Program-made: the position numbers and the translations under genes
Shown: piece by piece, positions 1 to 64,000 of the stretch
Position numbering within the stretch: the first letter of the stretch is position 1
Layout of the letters: every line of letters starts with the position of its first letter
Notes under the pieces: generated by a model
The model's input: only the letters and a program-made list of their open reading frames with translations
The model's database searches: none
Told to the model about the DNA's origin: nothing
Assembly (NCBI GenBank): GCA_003024175.1
Contig: MDYQ01000103.1
Location: 27,562 to 91,561 of the forward strand
From: Planoprotostelium fungivorum
Taxonomy: Eukaryota > Evosea > Variosea > Cavosteliida > Cavosteliaceae
Length of the DNA: 64,000 nt
Reading direction: 5' to 3'

Positions 1-28
1 GAATTGCGTTTTATTTTCCATCGAATGA

Positions 29-112
29 CTATAGGATCAAGGCAAACAGCACAAGGAGGAAAACCGCGTTCAGTTGCAGAATCACGCTTGTGTTGGGATG
101 TACATCTGCCAT
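29..112 (-). CDS. Candidate 27-residue membrane micropeptide
   Basis: A short reading frame starts at ATG 112-110 and ends at TAG 31-29. The first ten residues are polar (MADVHPNTSV). The rest is one hydrophobic helix rich in Leu, Val, Phe and Ile, enough to cross a membrane once. An AATAAA signal on the same strand (10-15) lies about 13 bases past the stop, as at other gene ends in this window. I do not recognise the family. Tiny single-helix subunits such as OST4 are similar in size but do not match well. It could instead be the last exon of a longer minus-strand gene, although a usable ATG is present and no obvious 3' splice site precedes it. Confidence 0.35.
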   Translation of the reverse strand: MADVHPNTSVILQLNAVFLLVLFALIL

Positions 113-1729
113 AGCAAAGGACGCACAATACAAGAGCGCTTCGACACTTCATGCTTGTGTAAAATGTTCCCCGGAAGTTGCTTTCTGTTTGTAGCGCTTC
201 TGGAAATAAGATTTCAGAAGTAGATTCACCCTGAGGTGATTCCTCTGATCTCCTCATTGGAGGCCCAAAGCAGAACAAACTGCTTTCCATAGGGGTGATG
301 TTCTGCAATCCCAACAGAAGGGATCAATGGAGCTTTCGGGACATGGGCGACTGGGTGTAGAGGTGCATCTGTATTTGCTGCCTGTAAAGGTAAGTTTCCC
401 ATCCATCAGTGTCCCCTTGAACGTTTTCCTTTAGGAGTGTCGATATAGTGGTGCCTCTATCTTTGTCTCAGTGCCTGTTCAAGAGTATCAAGCATCTGAA
501 TGCCACACACTCAATTTCATTCCCTGTACTTGGCTTGCTACGTACCTTCCTTGTAGAGCCTAGCGTCATAGTGGAACAAAACCTCTTGCACCATGACAAC
601 ACTTCAGAAGAGTCTCTCAGAACGTTCCTACGACCAAAGTTTCTATTCTGAGGTATTGGCGGCCAATCACTGGATTGCTTTGCTGTGTACAAGGATGGAA
701 CAATATCAGGTACCTTTGTATTGGACAATGAGTTCTACTCTATAGAGAGGACTCAAGAGTGAGACTATCCATGCATTCACTTCTGATTCACGCAGTATTC
801 AACATCTCCTTCCTTCCTTGGTCAATAGAGCAGCTCTAGGGTTCCCAATGTTCACCTGAAAGTACTCCCCTACACTTATCAATACGATGCATTTCCCTCT
901 AGTAGCGACAACACTATATATGCATGGAACAAGGAAAGTTGCTCAAGCAAACAAGATAATTTAGACTCCTTCAGGGAATTTCTCAAGAGGAGTTCTCAGG
1001 TGACGTCTCATTTTCATTGACGATAATCCACCAGTATCTCTCCAGATATCTCATTCCTTTGTCTAAATATCTGATGGATTCAATCGAGGTGATTCATCTT
1101 TGTTTCTCTCACTTTGTCGCTTACTCCCCTTCTTTGGGTTGTAACCATCTCTCTCTGCATTCAAAGATGGCTTTTCTCAAGTTTTGAACTTGACTGCACG
1201 CATCGATCACCTGATCGTGTCAATCAGACACCATCATCTTTGGTCGTCTCCGTCAGCCATCATCTGTCATCATGTATCATCAGCATCAGAGGCAGACACC
1301 CACTTGCTTGTAGAATTCTCCTACCTCTGCTCTGAGAGAAACCATCGTTTGCAATGTGCACGTACATGATGAGACAAGCACAGACCAGTCTGATGACCAT
1401 CAGATGTTCGTCATCTCATCACATCGGATGATCGATCATCCGATCAATGTCATCGTGTTCAGTAAATGCTTCAGTCCATGTGCTTTCTATCAATGGAAGT
1501 ACGATTCTTCGTGTTCCGGTGAAACTACCATTGTATCTGATTCTACAATAGCTGAACCACAATTTGTGACCCCGATAGCCGCGTCGAATGAATCACACCA
1601 CATTGTCTCTGGCCTCGTTTAACGTTGGCCCGAATTCATAAGAAAAAAGTCATCTACAGAGCTATTGTTTATCGGGAATATTTTCTAAAAGAAATCGAAA
1701 ATCGAAACGCATTTCTTGGAACTAGGGAG
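113..1729. other. Intergenic region upstream of FANCI
   Basis: No convincing gene was found. Short open frames occur on both strands but lack family resemblance or clear splice structure. The stretch from about 1200 to 1450 is rich in GATCATC/GATGA words and holds a perfect 22-bp palindrome at 1423-1444. The FANCI promoter should lie here. Confidence 0.5.
1423..1444. repeat. Perfect 22-bp palindrome
   Basis: The sequence reads the same on both strands over 22 bases, centred on ATCGAT. It lies about 285 bp upstream of the FANCI start codon. It could be a dimeric protein-binding site or a chance product of the local GATCATC-rich composition. Confidence 0.6.
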
Positions 1730-4700
1730 ATGGAACATGAAGTTCTCTCTGCATTCAACAAGAAGAGTCCTAATCTTCCAAAGATTCTATCTCAGATCAA
1801 GTTCAAAGAAATAAAACAAGTGATTACCAAACGATGCACCGATCGAGATGGAGATCCTACAGAATTTCTGAGGGCTATCTTCGAAGGTAAGTCCTCCTTC
1901 TTCAACCACGAGTCTTCTCTTGAAAGAGGAAAAGGTTCCCCACCAGAGACAGAAGAACCGAGGAGACTGAAGGCGATACGATTTGTTACCGAGTTACTGG
2001 AGACCGGTGTACTGGTAGACAAAAAGGCTACGTCTACCATTGAGTTCATCCTCTCTGAATTGATCTCAATGAGCAGTGACAGCTTGAAGGACATCTCGAA
2101 TAACATCGTCATCACTCTCCGTAGGAACGAACCTCACTACACGGGGAGATCCTTTGAATTACTACCGAAAGCCGTTGGTACCGTGTGTCGTTTAGACGCC
2201 GTCCCCGGTAGTGCCTCCCCATCCGATTTCAGGACAGAGGTGGGAGGATCATCGAGTCGTGATCTGATTCGAGTGATGATGCCAGATCTCGTCTGATCTG
2301 TGCGACACCGAGTGGCCCACTCACATCGCTTGGAAGATAGTACAAGAGCTGCGTGATATCACCTTCAGTGAGAGTGATCTGAAGAGGATCATCGACAAGA
2401 CGAGCAAGTGAGTGTATCAGACGTAGGCGTTCAATTGTTCTGACACGCTAGAGCGAAGAGTCCTCGATAAGGCTTCCATCAGCGACTCCTTACCTCTCAT
2501 CAATAACTTTCTTTTACTCGTGCGACAAGGCCCAAAGGTAAGAGGAGAAGCAGATGAAACTGAATTCACACAGACTGCTGTTTTGACTTCGATCATGAAT
2601 TATATGAATCAAGAGGAGGAGGGAGATAATGTGAATAAGAATCAATACTATGAGATGGAAGGCACGATCATCGCACAGATCAGAGCTTGCGATTACGACG
2701 GAGTGAGATCATTCGATGATGAATAGACTGACATGAATAGTCCATTGCTGACGAGTTTATCAAACTGATGAAGAAGAGTAGAGGCGAAACATGGACACCC
2801 TTTAACCTCGCCGTACTGCTGTCTATCGCAGAAGAAAGGAGATACGGAACGAAAATCTACGACTATTTGAAGCAGAGCATCAGCAATGAATACAAGAACA
2901 AAGTGCACCACAGGTCACCCTGGCTGAGCGGTGAGTGAGTTCTCTATCTCTTCATGACAGACGACAGTGATCACTTCGTTGCAAGAGAAGAATAAATCGA
3001 TAGAGAAGGCACTGATGGAGACGATCCACCACGCCTCGATGGGATGGGAGGGCATCATCCAGTCGATTGTACATTTCGGGATGATCTTGATGGATTCCTT
3101 AGTTCCTAAGTCTCCTCGTGAGTCGATCGATTGACATTGCATTCATCCCATCAGTGGTCTCTCTGGGCGAAAGAATCTTGTTCGAATGCTTCGAACGAGT
3201 TCAATCCGTTCAGAACGAAATCTTATCCACGGTGATCGATCGCATCGTGGACAGCTCTAAAAACGTGTGGTATTACACGGATCTATTGCACCGAATCGCA
3301 ACTTCTTCTCCCACACTCATCATGCACAATTACGAGAAGATCAAGGTGAGTCGTGAGAGGAATCATAAAATTGATGGTGACAGACGATGTTGGACTATTC
3401 ATCCTTCACCTACGTTCCTGATAGCATATTACGAGCACTGAAGCCAGCCATCGCGTTGCTCCCCCAGTTCATGGATCACACGATGATGGTGTTGAACAAA
3501 TGTCTCAACAACAGAGATCTCGACTCTAGATCAGCCACCGTCTCTGGATTCTTGTTCCTATTGCAGGTGATGGACTTGATCTCTCTCTATTCACATCCGA
3601 AAGGTACAAGATAACCAAGGAGATCTTTCCACGAGTTCCGAGATATTAGATGTATTACAGAGATGTCTGGAACAACAGAATGGCATCAGAGAGAGATTGT
3701 ATTACGGTCTCTTTCAAGTTCTAGAGGTGAGACCACTTCACTTAGAAGATACGAACGGATACAGGCGAATCCTTCCATAGAAGATCAAGTGTTCGACATC
3801 TTTCTGTCCCAATTACTGCATTACTATGACCCACAAGAGAGTGCATCACCGTTGAAACTCAGTGAATGCATTCAAGAGATCGAAAACGATGAATGGGAGA
3901 TAACGGAACCTCTCGATCACCTCATCAACGCCATACACTTGTCCATCGTCTGGAAGGACCTTCAAAACAAGGAGAAGGTGAAGAGAAAATACTTTTGAAA
4001 TTCCTGACAGGGCCAGGGGACTAAGGGAGGGAGAGACTCTTCCTTTGAGAGACTGAAGGAATACCTGCACACGTTGATCAAGAGAATGCTGACAGCAGAG
4101 CCCGAGCAATTTGAATTAGACAAATCATCCGATTATACGAAACGTAACGTACAATTATCCAGCGAGGTGAAGAATTGATCTCGAAGAGTGACTGATGGAT
4201 GTAGATATTGACAGGATGCATCGAGGCATTGATCTCTTACATGGTACGAACAGGACATCATGCAGATGGTACACCACAAGGAAGCAATGGAGTGGAGGGA
4301 AGCAACGGACAGATCATATCTGAGGATTGTGTGAAGGGAATGGTCAAACTCTTTGACTTCGCCGTCAGACTGAAGACAGCGGAGAGTGAGAGCATCAAGG
4401 GAGGGAAGAAAGGGAAGGAGAAGAACAAGGGTGGTGAGCTGATGGCTGAGTGGATTTCAGCTGAATGGACGATCAGAAAAGACCAAGAGCACAAAGAGTG
4501 CAGAGAAGGACAAGTGGACCATCTTCAGCTCAGAGACACTGGTCGATCTGTTATCCGTTGCCACCGATAGTTCAATGAAGGAGATGCTTGACGTGAGACA
4601 CGAACGAAGGAATTCCACTCACTCACACAGGCCACGTTCACGTCTCACTTGTTTGGAAGCATCCAAAACCGACTGAAACTATTGCACGTGGAATACGAAC

Positions 4701-6371
4701 AATACACGTCGAACAGCAGGGACAGTGAAGAGAAGGATACGTATTGGTCAGTAGGCACCAACAGTGGATCTCGCAACGTCAGTCACCTCATGCGTATCTT
4801 GAGAGGCTTCTTGGGGAATCTTCTCATCCAGTTCTCATCGGGTGATGATGATGGCAAGCAGGTGTGATTCCATCAAAGACTCATTCACTCAACGACTTCA
4901 GGGTAAGAAATCGACTATCGTGGGGAAAGGAAGGTGCATCGAATTGGTGGTAGATATCGTGAGTAAGAGACCACTGAGAGAGGTGAGACACGAGGAGAGA
5001 GACGTAGCTGAGAAGAGGAGGCGACAGAGATCATCAAGGGAGGATGGGAATCCATTCCAGGGGCGTCGATCACGGTGACGGAAGAATCTCTCACCAGCCG
5101 AGATCCATCCATCTTCGAGACATTTGTCAGTCTGACCAACAGTTTCATCGATGACCTCAAGATGAAAGAGGCTGAAGTGTGCTTCGAGGTGGGTGGACAA
5201 GAGGAGTGGAGAGTGAAGAGAACAGATCATCATGCACTTGTGTACGTTCGTACCACCCGAGCAGGATCACTGGCACTGCTCGTGGTTGTTCGACATGTGC
5301 AAGAGAGAGATCCCTTCTGTCTCGTTGGTCAAGCACATCACTCAACTCTATCTGGACATGTCATCTCAGTGAGTGTGTCTACCATCTACATCTGATCGAT
5401 GCAGCAAACCGAATAAGATAAGGATATCCATAGCAGAGGACATACAGAGGACGGTGGGGCTGGTCGACGAGGAGAATGCAGAGAGTGAGGTGGACATGAA
5501 GATGATCACCAAGGAGAATGTCTCCGTCATCATCCATCTCCTTCTCAACTCCACCGATTCACTCTTGAAATTGATCCATTGGGCCATGAAGAACGTTCGA
5601 AAAGGTAGGGTGACACACAGAGAGGATATGACGACAACAGTTGAGGAGACTGTGGAGCTGGATCAAGTCAGTGGAGTGAGGAGTATCTACGATTCGATCT
5701 ATCGCAGGTTACTCTCCATCATAGAGGTAAGGGTAGGAGAAGGGTGTCACTCATCAGAGCAGGTGATGACAGCACTCACTCGATCGTGTATCGCAGGAAA
5801 CGAGGGAGTACAATTGATGAAAGTGATGATACAGATGTATTCCATCCTCAAGTGAGATGTCTTTCTATTCGGAAGTGAGTACTGATGGACATAGACTGTG
5901 TGTCGATATAGAAGCTTCGAAGAAGAAGGCCTACTCGGAATTATTTCAAACGATGATCGATAACTCCTTTGATATGTCTCAAGCGTCATCTGCATTCAGA
6001 AATTGGGTGGACAATGGAACGACGGATGACTCCACTAAGAACAAATGTGAGATCCTGTGTCTATCGTTTCTGACCTTCACAGCTCTTCTCAAACAACAGC
6101 GAAAGTTGGCACCCTCCTTGGTATTCCAACAGGAAAAGTATGAAGCCACTCTTCTCTCTTCTGACTTGAAAGGGAAACGTCTGCAGAATCTGAGACGGTC
6201 TACGGTCAGAGATTTTAAGGTGATAGAGTGCGTAGAGATTGGAGTGGCTGACACGAACAGTTGAACATCTCACGAGACGATAGTCCAAGAGAGGAAGAGA
6301 GAAAGTTTGGTCAGAAGAGGGCTGCAGAGGAAGAGAAGCCGAATACGAATGGAAGAAAGAAGAAGAAGTAG
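1730..6371 (+). CDS. FANCI: Fanconi anemia group I protein (FANCI)
   Basis: FANCI pairs with FANCD2 in the ID2 clamp that closes on DNA at interstrand crosslinks in the nucleus. Segments matching the animal family occur in the right order: FLRAIFEG, GRSFELLP, YYEMEGTII, LDSRSATVSGFLFLLQ (3519-3566), EITEPLDHLI, QFELDKSSDY (about 4108) and LRRSTVRDFK near the end. A lysine-rich tail precedes TAG at 6369-6371, as in animals. ATG 1730 was chosen because it is in frame just before the first conserved block. The frame is open further upstream, but without an ATG. There are about 17 short introns, and the product is estimated at about 1,250 residues (human 1,328). The lysine that is monoubiquitinated in vertebrates (K523) aligns with Ser (TCA 3531-3533). 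The family call is firm; exact splice sites are not. Confidence 0.93.
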
Positions 6372-6380
6372 ACAGAATCT

Positions 6381-9217
6381 TTATCTTCTCGTCTGACGAA
6401 ACTGTTCGATCTTCCGTCTTGATTTCTCGAGTTCCTGGTCTAAGTGGAACTTTGTCTTCTCTAAATCCTTCAGCACTGTTGCTCGATGGCTGATTCCTTC
6501 TCCCGTGAAGGTCTTTGTACTGTATCCATCTGCATCACCCCGGTGATACTGTTCGATCTCCTCTGGGATATGGATGTGGTCTGTGTGAGGTCAGCCGTAC
6601 ATCTCCTCTGTCACTCACTTGACCATCGCAGCTGTTTTCTCTCTGGCTCAAATGAGCCGGTGCTGGGTCTCTTCATGTTCGTCTTCTTCTCTAGCAGTCT
6701 GAATGATAATTCCAAATCCTCCTTCATCTGCTCCGTCAGGTCCTCCATCATCGCCTGACGATCATCTTGCGTCTGATCTTGTAAAGGAGAGGAAGTATTT
6801 AACGCCGAGTATGATGTAGGATGGTATGTACCAGGTGGGTGCGAGTTGACCGACTTTTTGTGTTTTAAGGAGAGATCCTCTTCTCTAAATGTTTCATCCA
6901 TCTTAAATTGGAATGTTTCTTTGTACGACGGAGCTTCCATCCGATGAGTGGTATAGCTATCGAATGTTCTCTCGCTCTCATTCTGGATGAAGATGAGATA
7001 CATCTCATTCATGTTCAATTACCTTAGTTTGAGTATATTGTGTGTGGAGATGGTTGTATTTCTCTTGTAGTTCGGCCAAAGCTTGTTCGGCGGTTAGTCT
7101 TCGGTTCCTCTCAGTCAGCATATCGTCGTGAGTGTTGCCTAATTTCTTCTGCAGCTTATCTTGCTCCTCCATCGTGTGCGTTCTTTCAGTGGATAAGAAT
7201 TGATTTGCGCTATCCAGTCTGTGCTGTAGCTCCTGTGCGCTGGATATCCTTCTCTCCCTCTCAGCCGCAACCTCTGCGTGGATATTGTCGAGCTTCCTCT
7301 GCAATCGTTCTTGCTCTTCTATCCTCGTCTTCCTTTCGTTCATCAAATCTTGATTTGCAGACTCTAATTTCTGCTGTGATTCTTCAATCTCCCTCTGGAG
7401 ATTCTGTATGATTCAGCCTTCTCTTCATCTCTCGCTTCTCACCCGTATCTCCTCCTCGTGTCTCACTTTTGTTTCTTTCATTTTTAATTCTAGGTCCCGT
7501 TGATTGGATGTCATTGCCTCGTGTTCCTCTTCTAATTTGGTGTGGTCATTTTGAAGTTGATTCAGTTCCTTCTCTGATTGAAGTAAACTCTCTTCCAACT
7601 GTGTGTTTGTTGCAGCCTGCTGTTCCATCACATCTGCACTGGCTGACACTTGTTCCTCCATCTTCTGAAATGTCGCCTGCGTCCTTGAGCTTCTCCTTCC
7701 CTCCTCTCCTCACCTCAAATTCTTTCAGCCTCTTCAGCAACTGTTCGTTCTCCGCCTCCAACTGTCTCGCAATGAATTGTAACTGTTTCGCCGAATGTGG
7801 AGTATCTGGGTGATCGTGAATGGGTGAGCTGTACATTGCGGGCAGGGGTGACTTCTTGGGGCTGTATCGCATAGGTGAAGTGGAGAAGGAGGAATCCAGG
7901 CTCTTTCTGCCTTCTCTTCTGATCCCTTGGGGTGAATGATAATCCACAGGAGACACCGGTCTGTGGATCTGTCCCGGCGACATGTCTGTCAATCGTCAGT
8001 CGTGATATTGTTGCTGGCGGTACCGTATCGAGGAGCCGAGAGGGTTTCACTGAGCCAGATGCGTATGCTCTTATCGCTGGATCCTGACCAAACGTGGAAA
8101 CCCACTGCCTGAAGACACCACACCCATCCGATGTGCCCCGGTAACACTTTGATCAGATTACCATTCTGTCCGAGGTCAGATGATCCCTCTCGTGGAGTGT
8201 CACCTTTGCATTCCATATTCTTATGGTCTTATCGCTAGAGCCAGTCCATATCATACCGCTCGCGTACAGTAGGCATGTGACCCATCCATTGTGCCCGTGG
8301 ATCTGCTTGATCTCTCTGTAGCTCTGTCTCAACGTATCAGCCACACGGGGAGAAGATCGAATATGTTCACTTGAGCATCCCAAGCAATGAACGTCTTATC
8401 AGCAGAGCCAGTCCATACTTGTCGTCCCACTACAATCATACACAAGACTCCTCCTGAATGTCCGTGGATCTCTTGCTCCAGTTCACCACTCTGTCATCGT
8501 CATCGAAGAAAACTCTTCCTCTCACCTCTTCATCCCAAACACGAATAGAAGTATCGTCAGAACCGGACCATATCTTCCCCTGGTAATATCCCAGACATCG
8601 AACCCAATTCGAATGCCCTGATATCACCTTCTTCGATGCTCCCGTCTGTATAGATGAGCGAGGATGAGCGAGATGGATGCCACCTGAGGATCCCAAGCTT
8701 TGATGGTTCGATCGCCAGCACCACTCCAAACGTATTGATCAGTTAAGATCAGCGCATTGATGTTCCCGCTGTGCGCTTGGATGTGCGCTACGCATTTACC
8801 CGTCTGAGCTTGATGAACATTCTGGGTTTGAGACCATTCACCTCTATGTGAACAACAGCAATCGATCCATCACTACTCCCGCACCAGACATTCTGCCCAA
8901 CCCTTAGCATGCAAGTAATCACATCCTCTTCTCTATTCCTCCCAGGAACTTGGTGGCGGCTGATCAGATCTCCAGACTAAATCTTTCGTAAGAGACCAAC
9001 CTCGATTCACTCTTCACCTTTGCGTCTCGTATCAAGATGTTGCCATTATATGATCCAGTCCACACTTGAGCACCCAAATCACTCTGTATAACTTCCATGC
9101 ATTGGACCTTCTGTGCGTCGGAGATGGATCTAACGAATCCACCGACTTCATTAACAGGCTATAGATTGTCAGACAATAAGAGGAGAGGCAATCCGTCACC
9201 CTCTTAGGAGAAGTCAT
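6381..9217 (-). CDS. WD40-repeat protein with C-terminal coiled coil
   Basis: ATG is at 9217-9215 and TAA at 6383-6381. The N-terminal half (about 9215-8000) encodes about seven WD40 repeats, which would form one propeller. Clear units include GHNGWVTCLLYASGMIWTGS followed by SDKTIRIW, GHSNWVRCLGYYQGKIWSGS, and GHIGWVWCL. A Ser/Pro-rich linker follows (SPVDY, SPMRYSPKK). A long charged coiled coil then runs to the end (QRKLDNIHAEVAAERERR, KSRRKIEQFRQTRR). This architecture suits a cytosolic or cytoskeletal scaffold; no specific ortholog is recognised. At least ten short introns are needed. The stop lies only 9 bp from the FANCI stop on the other strand, and the gene is in tandem with the receptor kinase upstream of it. 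Confidence 0.85.
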
Positions 9218-9311
9218 CTCGCCAGCTTGTGATTGGCGGGAAATTTTGAATTTGAGTTTGTAGATAAGGGAATTTCGAATCAACAAATTTATTGCAAATA
9301 CATAAATAGTG

Positions 9312-12300
9312 TTACACTTTCTTGATATCATCTTCGGCCTGGAGTGTGATGGACACACATTCAATGTCATCGACCTCCTTTGCGTTGGGTACTCCTTCGT
9401 TCGATATGGCATCGCAGATGTCTTTGAACGACGGTCTATCCTTGGGTGAGTTCTCCCAGCATCCTGCGAACATGAGAAGACAATTCACGATACCTGACTC
9501 ACCATATGCTAAGCGACTGAGCCACACGAGAGGACAGTCTGTGAAGGTCAAGCGAAGGCCGTTGACGACTTGGAAGGCAGCCTCCACGGCAGTCAAGCCA
9601 GGATGAGGATCGGACACCTCGATCAACTCCCATCTGTGACAGATGAGCATGTGACACAGCAGGGGGGAACTCACATGACGACACCGAAAGAGAAGGAGTC
9701 AGACTTGGTGGAGTACCTGTTCTCCGTGATGGCCTCTGGAGACATCCATTTGAGAGGTCCAACATTATTCGTCGTCGTGGAACCGTCTCCTGCACCGTTC
9801 ACTCGACTCAGCCCAAAGTCGCTGACTTTAGCCTCCATCTTATTCGTCAGGAGGATGTTTCGAAGGGCCAAGTCTCTGTGGATGATCTTCTGCTTGTGGA
9901 GGTGATGCATCCCCTTCGCTATCTCCAACAGCAATCGGACCTTCTCCTTGACCGGTAATTCGTTCTTTCGACTGTAGCTGTACAGACTACCCATTCCACA
10001 GAATTCAGTCACCATGCTGCATTCTGTTAGAAGCTGTGGAGAGGATAGGTAGAGTGTCACCTGAGAGGTTGTGGGGGGAAGGTGGCTGCCATGAAGAGAA
10101 CGACGTTGGGATGTGGTTTCATTCTCTGAAGAACGCTGATCTCTGCCAAGAACTCTTGCATTTGGTTATCGGTCAAAGTCTCCGCCTTGACTTGCTTGAC
10201 GGCCACCAAGTCAGGTCCCCATTCTGCTCTGAATACAACACCGTAGGCTCCTGATCCTACCTCTACGAGGTTTCTCAAGTGTTTGTAGTCCATCTGTCTC
10301 TCCTCAGCATGTCTCTGTCATCAGATCACTCACTCTAGTGCTGACCAGAGCGTCAGGGATGTACTTTTGGAAGGACTTCATTGCGTCTCTCATGGTGATG
10401 AATGATTGATGCAGTCTCTTGGCTTCGAACAAGAAGGGCACGGACATGTCCTCGTTGTCTGTCAGCTGCATCTTGGCTGCCCTCTGCAGTTGTCTGGACA
10501 GCTTTCCAAAAGGTTTTGTGATCCAAAAGGATGCCAGGACACCCACCACCACAGCCACGGCACAGACGATACCGATGATCAGTCCCATCTTCCTGTGGAG
10601 TGTCATTCGTGTGTCCGGGGGGATGCATCACCTGAGGTAGATCTGAAGCTGACGAAGGTATGGATCGGACTCAGCCAGAGTGATGACGATCCAATCGATA
10701 CCACCGTCCTCCGTCTTGTATTCAGAGACCAGGATGAAGTAGTTGACTCCATCAATGTTGTAAACATCACGGGTCTTCATGTTGGAGTTCTTCTGGTAGA
10801 TAGCCCATGCCTCACGGATGTAAGCTTGGCTGCTGTTGTGAGAGTAGATCCTCTCGATGACACTAAGATGGATCAGCACAGATGATAGAATGGACAGATG
10901 TCACCCTGGAGATGTCTGGTTGAATGGGAGATCGTCAGTGGTGGAGGATATGAAAGCTCCGTTACGCTCTGCGATGAAAGCCTTTCCTTGGATCTGTTGA
11001 GAGATCTGTTGAAGACGACCAGCGATCAAGTTGAATTTGACGAATATGGTCACAGAGTACCGGATGTCCTCTCCATCACACGTCAAGAGATATCGGTACA
11101 GGGATCCTTCAATACGCGTCGCATTGATTTGCTGCACATCGTCAGAAGGGCAGAGGTGTCGATGGAAGAACATCAGGAGAGAGGAAGGAATGAGAGCCTC
11201 ACCGTCGGTACGAGAGGAGCCCAGTACTCGAGAGGACGATTGACGCAGTTACCAGCCACACTGGGGTCGTATGGTGCAGGGAAGATATACTGGGCACCCA
11301 GACTGCGTGGGATGAGACTCCAGTGTGGTGAACGATGAACTCACTCTGGCTGGGGGATGGTGTCGTAAGTCTTTGCATCGGGAGGAAGGATGGAGACATA
11401 GATGGTGGGAACTCCAGTGAAGTTGTAGGTATCGTACATATCCACACCCCAGATCTCATTTCCTCCTCCGAATCCCTTTCCATTGGGAAATTTGATCCCG
11501 AAACCAGAGCCCTTGTTGCGGTAGAGCATGGTGTTCAACAGGAAATTGAAGATGGGCTTGTACGCGTAGATGGAGATATTGTTCAGGGGAAGTGGGGCGT
11601 GAGGTGCGATGTAGTTGTCGCTGAACGCACGAACTGATGAGAGTCAGAGAAGAGCGAGTGTGATGAAGAAGGTGTACCTTGAAGGCCCCAGGCAGCGATG
11701 TCATTCATGGTTTGATTAGTCTGGCTGATGAAGGCCTTGCTGATGCTGTCTTGGAGCTCTCCGGTCAATGAATCTACCAATTGATTCTGAGTGACGAAGG
11801 AGAGGACTGTGGTGGAGACAGCTATGACGGCGATGAAGATGAACACAGCGATGATAAACACTACAGGAATGGAGAGGATCTGAGAGAATCTTTCTCCCCA
11901 ACTCATCCTTGGTTCCTCCTGGATGGCGATTAGTCGGTGATACGCGCCCGTATCAAAGATTGCGACCCACATGAAATTGATTAGGAGCATAGAGAAGAGA
12001 GGTTTCACTGCGAGGTTCGTTGTCGGATGAACCTCCCTCGCCCTCACTAGACTCCTGATTGGAAGAGTTGGACACTACGCTCTCTTGGGAATTGACTTTC
12101 GTGGGACGCTTTACGGGAGCGTATACAGTGTTTTCGTCCGTGTTGAGCGCATTGATGATGACCAAGGCCAAAAATCCACCGAAGATGACGAAACTCAAAG
12201 CGTAAAGACCGTAAAGGAGAATCTAAATAAAATTCAGCAGTGACACACTTTTCTCCTCACATGAGATGGGCCTTCAGAGGCGCTGAGATTCTGGGCCACA

Positions 12301-12423
12301 CCATGTTCTTCAACCTTTCGGGCGTTAGATTACCGGGTCCGATGCTCAGCTCACCGATGACTTAGAGGCATCGACTACCAGTACAACGAGAGCTAGAATC
12401 AGACAGCACGTGAGCCTTGGCAT
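9312..12423 (-). CDS. Receptor kinase with Cache-type ectodomain, HAMP-like linker and TK-like kinase
   Basis: The N-terminus (ATG 12423) starts with MPRLTCC and a hydrophobic signal-like stretch. Hydrophobic segments follow at about 12200-12150 and 11880-11800. An extracellular region (about 11800-10640) then has dCache-like features such as DGVNYFILVSEY and DGGIDWIVITLAESD. A transmembrane helix (GLIIGIVCAVAVVVGVLASF, about 10590) leads to a HAMP-like segment and the motif SFQKYIPDAL seen before output domains of amoebal sensors. The kinase domain (10293-9312) has the Gly loop VGSGAYGVVF, AVK lysine, HRDLALRN (9880-9857), DFGLSR and PLKWMSPEA. The last three resemble tyrosine kinases more than typical TKL kinases. 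A very short intron seems needed just after the signal peptide, so the first exon is uncertain. It probably phosphorylates proteins in response to a small extracellular ligand. Confidence 0.85.
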
Positions 12424-12738
12424 GTTTGATAAAATGTGATTTTACCGGTCGAATGTTTGGAATTGCCTCATGAGCTGCCCTGGGCTGAAGAATCTATAGG
12501 CTGGTGTGTTCCTATCGTTCGAAAATGCGCCATTTGAGTGACATGTGCATGGAGATCGGCGGGCCATTTATGACCCACCTTTTGCTTCCGGAAGCCTTAG
12601 GTGTACGAGATAGGGAGCCTATGAAGTCAGGCGATAGGGCCGGCACCACAATCAACCGCATCAAAGGGAGATGGAGACAATGATATTTTCGGAATAACTC
12701 GAGCGGTGGCAATTCTCCACTTTTTCAAGCAACACAGG
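12424..12738. other. Divergent intergenic region (315 bp)
   Basis: This region separates the starts of the receptor kinase (-) and the GMC oxidoreductase (+). It must hold both promoters. I see no TATA box, repeat or convincing ORF in it. Confidence 0.5.
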
Positions 12739-15060
12739 ATGACAATCCGAGCTGTCTTATGCCTCTTGGCTGTAGTGTCTACCCTTGGACAGCTATTTTC
12801 TAGATATCCCGTCTATGACTACGTTGTCGTCGGTGGTGGTGGAGCCGGAAGTCTGTGGGCCGCCAGGTGACAACGTAGAATCTCCACTCGCTCACTCGTC
12901 GCAGACTATCTGAGACCAAGAATACAGTACTCGTTCTAGAACAGGGACCCAATGCCACTTGCTACAAGTGCGATAACACGGTCCTCAACGACATCGACGA
13001 CCTCTGGACCTCCCACGGAAACTCTCTCTTCACTACACCCCAAGGTCCAGCCCAACGCAGCTTCAAACAGATCAAGATGTCTCGCCCCGGAGGAAACACT
13101 CGTATCTACCAGGGTGTAGCCTACCCCGCTCATCCCGGCGTCTACAGGTGACTTGACTCTCACCTTCTCTTCTCAACTCTGCAGACAATACCCTGGAAAC
13201 CTCACCTACGAGAAGTTTCTTCCTTACTACGCCAAGTTCCAGAACCACTATTGCAACTACTTGAACCAGAGCATCACCGGCATCTCACCCGCTGACTGCC
13301 TCAAATATCACGGAACCAAGTCCGGTCCTATGGGCATCGCTCGTCCCGTCACCACTTACTCTGACAGCGCTTTCTTCAAAGGTGGCCATCTACACTCTTT
13401 TCTCTTCCGTCTCCTCTTCTGACTCTCAGCAGCTCTCATTCAATCGGCTCCCGAATTCGGTCTCAAATACCTGCCTGACGCCTGGAATGGAGCTGTGAGA
13501 CGAGGTCACATCGACGTGTGGCTGACACAGTGACAGGATCAGCTCAACAACAAGGACGGTCAAGCCATCTTCTTTCAGCAGCACTTTAGAAGAGTGGCCG
13601 AACCAGCCAATCCCGAGTCAGCCAGAGTCCGAGAGTCAACCTGGAGCGGCTACACACCCTACTCCGTCCGAGCCAGAAAGAATCTCACCTACAAGACGGA
13701 GACACAGGCTATCCGCATCATCTTCCGTAACGAGGTCAACCGTGGAGACTTTGGCTTTGTCCTTCTGACGGGATTTCCCAACACCAACAGTCCCTCCACT
13801 CAAGCTGTCGGTGTCCTCTACCAACAGGGTGATCAGACCTTCGCCGTATTCGCTCGCAAGCAGCTTGTCCTCGCCGGTGGTGTCTTGGGTACTCCCAAAT
13901 TGCTCCAGCAGAGTGGTGTGGGTCCCGCTGACCTTCTCACTTCTCTGGGTATCCCCGTCGTCGCCAACAACAAGTACGTCTCTACCGTCTACCACATCCT
14001 CATCTTCACAGGTACATCGGTCAGAATGTAGCGGATCACCCGGGTTTCGTCTCCGTCTTCAAGGCTAAGAAGCAGCTGCCCGTCAACTTGGTCAATTTTG
14101 GATGTGAGTTCGAAGCCATCCGCACTGTAACTGAGGTTCCATAGGCTTGGGCACCATCCTCTTGACTACACCTTTCGCCAAGCACGGATACCCCGACATA
14201 CAAGTCCAGTTGTTCCCCACCTTCCCCATCACGACCTTCGAGTCTGTCGCTGGACTTTCTCCCCTCCAGCTCCAGTACCCTCCCTCTCCCGTTGCAAACG
14301 ATACGACTGCCATCGGTGCTGCCCCCATTCTCAACTTCATCATCTGTAGAACCGACCCCACCGTTCGTGGCTCATACAACATCACGGGTGAGACATCAGC
14401 TCCCTTCTGTCCTCACACGTGTACAGGAACTCAATACCGATACACCAGCCAGCTCGACCTCGGATGGTCCACAGATTTCGGCACCTACGCTGGTTCCGAT
14501 GACTACCAGGCTACCCGATGGGTGGTCAACTACTTGAGAGGAAAGCTTCTGGGCGCGAACGCCACCTCTTTCGGAAAGGAGTGGATCGAGCAGGAGTTGG
14601 TCCCCGGTATCGTTGACCCTGCCGGACAGGAGTACAATGATCTCTTGGCCAACGCCTACAACTCTGGCCTCACCTACCACCAGACGGGTGGTGTTGATCT
14701 CGGCACTGCCACTGACATCTATGGTGAGCACTCTCCACTCTCTTTCTCTCTGACCTTTGTGCAGGAAGCGTCAAGGGAGTCACGGGAATCACCGCTTGTG
14801 ATAACTCTGTGCAGCCTCACCCACCCAACCAGAACCCCACCGGAGCCATGCTGGCCCTCTGTGAATATGTCTCAGAGCAGCTCATCCAACACACTGCCGG
14901 AGGACCCTCTCTCGATGATGTCTTCCTTCAGCTGGCCCCTGAGCCAACACCCTCTTCTGCTGCTGGTTCAGCGGAAGCCTTACCTTCCTCTGGCGCCATT
15001 CCTCTGGCTGTCAGTTCAGCTCCCTTCTTCATCCTCTCTGTACTCTTTTTCCTCTTCTAG
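12739..15060 (+). CDS. Secreted GMC oxidoreductase, probably GPI-anchored
   Basis: FAD-dependent glucose-methanol-choline oxidoreductase; members oxidise alcohols, sugars or sterols. ATG 12739 begins a signal peptide (MTIRAVLCLLAVVSTLGQ). The ADP-binding fold follows directly (YDYVVVGGGGAGSLWAAR). The central signature LVLAGGVLGTPKLLQQSGVG is at about 13870. The C-terminal half keeps a His in TYHQTGGVDLG and the NPTGAMLALCEYVSEQL segment, matching the substrate-binding/catalytic His-Asn region of the family. The product ends with a Ser/Pro/Ala-rich spacer and a terminal hydrophobic tail (LAVSSAPFFILSVLFFLF), the pattern of a GPI-attachment signal. There are about seven short introns and about 690 residues. 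The substrate cannot be deduced. Extracellular location is inferred from the two terminal signals. Confidence 0.92.
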
Positions 15061-15192
15061 GTATTGCTTATAATAATAAATGTACCACCACCCTATATTT
15101 CACTCTTGTGCACAAGAGCGATCCATCACAGACAGATCATCATATGGATGTCACGGACTCAATCGGGGACATTTATTGAATAAGTAAGGAGA

Positions 15193-17284
15193 CTATTGGT
15201 AGAGGTCTGCCCAAGAGGAAGAGAGGGCGGAGGCACACTCGATGAGACCGACGGTGGCGGTGTTGTGAGGGAAGTTACCCCACAGCTCTCCACTCTCAGT
15301 GTGAACCGTCTCACTGATCAATCCTGCGTGGTTCACGTTCTGCAGAGCCTTCTCAAAAAGCTCTCTGGCCTCCTTGGTCCTTCCGGCTGCTGCCAGAGCT
15401 CTGATGTATCTGCACTCGTCAGTCATCTCTCTCTTCCCTCTCCTCACCTGAATGTGTCCGAGTTCTTGGAGATGGAGGAGTCCTTCTTCTGAAGAACGAA
15501 TCCCTTCTTGACCAAGTCCTTTTCGATGCGGTCGAGAGTTCCCTTGTACTTGTCGTCGGAGGGAGAGACGAACCCGAGATCGACGATGGAGAGGAGCTCG
15601 GCGGTGACCTCCTGACCACCCCAGTGGGAAGTGAACGAGTTGAGTTGGGCGTTCCATGCCTTGCTCAAGATGCTGCCGTGGATCTCTGAGGCCACGGTGC
15701 TCCAGTACTGAGCGCGGTCGTTCTTCTCCAGCTTCTTGGCGATCTTGGACAGACGGTCCGCAGCGGCCCAGGCGAGGACGGAGGCAGAAGTGTTGACTTC
15801 TCCCTTGTCGCTCGTGGCGTAGCTGTTCTTCGAGTGCTCTCCCAGTGTCTCCAGACGCTCAAAGAGGCTGAGAGGGTCAGAGGTGAGAGGGTGGAGGAAC
15901 TCACAAGACATCTCCCATCTTCTTCAGTCTGTGATCGAAGAAGGTCTGAGTGAGGGCAAGGATGATGGTGCCGTATCCAGCGGGGGAGGATTGTTCGGCA
16001 TCTTGGGTACCCAGCTTGACGGGGCCAAGGCCTCGGTAACCGGGGAGTCTGTGCATGTCTCTTTCAAACAACCTCGTCTCCAGAGACAGACCATAGACGG
16101 ACTGAATTCTCTTGTCCCCAGCATCCTTTTCTGTGTAGTCGGCAACGATGTTGGACAAAAAGTTGAGGTAGCTCTCCATGGTGGCGGTGGCTCCCAGGTT
16201 GTTCAGGGCGTGGACGACCTGACACGTTCAATGGATGTATTTGTTGGAAAGTACCTGAGAGGAGTTGCGCAACCAACAGTATCGGTGGTCCTTGTTCTCT
16301 CCGTTAGGTCCAGTGGGTACAGATGTGGTGAGGGCAGCGACGAGAGCACCAGTCTCCTCAAAGTGCATGGCCTTGAGAGTGATGGCAGCACGGAGTACGG
16401 GCTCTTGCCATTCGAAGGGGATCTGAGAAGGTGAGTACACTCTTACACACTCCACTCACAGTGAGAGCACGGGTCCAGTTCTTCCAGAAGTTGGTGGTCT
16501 TCACGAGGTAAGACTCGGCCAACTCGGAGAGGGGCTGCTTGAGGGAGTCGTCTGGCATGAGGACCAAGTAGAGGGGCTCGTCTACCTCAAAGAGGACTTC
16601 ATCGACAACGTAGGAGATGGGTGCGTTGGTGGTAAGACGGATGGTCAGGTTGGACAGCAAGTATCGAATGTGGTTGCTTCCACGGGTCTTCTCGGGAGTA
16701 CCCCAACCGTAACTGTGAATCTCAGAAGTGGAAGAAACAAGCGAGAGAGAAAGACAACATGATCGAGTGAGAGAAGTGAAAGAGAGAAGGTCACCCGAAA
16801 GTGGGGCGCAGACGGATCTGAGCTCTGGGACGTCCCTTGAGGGGACGGATGATACGTACCAACATGTTGGGTCTGTAATCACGATCTGCAGACTCGAAGC
16901 GAGGGCAGAAATCGACGATCTCCAGAGAGCTGTCTGCTGTGTGTAATTTCGTAGACAAGATGGCAGTGTTCTTCAGGTAGCTCTGTTCGGTCTTCTGAAG
17001 ACCTGGCACGAGGACATCGAAGAAACCAATGTCACTGGATGTGCTCCTAGAAGGGGCATCAGAAAAGAAGACTATACTGACTCACGTGGATCTCTTCAGG
17101 AGAGAACAGAAGACTGGATCTCCATCGAAACGAGGAAAGCAGGACCATACAACTTGGGCCTTACGATCTGTGAAGGTCAGAGAAGTGGGTTGAAAACATT
17201 AGGATCACCGATCAGAGCACTGAAATTGCAGTTGCTGACAACAGCGAGCTCGAGGCTTTGTTCTTGTTTCAAGGGATTGCTCAT
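15193..17284 (-). CDS. Glycoside hydrolase family 15 (trehalase/glucoamylase-like)
   Basis: GH15 enzymes are inverting exo-hydrolases that release glucose from maltose-type glucans or from trehalose. The family is recognised from N-terminal CFPRFDGDPVFCSLL, RYCWLRNSS (equivalent of the family's YCWLRDAT/S motif), SFTSHWGGQEVTAELL, DLGFVSPSDDKYKGTLDRIE, and the C-terminal ETVHTESGELWGNFPHNTA. These fit the bacterial/archaeal GH15 group, which includes trehalases. ATG 17284 gives MSNPLKQEQSLELAVVSNCN leading into the domain after one 41-bp intron. No signal peptide is seen, so it is probably cytosolic. The expected catalytic Glu segment is less canonical (LFERLETLGEHS), so activity should not be assumed. 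About 620 residues. The neighbour trehalose synthase starts 232 bp away on the opposite strand, which favours a role in trehalose or maltose turnover. Confidence 0.88.
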
Positions 17285-19821
<2,537 letters not shown>

Positions 19822-19873
19822 GGAGAAATAAACACAACCCGAAGTCCAATTCACTTTGTAACGAAGGAAAGTA

Positions 19874-22168
19874 ATGACTACAAGCAGAGAGGCACTCTTA
19901 AAGCGTTTGGGTAATCCAGAGAAAGGATCCTTGCATTGGGCCGCTCTTCAAGATGATCTGGCTGGTGCGATAGAGTTAATTCGAAATGGGGCTGATGTCA
20001 ATGCACAAAGTGAGGTCTCTCCGTTGTGAGATCAAGATTTGAACATTGATAGCCAAGGAAGGCGTCACACCTCTCGATGTGGCTAGAGAATTCGAACATG
20101 GGGTTGTATATCAGCTACTCAAGATCTCTGGAGGTGTTCCCGGCGAAGAGGCAGGATTTGATAGAGGATTGGGACTAGTAGACCTCGCCTCTGCTCAGTT
20201 GGGATCTAAAGTAATCAAGTCTATTGGCTCCCGCTGACGATGATCAGATTATCTGGACGAATAATGAATGGTTCGCAGCAGCCTCAAACTTGCTCAAACC
20301 TGGGAGAGGAAGTTTTTCACCTCAGACGGTAAATTGACGAACAGACCCCACACTGAATCATACTAGTTCGTCTCCACGGGGCAGTTGTATGACGGATGGG
20401 AGACGGCCAGGCACGGGGCGTTGAGAAGAGGAGGAAGGGACTTCTGTTACATTCAACTCGGTAAGAGATGTGAGGATTGCGATGAGTGAAAAGAGTAGGT
20501 GTACCAGGTGTGGTGAAGGGCTTCGATATCGATACGAATCACTTCACGGGAAATTATGCACCAGCGGCCTCAGTGGATGGTTATTGCGCCGACAGAGGTG
20601 ATGGCTGGCACAGAATGCATCTAATCCTTCTCAGAGCTGTCCACAGAGGAGTTGAATGTCGTCGTGAGTGGTATTGTGGAGGATGTTCATAACAACAGAC
20701 AGGAATGGACAGAGATTTTACCGGAGGTGACCCTCTCAGCCAGTTCGCAACACTATTTCGCAGCAGCATTGGTTTCGAGGTAAATGGAATTCAAAGTCCG
20801 TGTAACAAGAGACAGGTGGACTCACCTTCGGCTGAACATCTACCCAGACGGTGGTGTTGCCAGATTCCGAGCCTTTGGAGATGTCACACCCAAATGGAAC
20901 GATGAGAAGGAGGTGTGTGGAATAGAGAGGAAGAGCTGAATGAAGCAGGAGGAAATGATCGATCTGGCGCTCATCACCCACGGAGGAAAAGGAGTCTTTG
21001 TGTCAGACAGTTATTTCAGCCATCCAGATAATGCCATCACTCCGGGGAGGGGCATCAACATGGGGGATGGATGGTGCGATGAAGGATGGAAGGGTCATTG
21101 AAGGAGATAGGGAAACCAAGAGGAGTCGATCACCGGACCACAAAGAATGGCTTGTCATCCGGCTGGGTAGGCTGGGGAGTATCGAGGAGATCGAATTGGG
21201 TAAGTGATGAGGGAGAAGGAAGAGTAATCGAATCAGATACAAATCACTTCAAAGGAAATTATCCGTGGGGTGTCGTGGTGGATGGATGCTTCGGGGTATG
21301 AACATGAAGGAGAGGCGCGGATAACACTCGACAGGAGGGAGGAGAGTGGAGAGAGATGCTTCCTTTGACTCATTTGGAGGGTCACAAGCAACAAACGTTT
21401 GTGCGAACCACGGATAGTCAGGCTACAGAAAGCATCGCGACATTGAGAGATGTGGGATTGGTCTCTCATGTTCGTGTGACCATCATCCCTGATGGAGGGA
21501 TCTCTCGTATCAGGTTCTATTCAACATCTGCTCCCTCTCACCCATGTCAGATTGAGAGGCAAGCCATTCAGTCGAAAGAGCTTGACGAGAGAGATGTTAT
21601 CTACATCGTTGACCAGTCACATACAATTACTCGGTATCGATGAGGGAAGGTAATCACTCTCTCACGGACTTTGATCAATTGTTGCAGGTTTCATACATTT
21701 GGATCCGTGTCACAAGTGCTGACAGATGAGGGGTGCAAACAATGGTTAGCATCTACCACGGGAACAATGAGTGTGATGTGTAAGCAGGGGATCGCGTTAC
21801 CTCATGGAATGGTACAACTCCAACAGGTGAGAGGAGGAGAAAAAGACAAACTGATAGTAGGTAGAACTTTGAAGGAGAGTGCACGTATGTCCCTCTCGGA
21901 GGTGTGGCGAAATATCTAGTGGTAGTAGCTCTTCCCAAGATAAGAGGAACCCGTCCCGATTTAATGAATCTCTCGGGATTCATCAATGAAGGTAACAGAG
22001 CCGTGCACATTCATCAAGGTGTATGGCATTACATTGCCCCACTGGGTGAGTTGAATTAGATCTTGCATTGAATGACCTTGATTAGACCAGGTTGGCCAGT
22101 TTCTGGTTATCGAATCAGGCCAAAAACGGTGGTCTCAGATTTCCCCAAACAACATTCTTCTCAAATGA
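19874..22168 (+). CDS. Ankyrin-allantoicase-ureidoglycolate lyase fusion
   Basis: Allantoicase splits allantoate into urea and ureidoglycolate; ureidoglycolate lyase then yields glyoxylate and urea. ATG 19874 starts an ankyrin-like segment ([20 protein letters not shown], then [11 protein letters not shown]). Two allantoicase repeats follow. The first has [26 protein letters not shown] and [12 protein letters not shown]. The second has [39 protein letters not shown] and a final [13 protein letters not shown]. The last third (21680-22168) matches ureidoglycolate lyase: [40 protein letters not shown] and GVWHYIAPL. After one more intron it ends [13 protein letters not shown] 22166-22168. No stop or frameshift breaks the joined frame as I splice it. 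The ankyrin part is short and may mediate assembly. Confidence 0.88.
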
Positions 22169-22177
22169 TACACAAGC

Positions 22178-22786
22178 ATCATAGTAAAAGGGAATATTAT
22201 AGCGGATTCATCTACAACTCACCTCACACTGAATGCTCACCTCCTGCGTTCTGTTTGGTGATCCTCTGCAAAACATTTGTAAGTGTTTGTGCGCTCTGTA
22301 CTCGCTTGTGCAGTCAGGGCGGAAATCTATACATTCAAATCAAACAAAAGACACAAGGAGGCAAAAGGCAGCTGTATATAAATAGGCTAAGCTGAAGTAG
22401 AATCAATTTATTTGAGGCTCACAAGGCCGTTCAATTGTTCTTGACGATGTCCTTTGCTGCGTAAGAAAACCTGGGGTGATGTTGGAAGTGCTCAATCCCT
22501 CTTCTCTTAGACAAGCTTTCTGACCAGCACTTGCAGTTTGGGTGATGTAAGACAGCTGTTCTCTCCGGGTGTCTCCGCCATAGTCCTTGGCCGCCTGTGC
22601 AAGATCTGCAGGAGTCTCAAAAGCTTTGGGAGGCATGTTTGGTGATGGTGAAGTGCTAGCTTGTGTATTCAGTCGGAAATGACGATTGAGCACTCTGCAG
22701 TTGGAGAATCCCTCCTTCTCTGCTTCCGCCATGAGATCCTCATGAGGGCGGTCTGCCACAAGGGATTCTGAGTAATGGAGTAAAAT
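22178..22786 (-). repeat. Leader-ORF-tail unit, copy 1
   Basis: Read on the minus strand, this unit has a conserved leader (22786-22709), a small ORF (22636-22403), then the conserved tail repeat R1 (about 22350-22178). The leader core matches the copy at 38722-38797 with only 2 mismatches in 53 bases. The tail is visibly similar over about 190 bases. The ORFs between them are unrelated. Confidence 0.7.
22403..22636 (-). CDS. Small variable ORF in repeat unit 1 (77 residues)
   Basis: ATG 22636 lies 72 bases after the conserved leader. The product begins MPPKAFETPADLAQAAKDYG and is hydrophilic, with an alpha-helical first half, two Cys and a basic end. No family is recognised. The TGA stop (22405-22403) sits inside or next to an AATAAA signal (22412-22407), the same arrangement seen at well-supported genes here. 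A longer in-frame extension into the leader is open but lacks an ATG start at its beginning. Whether it is translated is unknown. Confidence 0.4.
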   Translation of the reverse strand: MPPKAFETPADLAQAAKDYGGDTRREQLSYITQTASAGQKACLREEGLSTSNITPGFLTQQRTSSRTIERPCEPQIN

Positions 22787-22859
22787 TGTAACTCCGTTTC
22801 ACATGAAATGGCGGTCATGCGTGATGAGGTTCCTCAGATCATGAGATGACTCGCTTTTG

Positions 22860-23400
22860 TTCATTGAAACCAACGGAAAATGCAGAGATGCGTTACATAC
22901 CTTGAAGCCACCAAATTACAGACATGCAGCATGACCACAGCACCGCTCCTAATCTCACTCCCCGTCCAAACATACCTCCTCATTTCTCTTATCCGCTTCG
23001 CCATACACCTTCCCGTCCTGAACCGTCTCGTCCTGCTCCTCCACCATCGCATGGCCCTCCCCAGCATTACTGAGGATAATCTTGAGTCACTTAGATAAAG
23101 TCCTCACTCAAAACGTTTGCCACTCGTCTCTAAATCCTTTCTGCCAGGGCGTCAGGTCTGTTTGTGTGCCCTGCATTCAATTCTTTCTCATATGCTGAAT
23201 TTCTCAATCCACTATATGGTACAATCTTATAAGATACTGTTCATATTTAGCATCTGTATCATCATACTGTTCAACACATTTTTGAAACACCTCAGGACTA
23301 CCCCACATTCAAACTCGTACGAACTTCTATGTCTAGACTTGACTTTGGAGGCGGTATGTCGAGCATCGGCGGCGGAAGCGGCTATGGCGGCCGCTAATCT
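22860..23400 (+). other. Low-complexity coding-like fragments
   Basis: A Pro-rich frame (PSRPEPSRPAPPPSHGPP, about 23015-23067) can be joined by a splice to MQRC at 22880. Later, a Gly-rich frame (MSSIGGGSGYGGR, TAA about 23396) begins right after a possible 3' splice site. Between them lies a degenerate copy of the ORF fragment found at 31.8 kb. It may be one small low-complexity gene or unrelated debris. Confidence 0.2.
23157..23300 (-). repeat. Degenerate copy of the 31.8-kb ORF fragment
   Basis: About 140 bases match 31787-31922 with scattered changes and one small insertion. On the minus strand both encode a PEVFQ-CVEQY-DAKYEQY type peptide. This copy carries frameshifts, so it is a dead fragment of a dispersed coding element. 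Confidence 0.6.
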
Positions 23401-23529
23401 GATTCCAATCTAATGCCACAACGGACAGCATCACCGGCTGTTGTCATAAACATAAACAAATTCAAATTTGTTGGCTTTGTATCATGAGAGTGAGAGTTGC
23501 AGAGAAATGCGCTAGGTTGCTCATATTTT

Positions 23530-23745
23530 CGCTCATCTCATCGGCTGTGCACCTTGTGTCTTTCGTATGAATTGAATGCAGAGATTTCCACCCAGTCGCA
23601 TAAAGCATGCGCAGAGCACACGAACGCTTACAAATATTTTGCACAGGATCTCCAAACAGAACACAGGAGACGAGCATTCAGTGAGAGGTGAGTTGTAGAG
23701 AAATGAACTATAATACCCCCTTTTACTTTGATGATACTCACATTC
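23530..23745 (+). repeat. R1 tail repeat, copy 2
   Basis: This copy contains the R1 core (GCTTACAAATATTTTGCA, then CCAAACAGAACACAGGAG and GAGTTGTAGAGAAATG) and ends in ACTATAATACCCCC-TTTTA. It is in the opposite orientation to the copy at 22178-22350, so the two form inverted repeats around 1.2 kb. Confidence 0.75.
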
Positions 23746-23908
23746 AGCCAATCTGAATTCCCGATTTTGTTAACACGTGATCAAATGTTGAATGGTGGTC
23801 TCGTGGGAAAAGTGCCCACCTGTCCAAAAGACAATTTGGTGAGAATTCGTCATTTTCTCAAGCACAACGCTAGTTATACGTGTTGATGTTCTTCTTTACG
23901 AGCACAGA

Positions 23909-25487
23909 ATGACCGAAAAGCGAGAAAGTGATTATGAGACGAAACGTTCTCCGGGGGAACAAGTCAACGAGCCCGACCTCACCTGGGACAAACGTTTGGA
24001 CACAAACACGTTCAGTATGGGCGTAGCAGAACTTATGCGCCGCAAGAGCCCTGATCCAGTAACCAAAGTGGGTTGCTGCATCCTGGATGGTCACAGTGGC
24101 AGAGTGAGCCCAGTCATTGACGTTCTTCCTCGAGCCTGATAAACATGACAGATTTTGTCTGCAAGTTATAACGGTTTAGTGGCTGGGTTATACACCCAAC
24201 CGAATACTTGGGCAAAGAACAAAGACAACTACCTTCAACACGCAGAGCGCAATGCGCTAAATCTGCAGCCCAACGAGTTCAACCATTGTAATGATATAGT
24301 TGTGTACACTACCATGATACCCTGCATCAAATGTGCAGCTATGTTGATGCAGGTGGAGACTTGAATTCTCTATTATTAAGCTGACAATCACAGCACAGTA
24401 CACAACAAATTATATACAATGTAGCAGCAAAGAAGTATTATGAGGAATCAAAACCTGCTTTTGATCAGGCTCAGATTGGCTGTATGTGAGTATATCATTG
24501 GGCGAGTATAGATAACTTCCTGACAGCAGCTTGGGCAATTTGTATGATGATGCTCTTGGTTACATCACCTTAAAACCATACGGGAAACACCGGGATCCGG
24601 GCTTTGAGAAAGTCGTCAAACTTGAAGTTGCTGAGAAAGTGCAAAAGGCTACAATTACCAAGTGGTCAGAGATCCATATGAGTGTCGCAATGTTAGCAGC
24701 AAAGCGATGCAATCAAGGCATCGATCCCAGTGTAAGATCTGGATGTTGTATCGTTGAGAAGCACACAGAAAAGGTAAACCTGTTGCCAGACTCAAATCTA
24801 AATACACTAAAACGACTAATTCATAACAGATTCTCTCGTGCGGTTTTACTGGTCTACCCAAGCAATTGAAATTTGAAAAACCGAATGAGAAGATGATCAT
24901 CTCAGCCATTGGCAATGCTTTACGTTTTGCGGGAGATGTACAAGGTTCTACTATATATTGCATCAGAAGTCCCACAATGCATGACATCATAGAGTGTTGT
25001 CAGGTGATATACTCATGTTATTCCCATCTCCATCAAGTTCCTCTGATTATCAATCAGAGGGGAGTAGCAAAGGTATACTGCTTTGATGATATTCCGGAGG
25101 CTATGCATCGTTTGGTTTCTGAGCATCCTATCTGCCTCAGGTTGGGATTGCTGTGTTAAAATCACTTATTCTTCCAGGACCTTTGATACAAAGGAAACTG
25201 GCAACTATTACGAGGACATTGGATGGTGCAAAATTGAGAGAAAAGATGGAAGTTCATGTGATGATTCGTATGGTGAAAGGAAAGGACAATCCTCCATCAT
25301 TCAGATGCCGACCGAGGAGGAGAGGAAATGTGAATGGGTTCAATACTGCAAGGACCAGCAAGACCTGAACCAGAAGTGGAGGGAGAACAAGTTACCTATG
25401 AGCGAAATCAAAAAAATGCTCCCAACAAGGCGAGAGGGGATCCTTTCACCCAAAACCCTCCACTATGATGACCAGGGAAATCATTAA
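23909..25487 (+). CDS. Double-domain cytidine/dCMP deaminase, second domain degenerate
   Basis: Zinc-dependent deaminases of the dCMP/CDADC1 type convert cytosine to uracil in nucleotides. Domain 1 (about 24000-24480) keeps the zinc ligands and catalytic Glu: HAERNAL (HAE at 24239-24247) and PCIKC (24320-24334), preceded by ILSASYNGLVAGL. Domain 2 (about 24560-25140) repeats the layout (RSGCCIVEKHTEK, ILSCGFTGLPKQL). However, the HAE position reads SAIGNAL (24902-24922) and no PCxxC follows (SPTMHDIIECC). Domain 2 is therefore probably non-catalytic. A charged C-terminal tail (KWRENKLPMSEIKKMLPTRR) follows. The start is ATG 23909, with about seven short introns. Human CDADC1 also carries two such domains, so a CDADC1-like role is possible. 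Confidence 0.85.
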
Positions 25488-25944
25488 GCGGCTGTGTTGC
25501 CGAGGACCAGATTCACCTGCTGTTGTCTGATAAACTTGCATTCAAAAATTGCGCCTTCTTGTCACCAACACTGACCAAAGCAGACCATAAAAAACAACAG
25601 AGGAGAGGGACAAAGATGATCTGTAGGAAGGATCTGGGCCCAGAGGTGAGCATTCAGTGGCGAGTTGTAGATAAATGCACGACGATGTCCCCTTTTACTC
25701 TCTGGACATCAGCAAGACACGACACAGGAAGTGTCTGTTTGCACAGATAAAAGCCATAAAATCGACTCTGGATATAATTTGAACAGAGCACAGGAAGCAA
25801 GCAAACAGAGAGCAGGGTGTTGTAGATAAATCCGCTATAATATCCCCTTTTAATATGATGACAAGCACTGTCCTTCCTGTGTGTTGCTCACAGAGCGCTC
25901 AGAGATAAAAGGAATGCAATTTCATCGAATATTTTACATCTCGA
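25488..25944. other. Intergenic with two partial R1 repeats
   Basis: Two truncated R1 copies lie at about 25640-25710 and 25785-25866. They are recognisable by GTTGTAGATAAAT and the CCCCTTTTA-type end. No gene is seen. Confidence 0.6.
25640..25866 (+). repeat. Two tandem partial R1 tail repeats
   Basis: Both pieces show the R1 3' half in the same orientation (GAGTTGTAGATAAATGCAC, then TCCCCTTTTA; and GTTGTAGATAAATCCGCTAT, then ATCCCCTTTTAATATGATGA). Internal parts are missing or diverged. Confidence 0.6.
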
Positions 25945-27360
25945 TCATGCTGTGATGGTTTTCCATATGTACTGCCACCATTCTTTGATAGAGGTCGGTC
26001 GGTTCTTGTTGTAGACGTCCGTCAAACTATCTGAGATGGCTTCTGACATGGCATCCCAGAATTCTATGTCAGCCAGAGACCATGACCGGTCGAAGTGTTC
26101 CTTGGATCAAATGAGTTTTCTCTTTCGTTCACAACCATTACCTTGGGTAACTGCATCTGCGAACTGAGTTGTATACTTCGCTTATATGCATTGAAATATC
26201 TTGCGATTGGGAGAGCAATTGCATTGCTGATGTAGTCTATCTCTTGATCAAACAGAGAGGGGCTCAGGACTACACGATTTAACCGAGTGAAGAAATTGAA
26301 GTGGATGTTGTTCACTCTCTCTACATCTGTGGGGAGCATCACTTGCACTTCCATATCCATTTCTCCCTCTGTCATCCACCCCAGCGGACCACTAGCATTC
26401 TTGCTTAGGAGGTCCACTCCTAGTCCATAGATGCGTAACATCATCTGGATGCTTCAGATCAGATGTTTGTCTTCAGTCCATTGTTACCTCTCTTCCTTCG
26501 TTCTGTCTCTCTGGGTGTAGTTCACGGTAGGCGAGCCGACAACCATCAAAGACACCATCGATGCGTGTAGAGCATATGACATCGTACAACAGGTACCTCC
26601 TCCTTATTCTCGGGCACTTCAGTACCTCTATAAAAACGGACACTGCTCTCTGACTGGCTTCTGGAAAACTGAGTTTGTCAGGACGTAACCTTGATGATCG
26701 GCGTACTAGAGTGTAAAATGACAGTCTTGAACAACAACGTTTGTAAAGTGGAAATCGCCCCAGAAGATGGGCCAGTTACGGGGTTTCCACGAGGGATCCT
26801 TCCACTCTGTTCTTCTGTCCACGACTCCTCTCACCCCCTGGACTTTCATCTCTTTTACCCAGCCTCTACCTGTCCCCACTCAGCTTCAAGGAGAATGAAT
26901 GTCGTGTCACCTAATATGAACCACAGTGGTGATATCTTCAGTCTAATCTTATCAATAGACAATTCGAAGATGCACCAATTCTCCTGGGGTGGCACTGGCT
27001 CTGGTCGAATGACTGTGACACTGACGCAATGTCAATTCTGCTGTCGATGCACTGACCTACTTCTTCAGGTAAAATACTCCTTTGCTCAGTGCTTTTGCCC
27101 ATGTAGAATTCTGGTATGTTATATTCAACCCAGTCTGCTTCTCTAAATATTGGAACGCTCTTTTGTTGAACCATTCTGCCACATCTCAGTACAAGAGTGA
27201 ATGAATTTTCACCTTCTATATATCCTGAATTGTACAAGAAGAGCAAGGTACTGGACAGAGCGATCAATATACTGACGCCAGTCATAAGTAATTTGGTCGA
27301 TGATCTGACAAGAACTTGTGATGCTGTCTCATATATCGACTCATTAACGCCAAAGAACAT
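25945..27360 (-). CDS. Uncharacterised membrane protein
   Basis: ATG 27360 begins MFFGVNESIYETASQ and is followed by one strong transmembrane helix (LLMTGVSILIALSSTLLFLY). Later exons appear to encode ENWCIFELSIDKIRLKISPL, DTTFILLEAEWGQ, TVILHSSTPIIK, RYLLYDVICSTRIDGVFDGC, and WMTEGEMDMEVQVMLPTDVE. The end is WWQYIWKTITA, TGA at 25947-25945. About eight short introns are required, so internal joins are tentative. The stretch around EMDMEVQVMLPTD has a weak resemblance to the transition-zone protein TMEM231. The expected second membrane helix is absent, so I do not assign it. It is transcribed divergently from the CEP95-like gene. Confidence 0.5.
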
Positions 27361-27394
27361 CCTAATCAGTTAATACAGTCGTCTTTCTGTGTAG

Positions 27395-27800
27395 TCACCA
27401 TCGTTTCCATTTTCCTCTTGTCTGACCTTCCGTACGTTCTTCTCTTTTATACTGCTGTTCTCTTCGTCCCTCTGATGCTTTTGTGTCTACTCCTAATCTC
27501 CACCGCGTCTCTTTGCGCGAACCACGTGCCTGATCAGTAGGTTGGAGGACACTCACAAATACGGTACTCACTGAATCTATTACACGAGACAATGGTGAAG
27601 GTGTCTTCTCCCGTCCATTTTGAGAAAGGCATCGTCGCTGGTGTCCGTTTAAGTTTTACATTTATGGTGTGTTTACCTGATGCAATGACAATGTTCTGAT
27701 TTTGAGAACAAACTTTGGGTGCCACATGCTGTCCAGCCTCTTCAAAGTTGTGTGTCCTGTAATTCGTTGTAGTCTGGCGCTGAATTATTGAAAGCTCATA
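27395..27800 (-). other. Possible minus-strand exon(s) of unknown gene
   Basis: Two overlapping minus-strand frames look partly coding. One ends SEYRICECPPTY and the other ends in a basic stretch GQTRGKWKRW. A GT-AG intron can be drawn at about 27700-27660. They might be 5' exons of the membrane protein just downstream or a small separate gene. No family is recognised. Confidence 0.25.
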
Positions 27801-27836
27801 TTATTGGTGGGATTTGATGAGAGCTTACAAGAGTGG

Positions 27837-29377
27837 ATGATTGAATTAGAAGAGCAAGGTGACATCTTATTTCGCGGCGGGATTGAGGGAAACTAATAAC
27901 ATCAGATGTGGTGGCTTCGGTCAATTATGTGCTATCTTTGTGTGGATACCACGAGCGGGTGCAAAGTTACCTAGAATTTACCGCATCCATGTTCATTTGC
28001 TTGTATGAATCCCTATTCTGTCACTCGATTTCCAATGTCAATCGGCACCCAAAATCGCTGTCCGACCATCACCAGAATTATCAGATGTTGTTATCTGCTA
28101 TACAACAACAAGTAAGTCGGCTGTGTTGCACGAAACGCTCATTGGATCAGATCCCTGGCTTAGATCTATCTCACATCGATCCAGATAGAGCTCTTGAGGG
28201 TGACAAGAGAACTTTGTTGAATTTAGCAGAGATATTCTACGAGCTAGGAAGAATAGTTGCTGAGCAAAACGGTACACCCTATCGAGAGAAACACTTCATC
28301 CCAAAAGGCACTAATGGCAAAACCATCTCAGATTGGCAGGTGACAGGAATGGAAATAGCAGCTTTTGATTATTATAGGGATCAGAGATATTCTCCACGAA
28401 CTGTGCAAGACCTTCAGACCCAGAAACAAAAAGGCTGAACAAGAAACCGCACAAAAGCACAATTGAACTCCATTGCACCACTCTAAGTCAAAAGGAACCA
28501 GCTGGACAGAGAAGCTGGATGGACGATGCACAACATCATGGGCATCAGGATAGGAGTGCGAAGATCTACAACAGCTTTCTAAAGGATTTTGAAGCCACAA
28601 ACCATAGAGTATTGAACATGAACGTGTCATATCTCAAGATGCTTAGCAGGAGCAGCTGAATATGCGCAAACAAAAGCTCCACCAAGAAGCCAATATGAAA
28701 ATGAAAAGATTAGCCATAGTGAGATCCTATATAGAAACGCCAATAATGAGCTGCAGCACCAGATGAGGCAATTATCACAAAATGAGCATTTAGAGAGACA
28801 TTCAAGAGCAATTCATCAAAGTCAACAAGAAGAGTTATTGTACAAGAGCTGGTATGTATTGCAATTGATGATTATACTAAGTATACCAAAGGTTCAATGG
28901 AATGGTAAAAGATCAGAAAGACAGGCAAAGAAGTACAAAAATGCAAGCAAATGAGCGTCGATTGAAGTATTACCAAGGTCAACTTGAGAAGCAGCAGGAG
29001 TTGGAGAAATAGTAAGTGACCAGTACACAATGTTATGTCCTCATCTATTCAGCTACATGGATCAGTACCAAATAATGTCCGAAAACTCAGTCAATCAGCA
29101 AAAAGAGCAGGACATATTTGAGGCTGCACAACGTCAGGTGAATAATAGATAATGCACTAATCCTGAATGTAAATAGGAATTGTCAAGTTTACGTCAGGAG
29201 ATGAAAAACAAACTACATCATCAACTTCAACTTCTGAAATGGCAGATTCAGAGCAGACACGAGCAGATTCATCATATGACAATGAACAACCAATACTTGA
29301 CCTCTAAGATACAATGGCAGACACCTTTTTATATACCTAGTTCTTATGTAGAGCCTACAAATGTGGAGCATAACTAG
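27837..29377 (+). CDS. CEP95-like centrosomal protein (CH-like domain plus coiled coil)
   Basis: The N-terminal region (about residues 1-130) resembles the calponin-homology-like domain of CEP95/CCDC45: FTASMFICLYESLF, then DPDRALEGDKRTLLNLAEIF with YELG. In CEP95 the equivalent is a GDK-NLLEIFDGL motif. The rest is coiled coil rich in Gln and Arg (QLNMRKQKLHQEANMKMKR, QMRQLSQNEHLERHSRAIHQ, QEMKNKLHHQLQLLKWQIQS), ending VEPTNVEHN. ATG 27837 was chosen because it gives MIELEEQ, joins in phase across the first intron, and has an in-frame stop upstream. There are about seven introns of 26-60 bp and about 400 residues. CEP95 localises to centrosomes and spindle poles in animals, so a centriole or basal-body role is inferred. 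Confidence 0.7.
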
Positions 29378-29454
29378 CGCTGGAGTAGAAAGACAAGTAT
29401 ATCTAGAAGATGAATACACCTTCTCTGTCAGATAGCATATGATCTGTAGTGTCA

Positions 29455-29525
29455 AGGATACCCTCATCCACTGCTTGTTGCAGGAGGCATAAGGCAGCTG
29501 CATATGAATATAGGCTATCACTGTG
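29455..29525 (-). repeat. Truncated start of R1 tail
   Basis: The minus-strand sequence (TAGCCTATATTCATATGCAG, then CTGCCTTATGCCTCCT) matches the stretch just after the ORF of repeat unit 1 (22390-22343). It is a short R1 remnant. Confidence 0.5.
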
Positions 29526-29822
29526 AGGACACTCTGCCTTTATTCTCTATATTTTGTCTAGTATCTCTACAGGGCTCCAAATGACTGCAAAAAAATAGAG
29601 GTATAATCATGAATTTATCCATTCACCAGATGGAGATCTACATGTTCAGATTTGATTTAGCTTTCTGCCTTTTCAGACATGCAGTGATGGTGTGCTTCTC
29701 AGTTTGGTCCACTTGATCAAATCTCTCACTGCAGGCTCGGATTACAGTCATTTATTTATGACAAACTTGTCCTTATCTCCTACTCTTTCTCTTTTTCTTC
29801 TATCAAATCCTGTAGCCTTTCT

Positions 29823-31080
29823 TTGCATCTCTTGTTTTTCATTTTCATACACATACATACAATGACAGATAAAGGGGAATGGCTCATTGAATTAGACAGA
29901 TGGACAATAAAGAAGCTGAATAAGCTAGGAGGATTGGACATGCACACTGATAAAGCTTACTGGATCAACTTCAGAGGGTACTGTAGCCTATACAGCAAAG
30001 CTACAGCTACGTATTTTGGATACTCATTAGACAAAACAATGAACAACCCTGCAGTGAATATCGACATTAGAACAGCAAAGGCAATAGGAGTAGAAATAAC
30101 AGTGAAACGGTTCGGCCTCATGCTGAAGGCCGCACAATACTATACATAGAACAGCTCATACAAGGTAACAGAATGATCACTACCAACGAGATTGATAAAA
30201 TAAATATGGACACTCCAGCAGACAACAACAAATACAACAGATGGACGTTCCAACTTCAGAAAGCAATACGTAAAATAGTTCAATTTGAGTCGCATAACTC
30301 AAAGACATGATCACCAAAAAAGAAGAGAACAAAACAAACAAAGATTTGGTAAGAGATATAAAGAAATAGAGAAGGGAAACGAACAAGCTGATAGAATGGC
30401 AAGTACTGCATATATTAGGGAGAACATAACGTCAACACCAGACTACACACTCGAAACAGGAGACAAATCAATCACTAAGAATACAAGAGAACATATAAGG
30501 AGGATGATGAACAAATTATCAACAAAGGATTGGAGAAGGAGACAGAAAGCATAGTCAGCATTCTTCACTCACCATGCAGACCAACGCTCATTCCCTGGGA
30601 AGAAATAATCATATGGCAACCTGATTACAAAAATTATAACAGGGACAATTTGGACAAACAAGAGAAAGAAACAATCACAGAGGAGGATGGATGTAAATTC
30701 TGTTCTGATCTCCTACCTGTGGTGTATGGTCACTGCATAAGAACTAAACAGTTCAATGAGTCTCTGTTTATAAAGAATGATTTCAAACCAACGAAAGTCA
30801 AGGTATTCCTTTTCAATGAATGTGCATTGAATGTGTTTCTTGGTTGCTGAGTTTTCACTGACTTTTCTCCAAGTTTTCCAATTTGTCAATGATGTCAAAC
30901 ACCACCAACACGTTCTGGGAGAATGTATTTTCACTAGAGAACTGAACCATCAGCTGTGGGCAAATTTGAAGACAAAATCTTTTGGATGAAGCATATGCAC
31001 TTTGTAAAATCATCTCACAAATGCATTTTGCTGCACCAATTCTGCATAACAGATAAACAAGGTCGTAAAACTTGATTTAT
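29823..31080 (+). mobile_element. Degenerate retroelement-like remnant
   Basis: Broken plus-strand frames (29863-30149, 30285-30554, 30530-30850) follow one another with stops and frameshifts. The middle part has KRYKEIEKGNEQADRMAS (about 30349-30402), which resembles the GNE-AD region at the end of RNase H domains in retrotransposons. The first frame contains KAYWINFRGYCSLYSKATAT and the last an unassigned CKFCSD motif. No reverse transcriptase YxDD motif, LTR or terminal repeat is seen. The call rests mainly on the GNE-AD motif and the decayed state, so another mobile element type is possible. Confidence 0.4.
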
Positions 31081-31559
31081 TTCATTCACTTTGGTATTTG
31101 CTGATTCCTACGCGTTCTTGTGTTTTCTCAATGGTCTGATTACGCTGTATGGTATGCAGTCTGACACTTGATGGTCAAGAAAATATTTTTATATGTATTT
31201 TTTAATACATGTATAAATTATTAATAAAACAAAAGGGGAAGAAAGAAGAAGAAAAAGGGGGGACAGAGTCAATTGATTGTGCAGAAAATGGCTTGGTTAA
31301 GAGCTAAAAAGCTGGACAAAGCATATGATAGGTTCTCTCCCAATAGTCCAAACATTTTATTCTTCTCAACAAGGAGTCAACTCCCACCCCCAGTGGACTC
31401 AGGGACCCCACACCACCAGGCAAAATCTTACCCCTATCTACCTGTGCACAGATATTCAGAATGATTACCATACCCCCCTCCCAATACCTCAATTCACATA
31501 TATCTCTTTTGCTACTTTTTTTTGGGTCTCTCCACTGGACTGCAGAGTCCAAAGTTATC
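31081..31559. other. AT-rich intergenic stretch
   Basis: Long A/T-rich runs (31160-31240) and a purine-rich patch (31228-31262) are present. No gene, RNA or repeat boundary is evident. Confidence 0.5.
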
Positions 31560-32221
31560 AGATGGCCAGCAATGGCTTAGCAGCCCCTAATGGGGCCAAA
31601 CTGATATCTGAATAAAATTTGAAACCTGAACCTGAACTGAACCTGTTCATCTTCATACACTGCTTCTTGTTATTGTATGATGCTAGCTCTTTATCAAGGT
31701 AATCTCCTGGGCTCCTACTCACACACTCTCTGATACCCTTAAGTAAATGTTGAATCTTCATCCTGGGAGGTGGTTGTAACACTGTTTTTCTGTTTGTATG
31801 TCCAGCATTTGATTCTTATTCATATGCTGAGATTCTCAAACCACTATATGGTACAATCTTGTACTGTTCATATTTAGCATCTGGATCATTGTACTGTTCA
31901 ACACATGTTTGAAACACCTCAGGAGGTGTATGTTTTGCCACATATCCTTTAGGACAGATATTTATTGTATGCTTGCAGTTTCATGACTGGATTTTCATCT
32001 AGAGCTACTTGAAACTGTTCATTATCTGCCAACATCTTAACTGCTGCAAGACTGACCTTTCCTGTTTGATGTCTAAATTGTTCATTCAAGCTGTTGAAAA
32101 CAGGAAAGTCTATGAGCTCAATAATGTTATCTTGTGTCAGATAATTGAGAAGTTGACTGATGGGCATCTCATGAAATATTTTCGGTTCAGTCCTTTCCAG
32201 TTTAATAAAGTCGTAGTTCAT
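31560..32221 (-). pseudogene. Broken ORF, part of a dispersed coding element
   Basis: A 90-codon minus-strand frame (32221-31949) reads MNYDFIKLERTEPKIFHEMP through SLAAVKMLADNEQFQVALDE and stops at YLS. The next frame continues as KGYVAKHTPPEVFQTCVEQY and KIVPYSGLRISAYE until a stop near 31815. A third frame (MLQPPPRMKIQHLLKGIREC) continues to 31558. A frameshift and stops separate the parts. The middle part has a diverged copy at 23157-23300. The family is unknown; Gln/Asn-rich replication or transposition accessory proteins could look like this. No intact copy is in the window. Confidence 0.45.
31577..31640 (+). repeat. Short dispersed repeat (copy 1 of 2)
   Basis: This piece contains ATGGGGCCAAACTGATATCT, then GAATAAAA and CCTGAACCTGA. 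It is matched at 33178-33222 by ATGGGGTCAAATTGGTCATC with the same continuation. The GAATAAAA plus CCTGAACCTGA tail suggests the 3' end of a transcribed short element. Confidence 0.5.
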
Positions 32222-33050
32222 TTTTGTTTATGATATAATCTGCAACATACATACAATATATAAAACAAATTTATGTGATTTCTTTTTAGAAAATGAGGAG
32301 CGTGAAGAACATACAAACATGCAAACAACTTTTGTACATCAATTTAAGATAAAATGTCTCAGAAGAAATGTATGTGATGCAGCTCAGGACTATCAGAGGA
32401 GCTGTACACTTGGTACAAGTTTAGCTACTTGAAATTAAATATCATTTTAGGAGATGAACACATCTGTAAGGAAGCGTAGAATTGATTTGTGATTCCGAGT
32501 TGTAGACCAAAATATTGGAACAAGATATCTCTAAACAACATACTACTTGGTTGGTCATAATAAAAGCATTCAGAGCCTTCACTTCAGAAGTCAGGAACCT
32601 GTCTTTACTATTGAATTCATCATTGAAAGTGAGTCCCTTTCTTACAACATCAGCAAGTATCCCGCTAAGCTCAACAATAGTAACATGACCTCCAAAACAG
32701 GATAATAACCAGAAGAAAAGTCATGGATACATATAAGATCAGCCATAGATCATTAAGTTGTCTACTATCAATATCAACCATTTCTGGAATCACCAGAATG
32801 GCTCTGGACATTCTTCTTCACACATGTCCTTCATAAATGAGTTTCAAGCATGAATCTGAACAATACCTCCATTCTGTGTCTGTTCTCAAATGTCTCCCCT
32901 CTGATTGCCTCTACTGGTGAACATGTGATCATGGACAGAGAAAAGTCTGTTGAACATCTGCACAAGCTGCTCCAAGGACTCTGTATCAATAGCTTTGATG
33001 ACAGAGTACAATCAAATAAATTGTCTGTCTAACTCCACACAGTCCATTGT
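32222..33050. other. AT-rich intergenic region
   Basis: No gene is supported. Short frames are interrupted and lack splice context, and composition is more AT-rich than the flanking genes. Confidence 0.5.
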
Positions 33051-33225
33051 GCACATATGCACATAGATTGCATAAAGCAAGTACAGAGCGCACAAATGCT
33101 TACAAATATTTTGCAGAGGATCACCAAACAGAACACAGGAGGTGAGCGTTCAGTGTGAGGTGAGATAGTTCAGCAATGGGGTCAAATTGGTCATCTGAAT
33201 AAAAAAGCCTGAACCTGATTGTTTC
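33051..33225 (+). repeat. R1 tail repeat (partial) followed by short dispersed repeat
   Basis: 33060-33170 carries the R1 core (GCTTACAAATATTTTGCAGA, CACCAAACAGAACACAGGAG) but lacks the usual CCCCTTTTA end. It runs straight into the ATGGGG-CAAA-TTGG repeat at 33178-33222, so one element appears to interrupt the other. Confidence 0.65.
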
Positions 33226-33307
33226 ATTATTTAGGGATTATCGAATGGCTGCTTTGGCTGTGCGGCTCCTCAATCTAAACAGGGTCACCCTCTAAAAAGA
33301 AATCTCC

Positions 33308-36300
33308 TCACCTCTTTGCAATGGGTGTCTTTCCTGTTGTTGAGAAAGCCCCTTTCTTTGTCTTTTTGTCTTCCTCCGACGATGAACCGTCCAACGCCTC
33401 ATCCTGTGCGGTGTACAACTTCCTTCTGATCTTTGCTGAAGCCCCATTGTTCTCCTTGTTCACCACTGTGTCCTTTTCCTCTTTATCCTTTCCGAGAATG
33501 CGGCTTAATATGCGTCCTCCCTTCTTCTTCTTGTCCTTCTTCTTCTCTGAGAGAGTGTGAGAACAGGAGATTGAGAGAGGTACGCACCGGAGGGAGATTC
33601 AGCATCACTCTCTTCATCGCTCTTGTTGTTCCCCTTGAGGGGATCAAACACCGTGTAGTCGTCTGGGTTCCTGGACGCCTCTGGGGGTGTGATGGGAGTC
33701 TCTTCCGAATCGAATGTGGAGGACATCAGCTCGGATTGCGAAGGATTCTCTGGGCTCGTGAAGCTCTGTACACTATTGAACGAGCTTCCCGATGCCGTTC
33801 TCTGTGCCTTTGGCGTGACGTGCACATCCTCCACCTAATCGATTTCAGAAAGATGTACATCCAGATGGGCATTTCCAAAGAGTAGATCAACAGGCGCAAA
33901 GAAAAGACGAAGAGATATCGAAGAGAACAGGTACCTGAGTGAATGTGACCGAGACTCCATCGCCAGTGAGAGACTTTTCAACGTCAGCAGTGATCATCTG
34001 AACACTCGAGTAGGAGGATGCAGAGCTTCCGGGTGATTGTTGGATGAGAGCGTACTTCTGGTGCTTCTTCAGCTCCTTCTTAGTGGGGGTGGTCATCCTC
34101 TTTCCGTTGGGCATGGGTGGTAATCCCGCGTCTACTCCACCCTCATTCATACTGTAGAGCACCTACTCTGTCAGTCACACCCCTGCACTCTCTCACCTTG
34201 GAGCCCTTATCCTTTCCAAGAGAAGAGAACGGTGACCTCGACTTCTTCGGTGTGGAAGTCTTCACCATCAGCTCGTTCAGTCTGGCCTTCAACTCGGAAT
34301 TTTCTGCAGCCACCTTCTGTGTCTCTCTCCTCTCTTCCTCCAGCTGCTCCATCAACTCTGCGCACCTCTCCTCCAGCTCCCTCTTCTTCTCTTCCCACTG
34401 GCTCTCCTTCATCGAGATCTCCAGTGCAGCCGCCTGTGACTCCACCTTCACCTTGTGCGCCTCCTCTAATTCCTTCTCCAGTCTCTCCAGCTACCTCCCG
34501 TCAATCCCCCTACCTCTATCGTCTCACCTCTCTCTCCAATCGATTCACTTCCTCTCTCAATTCGGTCTTATCCGCCACGTTGGTCTTGCTCTGTATGACT
34601 TCTGACTCCCTCTCATTGTACATGTTCAACAGGGCCTGTCTCGTTAGTTTCACCCGTGGAGGGATCTTCACCTGGTATTTCTTGTTGAACGTCTCCTCTT
34701 GGTTCTTCTTGTCCCTGTCGAGTCTCTTCTTCCAGTCTGCCTCCATGATGGATATCCTCTCCGCTACTTCCTTTCCCATCTCAAATCGTACCCTCGCCTC
34801 TTCTGCCTCCAGAATCGTATGCATGTCGATCGCATCGGCTTCCACCGCCTGAATGCCACTCTCCATCCCTCCTTTCTTTGCACTCATGGGATAGTGATTC
34901 CTTCCCGTATCGAGCTTTGATGTTTGTGCCAGTGTCATCTCCTTCGCCATGGCCGAGAAGCGGAGGACCTGTTCACCCTCAACCGATGACTCTCAGAGGA
35001 TCGACTCACTTGGATGGTCTCGTCGTAATCAGATGAACCGGGAGAAGCGTTGACGATCATTGTTGCCTTGGCACTACTGCTGCCACCGAAGAATTCTTGA
35101 AAGAGTCGAGTCAGCTTGGAGTCACGGAAGGGTACGGGTCTCGTCTGGGAGGGGTGCATCTGATTGTATCTCAGAGCTTCTATACATCTTCCGAACGTCA
35201 TCAGTGATGTGTTGATGTTTGCTGCTTCTTTCAGAGCTGCTCCCGTCGTCTTCGTTCGTCTGTTCCTCTCCGATCCTGCAAACGAATCAACGTTCGCTCT
35301 CCTCAGCCTGCATTCACCTGCGAGGTCTACAATGGAGAGTTTGTGGAGGCGGATCAATGAGCTGTTCGCCTTGACTTCCTCCTTGGAGATGTTCTTGGGC
35401 ACTTCAATGAGCTTGATCTCGATGACGGAATGACTTCTGCTCGAGTCATGGTTCAGTTGGGTATTGGCAACTTGTCTGTTCCTCTGTCCCCTGATAATCA
35501 GCTTTTGCGCTTCGTCTGAGGAGGAGACTCTGAATTCCTTCAATTGGTCCACAAAGATCACTCCATTCTTGGCTTCCTTCAGCTTGAGGAATTGTCTCTT
35601 GGATGGATCCAATATCGCTTCGTCCAACAGATCGTACACCTGCGACGGTTATTCGGGTCGTTTACGGTGCATACCTTCTCATTGTAGATCTCAAAGTAGG
35701 AGATCATGAGAGCGTACTTGGAGTTGGGGTTGGTGGAGATCTTGGTCGTCTCGTGGAACTTGGGAAACTCCTCTTCCATATCAGAGACAGAGGAGATATC
35801 GTACTCCGATGTAGAGTACTCCAGGTCTCCGGGTAGCTTCTTCGCACCACGGAAGGGCGTCTTCGCTCTGCATTCGTCAGTCCTTCGTCTTGATTAGGAC
35901 ATCACTTTGGGGTCAATGTGGAATCACTGGCGATGCTATTGAAGATGACATCCAAAGTACGCGGGAGGATGCCAGGGTCGATCTTGGTACCACCGATGGT
36001 GAAGGTCTTTCCAGCGTTGGTGATACCGTAGGAGAACAAGAGCCCGTTGTGTCCCTCCAGCAAACTCCTCACGATTGGCAGTGCGGCGACCTGAAACACT
36101 TCCTGCTGAGAAGTCTTCTCATTTAACACTCCTTCTTCACTTCAGTGACTTTGTCTTTCTCCATACCTCACCTGTGAAGGTGAATCGGTTCTCTTCTCCA
36201 TTGTTCTTGGATTCCTTCGGTGCTCTGATGTTAATGGCACAAGGATCCTCGCAAGCGGATATGCAGATTGTATCACCTCTGGACGTTTCGTCTCGATTAA

Positions 36301-36742
36301 GAGGACGAACTCGGAGGAACACCTGTGATCTTGAGCTGGAAGTCTGGATGACCATGTCACCTTGATAGGCTCGCGATTGACGTCGAGGGGAGCAACTTTC
36401 TTTGCAGTACGCTTCGCATCAGATGGTGTCTGAGGGAGGTCGTTCACCGGGGAGAAGAGAGCCCGGCGGAGTTTCCTGATCCCTTCAATATTAACAACAA
36501 TAACCGTGTGCTCACATGTTGGAGACAGGAGTCTGAGGAGGATGCATATCCTTGGCGGGTGTTGCATCTTGCAAAGGAGCCCAATCTGATTCTTTAGCCA
36601 TGACCGGCTTAGAGTCTCCCTCTTCAGAGACCCTTCTCTTCTTCGGTCCAGCTCCATTTTTGGTCTGAGTATCTAAAGCCACCTCATCCACAATCGCTTT
36701 CTTACGACTTAAGGCTGAATTGCCTAGAGGTGCCTTCTGCAT
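33308..36742 (-). CDS. Kinesin-6 family motor (KIF20-like)
   Basis: N-terminal motor, central coiled coil and basic tail. ATG 36742 opens a Lys/Ser-rich extension (MQKAPLGNSALSRKKAI) of about 120 residues before the motor (SQVFLRVRPLNRDE, about 36335). The P-loop is GITNAGKT (about 36027-36004); the TNAGKT form is typical of kinesin-6 (KIF20/MKLP2). NHDSSRSH and, after an intron, DLAGSERNRR are switches I and II. KLTRLFQEFFGG closes the motor near 35090. The coiled coil follows (KESQWEEKKRELEERCAELM). The tail ends SSEEDKKTKKGAFSTTGKTP, IAKR. Kinesin-6 motors act at the central spindle in cytokinesis. About ten introns, about 950 residues. The kinesin-6 loop-6 insertion was not checked. Confidence 0.93.
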
Positions 36743-37021
36743 GTCCGCTCGTGTTGTTGCGGATTTTGCCTGCTTTGAAATCTTCGCTTTTGGCGGGAAA
36801 TCAGATAGGATTTTACAATGCGTATTGCCGAGCTAAGTAAAAAGAATATAATAATCCATACATTAAGGTGCGTTTGGATGGAAGATATCAGACTGAAAAG
36901 GTAGGAAACCATTCAATCATATCCAAACCTCTATCTCTCCATCTGCTGTTTAGAATTGATGAACTTCGTGAAAAATATCAACCTAAAACCACAAACTATT
37001 ATGATTTTATCAGATAGAGCC
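36743..37021. other. Kinesin 5' intergenic region
   Basis: This 279-bp stretch should carry the kinesin promoter. Nothing specific was recognised. The MITE begins at its far end. Confidence 0.5.
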
Positions 37022-37135
37022 ACTAGATGCAAGGACCTGCAGATACATGTATCCGCACGGTAAGGAAACGTGTATTTACAATTCGATACCGTGTAAATAC
37101 ACGTTAACTGATGTATCTGCAGCCTTAACTAGATG
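37022..37135. mobile_element. hAT-like MITE with 8-bp target duplication
   Basis: The direct repeat ACTAGATG (37022-37029 and 37128-37135) flanks a 98-bp element. Its ends are inverted: left CAAGGACCTGCAGATACAT, right (reverse strand) TAAGGCTGCAGATACAT, differing by a 2-base gap and the first base. Both fit the YARNG start reported for hAT elements, and hAT transposons make 8-bp duplications. A second perfect 14-bp inverted repeat (37067-37080 / 37092-37105, AACGTGTATTTACA) lies inside, so the strand could fold into a hairpin. It has no coding capacity. Confidence 0.75.
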
Positions 37136-37147
37136 AGCTCATCCTTC

Positions 37148-38284
37148 TCAGTCGGGCGGCCTGATCTTGGATCTGTTGTTCAAAGGGACAGATACATCCG
37201 CCATTTGATTGGAGGGAGCAGCTATTGGGCCTTCTTGTGGAGCTCTGCCGACTTGAGATTTCCAGAGAAGGTAATAGACAATAACGAGTTCTTTGACAGA
37301 GTCCCAGACTGCTGGCACGGCATCCCAGTTTGATGAGCCGAAGAAGAAAGAAGCCACTGCAAGTCCAAGAGAAATTCCGAAAAGGACGAAGGCAAACTTC
37401 CAAGAGTCACCCTGCTCACTATTCCCTATATCAGATTATTGGTACAGAGGAATGTTGTTATATACGTAAAATTTGTAATCAATGGAGAATAAAGAAGGGT
37501 TTAGACTCACTGGCTTGGGCGAGGATTATCCATTTCAACTGCAGAGTAAACAGGGTTCCAACGATCTTTGCGCGACGAGAATATAGAGAATAAAGAAGGG
37601 TTCCCAGAGGGTAAACCTGACTCACTAATATTTCATTGTACCATGGATCTGGTCGATTGTCGAAGGGCCTGGGCCAGGCTGGTCCTGCGGGAGTGAGGCG
37701 GGTTGAGCTGCTTTTTTGGCTTTTGAGTATGTGACTCGTGAATAGTGGAAAGTAATGGCGTCTTTTCCGAGTGTCCACACTGCAAGGAGGATTGCATTTG
37801 GGATGGTGGTTCTGGCTGCGTATCCTGCCCAGGTTGAAGCATCCTGTGCGGCTGCGTAGTTGCTTGCTGTGCTGTTTGTGGCTGCAAGATTAGCTGCTGC
37901 TTTTTCTGACGACTCGTATGTAAATACGCTTGTAAGGATGGCTGGGACCAGAAGTACGCAGGATCCAACCAAGAAGAGAAGCTGTGCCTTTGGGAAACTG
38001 ACTATATAATTAAATCAACACCACAACAAAAAAAAAGTTACCAGATCTTTGCGCGACGAGAATATAGAGAATAAAGAAGGGTTGAAACTCACCGGCTGGG
38101 GCTGAGCAGAGAGCGGCGTATCAGATTCCCATCTAGTTAGAATCGATCGGAGTTGCAAAATTGAGACCTCTGGCCAAACCTCGTGGACAATGCTTATTCG
38201 TTCCGCCTCTGTCTTGGCTGTCTTAATATCATCCCATGGGACAGGGAGGGTGTTCTTGAAGATATCGAACGGTGCCTGGGCCAT
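37148..38284 (-). CDS. Uncharacterised four-helix membrane protein
   Basis: ATG 38284 starts MAQAPFDIFKNTLPVPWDD, a soluble region of about 65 residues ending in a Gln/Pro stretch. Then come hydrophobic segments LLFLVGSCVLLVPAILTSVF (about 37970), NAILLAVWTLG (about 37790), FAFVLFGISLGLAVASFFFG (about 37385) and ELVIVYYLLW (about 37275). TGA is at 37150-37148. The loop before helix 3 is basic and Pro-rich (SKAKKAAQPASLPQDQPGPG). Joining the first and second exons in phase needs either a 5-base microexon or an unseen splice site, so the model is tentative. Three of its introns share one internal sequence. A possible 5' exon (38566-38345) may extend the gene upstream. No family is recognised. 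Confidence 0.55.
37485..37602 (-). repeat. Introner-like sequence in two adjacent introns
   Basis: On the minus strand, the intron sequence AACCCTTCTTTATTCTC occurs at 37502-37486. A longer version occurs at 37602-37563 and is identical over 40 bases to 38083-38044. Both lie just inside GTGAG-type donor sites. Confidence 0.7.
38044..38083 (-). repeat. Introner-like sequence, second identical copy
   Basis: These 40 bases are identical to 37563-37602 and lie in a different intron of the same membrane-protein gene, starting a few bases after GTGAG. A related version lies at 43846-43872 in another gene. Confidence 0.75.
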
Positions 38285-38721
38285 GTTGTTTATCTAAAAT
38301 GTGTTGGTGAAAAGATGATCCGCCTCATCATCTTGCGTATGAAATTACCTTTGGAATATTCGAGGCGGAGATGTTCGGCGACGAGACGATGTGGACGAGA
38401 TCTGTGATGGAATTAGAAAATGAGACAGATACCACTGACGTCTATAAAAAGAGATCCATTTGCAGAAGTCTTCATTACCTTTCAAGACGGCTCGAAATGT
38501 GGTCTCTAACTGACAAATGATGATACTAAACCAGAATGAGTCAGAATGAAGAAGTTGCGACGTCAACGTAACGAGAGTGACGATGATTTGTTCGTTCGTT
38601 TACCTGTGCGTGGTCGTATCGAGGTGTCTGGAAAGTGAAAACGGACGAAAGAAATTACATTATGTGATATCTTTTTTACGATATCGCAATAAATTCCGGA
38701 ACGAAAAGTTTCGTGAAACAC

Positions 38722-39232
38722 TTTACTCCGTCTCTTAGAATCCGTTGTGGCAGAGTGCCCTCATGAGGATCTCATGGCGGAAGCAGAGAAGGAGGGACTT
38801 TATTGATCTGTGTGAGGAAACGTTCATTTTCAAGCAAACACACAAGCGAACAACAACAACATGCCCAAGAAAGGTCGTAGAACTACCACCACCACTACTC
38901 CTAGTGAGCCCGACGAGTGCAACTGGGGCTACAATGGTGAAGGCAAGCCCATCACCATGGACGAATGGAATCAGGGAAATGACTGAGCAACAATGTAGCC
39001 AGAGACTCAGTATCACCCCGCTTGTCTTCATGACCATTTTGCCACTCTGTGTCTTGGTTTTGTATGATTTGAGTGTATAGATTTCCACTCAGTCTGCATA
39101 AAGCGAGTACAGAGTGCACGAACGCTTACAAATATTTTGCAGAGGATTACCAAACAGAACGCAGGAGGCGAGCATTCAGTGCAAGGAGAGTTGTAGAGAA
39201 ATGGACTATAATACCCCCTCTTACTATGATGG
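38722..39232 (+). repeat. Leader-ORF-tail unit, copy 2
   Basis: The leader (38722-38797) is followed 63 bases later by a 41-codon ORF (38861-38986), and then by the R1 tail (about 39040-39232). The order and spacing match copy 1 at 22786-22178. The leader core TCATGAGGATCTCATGGCGG is identical in both. Confidence 0.7.
38861..38986 (+). CDS. Small variable ORF in repeat unit 2 (41 residues)
   Basis: ATG 38861 gives MPKKGRRTTTTTTPSEPDEC and ends GKPITMDEWNQGND, TGA 38984-38986. It is hydrophilic, with a basic Thr-rich start and an acidic second half. It shares nothing with the ORF of unit 1 except the MP-K start and its place in the unit. A longer overlapping frame in another register (38763-39080) also starts inside the leader and ends in a hydrophobic stretch (PLVFMTILPLCVLVLY). 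I cannot say which frame, if either, is used. Confidence 0.35.
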   Translation: MPKKGRRTTTTTTPSEPDECNWGYNGEGKPITMDEWNQGND

Positions 39233-39519
39233 ATTACATCACCACACATGAGAACATTCGCTATAGAAAACCGATTAGCGTTGTGAAAGCCCCAAGAGTT
39301 TTAATGCTGGTCACAAAGGCAACCGGGTTCGGTGAGTTGTAGATAAATGCACCAGCTAGTAGCCTTGCTTTACAGTCTATTGACGAAGCAAGTGAAGGAC
39401 ATGGTTTGAATTTGGCTCAGTGGACTTCACAGAAGTCGCAGAATTAATCCCTGAATAAAATGATAGTATCATTTTATTCAGTATGATTATTATTCTTGCT
39501 GTGATGACATCATTGATCG
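39233..39519. other. AFG1 upstream region with R1 scrap
   Basis: 39330-39355 holds a short R1 fragment (GAGTTGTAGATAAATGCACC). The rest should contain the AFG1 promoter. No gene was found. Confidence 0.5.
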
Positions 39520-41082
39520 ATGTTGGTAGCTGTGCCCTTGATCCGCCGGAGTCTGTTTCCACCCATCCGAAGCTTCAGTGTCGAGACCTCTCTTGGACCG
39601 CTGGCAAGGTGGCAGCGTTTGAAAGAAGAAGGCAAGATTAGAGATGATGCGCACCAGAAGAAGATTGTACAGACACTCGACAGAATCTACGATCAAGTAT
39701 GTGTCTATCGTCCAAAACCTGTTTTAGAACCACCATCGAAGACGGTGGGTGATGGTGCAGTCTAATCATTCTGACGTCCATCCAGTTCTTTCAAGGTTGG
39801 TTCGGAGCCCCTAAAAAGAAAGGGAAGGAAGAATACAAGTTTTCAGCCGATATTCCCAAGGGTGCTTACCTGTATGGTGATGTGGGGTGTGGAAAGACTT
39901 TTCTGATGGACCTACTCTACGATGCGTGTCGAGACAACAGAGAAATCCAGTGCAGAAGAGTTCATTTCCACGATTTCATGTTGGACGTCCATCACAGTGA
40001 GCACCTCAAAAGGAAGATGAGTTGATCGTGATAGGAATGCACCTGCACAGGCAAAAGGAGGCAAGGGCTGATCCCATCCCACCCCTCGTGAAAGAGCTGT
40101 GCGATCAAACGTGGTTCCTCTGTTTTGATGAATTTCAAGTCACAGACGTGGCAGATGCCGCAATATTGCACAGACTATTCTCTTCTCTGTTCCACAATGG
40201 TGTCATCGTCATCATGACTTCCAACAGAGTCCCAAAAGGTAAGGACTTCACAGTATTCACCTCTTGTCGCAGAGTATATGACGAATTTTAGATTTATACA
40301 AGAACGGACTGAAGAGAGAATTATTCCTCCCATTCATCTCACTCTTGGAATCCCAAAACCACATCCTCTGTCTCAATTCTGGGATCGATTATCGATTGGC
40401 AGGAACGATGTCGAAGAAGATTTTTAACTAGTGAGTCAGCATACACTGTCATCACTCACTTGACACAGCCCCCTCAATCAAGAAACGACTGCTATTCTCG
40501 ATGACCTATTCCAAAAACTATCTCATGGACATGCAAGTGAGTTACTCTATCATGATCAATGCAATCATCATTGTTAAGTGAGAACAGTCACAAGCCAAAC
40601 GCTGGATGTGGGATCAGGAAGAAAGTTTGTTGTCGATCGATGCGCGAGAGGAGTGGCAAGATTCACGTTCGAAGAACTGTGTCTCAAGCCATTGGGAAGT
40701 GGAGATTACATCGCCATCAGCAAGAACTTCCACACCGTCATCATGGATAACATTCCAGTCCTCAATGCCTACACACAACTCAATCAAGCGAGAAGGTTCA
40801 TCAATCTCGTAGATGAGCTGTATAATTACAAGGTTTACGGTCCGTGCCTATCATCATTGACCTGTTGTTCAGGTCAAATTCATCTGTTCTGCGGCTGCAT
40901 CACCACAGGAGCTCCTATCGTTGAAGGACGAGGCCCCGATTGCAGGGGTAAAGAAGGCATCACCCACGAGCACTGAAGAAGAGGAACACTTTATGTGGTC
41001 ACGTTTGGTGTCTCGACTGACAGAGATGCAATCTGAAGAGTATCTGGCAGCTGCGCATTACAGAGAAGAGAAGGCACAGTGA
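39520..41082 (+). CDS. AFG1L: AFG1-like mitochondrial AAA ATPase (LACE1)
   Basis: AFG1 proteins are mitochondrial ATPases involved in turnover of respiratory-chain subunits. The N-terminus ([20 protein letters not shown]) is basic and hydrophobic, fitting a targeting presequence. Family blocks: [40 protein letters not shown] (Walker A, about 39861-39920), [31 protein letters not shown] (Walker B), [20 protein letters not shown]. The C-terminal domain includes [20 protein letters not shown] and [23 protein letters not shown] 39520 is the first in frame. TGA 41080-41082 lies 19 bp from the RPAP2 stop on the other strand. About 440 residues and seven introns, close to the usual length. Confidence 0.95.
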
Positions 41083-41101
41083 CCGTGCGTCCCTTTCATT
41101 T

Positions 41102-42802
41102 TCATGCAGAATAGGGACTTTTGAAGAATAGATCTCTCAGGATTGTCAATCTGGCTTCGTCGAGGTTATGTTGTGCCAGTAGACCTCTCTTCACTCTCTG
41201 CCCCTGCGTGGATTTCATTCTTGTCTCCACCACTTTGTTCCGCCTTCCCAGGCTGATCATATTCAGCACGGGAGGTGTTCACCAACTCACACTGAGAGGA
41301 ACACCAGGAGAATGAGTTCCCACTGTGTGGCACTGAAAGAGTCCACTTGTTCTTTGAACGAGAAGGTGGCAGACAGTTGGATCACATCCTGCTGAACCGC
41401 TGGCATCTGAAGTCCCAACTTCTCACAGATCATTGGGAGGCTGAACGTGTCAGATGCGTGCGAGTGCCCTGCCTTCTCACTAGAGGAGTATCATGGAATA
41501 GAAGGACTCTCGCTTCATCCTCTGGTCGATCGTGTACGAATTGATCTCTTGTGGTTGCTCTTCCTTCCCCGCTTCGTCTACATTCAATTGCTCGAATCTG
41601 GCTGCCAAATCTCCCTCGTTCTGAAGAGAGTTCAGTCTTAGTAATGGGTATTCTGACTGACCTTTCCGTGATTATTTACAAACGAACGAGTGGATGGTGT
41701 GATGTATTGATCGAAGGTCATGTACAGTACCCCAAACAAGCTCAGCTCTGTTGGGCTCGATTTCTTCATCGTATTTGTCCAATCTACTTCGTCTTCCTTC
41801 TCACAAATTTTAATTGAAGAAGGTGACTGCAACCTTACTTTCTCCGCGGGATTCGATTTCTGGGATATCGATACACCCTCGATCATCAGGTGGTCCTCAG
41901 ACTCTTCAATCTGTGTTATGTTGGAGATATTCTGAGCTCGCACTGGCATTGGACTGATGTTCATCATGTCGTCGCTCCTCTCTATGATCTGCAGTTTCGA
42001 CATATCCAAACTCCCTGGATTGTCCACGACAACTTCTTCGTTGATGTTGGTACCATTTCCACTGTTCTCGTCCAATCGAACACGCACAAGTCCGGTGCGT
42101 AGATAGACGGGGGTCTCACTCAGTTGAGCAGCGTAAAAGCGTGAAGATACGAGACACTTCTCAGAACAGTACAATTCCAGCTCTTCCTGCGTGAAGACCT
42201 GAATGCGTCAGAACTGGCGATTCTACTCTGATCACACCTGTTTTTTGGATAAAGAGATATGGTATTTCTGCTTGCTCTGGGTTGCCTCTTTGATTTCGTT
42301 CGAGCAAGTGGGATAACCACATACTCTTGCCAAAGCTCGCTCCGTGATTACATCATCGTAGTGTCCTTTCTGTAGATAGCTTGCCTGTGATCCTTCATCT
42401 TCTACTCCTATCTATTTGTACTCACACAATCGACCAAATATGCAGCGCTGCTTGAAGGTTGATAGATCAATTTCTCTTGCCTCTTGAACGTCTCCTTCTC
42501 TTTCTCCAGTCTCGCATCAATCTCTGCCTTCAATTGAGCGTGAGATATTCCCTTGTCTGCCGATTTCTTGGCACTGGAGCTTGCTCTCTTCACTCTCTTA
42601 CGAGTTTCATTGACCCCACCAGCCAACTTGGGTCCCGGCTTCTCGGTAACGTGTGGGTGGTTCACTGATTCAGTGCTGGTCTTCAGTACATTATGTCTGG
42701 CCTCTTGACGTAATTGTTTCTGTTGTTTATCCAACGCAACTGTGCTGAAATGAGTAGATGTAAAAACATTCAAGATCACCGATCTCATCGAGGTAGTCCA
42801 TT
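41102..42802 (-). CDS. RPAP2: RPAP2/Rtr1 RNA polymerase II CTD phosphatase
   Basis: RPAP2/Rtr1 removes Ser5 phosphate from the Pol II CTD and assists Pol II import. The zinc-binding core is clear: ERALARVCGYPTCSNEIKEA (about 42340-42300), KYHISLSKKQ, then ELYCSEKCLVSSRFYAAQL followed by VYLRTGLVRV (about 42175-42080). An acidic middle region follows. C-terminal exons encode LPMICEKLGLQMPAVQQDVI, TQWELILLVFLSV and GRRNKVVETRMKSTQGQRVK, ending DLFFKSPYSA with TGA 41104-41102. A basic N-terminal coil (KGISHAQLKAEIDARLEKEK) precedes the zinc domain. The start is uncertain: ATG 42802 fits after splicing, but the frame is open back to about 42951. Confidence 0.9.
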
Positions 42803-43340
42803 GCATTTGCTTCTCTTCCGGCCAAAAGTGAAGATGTGATGTGTGACGATGAAGCAGAACGAAAACAGCTCTTTGTAGATCCTTCCAATAAAATCGCCCT
42901 TCGTGTGATTTTCAGAGACAATTGAGACCAGGAGGACACCTGCCTCTCCACTAAGATCCATACTGCGCATCTATCTGGATGAGCAGTTGTGTCTCAACGC
43001 TGCCCAGAGCATGATTTATAGACTGGGTGGAAATTGCTGCACACTAAAAGATCCTCACAGAGGCACAGGCTAATGAGGGCATGTGGGTGGGCCTTGTGCT
43101 TTGTATTTCCTTTTGTGTCTACTAAGATCATGCTTACTACACACATTTTTATTAGATTAAGACAAATATTTAGAGGATGAATTGTAAGCTTTTTTGTGCC
43201 CAGAGCATGCTTTATGCAGATTGGGTGGAAACCTCTACACACCTCCTGCTTGCTGAACCACAAAGTGACCGCAGCCAAATCGACCCCTCCCGCAAAGCAA
43301 ACCTGGTTAAAATAGATCTTTTAGTCAGTCTTTTTATTCG
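42803..43340. other. Region with degenerate R1 pieces
   Basis: Around 43000-43035 and 43196-43240 there are inverted R1-like fragments (CCCAGAGCATG-TTTAT, GATTGGGTGGAAA). 42803-42951 may be an N-terminal extension of RPAP2. No other gene is supported. Confidence 0.45.
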
Positions 43341-43685
43341 TCATTGCTGTGCTGTGGTATTTGTGACTGCAGCTTGTTGGGGTGCATCGTCCACCGTCAT
43401 CAGTTGATAAATGGAGGCCACGGCACCGAGGAGAATTATCAGAAAGCTGCAGCACTTGAGGGTGGCCCATGCTACAGGTCAGACAGCTATGTCCCAGCAA
43501 CGGACTACTCTCGCTGGCATGGTCCTGCGGACCGCTTGTTTCACTCGACGAACCACGTTCACCGGTGGCAGAAGAAGAGGAATGTTGTCTTCGGCCGTAT
43601 CTATCTGGTTCAATTAAATTCAAACTCTTGGGACGACTAGTTTACCTTGAATGGTCTGTCGCAACTGTCTTATTTCCGCGATCAT
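43341..43685 (-). CDS. Small single-helix membrane protein
   Basis: ATG 43685 gives MIAEIRQLRQTIQ. After a 40-bp intron it continues DTAEDNIPLLLPPVNVVRRV, KQAVRRTMPARV. After a second intron comes a transmembrane helix CCSFLIILLGAVASIYQLMT and a short polar end (VDDAPQQAAVTNTTAQQ), TGA 43343-43341. About 81 residues. The second intron is placed by phase and could differ. The shape (basic N-terminal half, one helix, short tail) recalls small mitochondrial inner-membrane proteins, but I do not recognise the family. Confidence 0.5.
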
Positions 43686-43749
43686 GGCTTCACTACCTAC
43701 AAGACATGAACCAAACATACGGTTACGAATTTTTTGTGAATTTTTCAGG

Positions 43750-44161
43750 TCATGAGACGCAGCCAAAAAGACCCCTCTCAGCCGCCGCTATGCGAGCTAG
43801 AGCCTGAGAGGTTTGTAGAGCCCCATAGAGGCCTTGGGGACACCACGACGAGAACAGAGAATAAAGAAGAGTCGGGACTCACCGGCGGGGGCGGTCTGGA
43901 TGGGAGGAGGAGAGTATTTCTCAATAGTGGCCTTGATAGCAGCCCACTCGTTTCTCTGTACAGCACGATACCATACACCAACTCTTTCGTCTTCTGCAGA
44001 CTTGATCTTCACAGCGGCGAGACCATAAAAGTCGAGGTCATAACCGTCTGCGGTGTGTCCCTCTATCGCTGTCAGTGACCACGAAGCTGATGAGGAGACG
44101 AGCTCACCTGCTGATGACTTCGAGAGCTCTCAACATCTGGAGCTGATCGCGAACTGACATG
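43750..44161 (-). CDS. Small uncharacterised protein
   Basis: Coding sequence is clearest in EGHTADGYDLDFYGLAAVKI, KSAEDERVGVWYRAVQRNEW and AAIKATIEKYSPPPIQTAPA, then ALARIAAAERGLFGCVS, TGA 43752-43750. Its last intron carries the same internal sequence as introns of the gene at 37.1-38.3 kb. ATG 44161 (MSVRDQLQMLRALEV) is the nearest start, but its phase into the next exon is not clean. The gene may instead begin further upstream (up to about 44530). Short blocks in that 5' region also resemble the 5' region of the 37.1-38.3 kb gene. Function unknown. Confidence 0.4.
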
Positions 44162-44539
44162 TTTCTGATTGAGAGAGGCCAAACGTTTGGTTCGAGTGAG
44201 ATCTGTGGACGGTTGGAGTGTGTCTTTGGCGCGGGGCGATGAAATGAGACAGATTAAGACCTGAATGAAATCAGAAACCGCGAAATGTTCACCAACGTCC
44301 ACAGAAGAAGTTGAGTATTTGGTTTGAGGATATTACCTCTGGAAGGCGGCTTGAAATGGTCTTCTAAAGAATAAACGGGTGAGATACGGACCCAAGACCT
44401 GGATGAAAGTTAAGAAAATGTAGAGCAACGCCTTAAACCGTGGCCAGGGTTCAATTCTATATTATTAGTTACCTTTGAGGACACCTCTTCTTTCCGTTCA
44501 TACGTAACTCACCCGCGGGTAATTTGCCATTTTGGCTCA

Positions 44540-44720
44540 GCAAGCAAGCAGGTGGTTAGTAGAAGTTTCCAACTAGTCTGCATAAAGCATACTGAGAGTG
44601 CATGAAAGCTTACGAATCATTTCTAAAGAATTTCCAAACAGATCATAGGAAGCAAGCATTCAGTGTGTGGTGAGTTGTAGATAAATGCACTATATAATAC
44701 CCTCTTTTTATATGATGAAG
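44540..44720 (+). repeat. R1 tail repeat, diverged copy
   Basis: Full-length but more diverged R1 (TCTGCATAAAGCATAC, CAAGCATTCAGTGTGTGGTG, GAGTTGTAGATAAATGCACT, then ATACCCTCTTTTTATATGAT). It lies between two minus-strand genes. Confidence 0.65.
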
Positions 44721-44834
44721 AGTAAACATACAGGATCAACTGAACGGCCAAAACATATGTACTTTATTGACAAAACTTGCGATGCGATTGCTTTGATTCC
44801 CCGGATCACGTTGGATAGTTAAAGAACACCTTTT

Positions 44835-45592
44835 TCATAACATCAATCCCTGCACGACCATCTTAGATCTCACCTTCTTATATTGCGCCAGAACAGGAGC
44901 TATTTTGTCGTATGCTGCAACTAGGTCCTCTTGTGTCTGAAGGTTGTGTCAATATCTGTGGCTCAATCGAAGACGTTCACCTTCGCACCGTTCATGATGA
45001 TTTTCCCACTAATGAATATAAGAAACACCACTTTTGGGTCTGTTAGACGATATATCAAACCAGGGAAGATCTCAGGCTCATACTGTTGACGTCAGAAAGG
45101 GAATCGTTCGATGATACTGACTGTACAATGAGGTGCATGTGCCTTTGATAGATCCTCTAAACGAATAGGGAAGCCAACATCAATGCCACCAACCATGGTA
45201 CGGACTTTAAATTGCTCGAACTTGACATTGAAACCAATCTTCTGAATGATGCGAGCAAACTTTCTGCAGGCAAACTTGGCATCTTCTTCTGAACGAGCAC
45301 CCGTGACCACCATTTTTCCTGGTAACTTGAGATGCAGAATCAGAATCAGAAACATTACCCGAGGCGAAAATCATTGCGGTAGACTTTGGAAGCTGTATTC
45401 TCATAATAAGAGCGGAGAAACGCTTTGGATTGAACTCAGCATTTCTGATCTTTCCAGCGATGACTCTGAGATCTAATTTACTCTCATCTCCCAGATATGC
45501 TGTGGCGACTATGTTGCTTTGGACACGTCAACTTCAGATCCGAATGGACTCGAAACTCACTGCGTTTTAGGTGCTACCGTCTCATCCTCCAT
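44835..45592 (-). CDS. TBP: TATA-box-binding protein
   Basis: The two TBP repeats are both present. Repeat 1: [37 protein letters not shown], then [20 protein letters not shown]. Repeat 2: [63 protein letters not shown]. The end is [25 protein letters not shown]. The N-terminal tail is very short ([11 protein letters not shown] after splicing), so nearly the whole protein is the DNA-binding saddle. Repeat 1 is less canonical than in plants or animals ([11 protein letters not shown] in place of VNLGCKLDL), so a TBP-related factor is possible. The start (ATG 45592) is 191 bp from the divergent EBP gene. Confidence 0.9.
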
Positions 45593-45783
45593 CGACTTGT
45601 GTCTCTGTTAAGGACTTTCTTAACCGACTCTCGAATGTTTTCAGCTTACTCGGAACACCTCCGACACATTTCCCCAGGTGCGCAGGTTCGAATCCCGCAT
45701 AGAAGAATGTTTGAGTGTGTCGTAATTCAAGTTGAAGAATCGAGCTCATCGACGTGTTTCAATCACAACACCCATCAGAAAAG

Positions 45784-46506
45784 ATGACGACCGACTTCCT
45801 TGCGGCAGCGAGACCTCACCTGGATGCTATCCCTCCTGCGGAATGGGGGATCGCAGCGGCCATGATTTTGGTTCCCCTCATTCTCTTCGTCTTCCTCTTC
45901 CGCACGTTCGCCAGATTCCCTGCCCGGACTTTCTACCCTTCTGTTCTATGGTTACTTTTCTCTGGAGCAATTCACAGTGCCATCGAGGTGATGTCCAACA
46001 TTCGTTTTAAACCTGTGTTTACACCCGAGCTAGCTCACCTTCACTCTGGACAGAGATGGAATCATCAGCAAGGCCACTGACTTCTACGGAGCTGCAGACT
46101 TTCGTTATGGAAGACCTCTGGACCCTGGAACCGCTGCGATGGAATACATGACCGCCATCTTGGTTGGTCCCTTCTGTTTTCTCACCGCTCTCGCTGCCGT
46201 CAACGGTGACGTCTCCACTCTCTGCTCCGTCTGATGTCGACAGGGTGGAGGTGGAGGCATCCTCTTCAGATCGTAACCTGCACCAGTCAACTGTACGGTC
46301 TCGTATGGTTCTCTCTCCAACCGACATTCACTGGAGGTCTCCACTCGCAGGCCTCTTCTGATCCCTTCCTCTTCTGGTTCGTCTTCTTTGGCCTCAACGC
46401 ACCTTGGGGTGTGTTCCCCACAATTCTTCTCGTCCAATCTTTCTACTCCATCACCTCCTCCCTACCCACCGAGTCCGCTCGCATTGAGAAGAAGAAGAAG
46501 AGGTAG
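45784..46506 (+). CDS. EBP: EBP-type sterol delta8-delta7 isomerase (EXPERA domain)
   Basis: EBP moves the C8 double bond to C7 in sterol synthesis in the ER membrane. Helices are visible at MILVPLILFVFLF, FYPSVLWLLFSGAIHSAIE, YMTAILVGPFCFLTALAAV, QLYGLVWFS and FWFVFFGLNAPWGVFPTILL. Active-site positions known from human EBP are kept: His and Glu in IHSAIE, Glu and Thr in MEYMTAI, and Asn in GLNAPW. Two introns; the second joins NG to RWRHPLQIVTCTSQLYG in phase. About 200 residues, ending with the basic tail ARIEKKKKR typical of ER membrane proteins. AATAAA at 46513-46518 follows the stop directly. Confidence 0.92.
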
Positions 46507-46512
46507 AATGGA

Positions 46513-46537
46513 AATAAAGGTCTGACTCGTCTTTATT
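46513..46537. terminator. Back-to-back polyadenylation signals
   Basis: AATAAA on the plus strand (46513-46518) serves EBP. On the minus strand AATAAA (46537-46532) overlaps the TAA stop of the PH-CH gene. The two coding regions end 26 bp apart, so transcripts must overlap. Confidence 0.7.
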
Positions 46538-47870
46538 CGTTGAGGACTACGAAAGCGGTGGAGAGATAGATGATGATGGAATAGACGTCTGCTTTCGTGG
46601 GAGTCAGATCGTTCGGATTCAGGAGATCAGGTATCCCTGCTTCTCTCCCCTTCTTGAGGAACAGACTCATCTTGTCTCTCAGGCTCATCTGTTGAAGATG
46701 ATCAGTCATCATCGACAGGTGACACACACATTGATCGGAGGGTCAGGATCTCCGGACGATCTTGTGAGGTTCTGCAATCCGTGTCCATCAATGAAGCTGT
46801 CGTTTTGTCATGACGAGAGATCGGGTGACGCACCTGCTGGTGAGGGACACGTCACAAGGCGTATCTGACGGGAGTTTGTCTCTATACCATTGACACAGGG
46901 CTTGTATTCCTTGATGTCCTGAACTCCTCAGAAATCACATGGGTGATGTCTCACCTCGGTACTCCAAGGGAGAGAGGAGGTACGTGAAGAACATCATCCA
47001 CAAGGTATCCATCACCAATTTCATGTTGCCACTTAGAAAACCTTTCCCGTTGAGAGCACAAAGAGATGAACGGTCTCACCTTGTATAGAAATACATTCTG
47101 TGGACTTCCCCTTGTCTTGTAGACACTGATTGATGCGATTCAATCGAGTGATCTTCTCCTTTGTGGAATTGCCTCTCGTGATCTCTGTGGGATTGTTACC
47201 TGAGTAAGCCTCCACCATCTGGTTCAACAGTATCCCATCGCTCAATTGACTCAGATCTTGCACTCTTCCACCCAAAGACAGCCGACTTAACTCGCTGTTC
47301 ATCCAGGCGATGAGCGTCTCTGTCAACATCCTCCTTCTGTCTATCGTCTCGTATTCCGTGTTCCTCTTCTGACACAGATATTCCTGCTCGGGGAATGTTG
47401 AAAGTGGAGCAGCCTCGCATGATGTCAGGCCTCGATGAACATCGTTATTCACCGTCAGTTGTGTATCCAGAGTTTCTAGATCCTGTGGTGTTTCGATATC
47501 GTATAACTGGCTGATTTGTATCGCTTGAAACCACTCTTGTACCGTCTGTTCACCGACAGCACGAAAGAACCAAGTTCTTCCCGGCATTTCGAGGGAGAAA
47601 TTTATGGTTGGCTCTCCGTCTCCCTCGTCGCTGCCCTCATTTAATTGGGTCAGACTAATCATGCTGGAAATGTCGATTGAACCTAGCGCTGCACTCTATA
47701 CTCATGTGAGATGATTATTACATCGAAGCGTAACAATTCACCTCTTCATCAGGATGGTATGAGAGGCAGCCCCGATTATCCAAACGGAAGTATCGCCGTT
47801 TCCATGATTTGTACCATCCACCTTGCTTCCACAGCCATCCTTCTTTGATATACAATTTCTCTCCGTCCAT
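46533..47870 (-). CDS. PH domain plus tandem calponin-homology-type protein
   Basis: An N-terminal PH domain starts at KEGWLWKQGGWYKSWKRRYF (about 47845) and closes with TWFFRAVGEQTVQEWFQAIQ (about 47520). After a linker, a CH-like domain begins (LTETLIAWMNSELSRLSLGG, LSDGILLNQMVEAYSG) and ends MDTLWMMFFTYLLSPLEYR. A second CH-like domain follows (GHQGIQALCQWYRDKL, DLLNPNDLTPTKADVYSIII). The architecture suggests a membrane-linked actin- or microtubule-binding adaptor. ATG 47870 gives MDGEKLYIKEGW. The start lies 117 bp from divergent INTS9. The exact family is not recognised. Confidence 0.8.
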
Positions 47871-47987
47871 CTGTTCGTTGATCGTTTGTGTGAAAATTTT
47901 CGTTTTTTTGGCAAACTCGCAATCTACACAGATATTTCTATGAAAGTTCACGTTCCATGGGTGATGTGATCTTCCATCTGATTTACG

Positions 47988-50604
47988 ATGAAGTTGGTGA
48001 GTCACGATATAGATGTGGATGTAACTACGATAGTATTGCTTGGGATTGGATCCATTCGGTTCATGTTTCCTTCTGAAGTACGGCAACACCAGAATATTGT
48101 TAGATTGTGCGCTAGAGACTCAATCTTTTCTGAGGTATTCGATTTAATCAATCATTTGGTGACGCGAGACAGATTCTTACCTCAGTTGGCGGAACGTAGA
48201 GGCGATTCACATTCAGATGACAGCTGCATCAAGAATCTGAATGGAAAGACATTGATCGATTCCAAGCCCAGATATCAGCCACCATTGTTCGACATGATCG
48301 ATCCAGAAGAGGTGCGAGCACAAATGAATCTCTTCTGACACAATGAAAGATCGATGCTATTTTGATTTCCAATGTTGAATCAGCTCTGGCCCTCCCCTAC
48401 CTGACAGAATACACCAACTTCAAAGGGAAGATATTCGCCACTGAACCGACTACGCAGTTAGCCAAGTGTGTACCCTCCACCTTTCATCGTTAAATCCAAA
48501 TCAGACAATTGATGGAGGAGTTGATCTATTACGATGGACAGAACACCGTTGTCGATCGACCAGAGTGGAGGAATTTAGACAGCGACGCTCTAAATCAGCT
48601 TCCAGAGTATTTCAGGAGCTCATCGCGTTGGTTGCCCATGTACTCCAGATTCCAAGTGGAAAATTGCATCGGGAAGATCACACCCCTGTCTTATCATCAG
48701 TCTGAGGTACATACACAAATCATATTCATCGCTCACCAATGCCCACAGAAGATCTACGATACGATCATCACTCCAGTCAGTTCGGGTTACTCCATCGGTG
48801 CTTGCAATTGGGTGTTGAATGTACACAAACAGAAGGTGAAGGGGAGACGATGCTGGGATTTGACGGATGCAGATCGCTTATGTGAATAGCTCCTCCATGG
48901 CTTCGAGGCATCCAGAATCCTTCCATCTGAATGAGCTCTGCGGTGCTCAACTGTTGATCGTCAATTCTCTCATGGCAGAGCCCAATTATAACCCGGATGC
49001 GATGTACCAAGATCTCTGCTCTCATCTGAGTGTGCATCTTATCCATCCAATGTCCTTGTATGATATACTGAACGAGAATAGAGACGACATTGAATGGACA
49101 AGGAAGTGTACTGATACCGTCCGGTTCTTCTGGCATCGTACTCGATCTCATCGAATTGGTCTACAAGTGAGTTTCGCTTTTCTCTCTCGTGCCTCACCCT
49201 TTCAGATTTCTCGTGGCCAACAATATGAATAGCATTCCGATCTATTTCTTGACACCATCCGGGGAGTACATCTTGGCTTATTCCTCCATCGTGTCAGAAT
49301 GGTGAGTCGTCATCGCATCATCGTATCACTCACGTCATTTCAGGTTGTGCAAGGCGAAACAAGAGAAGGTGAGCGAATGACTTATCATCGGCTGAGCGAA
49401 GGAGGTGTACACACCAGAGCCTCCCTTCTTATTCGAAGAGATGAGGAGACTCGATCGTCTGTGCTGCATGCGTGATGCCACCATCAGTGCAGACGTACAA
49501 CCGAATGGGAATGGAGGGTGAGTGGAGAGAGACGAATGGGAGTGAAAGAGAGCAGACTCGGATCACTCAAGCACATCAAAGAACCGTGCGTGGTCTTCAG
49601 CGGACATCCTTCACTCCGATTCGGTGCCGTCACTCAATTGCTCAATGCATGGGGTCCGAATTCGAAGAACAGCATCGTCTTCATAGGTGAGAGAAAGGGA
49701 AGACGTGTGGAGAGCTGATGAGAGGTAGACAGTGAATACGATCATCAGTTGGCGTTGCTCCCTTTTCGAACGGACAAGTTCAGGATGAAGATCGAGTACT
49801 ACCCCATCGACACTCGCTTCGGTGTCTCTGAGATCAGTGGTTATCTTGTGCAACAAATCAGACCGAAGCACCTCGTCATGCCACTCCATTACTTCAATCC
49901 ATCGGGGTAAATTACACACGTCGATGTCTCTGATCCTCTTTCAGTCCTGTCATTCGCAACTTGACCCTCCCACAGGATGTGTGTCTACGTCTCTTCTATT
50001 TTCATTCTCATCTTCTGATTCTCATCTTCTGATTCTTCCTCATTTTCTTTCTCTGCTCATCTCTATGACAGATCAGCACCACATTCATATCCCATCGAGA
50101 TGTCATCCACATTCCCTTCAAACCACCGTATCACAGGGCCACTTTGTCTCAAGAGGTGATGGAGACATCGATCGCATCACTGAAAACGATAGTTGGCCCG
50201 ATCCATCGACACTTCTCACACCATCCGAGACTTGATTATCAGCGACATCGATGCCACTTTGGATTCAAGAGATGCACGTCTGCAGCTGGACACGCCGAGC
50301 CACCCCACGAAGAAACCGAAGATCCTGTGGACCAGCCAGATGGTGACACCCCAGCAGCTGCTGGCTGCCATCAGCGAGGTGAGTGAGAAGGAGGAAGAGA
50401 CGCTGAGGAGTACAGAAAATGAAAGTGAGGGGAGAAGAATTGGATGTCGTCGAAGAGAAGACGAATGAGAGAGTGAGTCACACGATACGCTGGGAGGGAA
50501 GAGAGATCGTTCGGCTCAGCGAGAGCGACATCACGATCGTCACGGCCGACCGGAAGACGAGGGAGAGCCTGACTGAAGCCGTTCTGGCCGTCTCGAATCG
50601 TTAA
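47988..50604 (+). CDS. INTS9: Integrator complex subunit 9
   Basis: INTS9 is the inactive metallo-beta-lactamase/beta-CASP partner of INTS11 in the Integrator RNA endonuclease. Matches in order: TTIVLLGIG, IDAILISNVESALALPYLTE, KIFATEPTTQLAK, ITPVSSGYSIGACNWVLNVH, AYVNSSSMASRHPESF, NMNSIPIYFLTPSGEYI, IVSEWLCKAKQ, EPPFLFEE, PCVVFSGHPSLRFGAVTQLL. The metal-binding HxHxDH motif is absent (SNVESALALP), as in animal INTS9. The C-terminal domain (TSQMVTPQQLLAAISE to ESLTEAVLAVSNR) fits the INTS11-binding region. About 11 introns, about 690 residues. TAA 50602-50604 lies 7 bp from the USP22 stop. Confidence 0.93.
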
Positions 50605-50616
50605 ATACACTTTATT
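50602..50616. terminator. Abutting 3' ends of INTS9 and USP22
   Basis: The INTS9 stop (50602-50604) and USP22 stop (50614-50612, minus) are 7 bp apart. AATAAA for USP22 (50616-50611) overlaps its stop codon, so the 3' UTRs lie in each other's coding sequence. Confidence 0.7.
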
Positions 50617-52544
50617 TGTTGGGCTGTCTCGCATAGTGAGTGTGTTTCTGAGCGTAAAAGAGGAGGTACCCCTCCGTGTCTAAGACGTTCTTCATCTTCG
50701 TCGGGGAGATCTTGTCGTCGTCACATCGATACCATTGGTCGACGTTCTTCACGAAGGAGACATAGTGACCGCTGTCCATGGTGCCAACGTGCGTGACCAC
50801 TGCGAACAATTCGAACGGTTCCACGGCCAGTGATTTCGTTTGTGGGTCCTTCGTTTCGATTCTGCACGGGGTCGATAGTATGTCTCGTAAGTTCTCACCT
50901 CTTGTTGTGGGACATGAACGGATTCACATCCAGAAATTCTGGAAATTCGACCTTGGCGTCCGATTTCACAATCGTTTGCTCGAATCTCTGTGAAGGAGAG
51001 ATCAGACAATTCTTCATTGTGATCTATGTTCTCAAGGACGGAGATGTAACACACCTTGATATGGAAACATAATACCGCCGGAAGACAGTGAATCGACAAC
51101 TGTTTTGTTGACATCTTCGAAATGATCAGGATTACAGAAAGAAAACGGACCGACCTGATAATCACCACAGTTGGAGCACATGAACAATTCGTCTTTATCG
51201 AGTTGCTCCGGTTGCGTGAACCTGATTCATTCAGATTTCCCTGCATTGAAGTCGAACGTCACCTCTCCAAACAGGAGGCGAGCGTATTGACTCCCTCTGT
51301 TTTCCCCGATAGATGGAGAGATATGTCCAAGAAGGGATCGTATGCAGTTGAATGAGTGGAGCATTCTTTACAGGTCACTTGTGATTGTAACGTGCCGCTG
51401 AATACCTTTCTGATCATCAACGGAAGGTCGGATTTGAGGTTCACACCTGATGGACGATGCACTTGCAATCTTTCGAGACGGATTCCGCCGCACCATAGTG
51501 GAAATCAGAATGCATGCCGTTGATCAACCGGATAAAAAATTCGTGAGCGTCCTGCTGTTCGTATCCAGCCATGCAGGCTGAATGCCTCCAAACGGCTGGA
51601 TCACAAATCATCAAATGATGAAGTGAAGGGACTCACAGTACAAGAAGTGGTGAGGGTTGAAAGAATCTTGCGATCCGGAGAAGAATTGAGCGAAGAGATA
51701 ATCCATGTCGCAAGCCAGACACATCTTCTTTTCATCCCCGTTCGTTCTCATCTTACATTTCTGTTCGGTAAGCCTCTATGTAAGATATCTCCACGGCTCA
51801 CCTTACGATTGTGCATGTCTGAGAGAAAAAAATTGCGAAGGAGAGGATTGTGTAACATGCACTGCAGGATGCATCCCATGAAGCAAGTGTTACCCAGATT
51901 CACGATACCGCGTAAGCCTAATGATTGGAGGGGTACCTGTTGGATTGGACATCACATCAATTGTGTCTCATCACCTGAAATCGACGACAACTACGGAATA
52001 GATTCTTTGCCTCCGCATTTGAAGGGAGCCACTCTTTATATACGACCGTACTCTTGTTGTACGCTGCCATCACTATCATCCACTACATTTCTGATGTATT
52101 CTCTCACCTCCAGTCAATCTCATCTTGAACACTTGAGCTGCCGTACATTCGGTTGAAGCGACTAATTCCATGTCTCGATCGTACACTACATCTCCGCAGA
52201 GAGAGCAGTAAATGCTGAGTGTATCATTCTCGACCGAGAGAGAATGTCCAGTGTCTAAACTGTGATCATTCATGTGACCACTCGTCCAGCAGGCGAAATA
52301 GACACAGTGGAGACAGGACATCAATCTTCTGTTCCTGATGGTAGGTCCACATTTCATGCAACGTGGGGCAGCGGCACTCTGGTCTGTAGTCAGAAGAGTA
52401 ACCCGTGTAGTAAAAATGAGTGATTACCTTTGATGAAGGTTCTATGAGTCGCAATCGGTTGGATGCGAGGTAGTTGATGATGGTCCTATAGACAATCAAA
52501 CCGGAGTCTGACTTGAATTTTTCCAGATGAGCGCAGGGCTGCAT
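50612..52544 (-). CDS. USP22: USP22/Ubp8-type SAGA deubiquitinase
   Basis: Removes ubiquitin from histone H2B as part of the SAGA DUB module. The N-terminal ZnF-UBP domain has [45 protein letters not shown] and [13 protein letters not shown]. The UCH domain opens with [19 protein letters not shown], holding the catalytic Cys (about 51890). It continues [34 protein letters not shown] and [11 protein letters not shown], and ends with the His box [14 protein letters not shown] (about 50790-50750) and [12 protein letters not shown] 52544 ([11 protein letters not shown]) matches the usual start of this family. About 500 residues, near the human 525. Around nine introns. Confidence 0.93.
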
Positions 52545-52609
52545 CTGATCCGATCGCGATGAGTCTCGAAATAAAGTCTTTTATTGTGCCACACGGTGCA
52601 CACTTTATT

Positions 52610-53324
52610 TCAGTCAGTAAAATTCAACACAAAACACATCGAAGGTAAAAATTCCAAATACTCGAGCTCTACGGCGGTCGTGAGGTCGAGATTCTCGGCC
52701 TTCTCCTCAAAAGTGCACTTCAATGCCTTCAGACTGATCCAGTGTCACTGCCTTCTTATTCTCTATGTACTGCGATTCTCCTTGCATTTTTGCCACAATG
52801 GTCTTTATATGGAGGATCCGTGATTCACCTCTTCATGATCCCATCCACTTGAAGTTTTTCTTCAGATCAGAATTCGATCTTGTCGACGTCGAGTATCAAG
52901 GCAACACTGAACTCGTGTAGCGATCTCAGCAGATAAGTACAAAGAGTACGGCGATGGTGTGAGGGAGAGGCTGTTGATCATAAGGAACGATGTTTCAATG
53001 CAGTGACATTACCTGGTGATTGTTTTTTCCTTTCTGATGTCTCTTGCGGCTGAGCCAGATCAGGGTAAATTTCGGTGGGAGGAATGACATTGCGTCATCA
53101 CTCAAGACCCGTGTTCCAGGCATTCTCGAATCGCAGCAGAACGTTGAGAGCAGCGATTGGACCATACAAAAGCCAAGCTAAGCTTGAGTTGATCGCGTTT
53201 CAGGTGCTTTCGTATTGTTCTCCTGGTGGGGAGTAGATCTGAATTAATAAAGAGGATTTCAAATCGATGTTCTTACCAATCTCAGGGGCGTCGTGACGGA
53301 CGACTTCGAAGATTGGTCATCCAT
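52610..53324 (-). CDS. Uncharacterised spliced gene, probably membrane protein
   Basis: ATG 53324 gives MDDQSSKSSVTTPLRL before a clear intron (53276-53240). Later coding-like segments are LAWLLYGPIAALNVLLRFEN (about 53190-53115), IPPTEIYPDLAQPQETSERK (about 53080) and the hydrophobic PLPHTIAVLFVLIC (about 52965). The last exon probably ends LTTAVELEYLEFLPSMCFVL, NFTD, with TGA 52612-52610 overlapping an AATAAA (52610-52605). Intermediate splices are not secure and an alternative end at 52707 is possible. Function unknown. Confidence 0.4.
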
Positions 53325-53484
53325 TGTTCCAGTTTGTATGTGGAATACGACCACACAATGGATCAACACCACCATCAAATAGACTCGAGGATCGGCACAC
53401 CGCGAATGATACACTCAACAGGACATCACAAGACGACGTTGGTTTCAACCTTTTCATTTTCGCGTCTGTTGTATCACACAAGTA

Positions 53485-56400
53485 TCACTTGAGATCGTCT
53501 TGAGATTCGTCTTGAATACTGTTCAGTCGGTAATGGGTCTGTTTCGTGGGAACTACCACGAAGTACTCTGCCATCGCGTCTCTGAATCTGGTTCCAAATG
53601 AGTCACCGCCTCCCCTCTGTCTCACCTCTTCTTGTACTCCTTGGGCGATATGACGGTAGGAATGTTCCTCCCTCCCCCCATCAGTCCTGTCTTCTTCACC
53701 CACGTCTCCAGCTGTTTGTCCCACGTGTACTTTCGAATGTAATCGATGATACCCACGACAAACTGGCCCTTGCTTGCGTCTATGCCGCAGAGTAGAGAAT
53801 AATCCATCACACCTTTCACCATCAGCTGACGTCGTGAAGTATCATCTCACTCAATTTCGACAAGAAGAGAGAATCGTTCCATATGGCGGCCGTGAGCTTG
53901 GCCTTCGTCCTCTCCGTAACCCACAAGGGAGTGCTGAACATGACTTCTAACAGATTCTGATCTAGTAGAACCTACTCTCTCAGTCTCTCTCCTCTTCCGT
54001 CCCTCACCTCATTGGGATCTGGATTCTCCACGTACCGACTTCTCTTTGAACCCTTCAGATCGTACGTCTGTGCGAGGTCAGGTCCCTCTTCTCTTCTGCA
54101 CTCACTCGATTGATGGTCTGCTCGTAGAACAAGTTCTCCATGACGACGAGGTTGAGTACGGTTTTGCTTCCTCCCTTATCGATGGTCACGGTGAATATGG
54201 CTGTCTCTCGTCACTCTCTCCTCTCATCTCTTATATCTCACCCAGGATCTTGGCCAACATAGTGGGTACCAGGTCAAAGATGGTGTCGGCTACATAATTG
54301 AAGTAGTACGGTGCTACTTCGATAAAGGACGTCTTCTCTATGGCAGACACCTCTTTGATGATGTACTTGTCGTCTGGATCCATTGAGTGATCAGACGCAT
54401 GAGACACATACCTGAGGTCTTGGACCAGTGAGATTTACTCTTTCCTCCTCTAGCATCCCAAGGCTTACAACGACTGATGGATTGGATAAACTTATCTTCA
54501 CCGCACACGTAAGCTCTCAGTGCCTCAAATTGTTTGGCGTAGTGAACCACGACGTTGTAGCTCGTGTTTCCGAACGACTTCTGGTATCTACATTCTGTAT
54601 CAGTCAGTCAAGGTCCGTGAAGAACGAATCACCGATGTCGGTGTTGACGTGAGTGAGGAGGCATCTCCTCATGTTCAGATCCTCCGGACAAGTTGCCTTC
54701 TCTTCGATGTCCTGTCCTGTTCAACTCCAAAGCTACGATCATCATCACCTTCTCCCTCTCGGGCACCTCCACCGGTGCAGCCTCCAATTTCTTACTGTAA
54801 TCGGTCGAACTGCGAGGAGTGAGAGGGATGGAATGATGTGGTACGCACCACAGAGTGTGGGCCATGATAGAGCTCGGTTCGTTTTCGAACACGAGACAGT
54901 AATATCCGGTACTCGTGTCGGAAAAGAAGATGGGGTGGTGAATGTTTGGAATGGGTGCCAGTGAAAGGGAGGAAGAACCGATGAAAGTGACCAACTTGAC
55001 GATCAGATTGTCGATGCCCAGTGGATTCGAATCGAATCTATCTTCATCAGAGACATCCTCTACGAATTTCACCTCTGCAAGTCTTCCGGAGAGAAAGGTG
55101 TGGCGAATCGAGAGACCACTTGTGCGATGAGGCCTTTCGAACCCGAGCCGCTCCTGGGCTTCACGGTGTGAACTGCCTCTTCCGATTTGACTTCATCGTT
55201 ATCCGTGCAGACCTGATCGGATGAGCTATCCTCTTCTTCGTTCGACTCACGATGGCAGGGATATTCTGCGATGAATTGTGTTGAGAGACAACACTCTCAG
55301 AAGATACGTTCAGATCGGGAGTCAGATTCGAGTTGGAGTGACGATCTTTCGGTGGTGAACCTGCGAGGGAAGCGGAGGAAGAAGGGATGGGACTGATGGG
55401 AATGCCTCCGATGATGAGAGGAGAGTTGACTGTGAACGATCAGATTCATCACATCGACGATGATCTCACGGCTGGATAGATCCGTCTGAGAGCCCTGGAG
55501 GAGTGAGTTGGAGAGACGAGAGGATGATCTCACCTTCCTGGCGTGGGTGGGTGTGTTGCCCAATTTGACGGTGGCAGAGAGAACTAATTTTCTCTTTCCC
55601 TCCTTGTTGATGGATGTGTTGAGATCGATGAGTGTGGTTCCCCAATTGAGTAGGTCACCATACAACTGCCTGATCTCTGTTACCCTCGTCTGACATCCAC
55701 ATCACCTCTTGATGGCCATCAGAGAGGCCTGTCCCTTCTGTGAGGTCCACTCTGTGCTCATCCGTTCCATCTCTTCCAGGTATTTGTCTTTCTCTTCGTT
55801 CCACAATTTGAACACTCCCTGGTATCGCTCAGTGTCTGATCCATGACCAGAATCTTCACTTCGATGAGAGCGTGGTCGTGAGGTAAGTTGTAGTCGGATA
55901 TGTAATGTTGAATCTTGTACAATATCGAATTGTAAACCTGATGACTGTCAGCATTCTGATGCGAACGAGCCGAATGACTCACGAAAGTGATGAGCTCCGT
56001 TGTCTTCTCGAATTCATCCTTCTTCTCTTGATTGGTAGGAGACTTGATCGCGTGACTCTGTAAGACGGATTTGACGGTGGTGGATGAAGGGTCCATGCTC
56101 ATCAATGCAACGGGAGGTTGATGTACCTACCACGTATCACATCACGTGTTCGTCTCCCCTCACTCACATCCATGACATCGATGGATTCATATTCCATCTG
56201 CACTGTGATGTCCCTCCAGTAGAAGTAGATGATGTGTTCCTTGTTGATCTTGTGGGTGCACGGTGTGTTTGTGCTGGGAAGATCACAGTAGAATATGTAC
56301 TCCAAGAACTTTCCAAAGGAGTAGCTCCAGGCCTCTGTCACACAAATCAGTATTCTGATCGTGAAAAGGTGGAAGCATGATGTGTGATGACAGAGCTAAT

Positions 56401-59400
56401 GCATAGATGAAGAAGAGGTCACCTTGAGAGAGCTCACGGAAGGGAGCGATTTTACTGCACAGAGCACAGATGCTCCACGTCATGATCCCCTCACTCTCGC
56501 TGTTCAAATCCATCTTCAACTGCAGATCCGCTTTCGTGATGACGATGTTTACTCTCCCTTCACACGCCATCAGCTCCCCTTACACTCAATTGATCAATTC
56601 ACCGTCTCTATGGACGAAACTCCTCTCGTGTTCGATCATGTTCCTGCCACACTCCTGGTGGGCACACTTATACGACGTATCGAAGCAGAAAGATTCTAAG
56701 AACTGCCCCAAGGTGATGTCGTGCTCTCCGTAATACTCCACGGAGAATGTCTCGTAGGGTGCACACTGTCTCGTGGTCGTAGAGCAGTAGAGGGAGTGGA
56801 GATAGAGGATCTGTTGGTGATCGAGGATGTTGTTCTTCGGCATCACATCGCTGACGATCCTCCTCTGCTTCGTGCTCTCTGCGTTGTAGACCTGATGACG
56901 TCATAATTCATCACAGTTCGTCATCGGTACCTTCTCGAATTGATGCTCCGCCGTGATGAATAGTCCCACACTATCTTCTTTCTGGATGTGAAAGTCCACA
57001 CCGAGAGAGCAAGACAACTTGTCCCTCTTCACTTCAGTGGCGCTGATGTGGTTCATATCGCAGTACAGATCTGATAACAAGAAGGTCTCCAATCGAATGT
57101 GATGTGCAGCGTAGATGGCAAACTGTCTCTCTTCAGCGAGCAAAGAATGACGATTGTGACTCACCGATAAGACACGTTTGACTTTGTGTAATGCATTGCT
57201 GGTTCCACCTCTCAGTAAGATGGTACAACCCAAATCCGTCGGTGAACCATCGAGGAACATACAAGGCTTGATACCGAAAGTCCCTCGATATGTTTCCACG
57301 TAAAAGTGCTCCACGTGAGCGAAGGCGGGGGCGTTGATCATGTGCTCCGTAGTGGAGGTCAGTACATCGGCAGACGTAGCCCTTGCGATGCGTTTCACCA
57401 CCTTCTCTCGTTAGCTACATCACATTTCTCCATCTCACCTTCTCTTTCACGTTCAAGGTGAAGGCGATACCTGCACTGTGTCATCTCTCACCTCTTCGAT
57501 GTAGTTCACCTGCTTCGAGTAGGAATTCTTGTGCCAAACGAGAGACGTTCTTTCCGATGATGAGTAGATCTGGTCCCAGGGCCGAGATCTGAGCGACGAG
57601 TAGCTTGAGGTACATCTCCTCTTGCATGAGAACGTCGTCTAGTTGTAGTAGACGATTCGCCCTCTGGAATCTGGAACGATCATTAGGAGACAGCAGAGAA
57701 TCGACTCACTCGATGGGGCAGTTGAGAAGCATAATCTTTGGTTTCAGAATGTCTCTCTTCATCTTCTTGTGTGCGACGTTCTTCGTGAAGACGATACCGT
57801 TCACATATCTACAATCACTGATCTCTCCCTCCGGTATGACCTCATGGACGTCAATTGCAATCTCATCTACAACGAATCCCCTCACCTTGATTTTTGCGTA
57901 TTTTCTGATGTCCATGCGATCTCCTCTGGTGATTCTGGGACGGATCTCTCTCGCCGTTCGCAGAGCAAAAGTGATGATCAATGATTTCCACACTAGATCG
58001 ATGTGTTCTGATCTCAGCATGTCCTCCACGATGCTCTGTCTCGTGTCAATCATGCTCCACTTCATGCATCTCACCTCCAGGTGATCGTGTGAGATTCGTG
58101 TGGCGATGGGGCTATTCTCTATGACTGGTCGAGTGTAATTTGCCTCTTCTGCCTTCTTCTCCTCCACCAATCGAGCCAATAGGTTGACGCTGCCTGATGA
58201 TATCGTCAGTTCCAAATGGATGTCACCGTGGAATAGTGTCCGCTCACTGGGTGTCTTTCTGGCGGGTCGTAATTGTGCGATCTGCGTCACGGAATCGTCC
58301 ATTTCGTTTCGATCGCCATCGAAGCTGAGCCTTTGGGGTACCAGATTTGTTCTTCTCTCGTCAGATGATTGATTCTTTCTGAAGACACTCACTCTCCATC
58401 ATTGCTAGGTAATCGATGTCCGAAACTCAACGACTTCCTCTTCGATTCACTATTCAACGTCTCTTCATCCCTAGAGTATACGAGCAGGTATAAGAATGAA
58501 GGAAAAGTAGTGCAGTCGATCGAATGTCAGAGACGTAGAGTGACAAAGGATATTGAATCCGAGATGGGAGTTGGCTTGTACGTCTTAGAGATGAACTCCT
58601 CCTTGTTCTCTGATCTCTCTTCACTGCGATCACCAAATATGGGCTCCGCATCGAGAGAGAATCGTGGAGAGTAGATTCCCAAGTTCGAACTCTCGTCCCT
58701 CTGAGGTGTGATCGGTATCGCTGACATAGGAGGGGTGGTAGCCATCTATCATCGTCATTCAGAATCACATATTCTTCATCACCTGTGGGAATTGTTGAAT
58801 ATCATGTTTCGTCTTCGATCGATAGCACAGGTTGCAGACTCGAATGGTCTGTCCATCGGGCAGTCGAATGGAATTGGAGGAACACCTGAACGATCCATCA
58901 GATCGGGGCTTGAAGTGAGCTCCTCACTTGCTGCAGAAGATCTGTCCACACAATCTGCAGTGATGTCTTCTCTTGAGAGCGGAGAAGGCAGATTGACAAT
59001 CGTAACACAATTTGACCTGATCGTCTGGCATCCAAAATTCTTTGGCGGGCACGAATGTTTTGTTTCTGAGTGAACTCTGTCTCTCTTCATCACTCATCCT
59101 CATGCAAATATAAAATAGATGAATCCCATCGTCTTGTATGATTCATATAATATGCGATGATCACAGAATATAAATCTCACTTGTTCCTCTTCCATATCGA
59201 TTGGTATCTGTTCGACATATCGAGGTAAAGTACTGTACGTGTCATCCTCGAATCTCACTTTGCTTCACTCACGCAGTGGAATAAGCTTTTCCTTTGAACT
59301 TCTCTAATATCCTTGGCTTTTGGTACCTCGATCTGGAAGAGGGTGTGTACTCCTTCTTATTCTCTACATCACTCCTTCCCTTTTCTCTTTTTCAACATCG

Positions 59401-60060
59401 CAGTGAACATCATCACTCACCTCCGATCTCTCACTGATGTCAGACGAATTGGAGAGATTGTCACTGTCCATGATCGGATCATGCATTTGAGGTCTAGGTG
59501 AGGCAAGAAAAGAGCTGGCTGATACAGATAAGATGTTGGTGCTCTTCTGTGAGACAGGTGAGTGAGGGTACACATGAGATCAATCTTCACTCTGGGTGTC
59601 AACGGAGATTGAGCAGGTGAGGAGATGAAGGATTCGAAGACTTCCACTGATTCCTTCGTTGTTATCTCATTTTGGTCTCTATAGGGTATCAATCAGCTGG
59701 ACATCTTGTGTATCATTCTCACGGGTTGAAGAAGGTCGAATCTTCGGAAATTGATGGTCGCAATCCATTCGAAGAAGAAAGAGTAACTCTATCTAAAGTG
59801 GCAGGCGGAGCTTGTGTTGGGCTATCACCAAAAAATCTGAAGACATTAGATATCCTTTGGTTTCAAGGGACATAAGAACTTTGATACCTCGTGAGAAAGG
59901 AAGTAGCACGGCGATCTTGTATAATGTTGGGTGATCCAAACTCTGTGAGTTTGTCTTTATCTCTGGCCAGGGTTAACCTGTCCTTTCTCTGAGGTTCTCC
60001 CTTTGCATTTGTCGGTCGATCGGGTCCACTCATCGGTTGCCTGATCTCGGGAAATGTCAT
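53485..60060 (-). CDS. PIKFYVE: PIKfyve/Fab1 phosphatidylinositol-3-phosphate 5-kinase
   Basis: Makes PI(3,5)P2 on endosomes. ATG 60060 ([12 protein letters not shown]) opens a Ser/Pro-rich region. The FYVE zinc finger has [18 protein letters not shown] and [15 protein letters not shown] (about 59055-58935). The chaperonin-like (CCT) domain has [27 protein letters not shown] and [20 protein letters not shown] (57780-57180), followed by the Cys-rich linker. The kinase domain shows [35 protein letters not shown] (ATP lysine), [43 protein letters not shown] and [20 protein letters not shown]. The end is [21 protein letters not shown] saw no DEP domain, which animal PIKfyve has and yeast Fab1 lacks. 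Roughly 1,700 residues and about 25-30 introns. Confidence 0.93.
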
Positions 60061-60120
60061 GTCCTGGTTGTAAACATGTTGAGAAAATCGAGTTGGTCCA
60101 ACATCATCGATGACGACACA
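60061..60120. promoter_or_regulatory. 60-bp bidirectional promoter region
   Basis: Only 60 bp separate the PIKfyve start codon (-) and the SepSecS start codon (+). Both 5' UTRs and the core promoters must share this segment or lie within coding sequence. No TATA box is obvious. Confidence 0.6.
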
Positions 60121-61879
60121 ATGAACGAGAAGAACTTTAAGCTCGTAGAGGGAATCATCAGCCGATCTTATGTCAGTCAAGCTCAACAGGCGTCGCGTCA
60201 GAGAGAGAATCTCTTGACCGAGCTGTTGGCACAGGTATCTGTCTTCACAATAAGTTCGAGCTGATTCATCCTGAACGCTCACAGAGGAGGTTACCAGAGG
60301 AAGGTTGGGATGATTATACCATCCAATGCGTCCTCCGAGATCTCTCACAGATGGACTCCAACAACTTTGTGAGTCCTTCTATTGCATTCATGTTGACACG
60401 AAATGAAGATAGAGAATGTCGGTGTGGGAGACCGAGAGGCCCGAGTTTATTCATCCATCGTTCGCGACAGACACTTTGGTTTGGCTCATGGTCTGGGAAG
60501 AAGTGGCGATCTCCTGGCAGAACAACCTAAAGCTGCCGGCTCTTCTCTCATCTCCAAATTGGCTCATTACCTGGTCAAAGACATTCTCAAGACGTCGGGT
60601 GAGTCACCCTTCCGTTCTCACGTCCACTGATCTAATAAAGGTCTTACGACCGTGAAATCGTGTCTGATCGTACCCATGGCTACGACCATGACGATTGCTC
60701 TCGTTCTCATGTCACTTCGTCAGAAGAAACCAGAGGCTCGATTCGTTTTGTTCCCTAGAATGGATCAGAAGGCTTGTTTTAAATCCATTTACGCTGCAGG
60801 ACTCACACCCATCGTCATTCCCAATGTCCTGCAAGATGATGAAGTAAGATGCATCTCATCATTCTCACCTGCGACCGACCATCTCTTCAGATAAGAACAG
60901 ACCTGGAAGAATTAGAGAGGGTCATAGCAGAGAGAGGATCAGATCAGATCCTGGCTGTATTATCCACGACAAGTTGTTTTGCACCACGAGCACCAGACAG
61001 GTAGACCATCTTCTCGTCATCTCATCGACACAACCGACATACTTCTAGAATCATCGAGATCGCCATCCAGTGTGCCAAATGGGATATCGGTCACGTGATC
61101 AACAACGCGTATGGTCTACAGAGCACGAGATGCAGTCATCTCATCGTAGAGTCCTCAAGGCTTGGTCGAGTGGATGCCTTCGTTCAGAGCACAGATAAAA
61201 ACCTTCTCGTGCCTGTGGGAGGGGCCATCGTCGCCGCATGTTCCTCTCAGGGAGAATCCATTCTACGAGTGTGCCTCTTCTATCCATCATCTTCTCATCG
61301 TCACCAGGAGATCAGTCAGTTGTATCCGGGCCGAGCGAGTGTGTCACCTCTTCTGGACGTGTTCATCACTGCGTTGAGCATGGGTTCGAGTGGATATAAG
61401 TCTCTTTTGAGAGAGAGGAAGGAGATGTTCGAATTTTGCAAGAGTGAGGAGGAAAAGAAGACGGTTGAATAACATGAACAGACAAGATGAGAGAGGTGAT
61501 GGAAAAGTATGGAGAGAAGGTACTAGATACACCGAATAATCCCTTTTCTATGGCTGTGACTCTCCGCAACTACTGTATTGAAGGCAGTGCCACGCACATT
61601 GGTGATCAGTCTTCATTTCATTTGTGAACGATATCAGGATCGAAATTGTTCACTCGGTTTGTATCAGGAGTCAGAGTAGTGGATGGCAAAAGCAGTAAGA
61701 CTATCAACGGAGTGACTTTTGAGGGTTACGAGTCGCACATCGATCGTTATCCCCATCCATATTTCACAATCTCCTGCACGATAGGCATCACAAAAGAAGA
61801 CATAGAGGGATTCATCGAACGATTAGACAAGGTCCTGTCCGCAATCAAAAAGGACAATAAAATAGGAAAAGATTTGTAA
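60121..61879 (+). CDS. SEPSECS: O-phosphoseryl-tRNA(Sec) selenium transferase (SepSecS)
   Basis: PLP enzyme that turns phosphoseryl-tRNA(Sec) into selenocysteinyl-tRNA(Sec). Family blocks: [131 protein letters not shown]. The PLP lysine lies in [19 protein letters not shown] (Lys 61197-61199). Then come [36 protein letters not shown] and [15 protein letters not shown] 60121 matches the usual short N-terminus. About 470 residues, near the human 501. Its presence implies that this organism makes selenoproteins. Confidence 0.96.
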
Positions 61880-62022
61880 AGCGCGGCATCATCTGATGAG
61901 GCAATCTTTGACGAGGGGATAGGATAGTCAACCGAATTAAAAACGATAGTATCCTCTAAATCCAGTCAAACTATTGAAGAGTTCATAATCCGAGAGACAG
62001 ACGCCACTGCGGGATCGTCACA

Positions 62023-64000
62023 ATGTCTTTTTCCAGTGGAGATGTTTCACGTCTAGAAGCCATCACCCTGATATTACTCCTCTCCACTCAGATGATTTAT
62101 GGTATTACAACATCGATCCATCTTTCGATTTATAAGATTGCAGGTGTCTACCCGACCTCGAAAATCATTCGTACACAGTCATTTGTAGGACAAAATTTCT
62201 GTGGTAATGACCCCAATTGCAATACACCTTTCGCCTGCAACAATGGGACGGGCCTGTGGAATAATGGCAGCATTACATGGAAGACTGACGAGAATCAAAT
62301 CGTCGTTCAAATCACTGTAGAGGTTCGGGGGAAATTCAACTGCGCGGGGGAAGGGTGAGTTCCATCGGACATCTCATACTCACATCCGCACTAGAGCTAT
62401 CTTTCTGCACTTGAACAACAAAATGATATTCACACAATCCAATCGGACTAGATCTCTGGGTGAGATCGAGAAGAGACACATCGCATCGGTCTGACGTGAT
62501 GTAGGTGGTCAGAGCGGCTGCAACTGCAGCGATTGCAACACATCCATCCGATACGAAGGTGACCCTCACTCTCACCTCGAACCTCATCCCGACAGGCCCG
62601 ATGACGAACGGACTCTCGGAATACTACAACGGTAAGTCCAACACCGTCCAGATTTCCGCCAATTACACCATCTGCATCAGCGACATCATCGTCACGGTGA
62701 ATTACACCGACAGTGAGTCCGTTCACTCGACGTCACGTGACTCATCCACAGTCTCCTCGCTGAGAAAAGGAATCGTCCTACCCACCTGCGGACCTCTCAC
62801 CGGAGGAACACTGACCAACCTCTACATGGACGTCCCCAACGCCACTGACGTTCCCTTCATGTGCGCCTGGAAGGATCGTGGTGGTTCCATCTACACCACG
62901 GACGACCTCAGCGTCAGCTCGGGTGGTTTCACTTGCATCACACCTCCCGTCCCTCACGCGGGAGACATGGTGAGATGATGTCCTCTACTCTGTCTGATCC
63001 CTTCAGTCCATGGGTTTCTACTTCCCCTTCAGTGATTACTTTGTACCGCTCGAGATCGACTTCATCACGGATCCGGTGAGAACTGACTCTCTTGTTCGAT
63101 TCGACTCATTCGCATCAGTTCTGGACGTTCTACCGTCAGCCCACTCTGTCTCACATTACACTTGGATCTTGTGACAAGCAGAGGGACGAGGTGAGAGACG
63201 TTGGATCCCTTCATCTCAACGAGGCAGGTTATGATCATCGGTGAAGGTTTCGTCAACGGATCCTGTAGGTCACAGATCTGCATATGGAAGAACGGTCCGA
63301 TCATCCTGCAGAAGACCACTGGTCACGTGAGTCTTTCTATTCGACGGGAGGTTGACCCTCTCAGGTACTCAATTCGACGCACTACACCTGCGATAAACCC
63401 GCAACCCTTCCACCGAACGGATCGACCGTCGCCGTCTCTGTCAACACCGAAGTGTTCACCCCACAGACGGTCTCTTACATCTGCCTCGGTGGATCTGGTG
63501 AGTCACATCTACAACGATTCAATCTGACGCGCGAGCAGATCCGAATGAGGAGAAGACGTCACTTCCAGGCTGGCTGTACGTTTTGTTCATCTTTGGGGGT
63601 GCAACGGCGATTGCGGTGGCCATCTTGGCTATATCTCAGCGGCTGTTAGCCAAGAGAAGGGACGGTGAACAGAGAGCCCTCCTGGCTGGACACTTGTCGT
63701 CGGACAACAATCATCTCATCTACCGTAGCATCGAGTTCAGCGCGTTGAAGTGTATGCAGAGGATCGGAAAGGGAACCTTTGGAGAGGTGGGAGGGAAGGA
63801 GCATCGTTGTGATGATGAGATCAGGTGTACAAGGGAATGTGGAATGGAACAGAAGTGGGTGAGTGATCGTGGCATCCACACGTCCATCTTATGGAGGCTG
63901 ATGACGTACAGCGATCAAGTTTCTGACCATGTCCAACATGAATGCAGAATTTCTGGATGATTTCAACAAGGAAGTGTCGATCATGAGGTGAAGGATTTGT
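62023..64000 (+). CDS. Receptor kinase with IPT/TIG-like ectodomain (3' end outside window)
   Basis: ATG 62023 is followed by a signal-like stretch (LEAITLILLLSTQMIYG). The ectodomain has many N-glycosylation sites and IPT/TIG-like segments: LPTCGPLTGGTLTNLYMDV (about 62780) and PTLSHITLGSCDKQRDEVMI, IGEGFVNG (about 63140-63250). A transmembrane helix WLYVLFIFGGATAIAVAILA (about 63572-63631) leads to a basic juxtamembrane segment. The kinase domain then begins (MQRIGKGTFGEVYKGMWNGT, then IKFLTMSNMNAEFLDDFNKE), cut by the window end. A TIG ectodomain joined to a kinase resembles Met/plexin-type receptors in plan, but homology was not tested. Several introns are present; the one near 62356-62510 is uncertain. 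Confidence 0.8.

Follow-up and report, generated by a model that had tools for sequence, protein, structure and literature searches.

Two short units in a 64,000-nucleotide stretch of the genome of Planoprotostelium fungivorum (Amoebozoa, Variosea; 36.9 Mb), hereafter the window, are probably the ends of non-autonomous, Maverick-related elements with terminal inverted repeats (TIRs), which carry Crinkler-type genes as cargo and have been diversified by recombination in shared noncoding blocks; we put the probability of this reading at roughly 0.7. As we picture it, TIR elements that are kin of the Maverick/Polinton elements of the same genome would insert with a 5-bp target-site duplication, and a Maverick-type integrase would move the cargo elements in trans. 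A small gene lies just inside one TIR and reads towards it; judging from their positions, a two-way promoter probably serves both this gene and the Crinkler-type gene. The mosaic copies suggest that small ORF, header and effector are swapped when the TIR, leader/intergenic and intron blocks undergo recombination or gene conversion. The small proteins may be made, and the Crinkler-type proteins may act as toxins or effectors.

Layout of the two units

The original prediction described two units in which a conserved leader and a conserved tail enclose unrelated small ORFs. Both units were found, in opposite orientation: the leaders (22709-22784 and 38722-38797) are 91% complementary over 76 nt, the tails (22177-22366 and 39037-39231) are 84% alike over 195 nt, and the ORFs of copy 1 and copy 2 gave no mutual tblastn match.

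In copy 1, the conserved tail (22177..22366, plus strand) is the left TIR of an element; it has a sharp end, CATCATAGTAAAAGGG, and is preceded by the left 5-bp target-site duplication, ACAAG (22172..22176). Further in lie the small ORF (22403..22636, minus strand), which begins MPPKAFETP, is frameshifted and belongs to class A, the conserved small-gene leader (22709..22807, minus strand), and a conserved intergenic block (22831..23156; 72% to C17), which in other copies sits between the small gene and a divergent Crinkler-type gene. A second TIR end of 182 bases (23552..23733, minus strand), resembling a 183-base solo copy on contig C155 (L029 1493-1675), is nested in the element, whose interior (23740..25640) is followed by the right TIR (25782..25860, minus strand; 79 nt, 80% complementary) and the right 5-bp duplication, again ACAAG (25861..25865). 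The 77 codons predicted for the copy 1 ORF are there as read, but the frame is shifted near the C-terminus by a one-base deletion; intact class A relatives begin MPPKAFETPADLAQAAKDYGGDTRREQ and have 68 codons.

Copy 2 has its TIR at 39037..39231 (minus strand), a class B small ORF of 41 codons beginning MPKKGRRTTT at 38861..38986 (plus strand) and the conserved leader at 38720..38796 (plus strand). Beyond the leader lies header exon 1 of a divergent Crinkler-type gene (38093..38284, minus strand; MAQAPFDIFKNTL...), open to a GTGAGT donor, and the conserved end of exon 1 together with the start of intron 1, block B3 (82%), is found at 38058..38105 (minus strand). With its class B small gene, leader and open header exon, copy 2 fits the scheme seen at other loci. 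The copy 2 TIR and the end at 22177, its only outward partner in the window, have no shared duplication. A further header/TIR set occupies 43781-44717; it comprises a header/intron-1 block (43781..43898, minus strand; 82%), whose header is unreadable from an ATG, and the third TIR end of the window (44595..44717, minus strand), with the block downstream of it.

The limits first drawn for the units, 22786 and 38722, have to be moved outwards, since homology runs 0.5-1 kb further in most of the compared copies, where the leader is followed by the intergenic block and then by a divergent gene. The proposal of a non-autonomous element with fixed ends was supported in that sharp ends, inverted repeats and an exact 5-bp duplication (four of 22 pairs, including the one around copy 1) were found; the proposed layout was not, in that the "tail" is a TIR, the fixed unit extends further than first drawn, and swapping beside a Crinkler-RHS-like gene involves three or more cassettes, of which the small ORF is just one.

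Several further features of the window were recorded. An exact 40-base direct repeat (37563-37602 and 38044-38083) is the repeated intron 1 start of the copy 2 Crinkler-type gene, and recalls tandem header/intron blocks on C156, C83, C115 and C287. Two pieces of one protein domain (YKIVPYSGLRNSxYEKELNAGHTNR) lie at 23157-23297 and 31789-31924; further pieces were seen on C37 and C156, the latter giving no Pfam match. A kinesin motor exon (34935-35639; E = 1e-47) is part of an ordinary host gene lying between copy 1 and copy 2, and an Rfam search of the window from 21 to 40.5 kb returned no RNA family.

Inverted repeats, duplications and Maverick-type genes

Copy 1 and copy 2 are pieces of one large repeat family, with at least 59 genome matches for the former (40 of 193 candidates scored) and at least 74 for the latter (40 of 152 candidates scored). 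The sharp boundary that copy 1 has at 22177 recurs elsewhere; 43 places begin at or within 1-2 bases of the same end, a few of them with one or two end bases changed, and their flanks differ except in one pair (L047/L024). A strict 26-base motif internal to the end had 56 exact occurrences in the genome, against 0 for the control. Three solo TIR copies begin at the same CTTGTGTC.

A TIR-end profile built from 49 ends was mapped on all fetched loci and yielded 87 exact ends; ends were dropped if the flank was shorter than 8 bp, the score was below 12 or the match started late in the profile, and the profile's own 49 ends were among those tested. Outward-facing ends on the same contig and within 20 kb of each other formed 22 pairs, on 13 contigs and with some pairs sharing an end. 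An exact 5-bp duplication flanked four of these 22 pairs, compared with 5 of 1,830 pairs of ends from different contigs (Fisher p = 1.8e-6), whereas duplications of 4 bp and of 6 bp were each found in 0 of 22, and pairs in the wrong order had a 5-bp duplication in 0 of 9 cases. The four are the window pair 22177-25860 (ACAAG; 3,684 bp) and pairs on C149 (GTTTG; 3,546 bp), C245 (CCACA; 1,054 bp) and C377 (TAAGT; 3,380 bp). Fixed inverted ends and a duplication of fixed length in these pairs are the characters of a TIR DNA transposon, and suggest that the elements have transposed. The other 18 outward pairs showed no duplication, among them the Maverick pair on C396 and the C17 spans that hold Crinkler-type genes, so that no Crinkler-bearing element is proven mobile by a duplication of its own.

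The C245 element has the order TIR, decayed small gene, leader, TIR, and the unit as originally predicted therefore comes close to being the whole element in this instance; on C419, a TIR is joined almost directly to a leader, with no ORF. The interior of the window element (23740-25640) had no other genome match save for its last ~180 bp, which matched one place, on C127, in a search that skipped very common words; it is possibly captured host DNA. An ORF in this interior gave a weak primase zinc-finger match (E = 0.0016, below the cut-off).

Other ways of reading the ends were considered and rejected. The ends at 22177 and 23733 could be paired as a single 1,557-bp element, but this pair has no duplication, whereas 22177/25860 has one. 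Helitrons end in 5' TC and 3' CTRR and make no duplication; the ends here read CATCAT...ATGATG, and both the Helitron reading and a reading as the 3' end of a non-LTR element were dropped because of the TIR pairs with 5-bp duplications.

Segmental duplication or gene conversion near chromosome ends might instead have spread the pairs of small and Crinkler-type genes as a subtelomere-like gene family, with no transposition and with the sharp ends as mere duplication edges. Strict-motif ends do cluster near contig ends: of 23 such places on contigs with a known length above 65 kb, 17 are within 15 kb of a contig end, as are 7 of 7 on contigs longer than 200 kb (contig size is known for all but 7 of the 56 places), and repeat-driven segmental duplication may therefore contribute. 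Tandem and nested arrays on C417 and C354 also accord with this account. We nevertheless regard it as unlikely, given that 43 places whose flanks differ share a single end, that the duplications are specific to a length of 5 bp, that the solo TIR on C155 is embedded in sequence without a match to any other element compared, and that ends lie deep inside C142, at 55-60 kb of 333 kb.

The tie to Maverick/Polinton elements comes from the genes found between related ends. On C396, ends at 4194 and 14365 enclose an rve integrase core (7579-7887, in a 352-aa frame) and a family-B DNA polymerase (from 9927 on, in a 1,242-aa frame). The C377 element is a young relative, with TIRs identical over 176 bp; its interior holds remnants of an rve integrase core (E = 5e-12) and a piece of family-B polymerase (E = 0.037, below the cut-off). 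The TIR studied here resembles the C377 Maverick TIR without being identical to it, at about 80% similarity over 131-166 bp. An rve integrase was also found between TIRs on C303, where the left end is decayed. Across the genome, the polymerase model PF03175 gave 10 matches, nine of them over the cut-off and with frames of up to 1,242 aa, and none in 14 control genomes; one of the nine, that on C396, lies between TIR ends. The rve model gave 43 genome matches, some of which may be retrotransposons, and no rve integrase was found between the TIRs of the copies studied here.

The C17 contig provides a separate observation, a 317-aa open frame for a DDE_Tnp_4 transposase (L050 4223-5174) inside a 7.6-kb TIR span, which it shares with a kinase-type Crinkler-like gene and a small gene of class A.

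Crinkler-type genes and the probable exchange of cassettes

Past the leader, a conserved intergenic block of 0.5-1 kb is followed by a gene that reads away from the TIR. This Crinkler-type gene is predicted to consist of a first exon of 60-85 codons, a conserved intron start with the donor GTGAGT, and variable downstream exons. When 40 matches to the intron-1 block were scored, out of 101 candidates, 18-20 of the 40 were preceded, at a distance of 0.3-2.6 kb, by a TIR end facing the same way; the higher count, which represents 17 loci, includes ends in fetched loci, among them C115 and C74. Other arrangements were an opposite end upstream (3 of 40), an inverted end downstream (one, on C74) and a same-way end downstream (one, on C276), and 20 of the 40 blocks had no TIR end upstream, with about 1.5 kb of flank covered for the 30 fetched ones. 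At 14 loci the small gene inside the TIR stands head-to-head with the Crinkler-RHS-like gene across a shared intergenic block; 11 of these carry a class A gene (two partial), two a class C gene, and window copy 2 a class B gene.

The predicted exon order runs from the header to an NTPase/nuclease-like, kinase or HNH effector, where splicing is predicted and the nuclease label is putative, taken from a motif. Effector exons include a kinase-like domain over both the RIO1 and the APH cut-offs, an HNH_2 domain (E = 7e-12), and P-loop pieces with sub-threshold STAND matches. A nuclease-like stretch on C37, which from its motif we take to resemble the CR nucleases, has four diverged relatives (two on C334, one each on C298 and C211) with RLDF(W/Y)(I/V)N...FEL in common; two of the four carry stops. 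The predicted fold of the nuclease-like protein was discarded as evidence at a pLDDT of 31. Searched as single exons, 12 headers and four effector stretches gave no match to the Pfam Crinkler or RHS models.

That Crinkler-type genes begin beside a TIR in 18-20 of 40 cases, and that C37 has both P-loop and nuclease-like exons, would agree with a gene that mobilises the element by itself through these two domains, after the transposon origin proposed for CR proteins. Such self-mobilisation appears highly improbable; kinase-like or HNH exons fill the same place in other copies, integrase and polymerase genes are enclosed by TIRs of a related type, and no Crinkler-bearing span has a duplication.

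We return to the preferred reading, of Maverick-related elements diversified by recombination, and to the cassettes that would be exchanged. The noncoding blocks stay conserved, while small ORF, header exon and effector exons vary and occur in different combinations. Headers of at least 30 aa were obtained from 30 of 37 intron-block sequences; 28 of them fell into nine groups and two were set aside, one as an off-frame read and one as an exon with N. No fewer than three classes of small ORF, unrelated to each other, were distinguished: A, B and C, the last with members beginning MSGNSGHNL and MSEKVGGHSL. Whole class A ORFs precede seven header groups. The header MTDPNLP occurs with class A on C156 and with a decayed class C on C389, and the header MSIPHY with class A on C35 and with class C on C37. 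Over the 1,319 bp that run from the leader across the header and into intron 1, C37 and C35 share 94.8% identity; on the far side of the leader edge they have unrelated small ORFs. This excludes the possibility, named in the original prediction as its refutation, that the whole units are simply diverged copies of one sequence. Because the TIR, the leader/intergenic block and the intron 1 start are similar and the coding pieces differ, whole cassettes appear to be swapped by recombination or gene conversion. The swaps are accounted for no less well by recombination between copies than by the suggested capture of short genes through transposition.

A fast-evolving family of small proteins, offered at first as the alternative to an element, is not supported by the ORFs themselves: most full-length class A ORFs share 87-97% identity with their majority sequence (71 and 76% in two whose frame is broken), and there is no relationship among classes A, B and C. 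Class A had 19 protein relatives at E <= 0.001, 17 from Planoprotostelium fungivorum and 2 from metagenome entries. An AATAAA lies 3' of the class A ORF in 14 of 15 aligned copies and precedes the tail, and the tail was rejected as a 3' UTR of the small gene. Purifying selection on class A was not supported by the data, with a pN/pS of 0.76 (bootstrap 0.41-1.49; 8 copies, core) that is compatible with no constraint; values were 0.71 for class A in 13 copies, and 0.75 (5 copies) and 0.22 (2 copies) for headers. The predicted fold of class A has three helices, at modest confidence (pLDDT 60 overall, 50-80 in core blocks). The model had no match to the PDB at E <= 0.001, and a PDB sequence search with P0005 gave a best E of 1.5 and nothing usable.

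Least probable of the accounts weighed here is a selfish toxin-antidote pair riding on the TIR element, in which the small protein would neutralise the divergent Crinkler-type protein; the head-to-head order across a shared intergenic block at 14 loci suits it, but class A occurs with seven header groups and two headers occur with both A and C, so that the pairing of small gene and header is not specific, and the class A pN/pS is compatible with no constraint. As an extension of the recombination reading that we hold doubtful, Maverick-derived TIR elements might form a eukaryotic combinatorial arsenal, carrying a Crinkler-type toxin gene and a divergent small partner and reshuffling small gene, header and effector cassettes independently via conserved noncoding blocks, perhaps as selfish toxin-antidote systems or as amoeba defence against viruses or competitors.

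Comparison with known systems

Like Maverick/Polinton elements, the family described here has TIRs, a short target-site duplication and, between TIRs, a gypsy-like rve integrase and a family-B DNA polymerase (on C396, and as remnants on C377); unlike them, the copies that gave rise to this study have neither gene; what they carry is a Crinkler-type gene together with a small gene. Target-site duplications are 6 bp long in Polintons and 5-6 bp in mavirus. TDD-4, the Ginger2/TDD-4 element of Dictyostelium, is not known to encode a family-B polymerase or to carry Crinkler cargo. The two systems have in common that they are amoebozoan TIR elements with an integrase-like transposase and a 5-bp duplication; the TDD-4 element is 3.8 kb long and has TIRs of 260-297 bp (PMC2836005).

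Endogenous Maverick-like viruses have been reported in protists (PMC10120064), in a paper whose main text has no occurrence of "protostelium" or "Crinkler". Among the open-licence literature matches listed, none dealt with Crinkler genes as cargo of Maverick-type elements; the nearest mentions a viral contig of Phytophthora parasitica that has four CRN genes along with many Polinton pieces (PMC8204020).

The elements bear on how Crinkler-RHS proteins spread and diversify. Shared TIR ends, 5-bp duplications and many recombinants occur beside Crinkler-type genes in a single genome, so that mobility and cassette exchange can both be tested directly in it. CR proteins (Zhang et al. 2016, as presented in PMC5289972) have header domains and an association with Helitrons; their domain content has led to the proposal that they arose from transposons, and for Phytophthora shuffling by Helitrons has been put forward (PMC5289972). 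As predicted, the genes described here would resemble those that encode CR proteins in the variable N-terminal header, the P-loop/nuclease-like, kinase or HNH effectors and the modular recombination set out in that paper. They differ in that the junction is the border of exon 1 and intron 1, with a conserved intron, where that of the CR proteins is the coding motif HVLVVVP (PMC5289972), and in that they gave no Pfam Crinkler or RHS match and are linked to TIRs and to a divergent small gene. The Helitron-linked CRN clusters of Phytophthora infestans likewise tie effector genes to a transposon family and exchange modules; there the transposons are Helitrons, whereas here they are TIR elements with a target-site duplication (PMC5289972).
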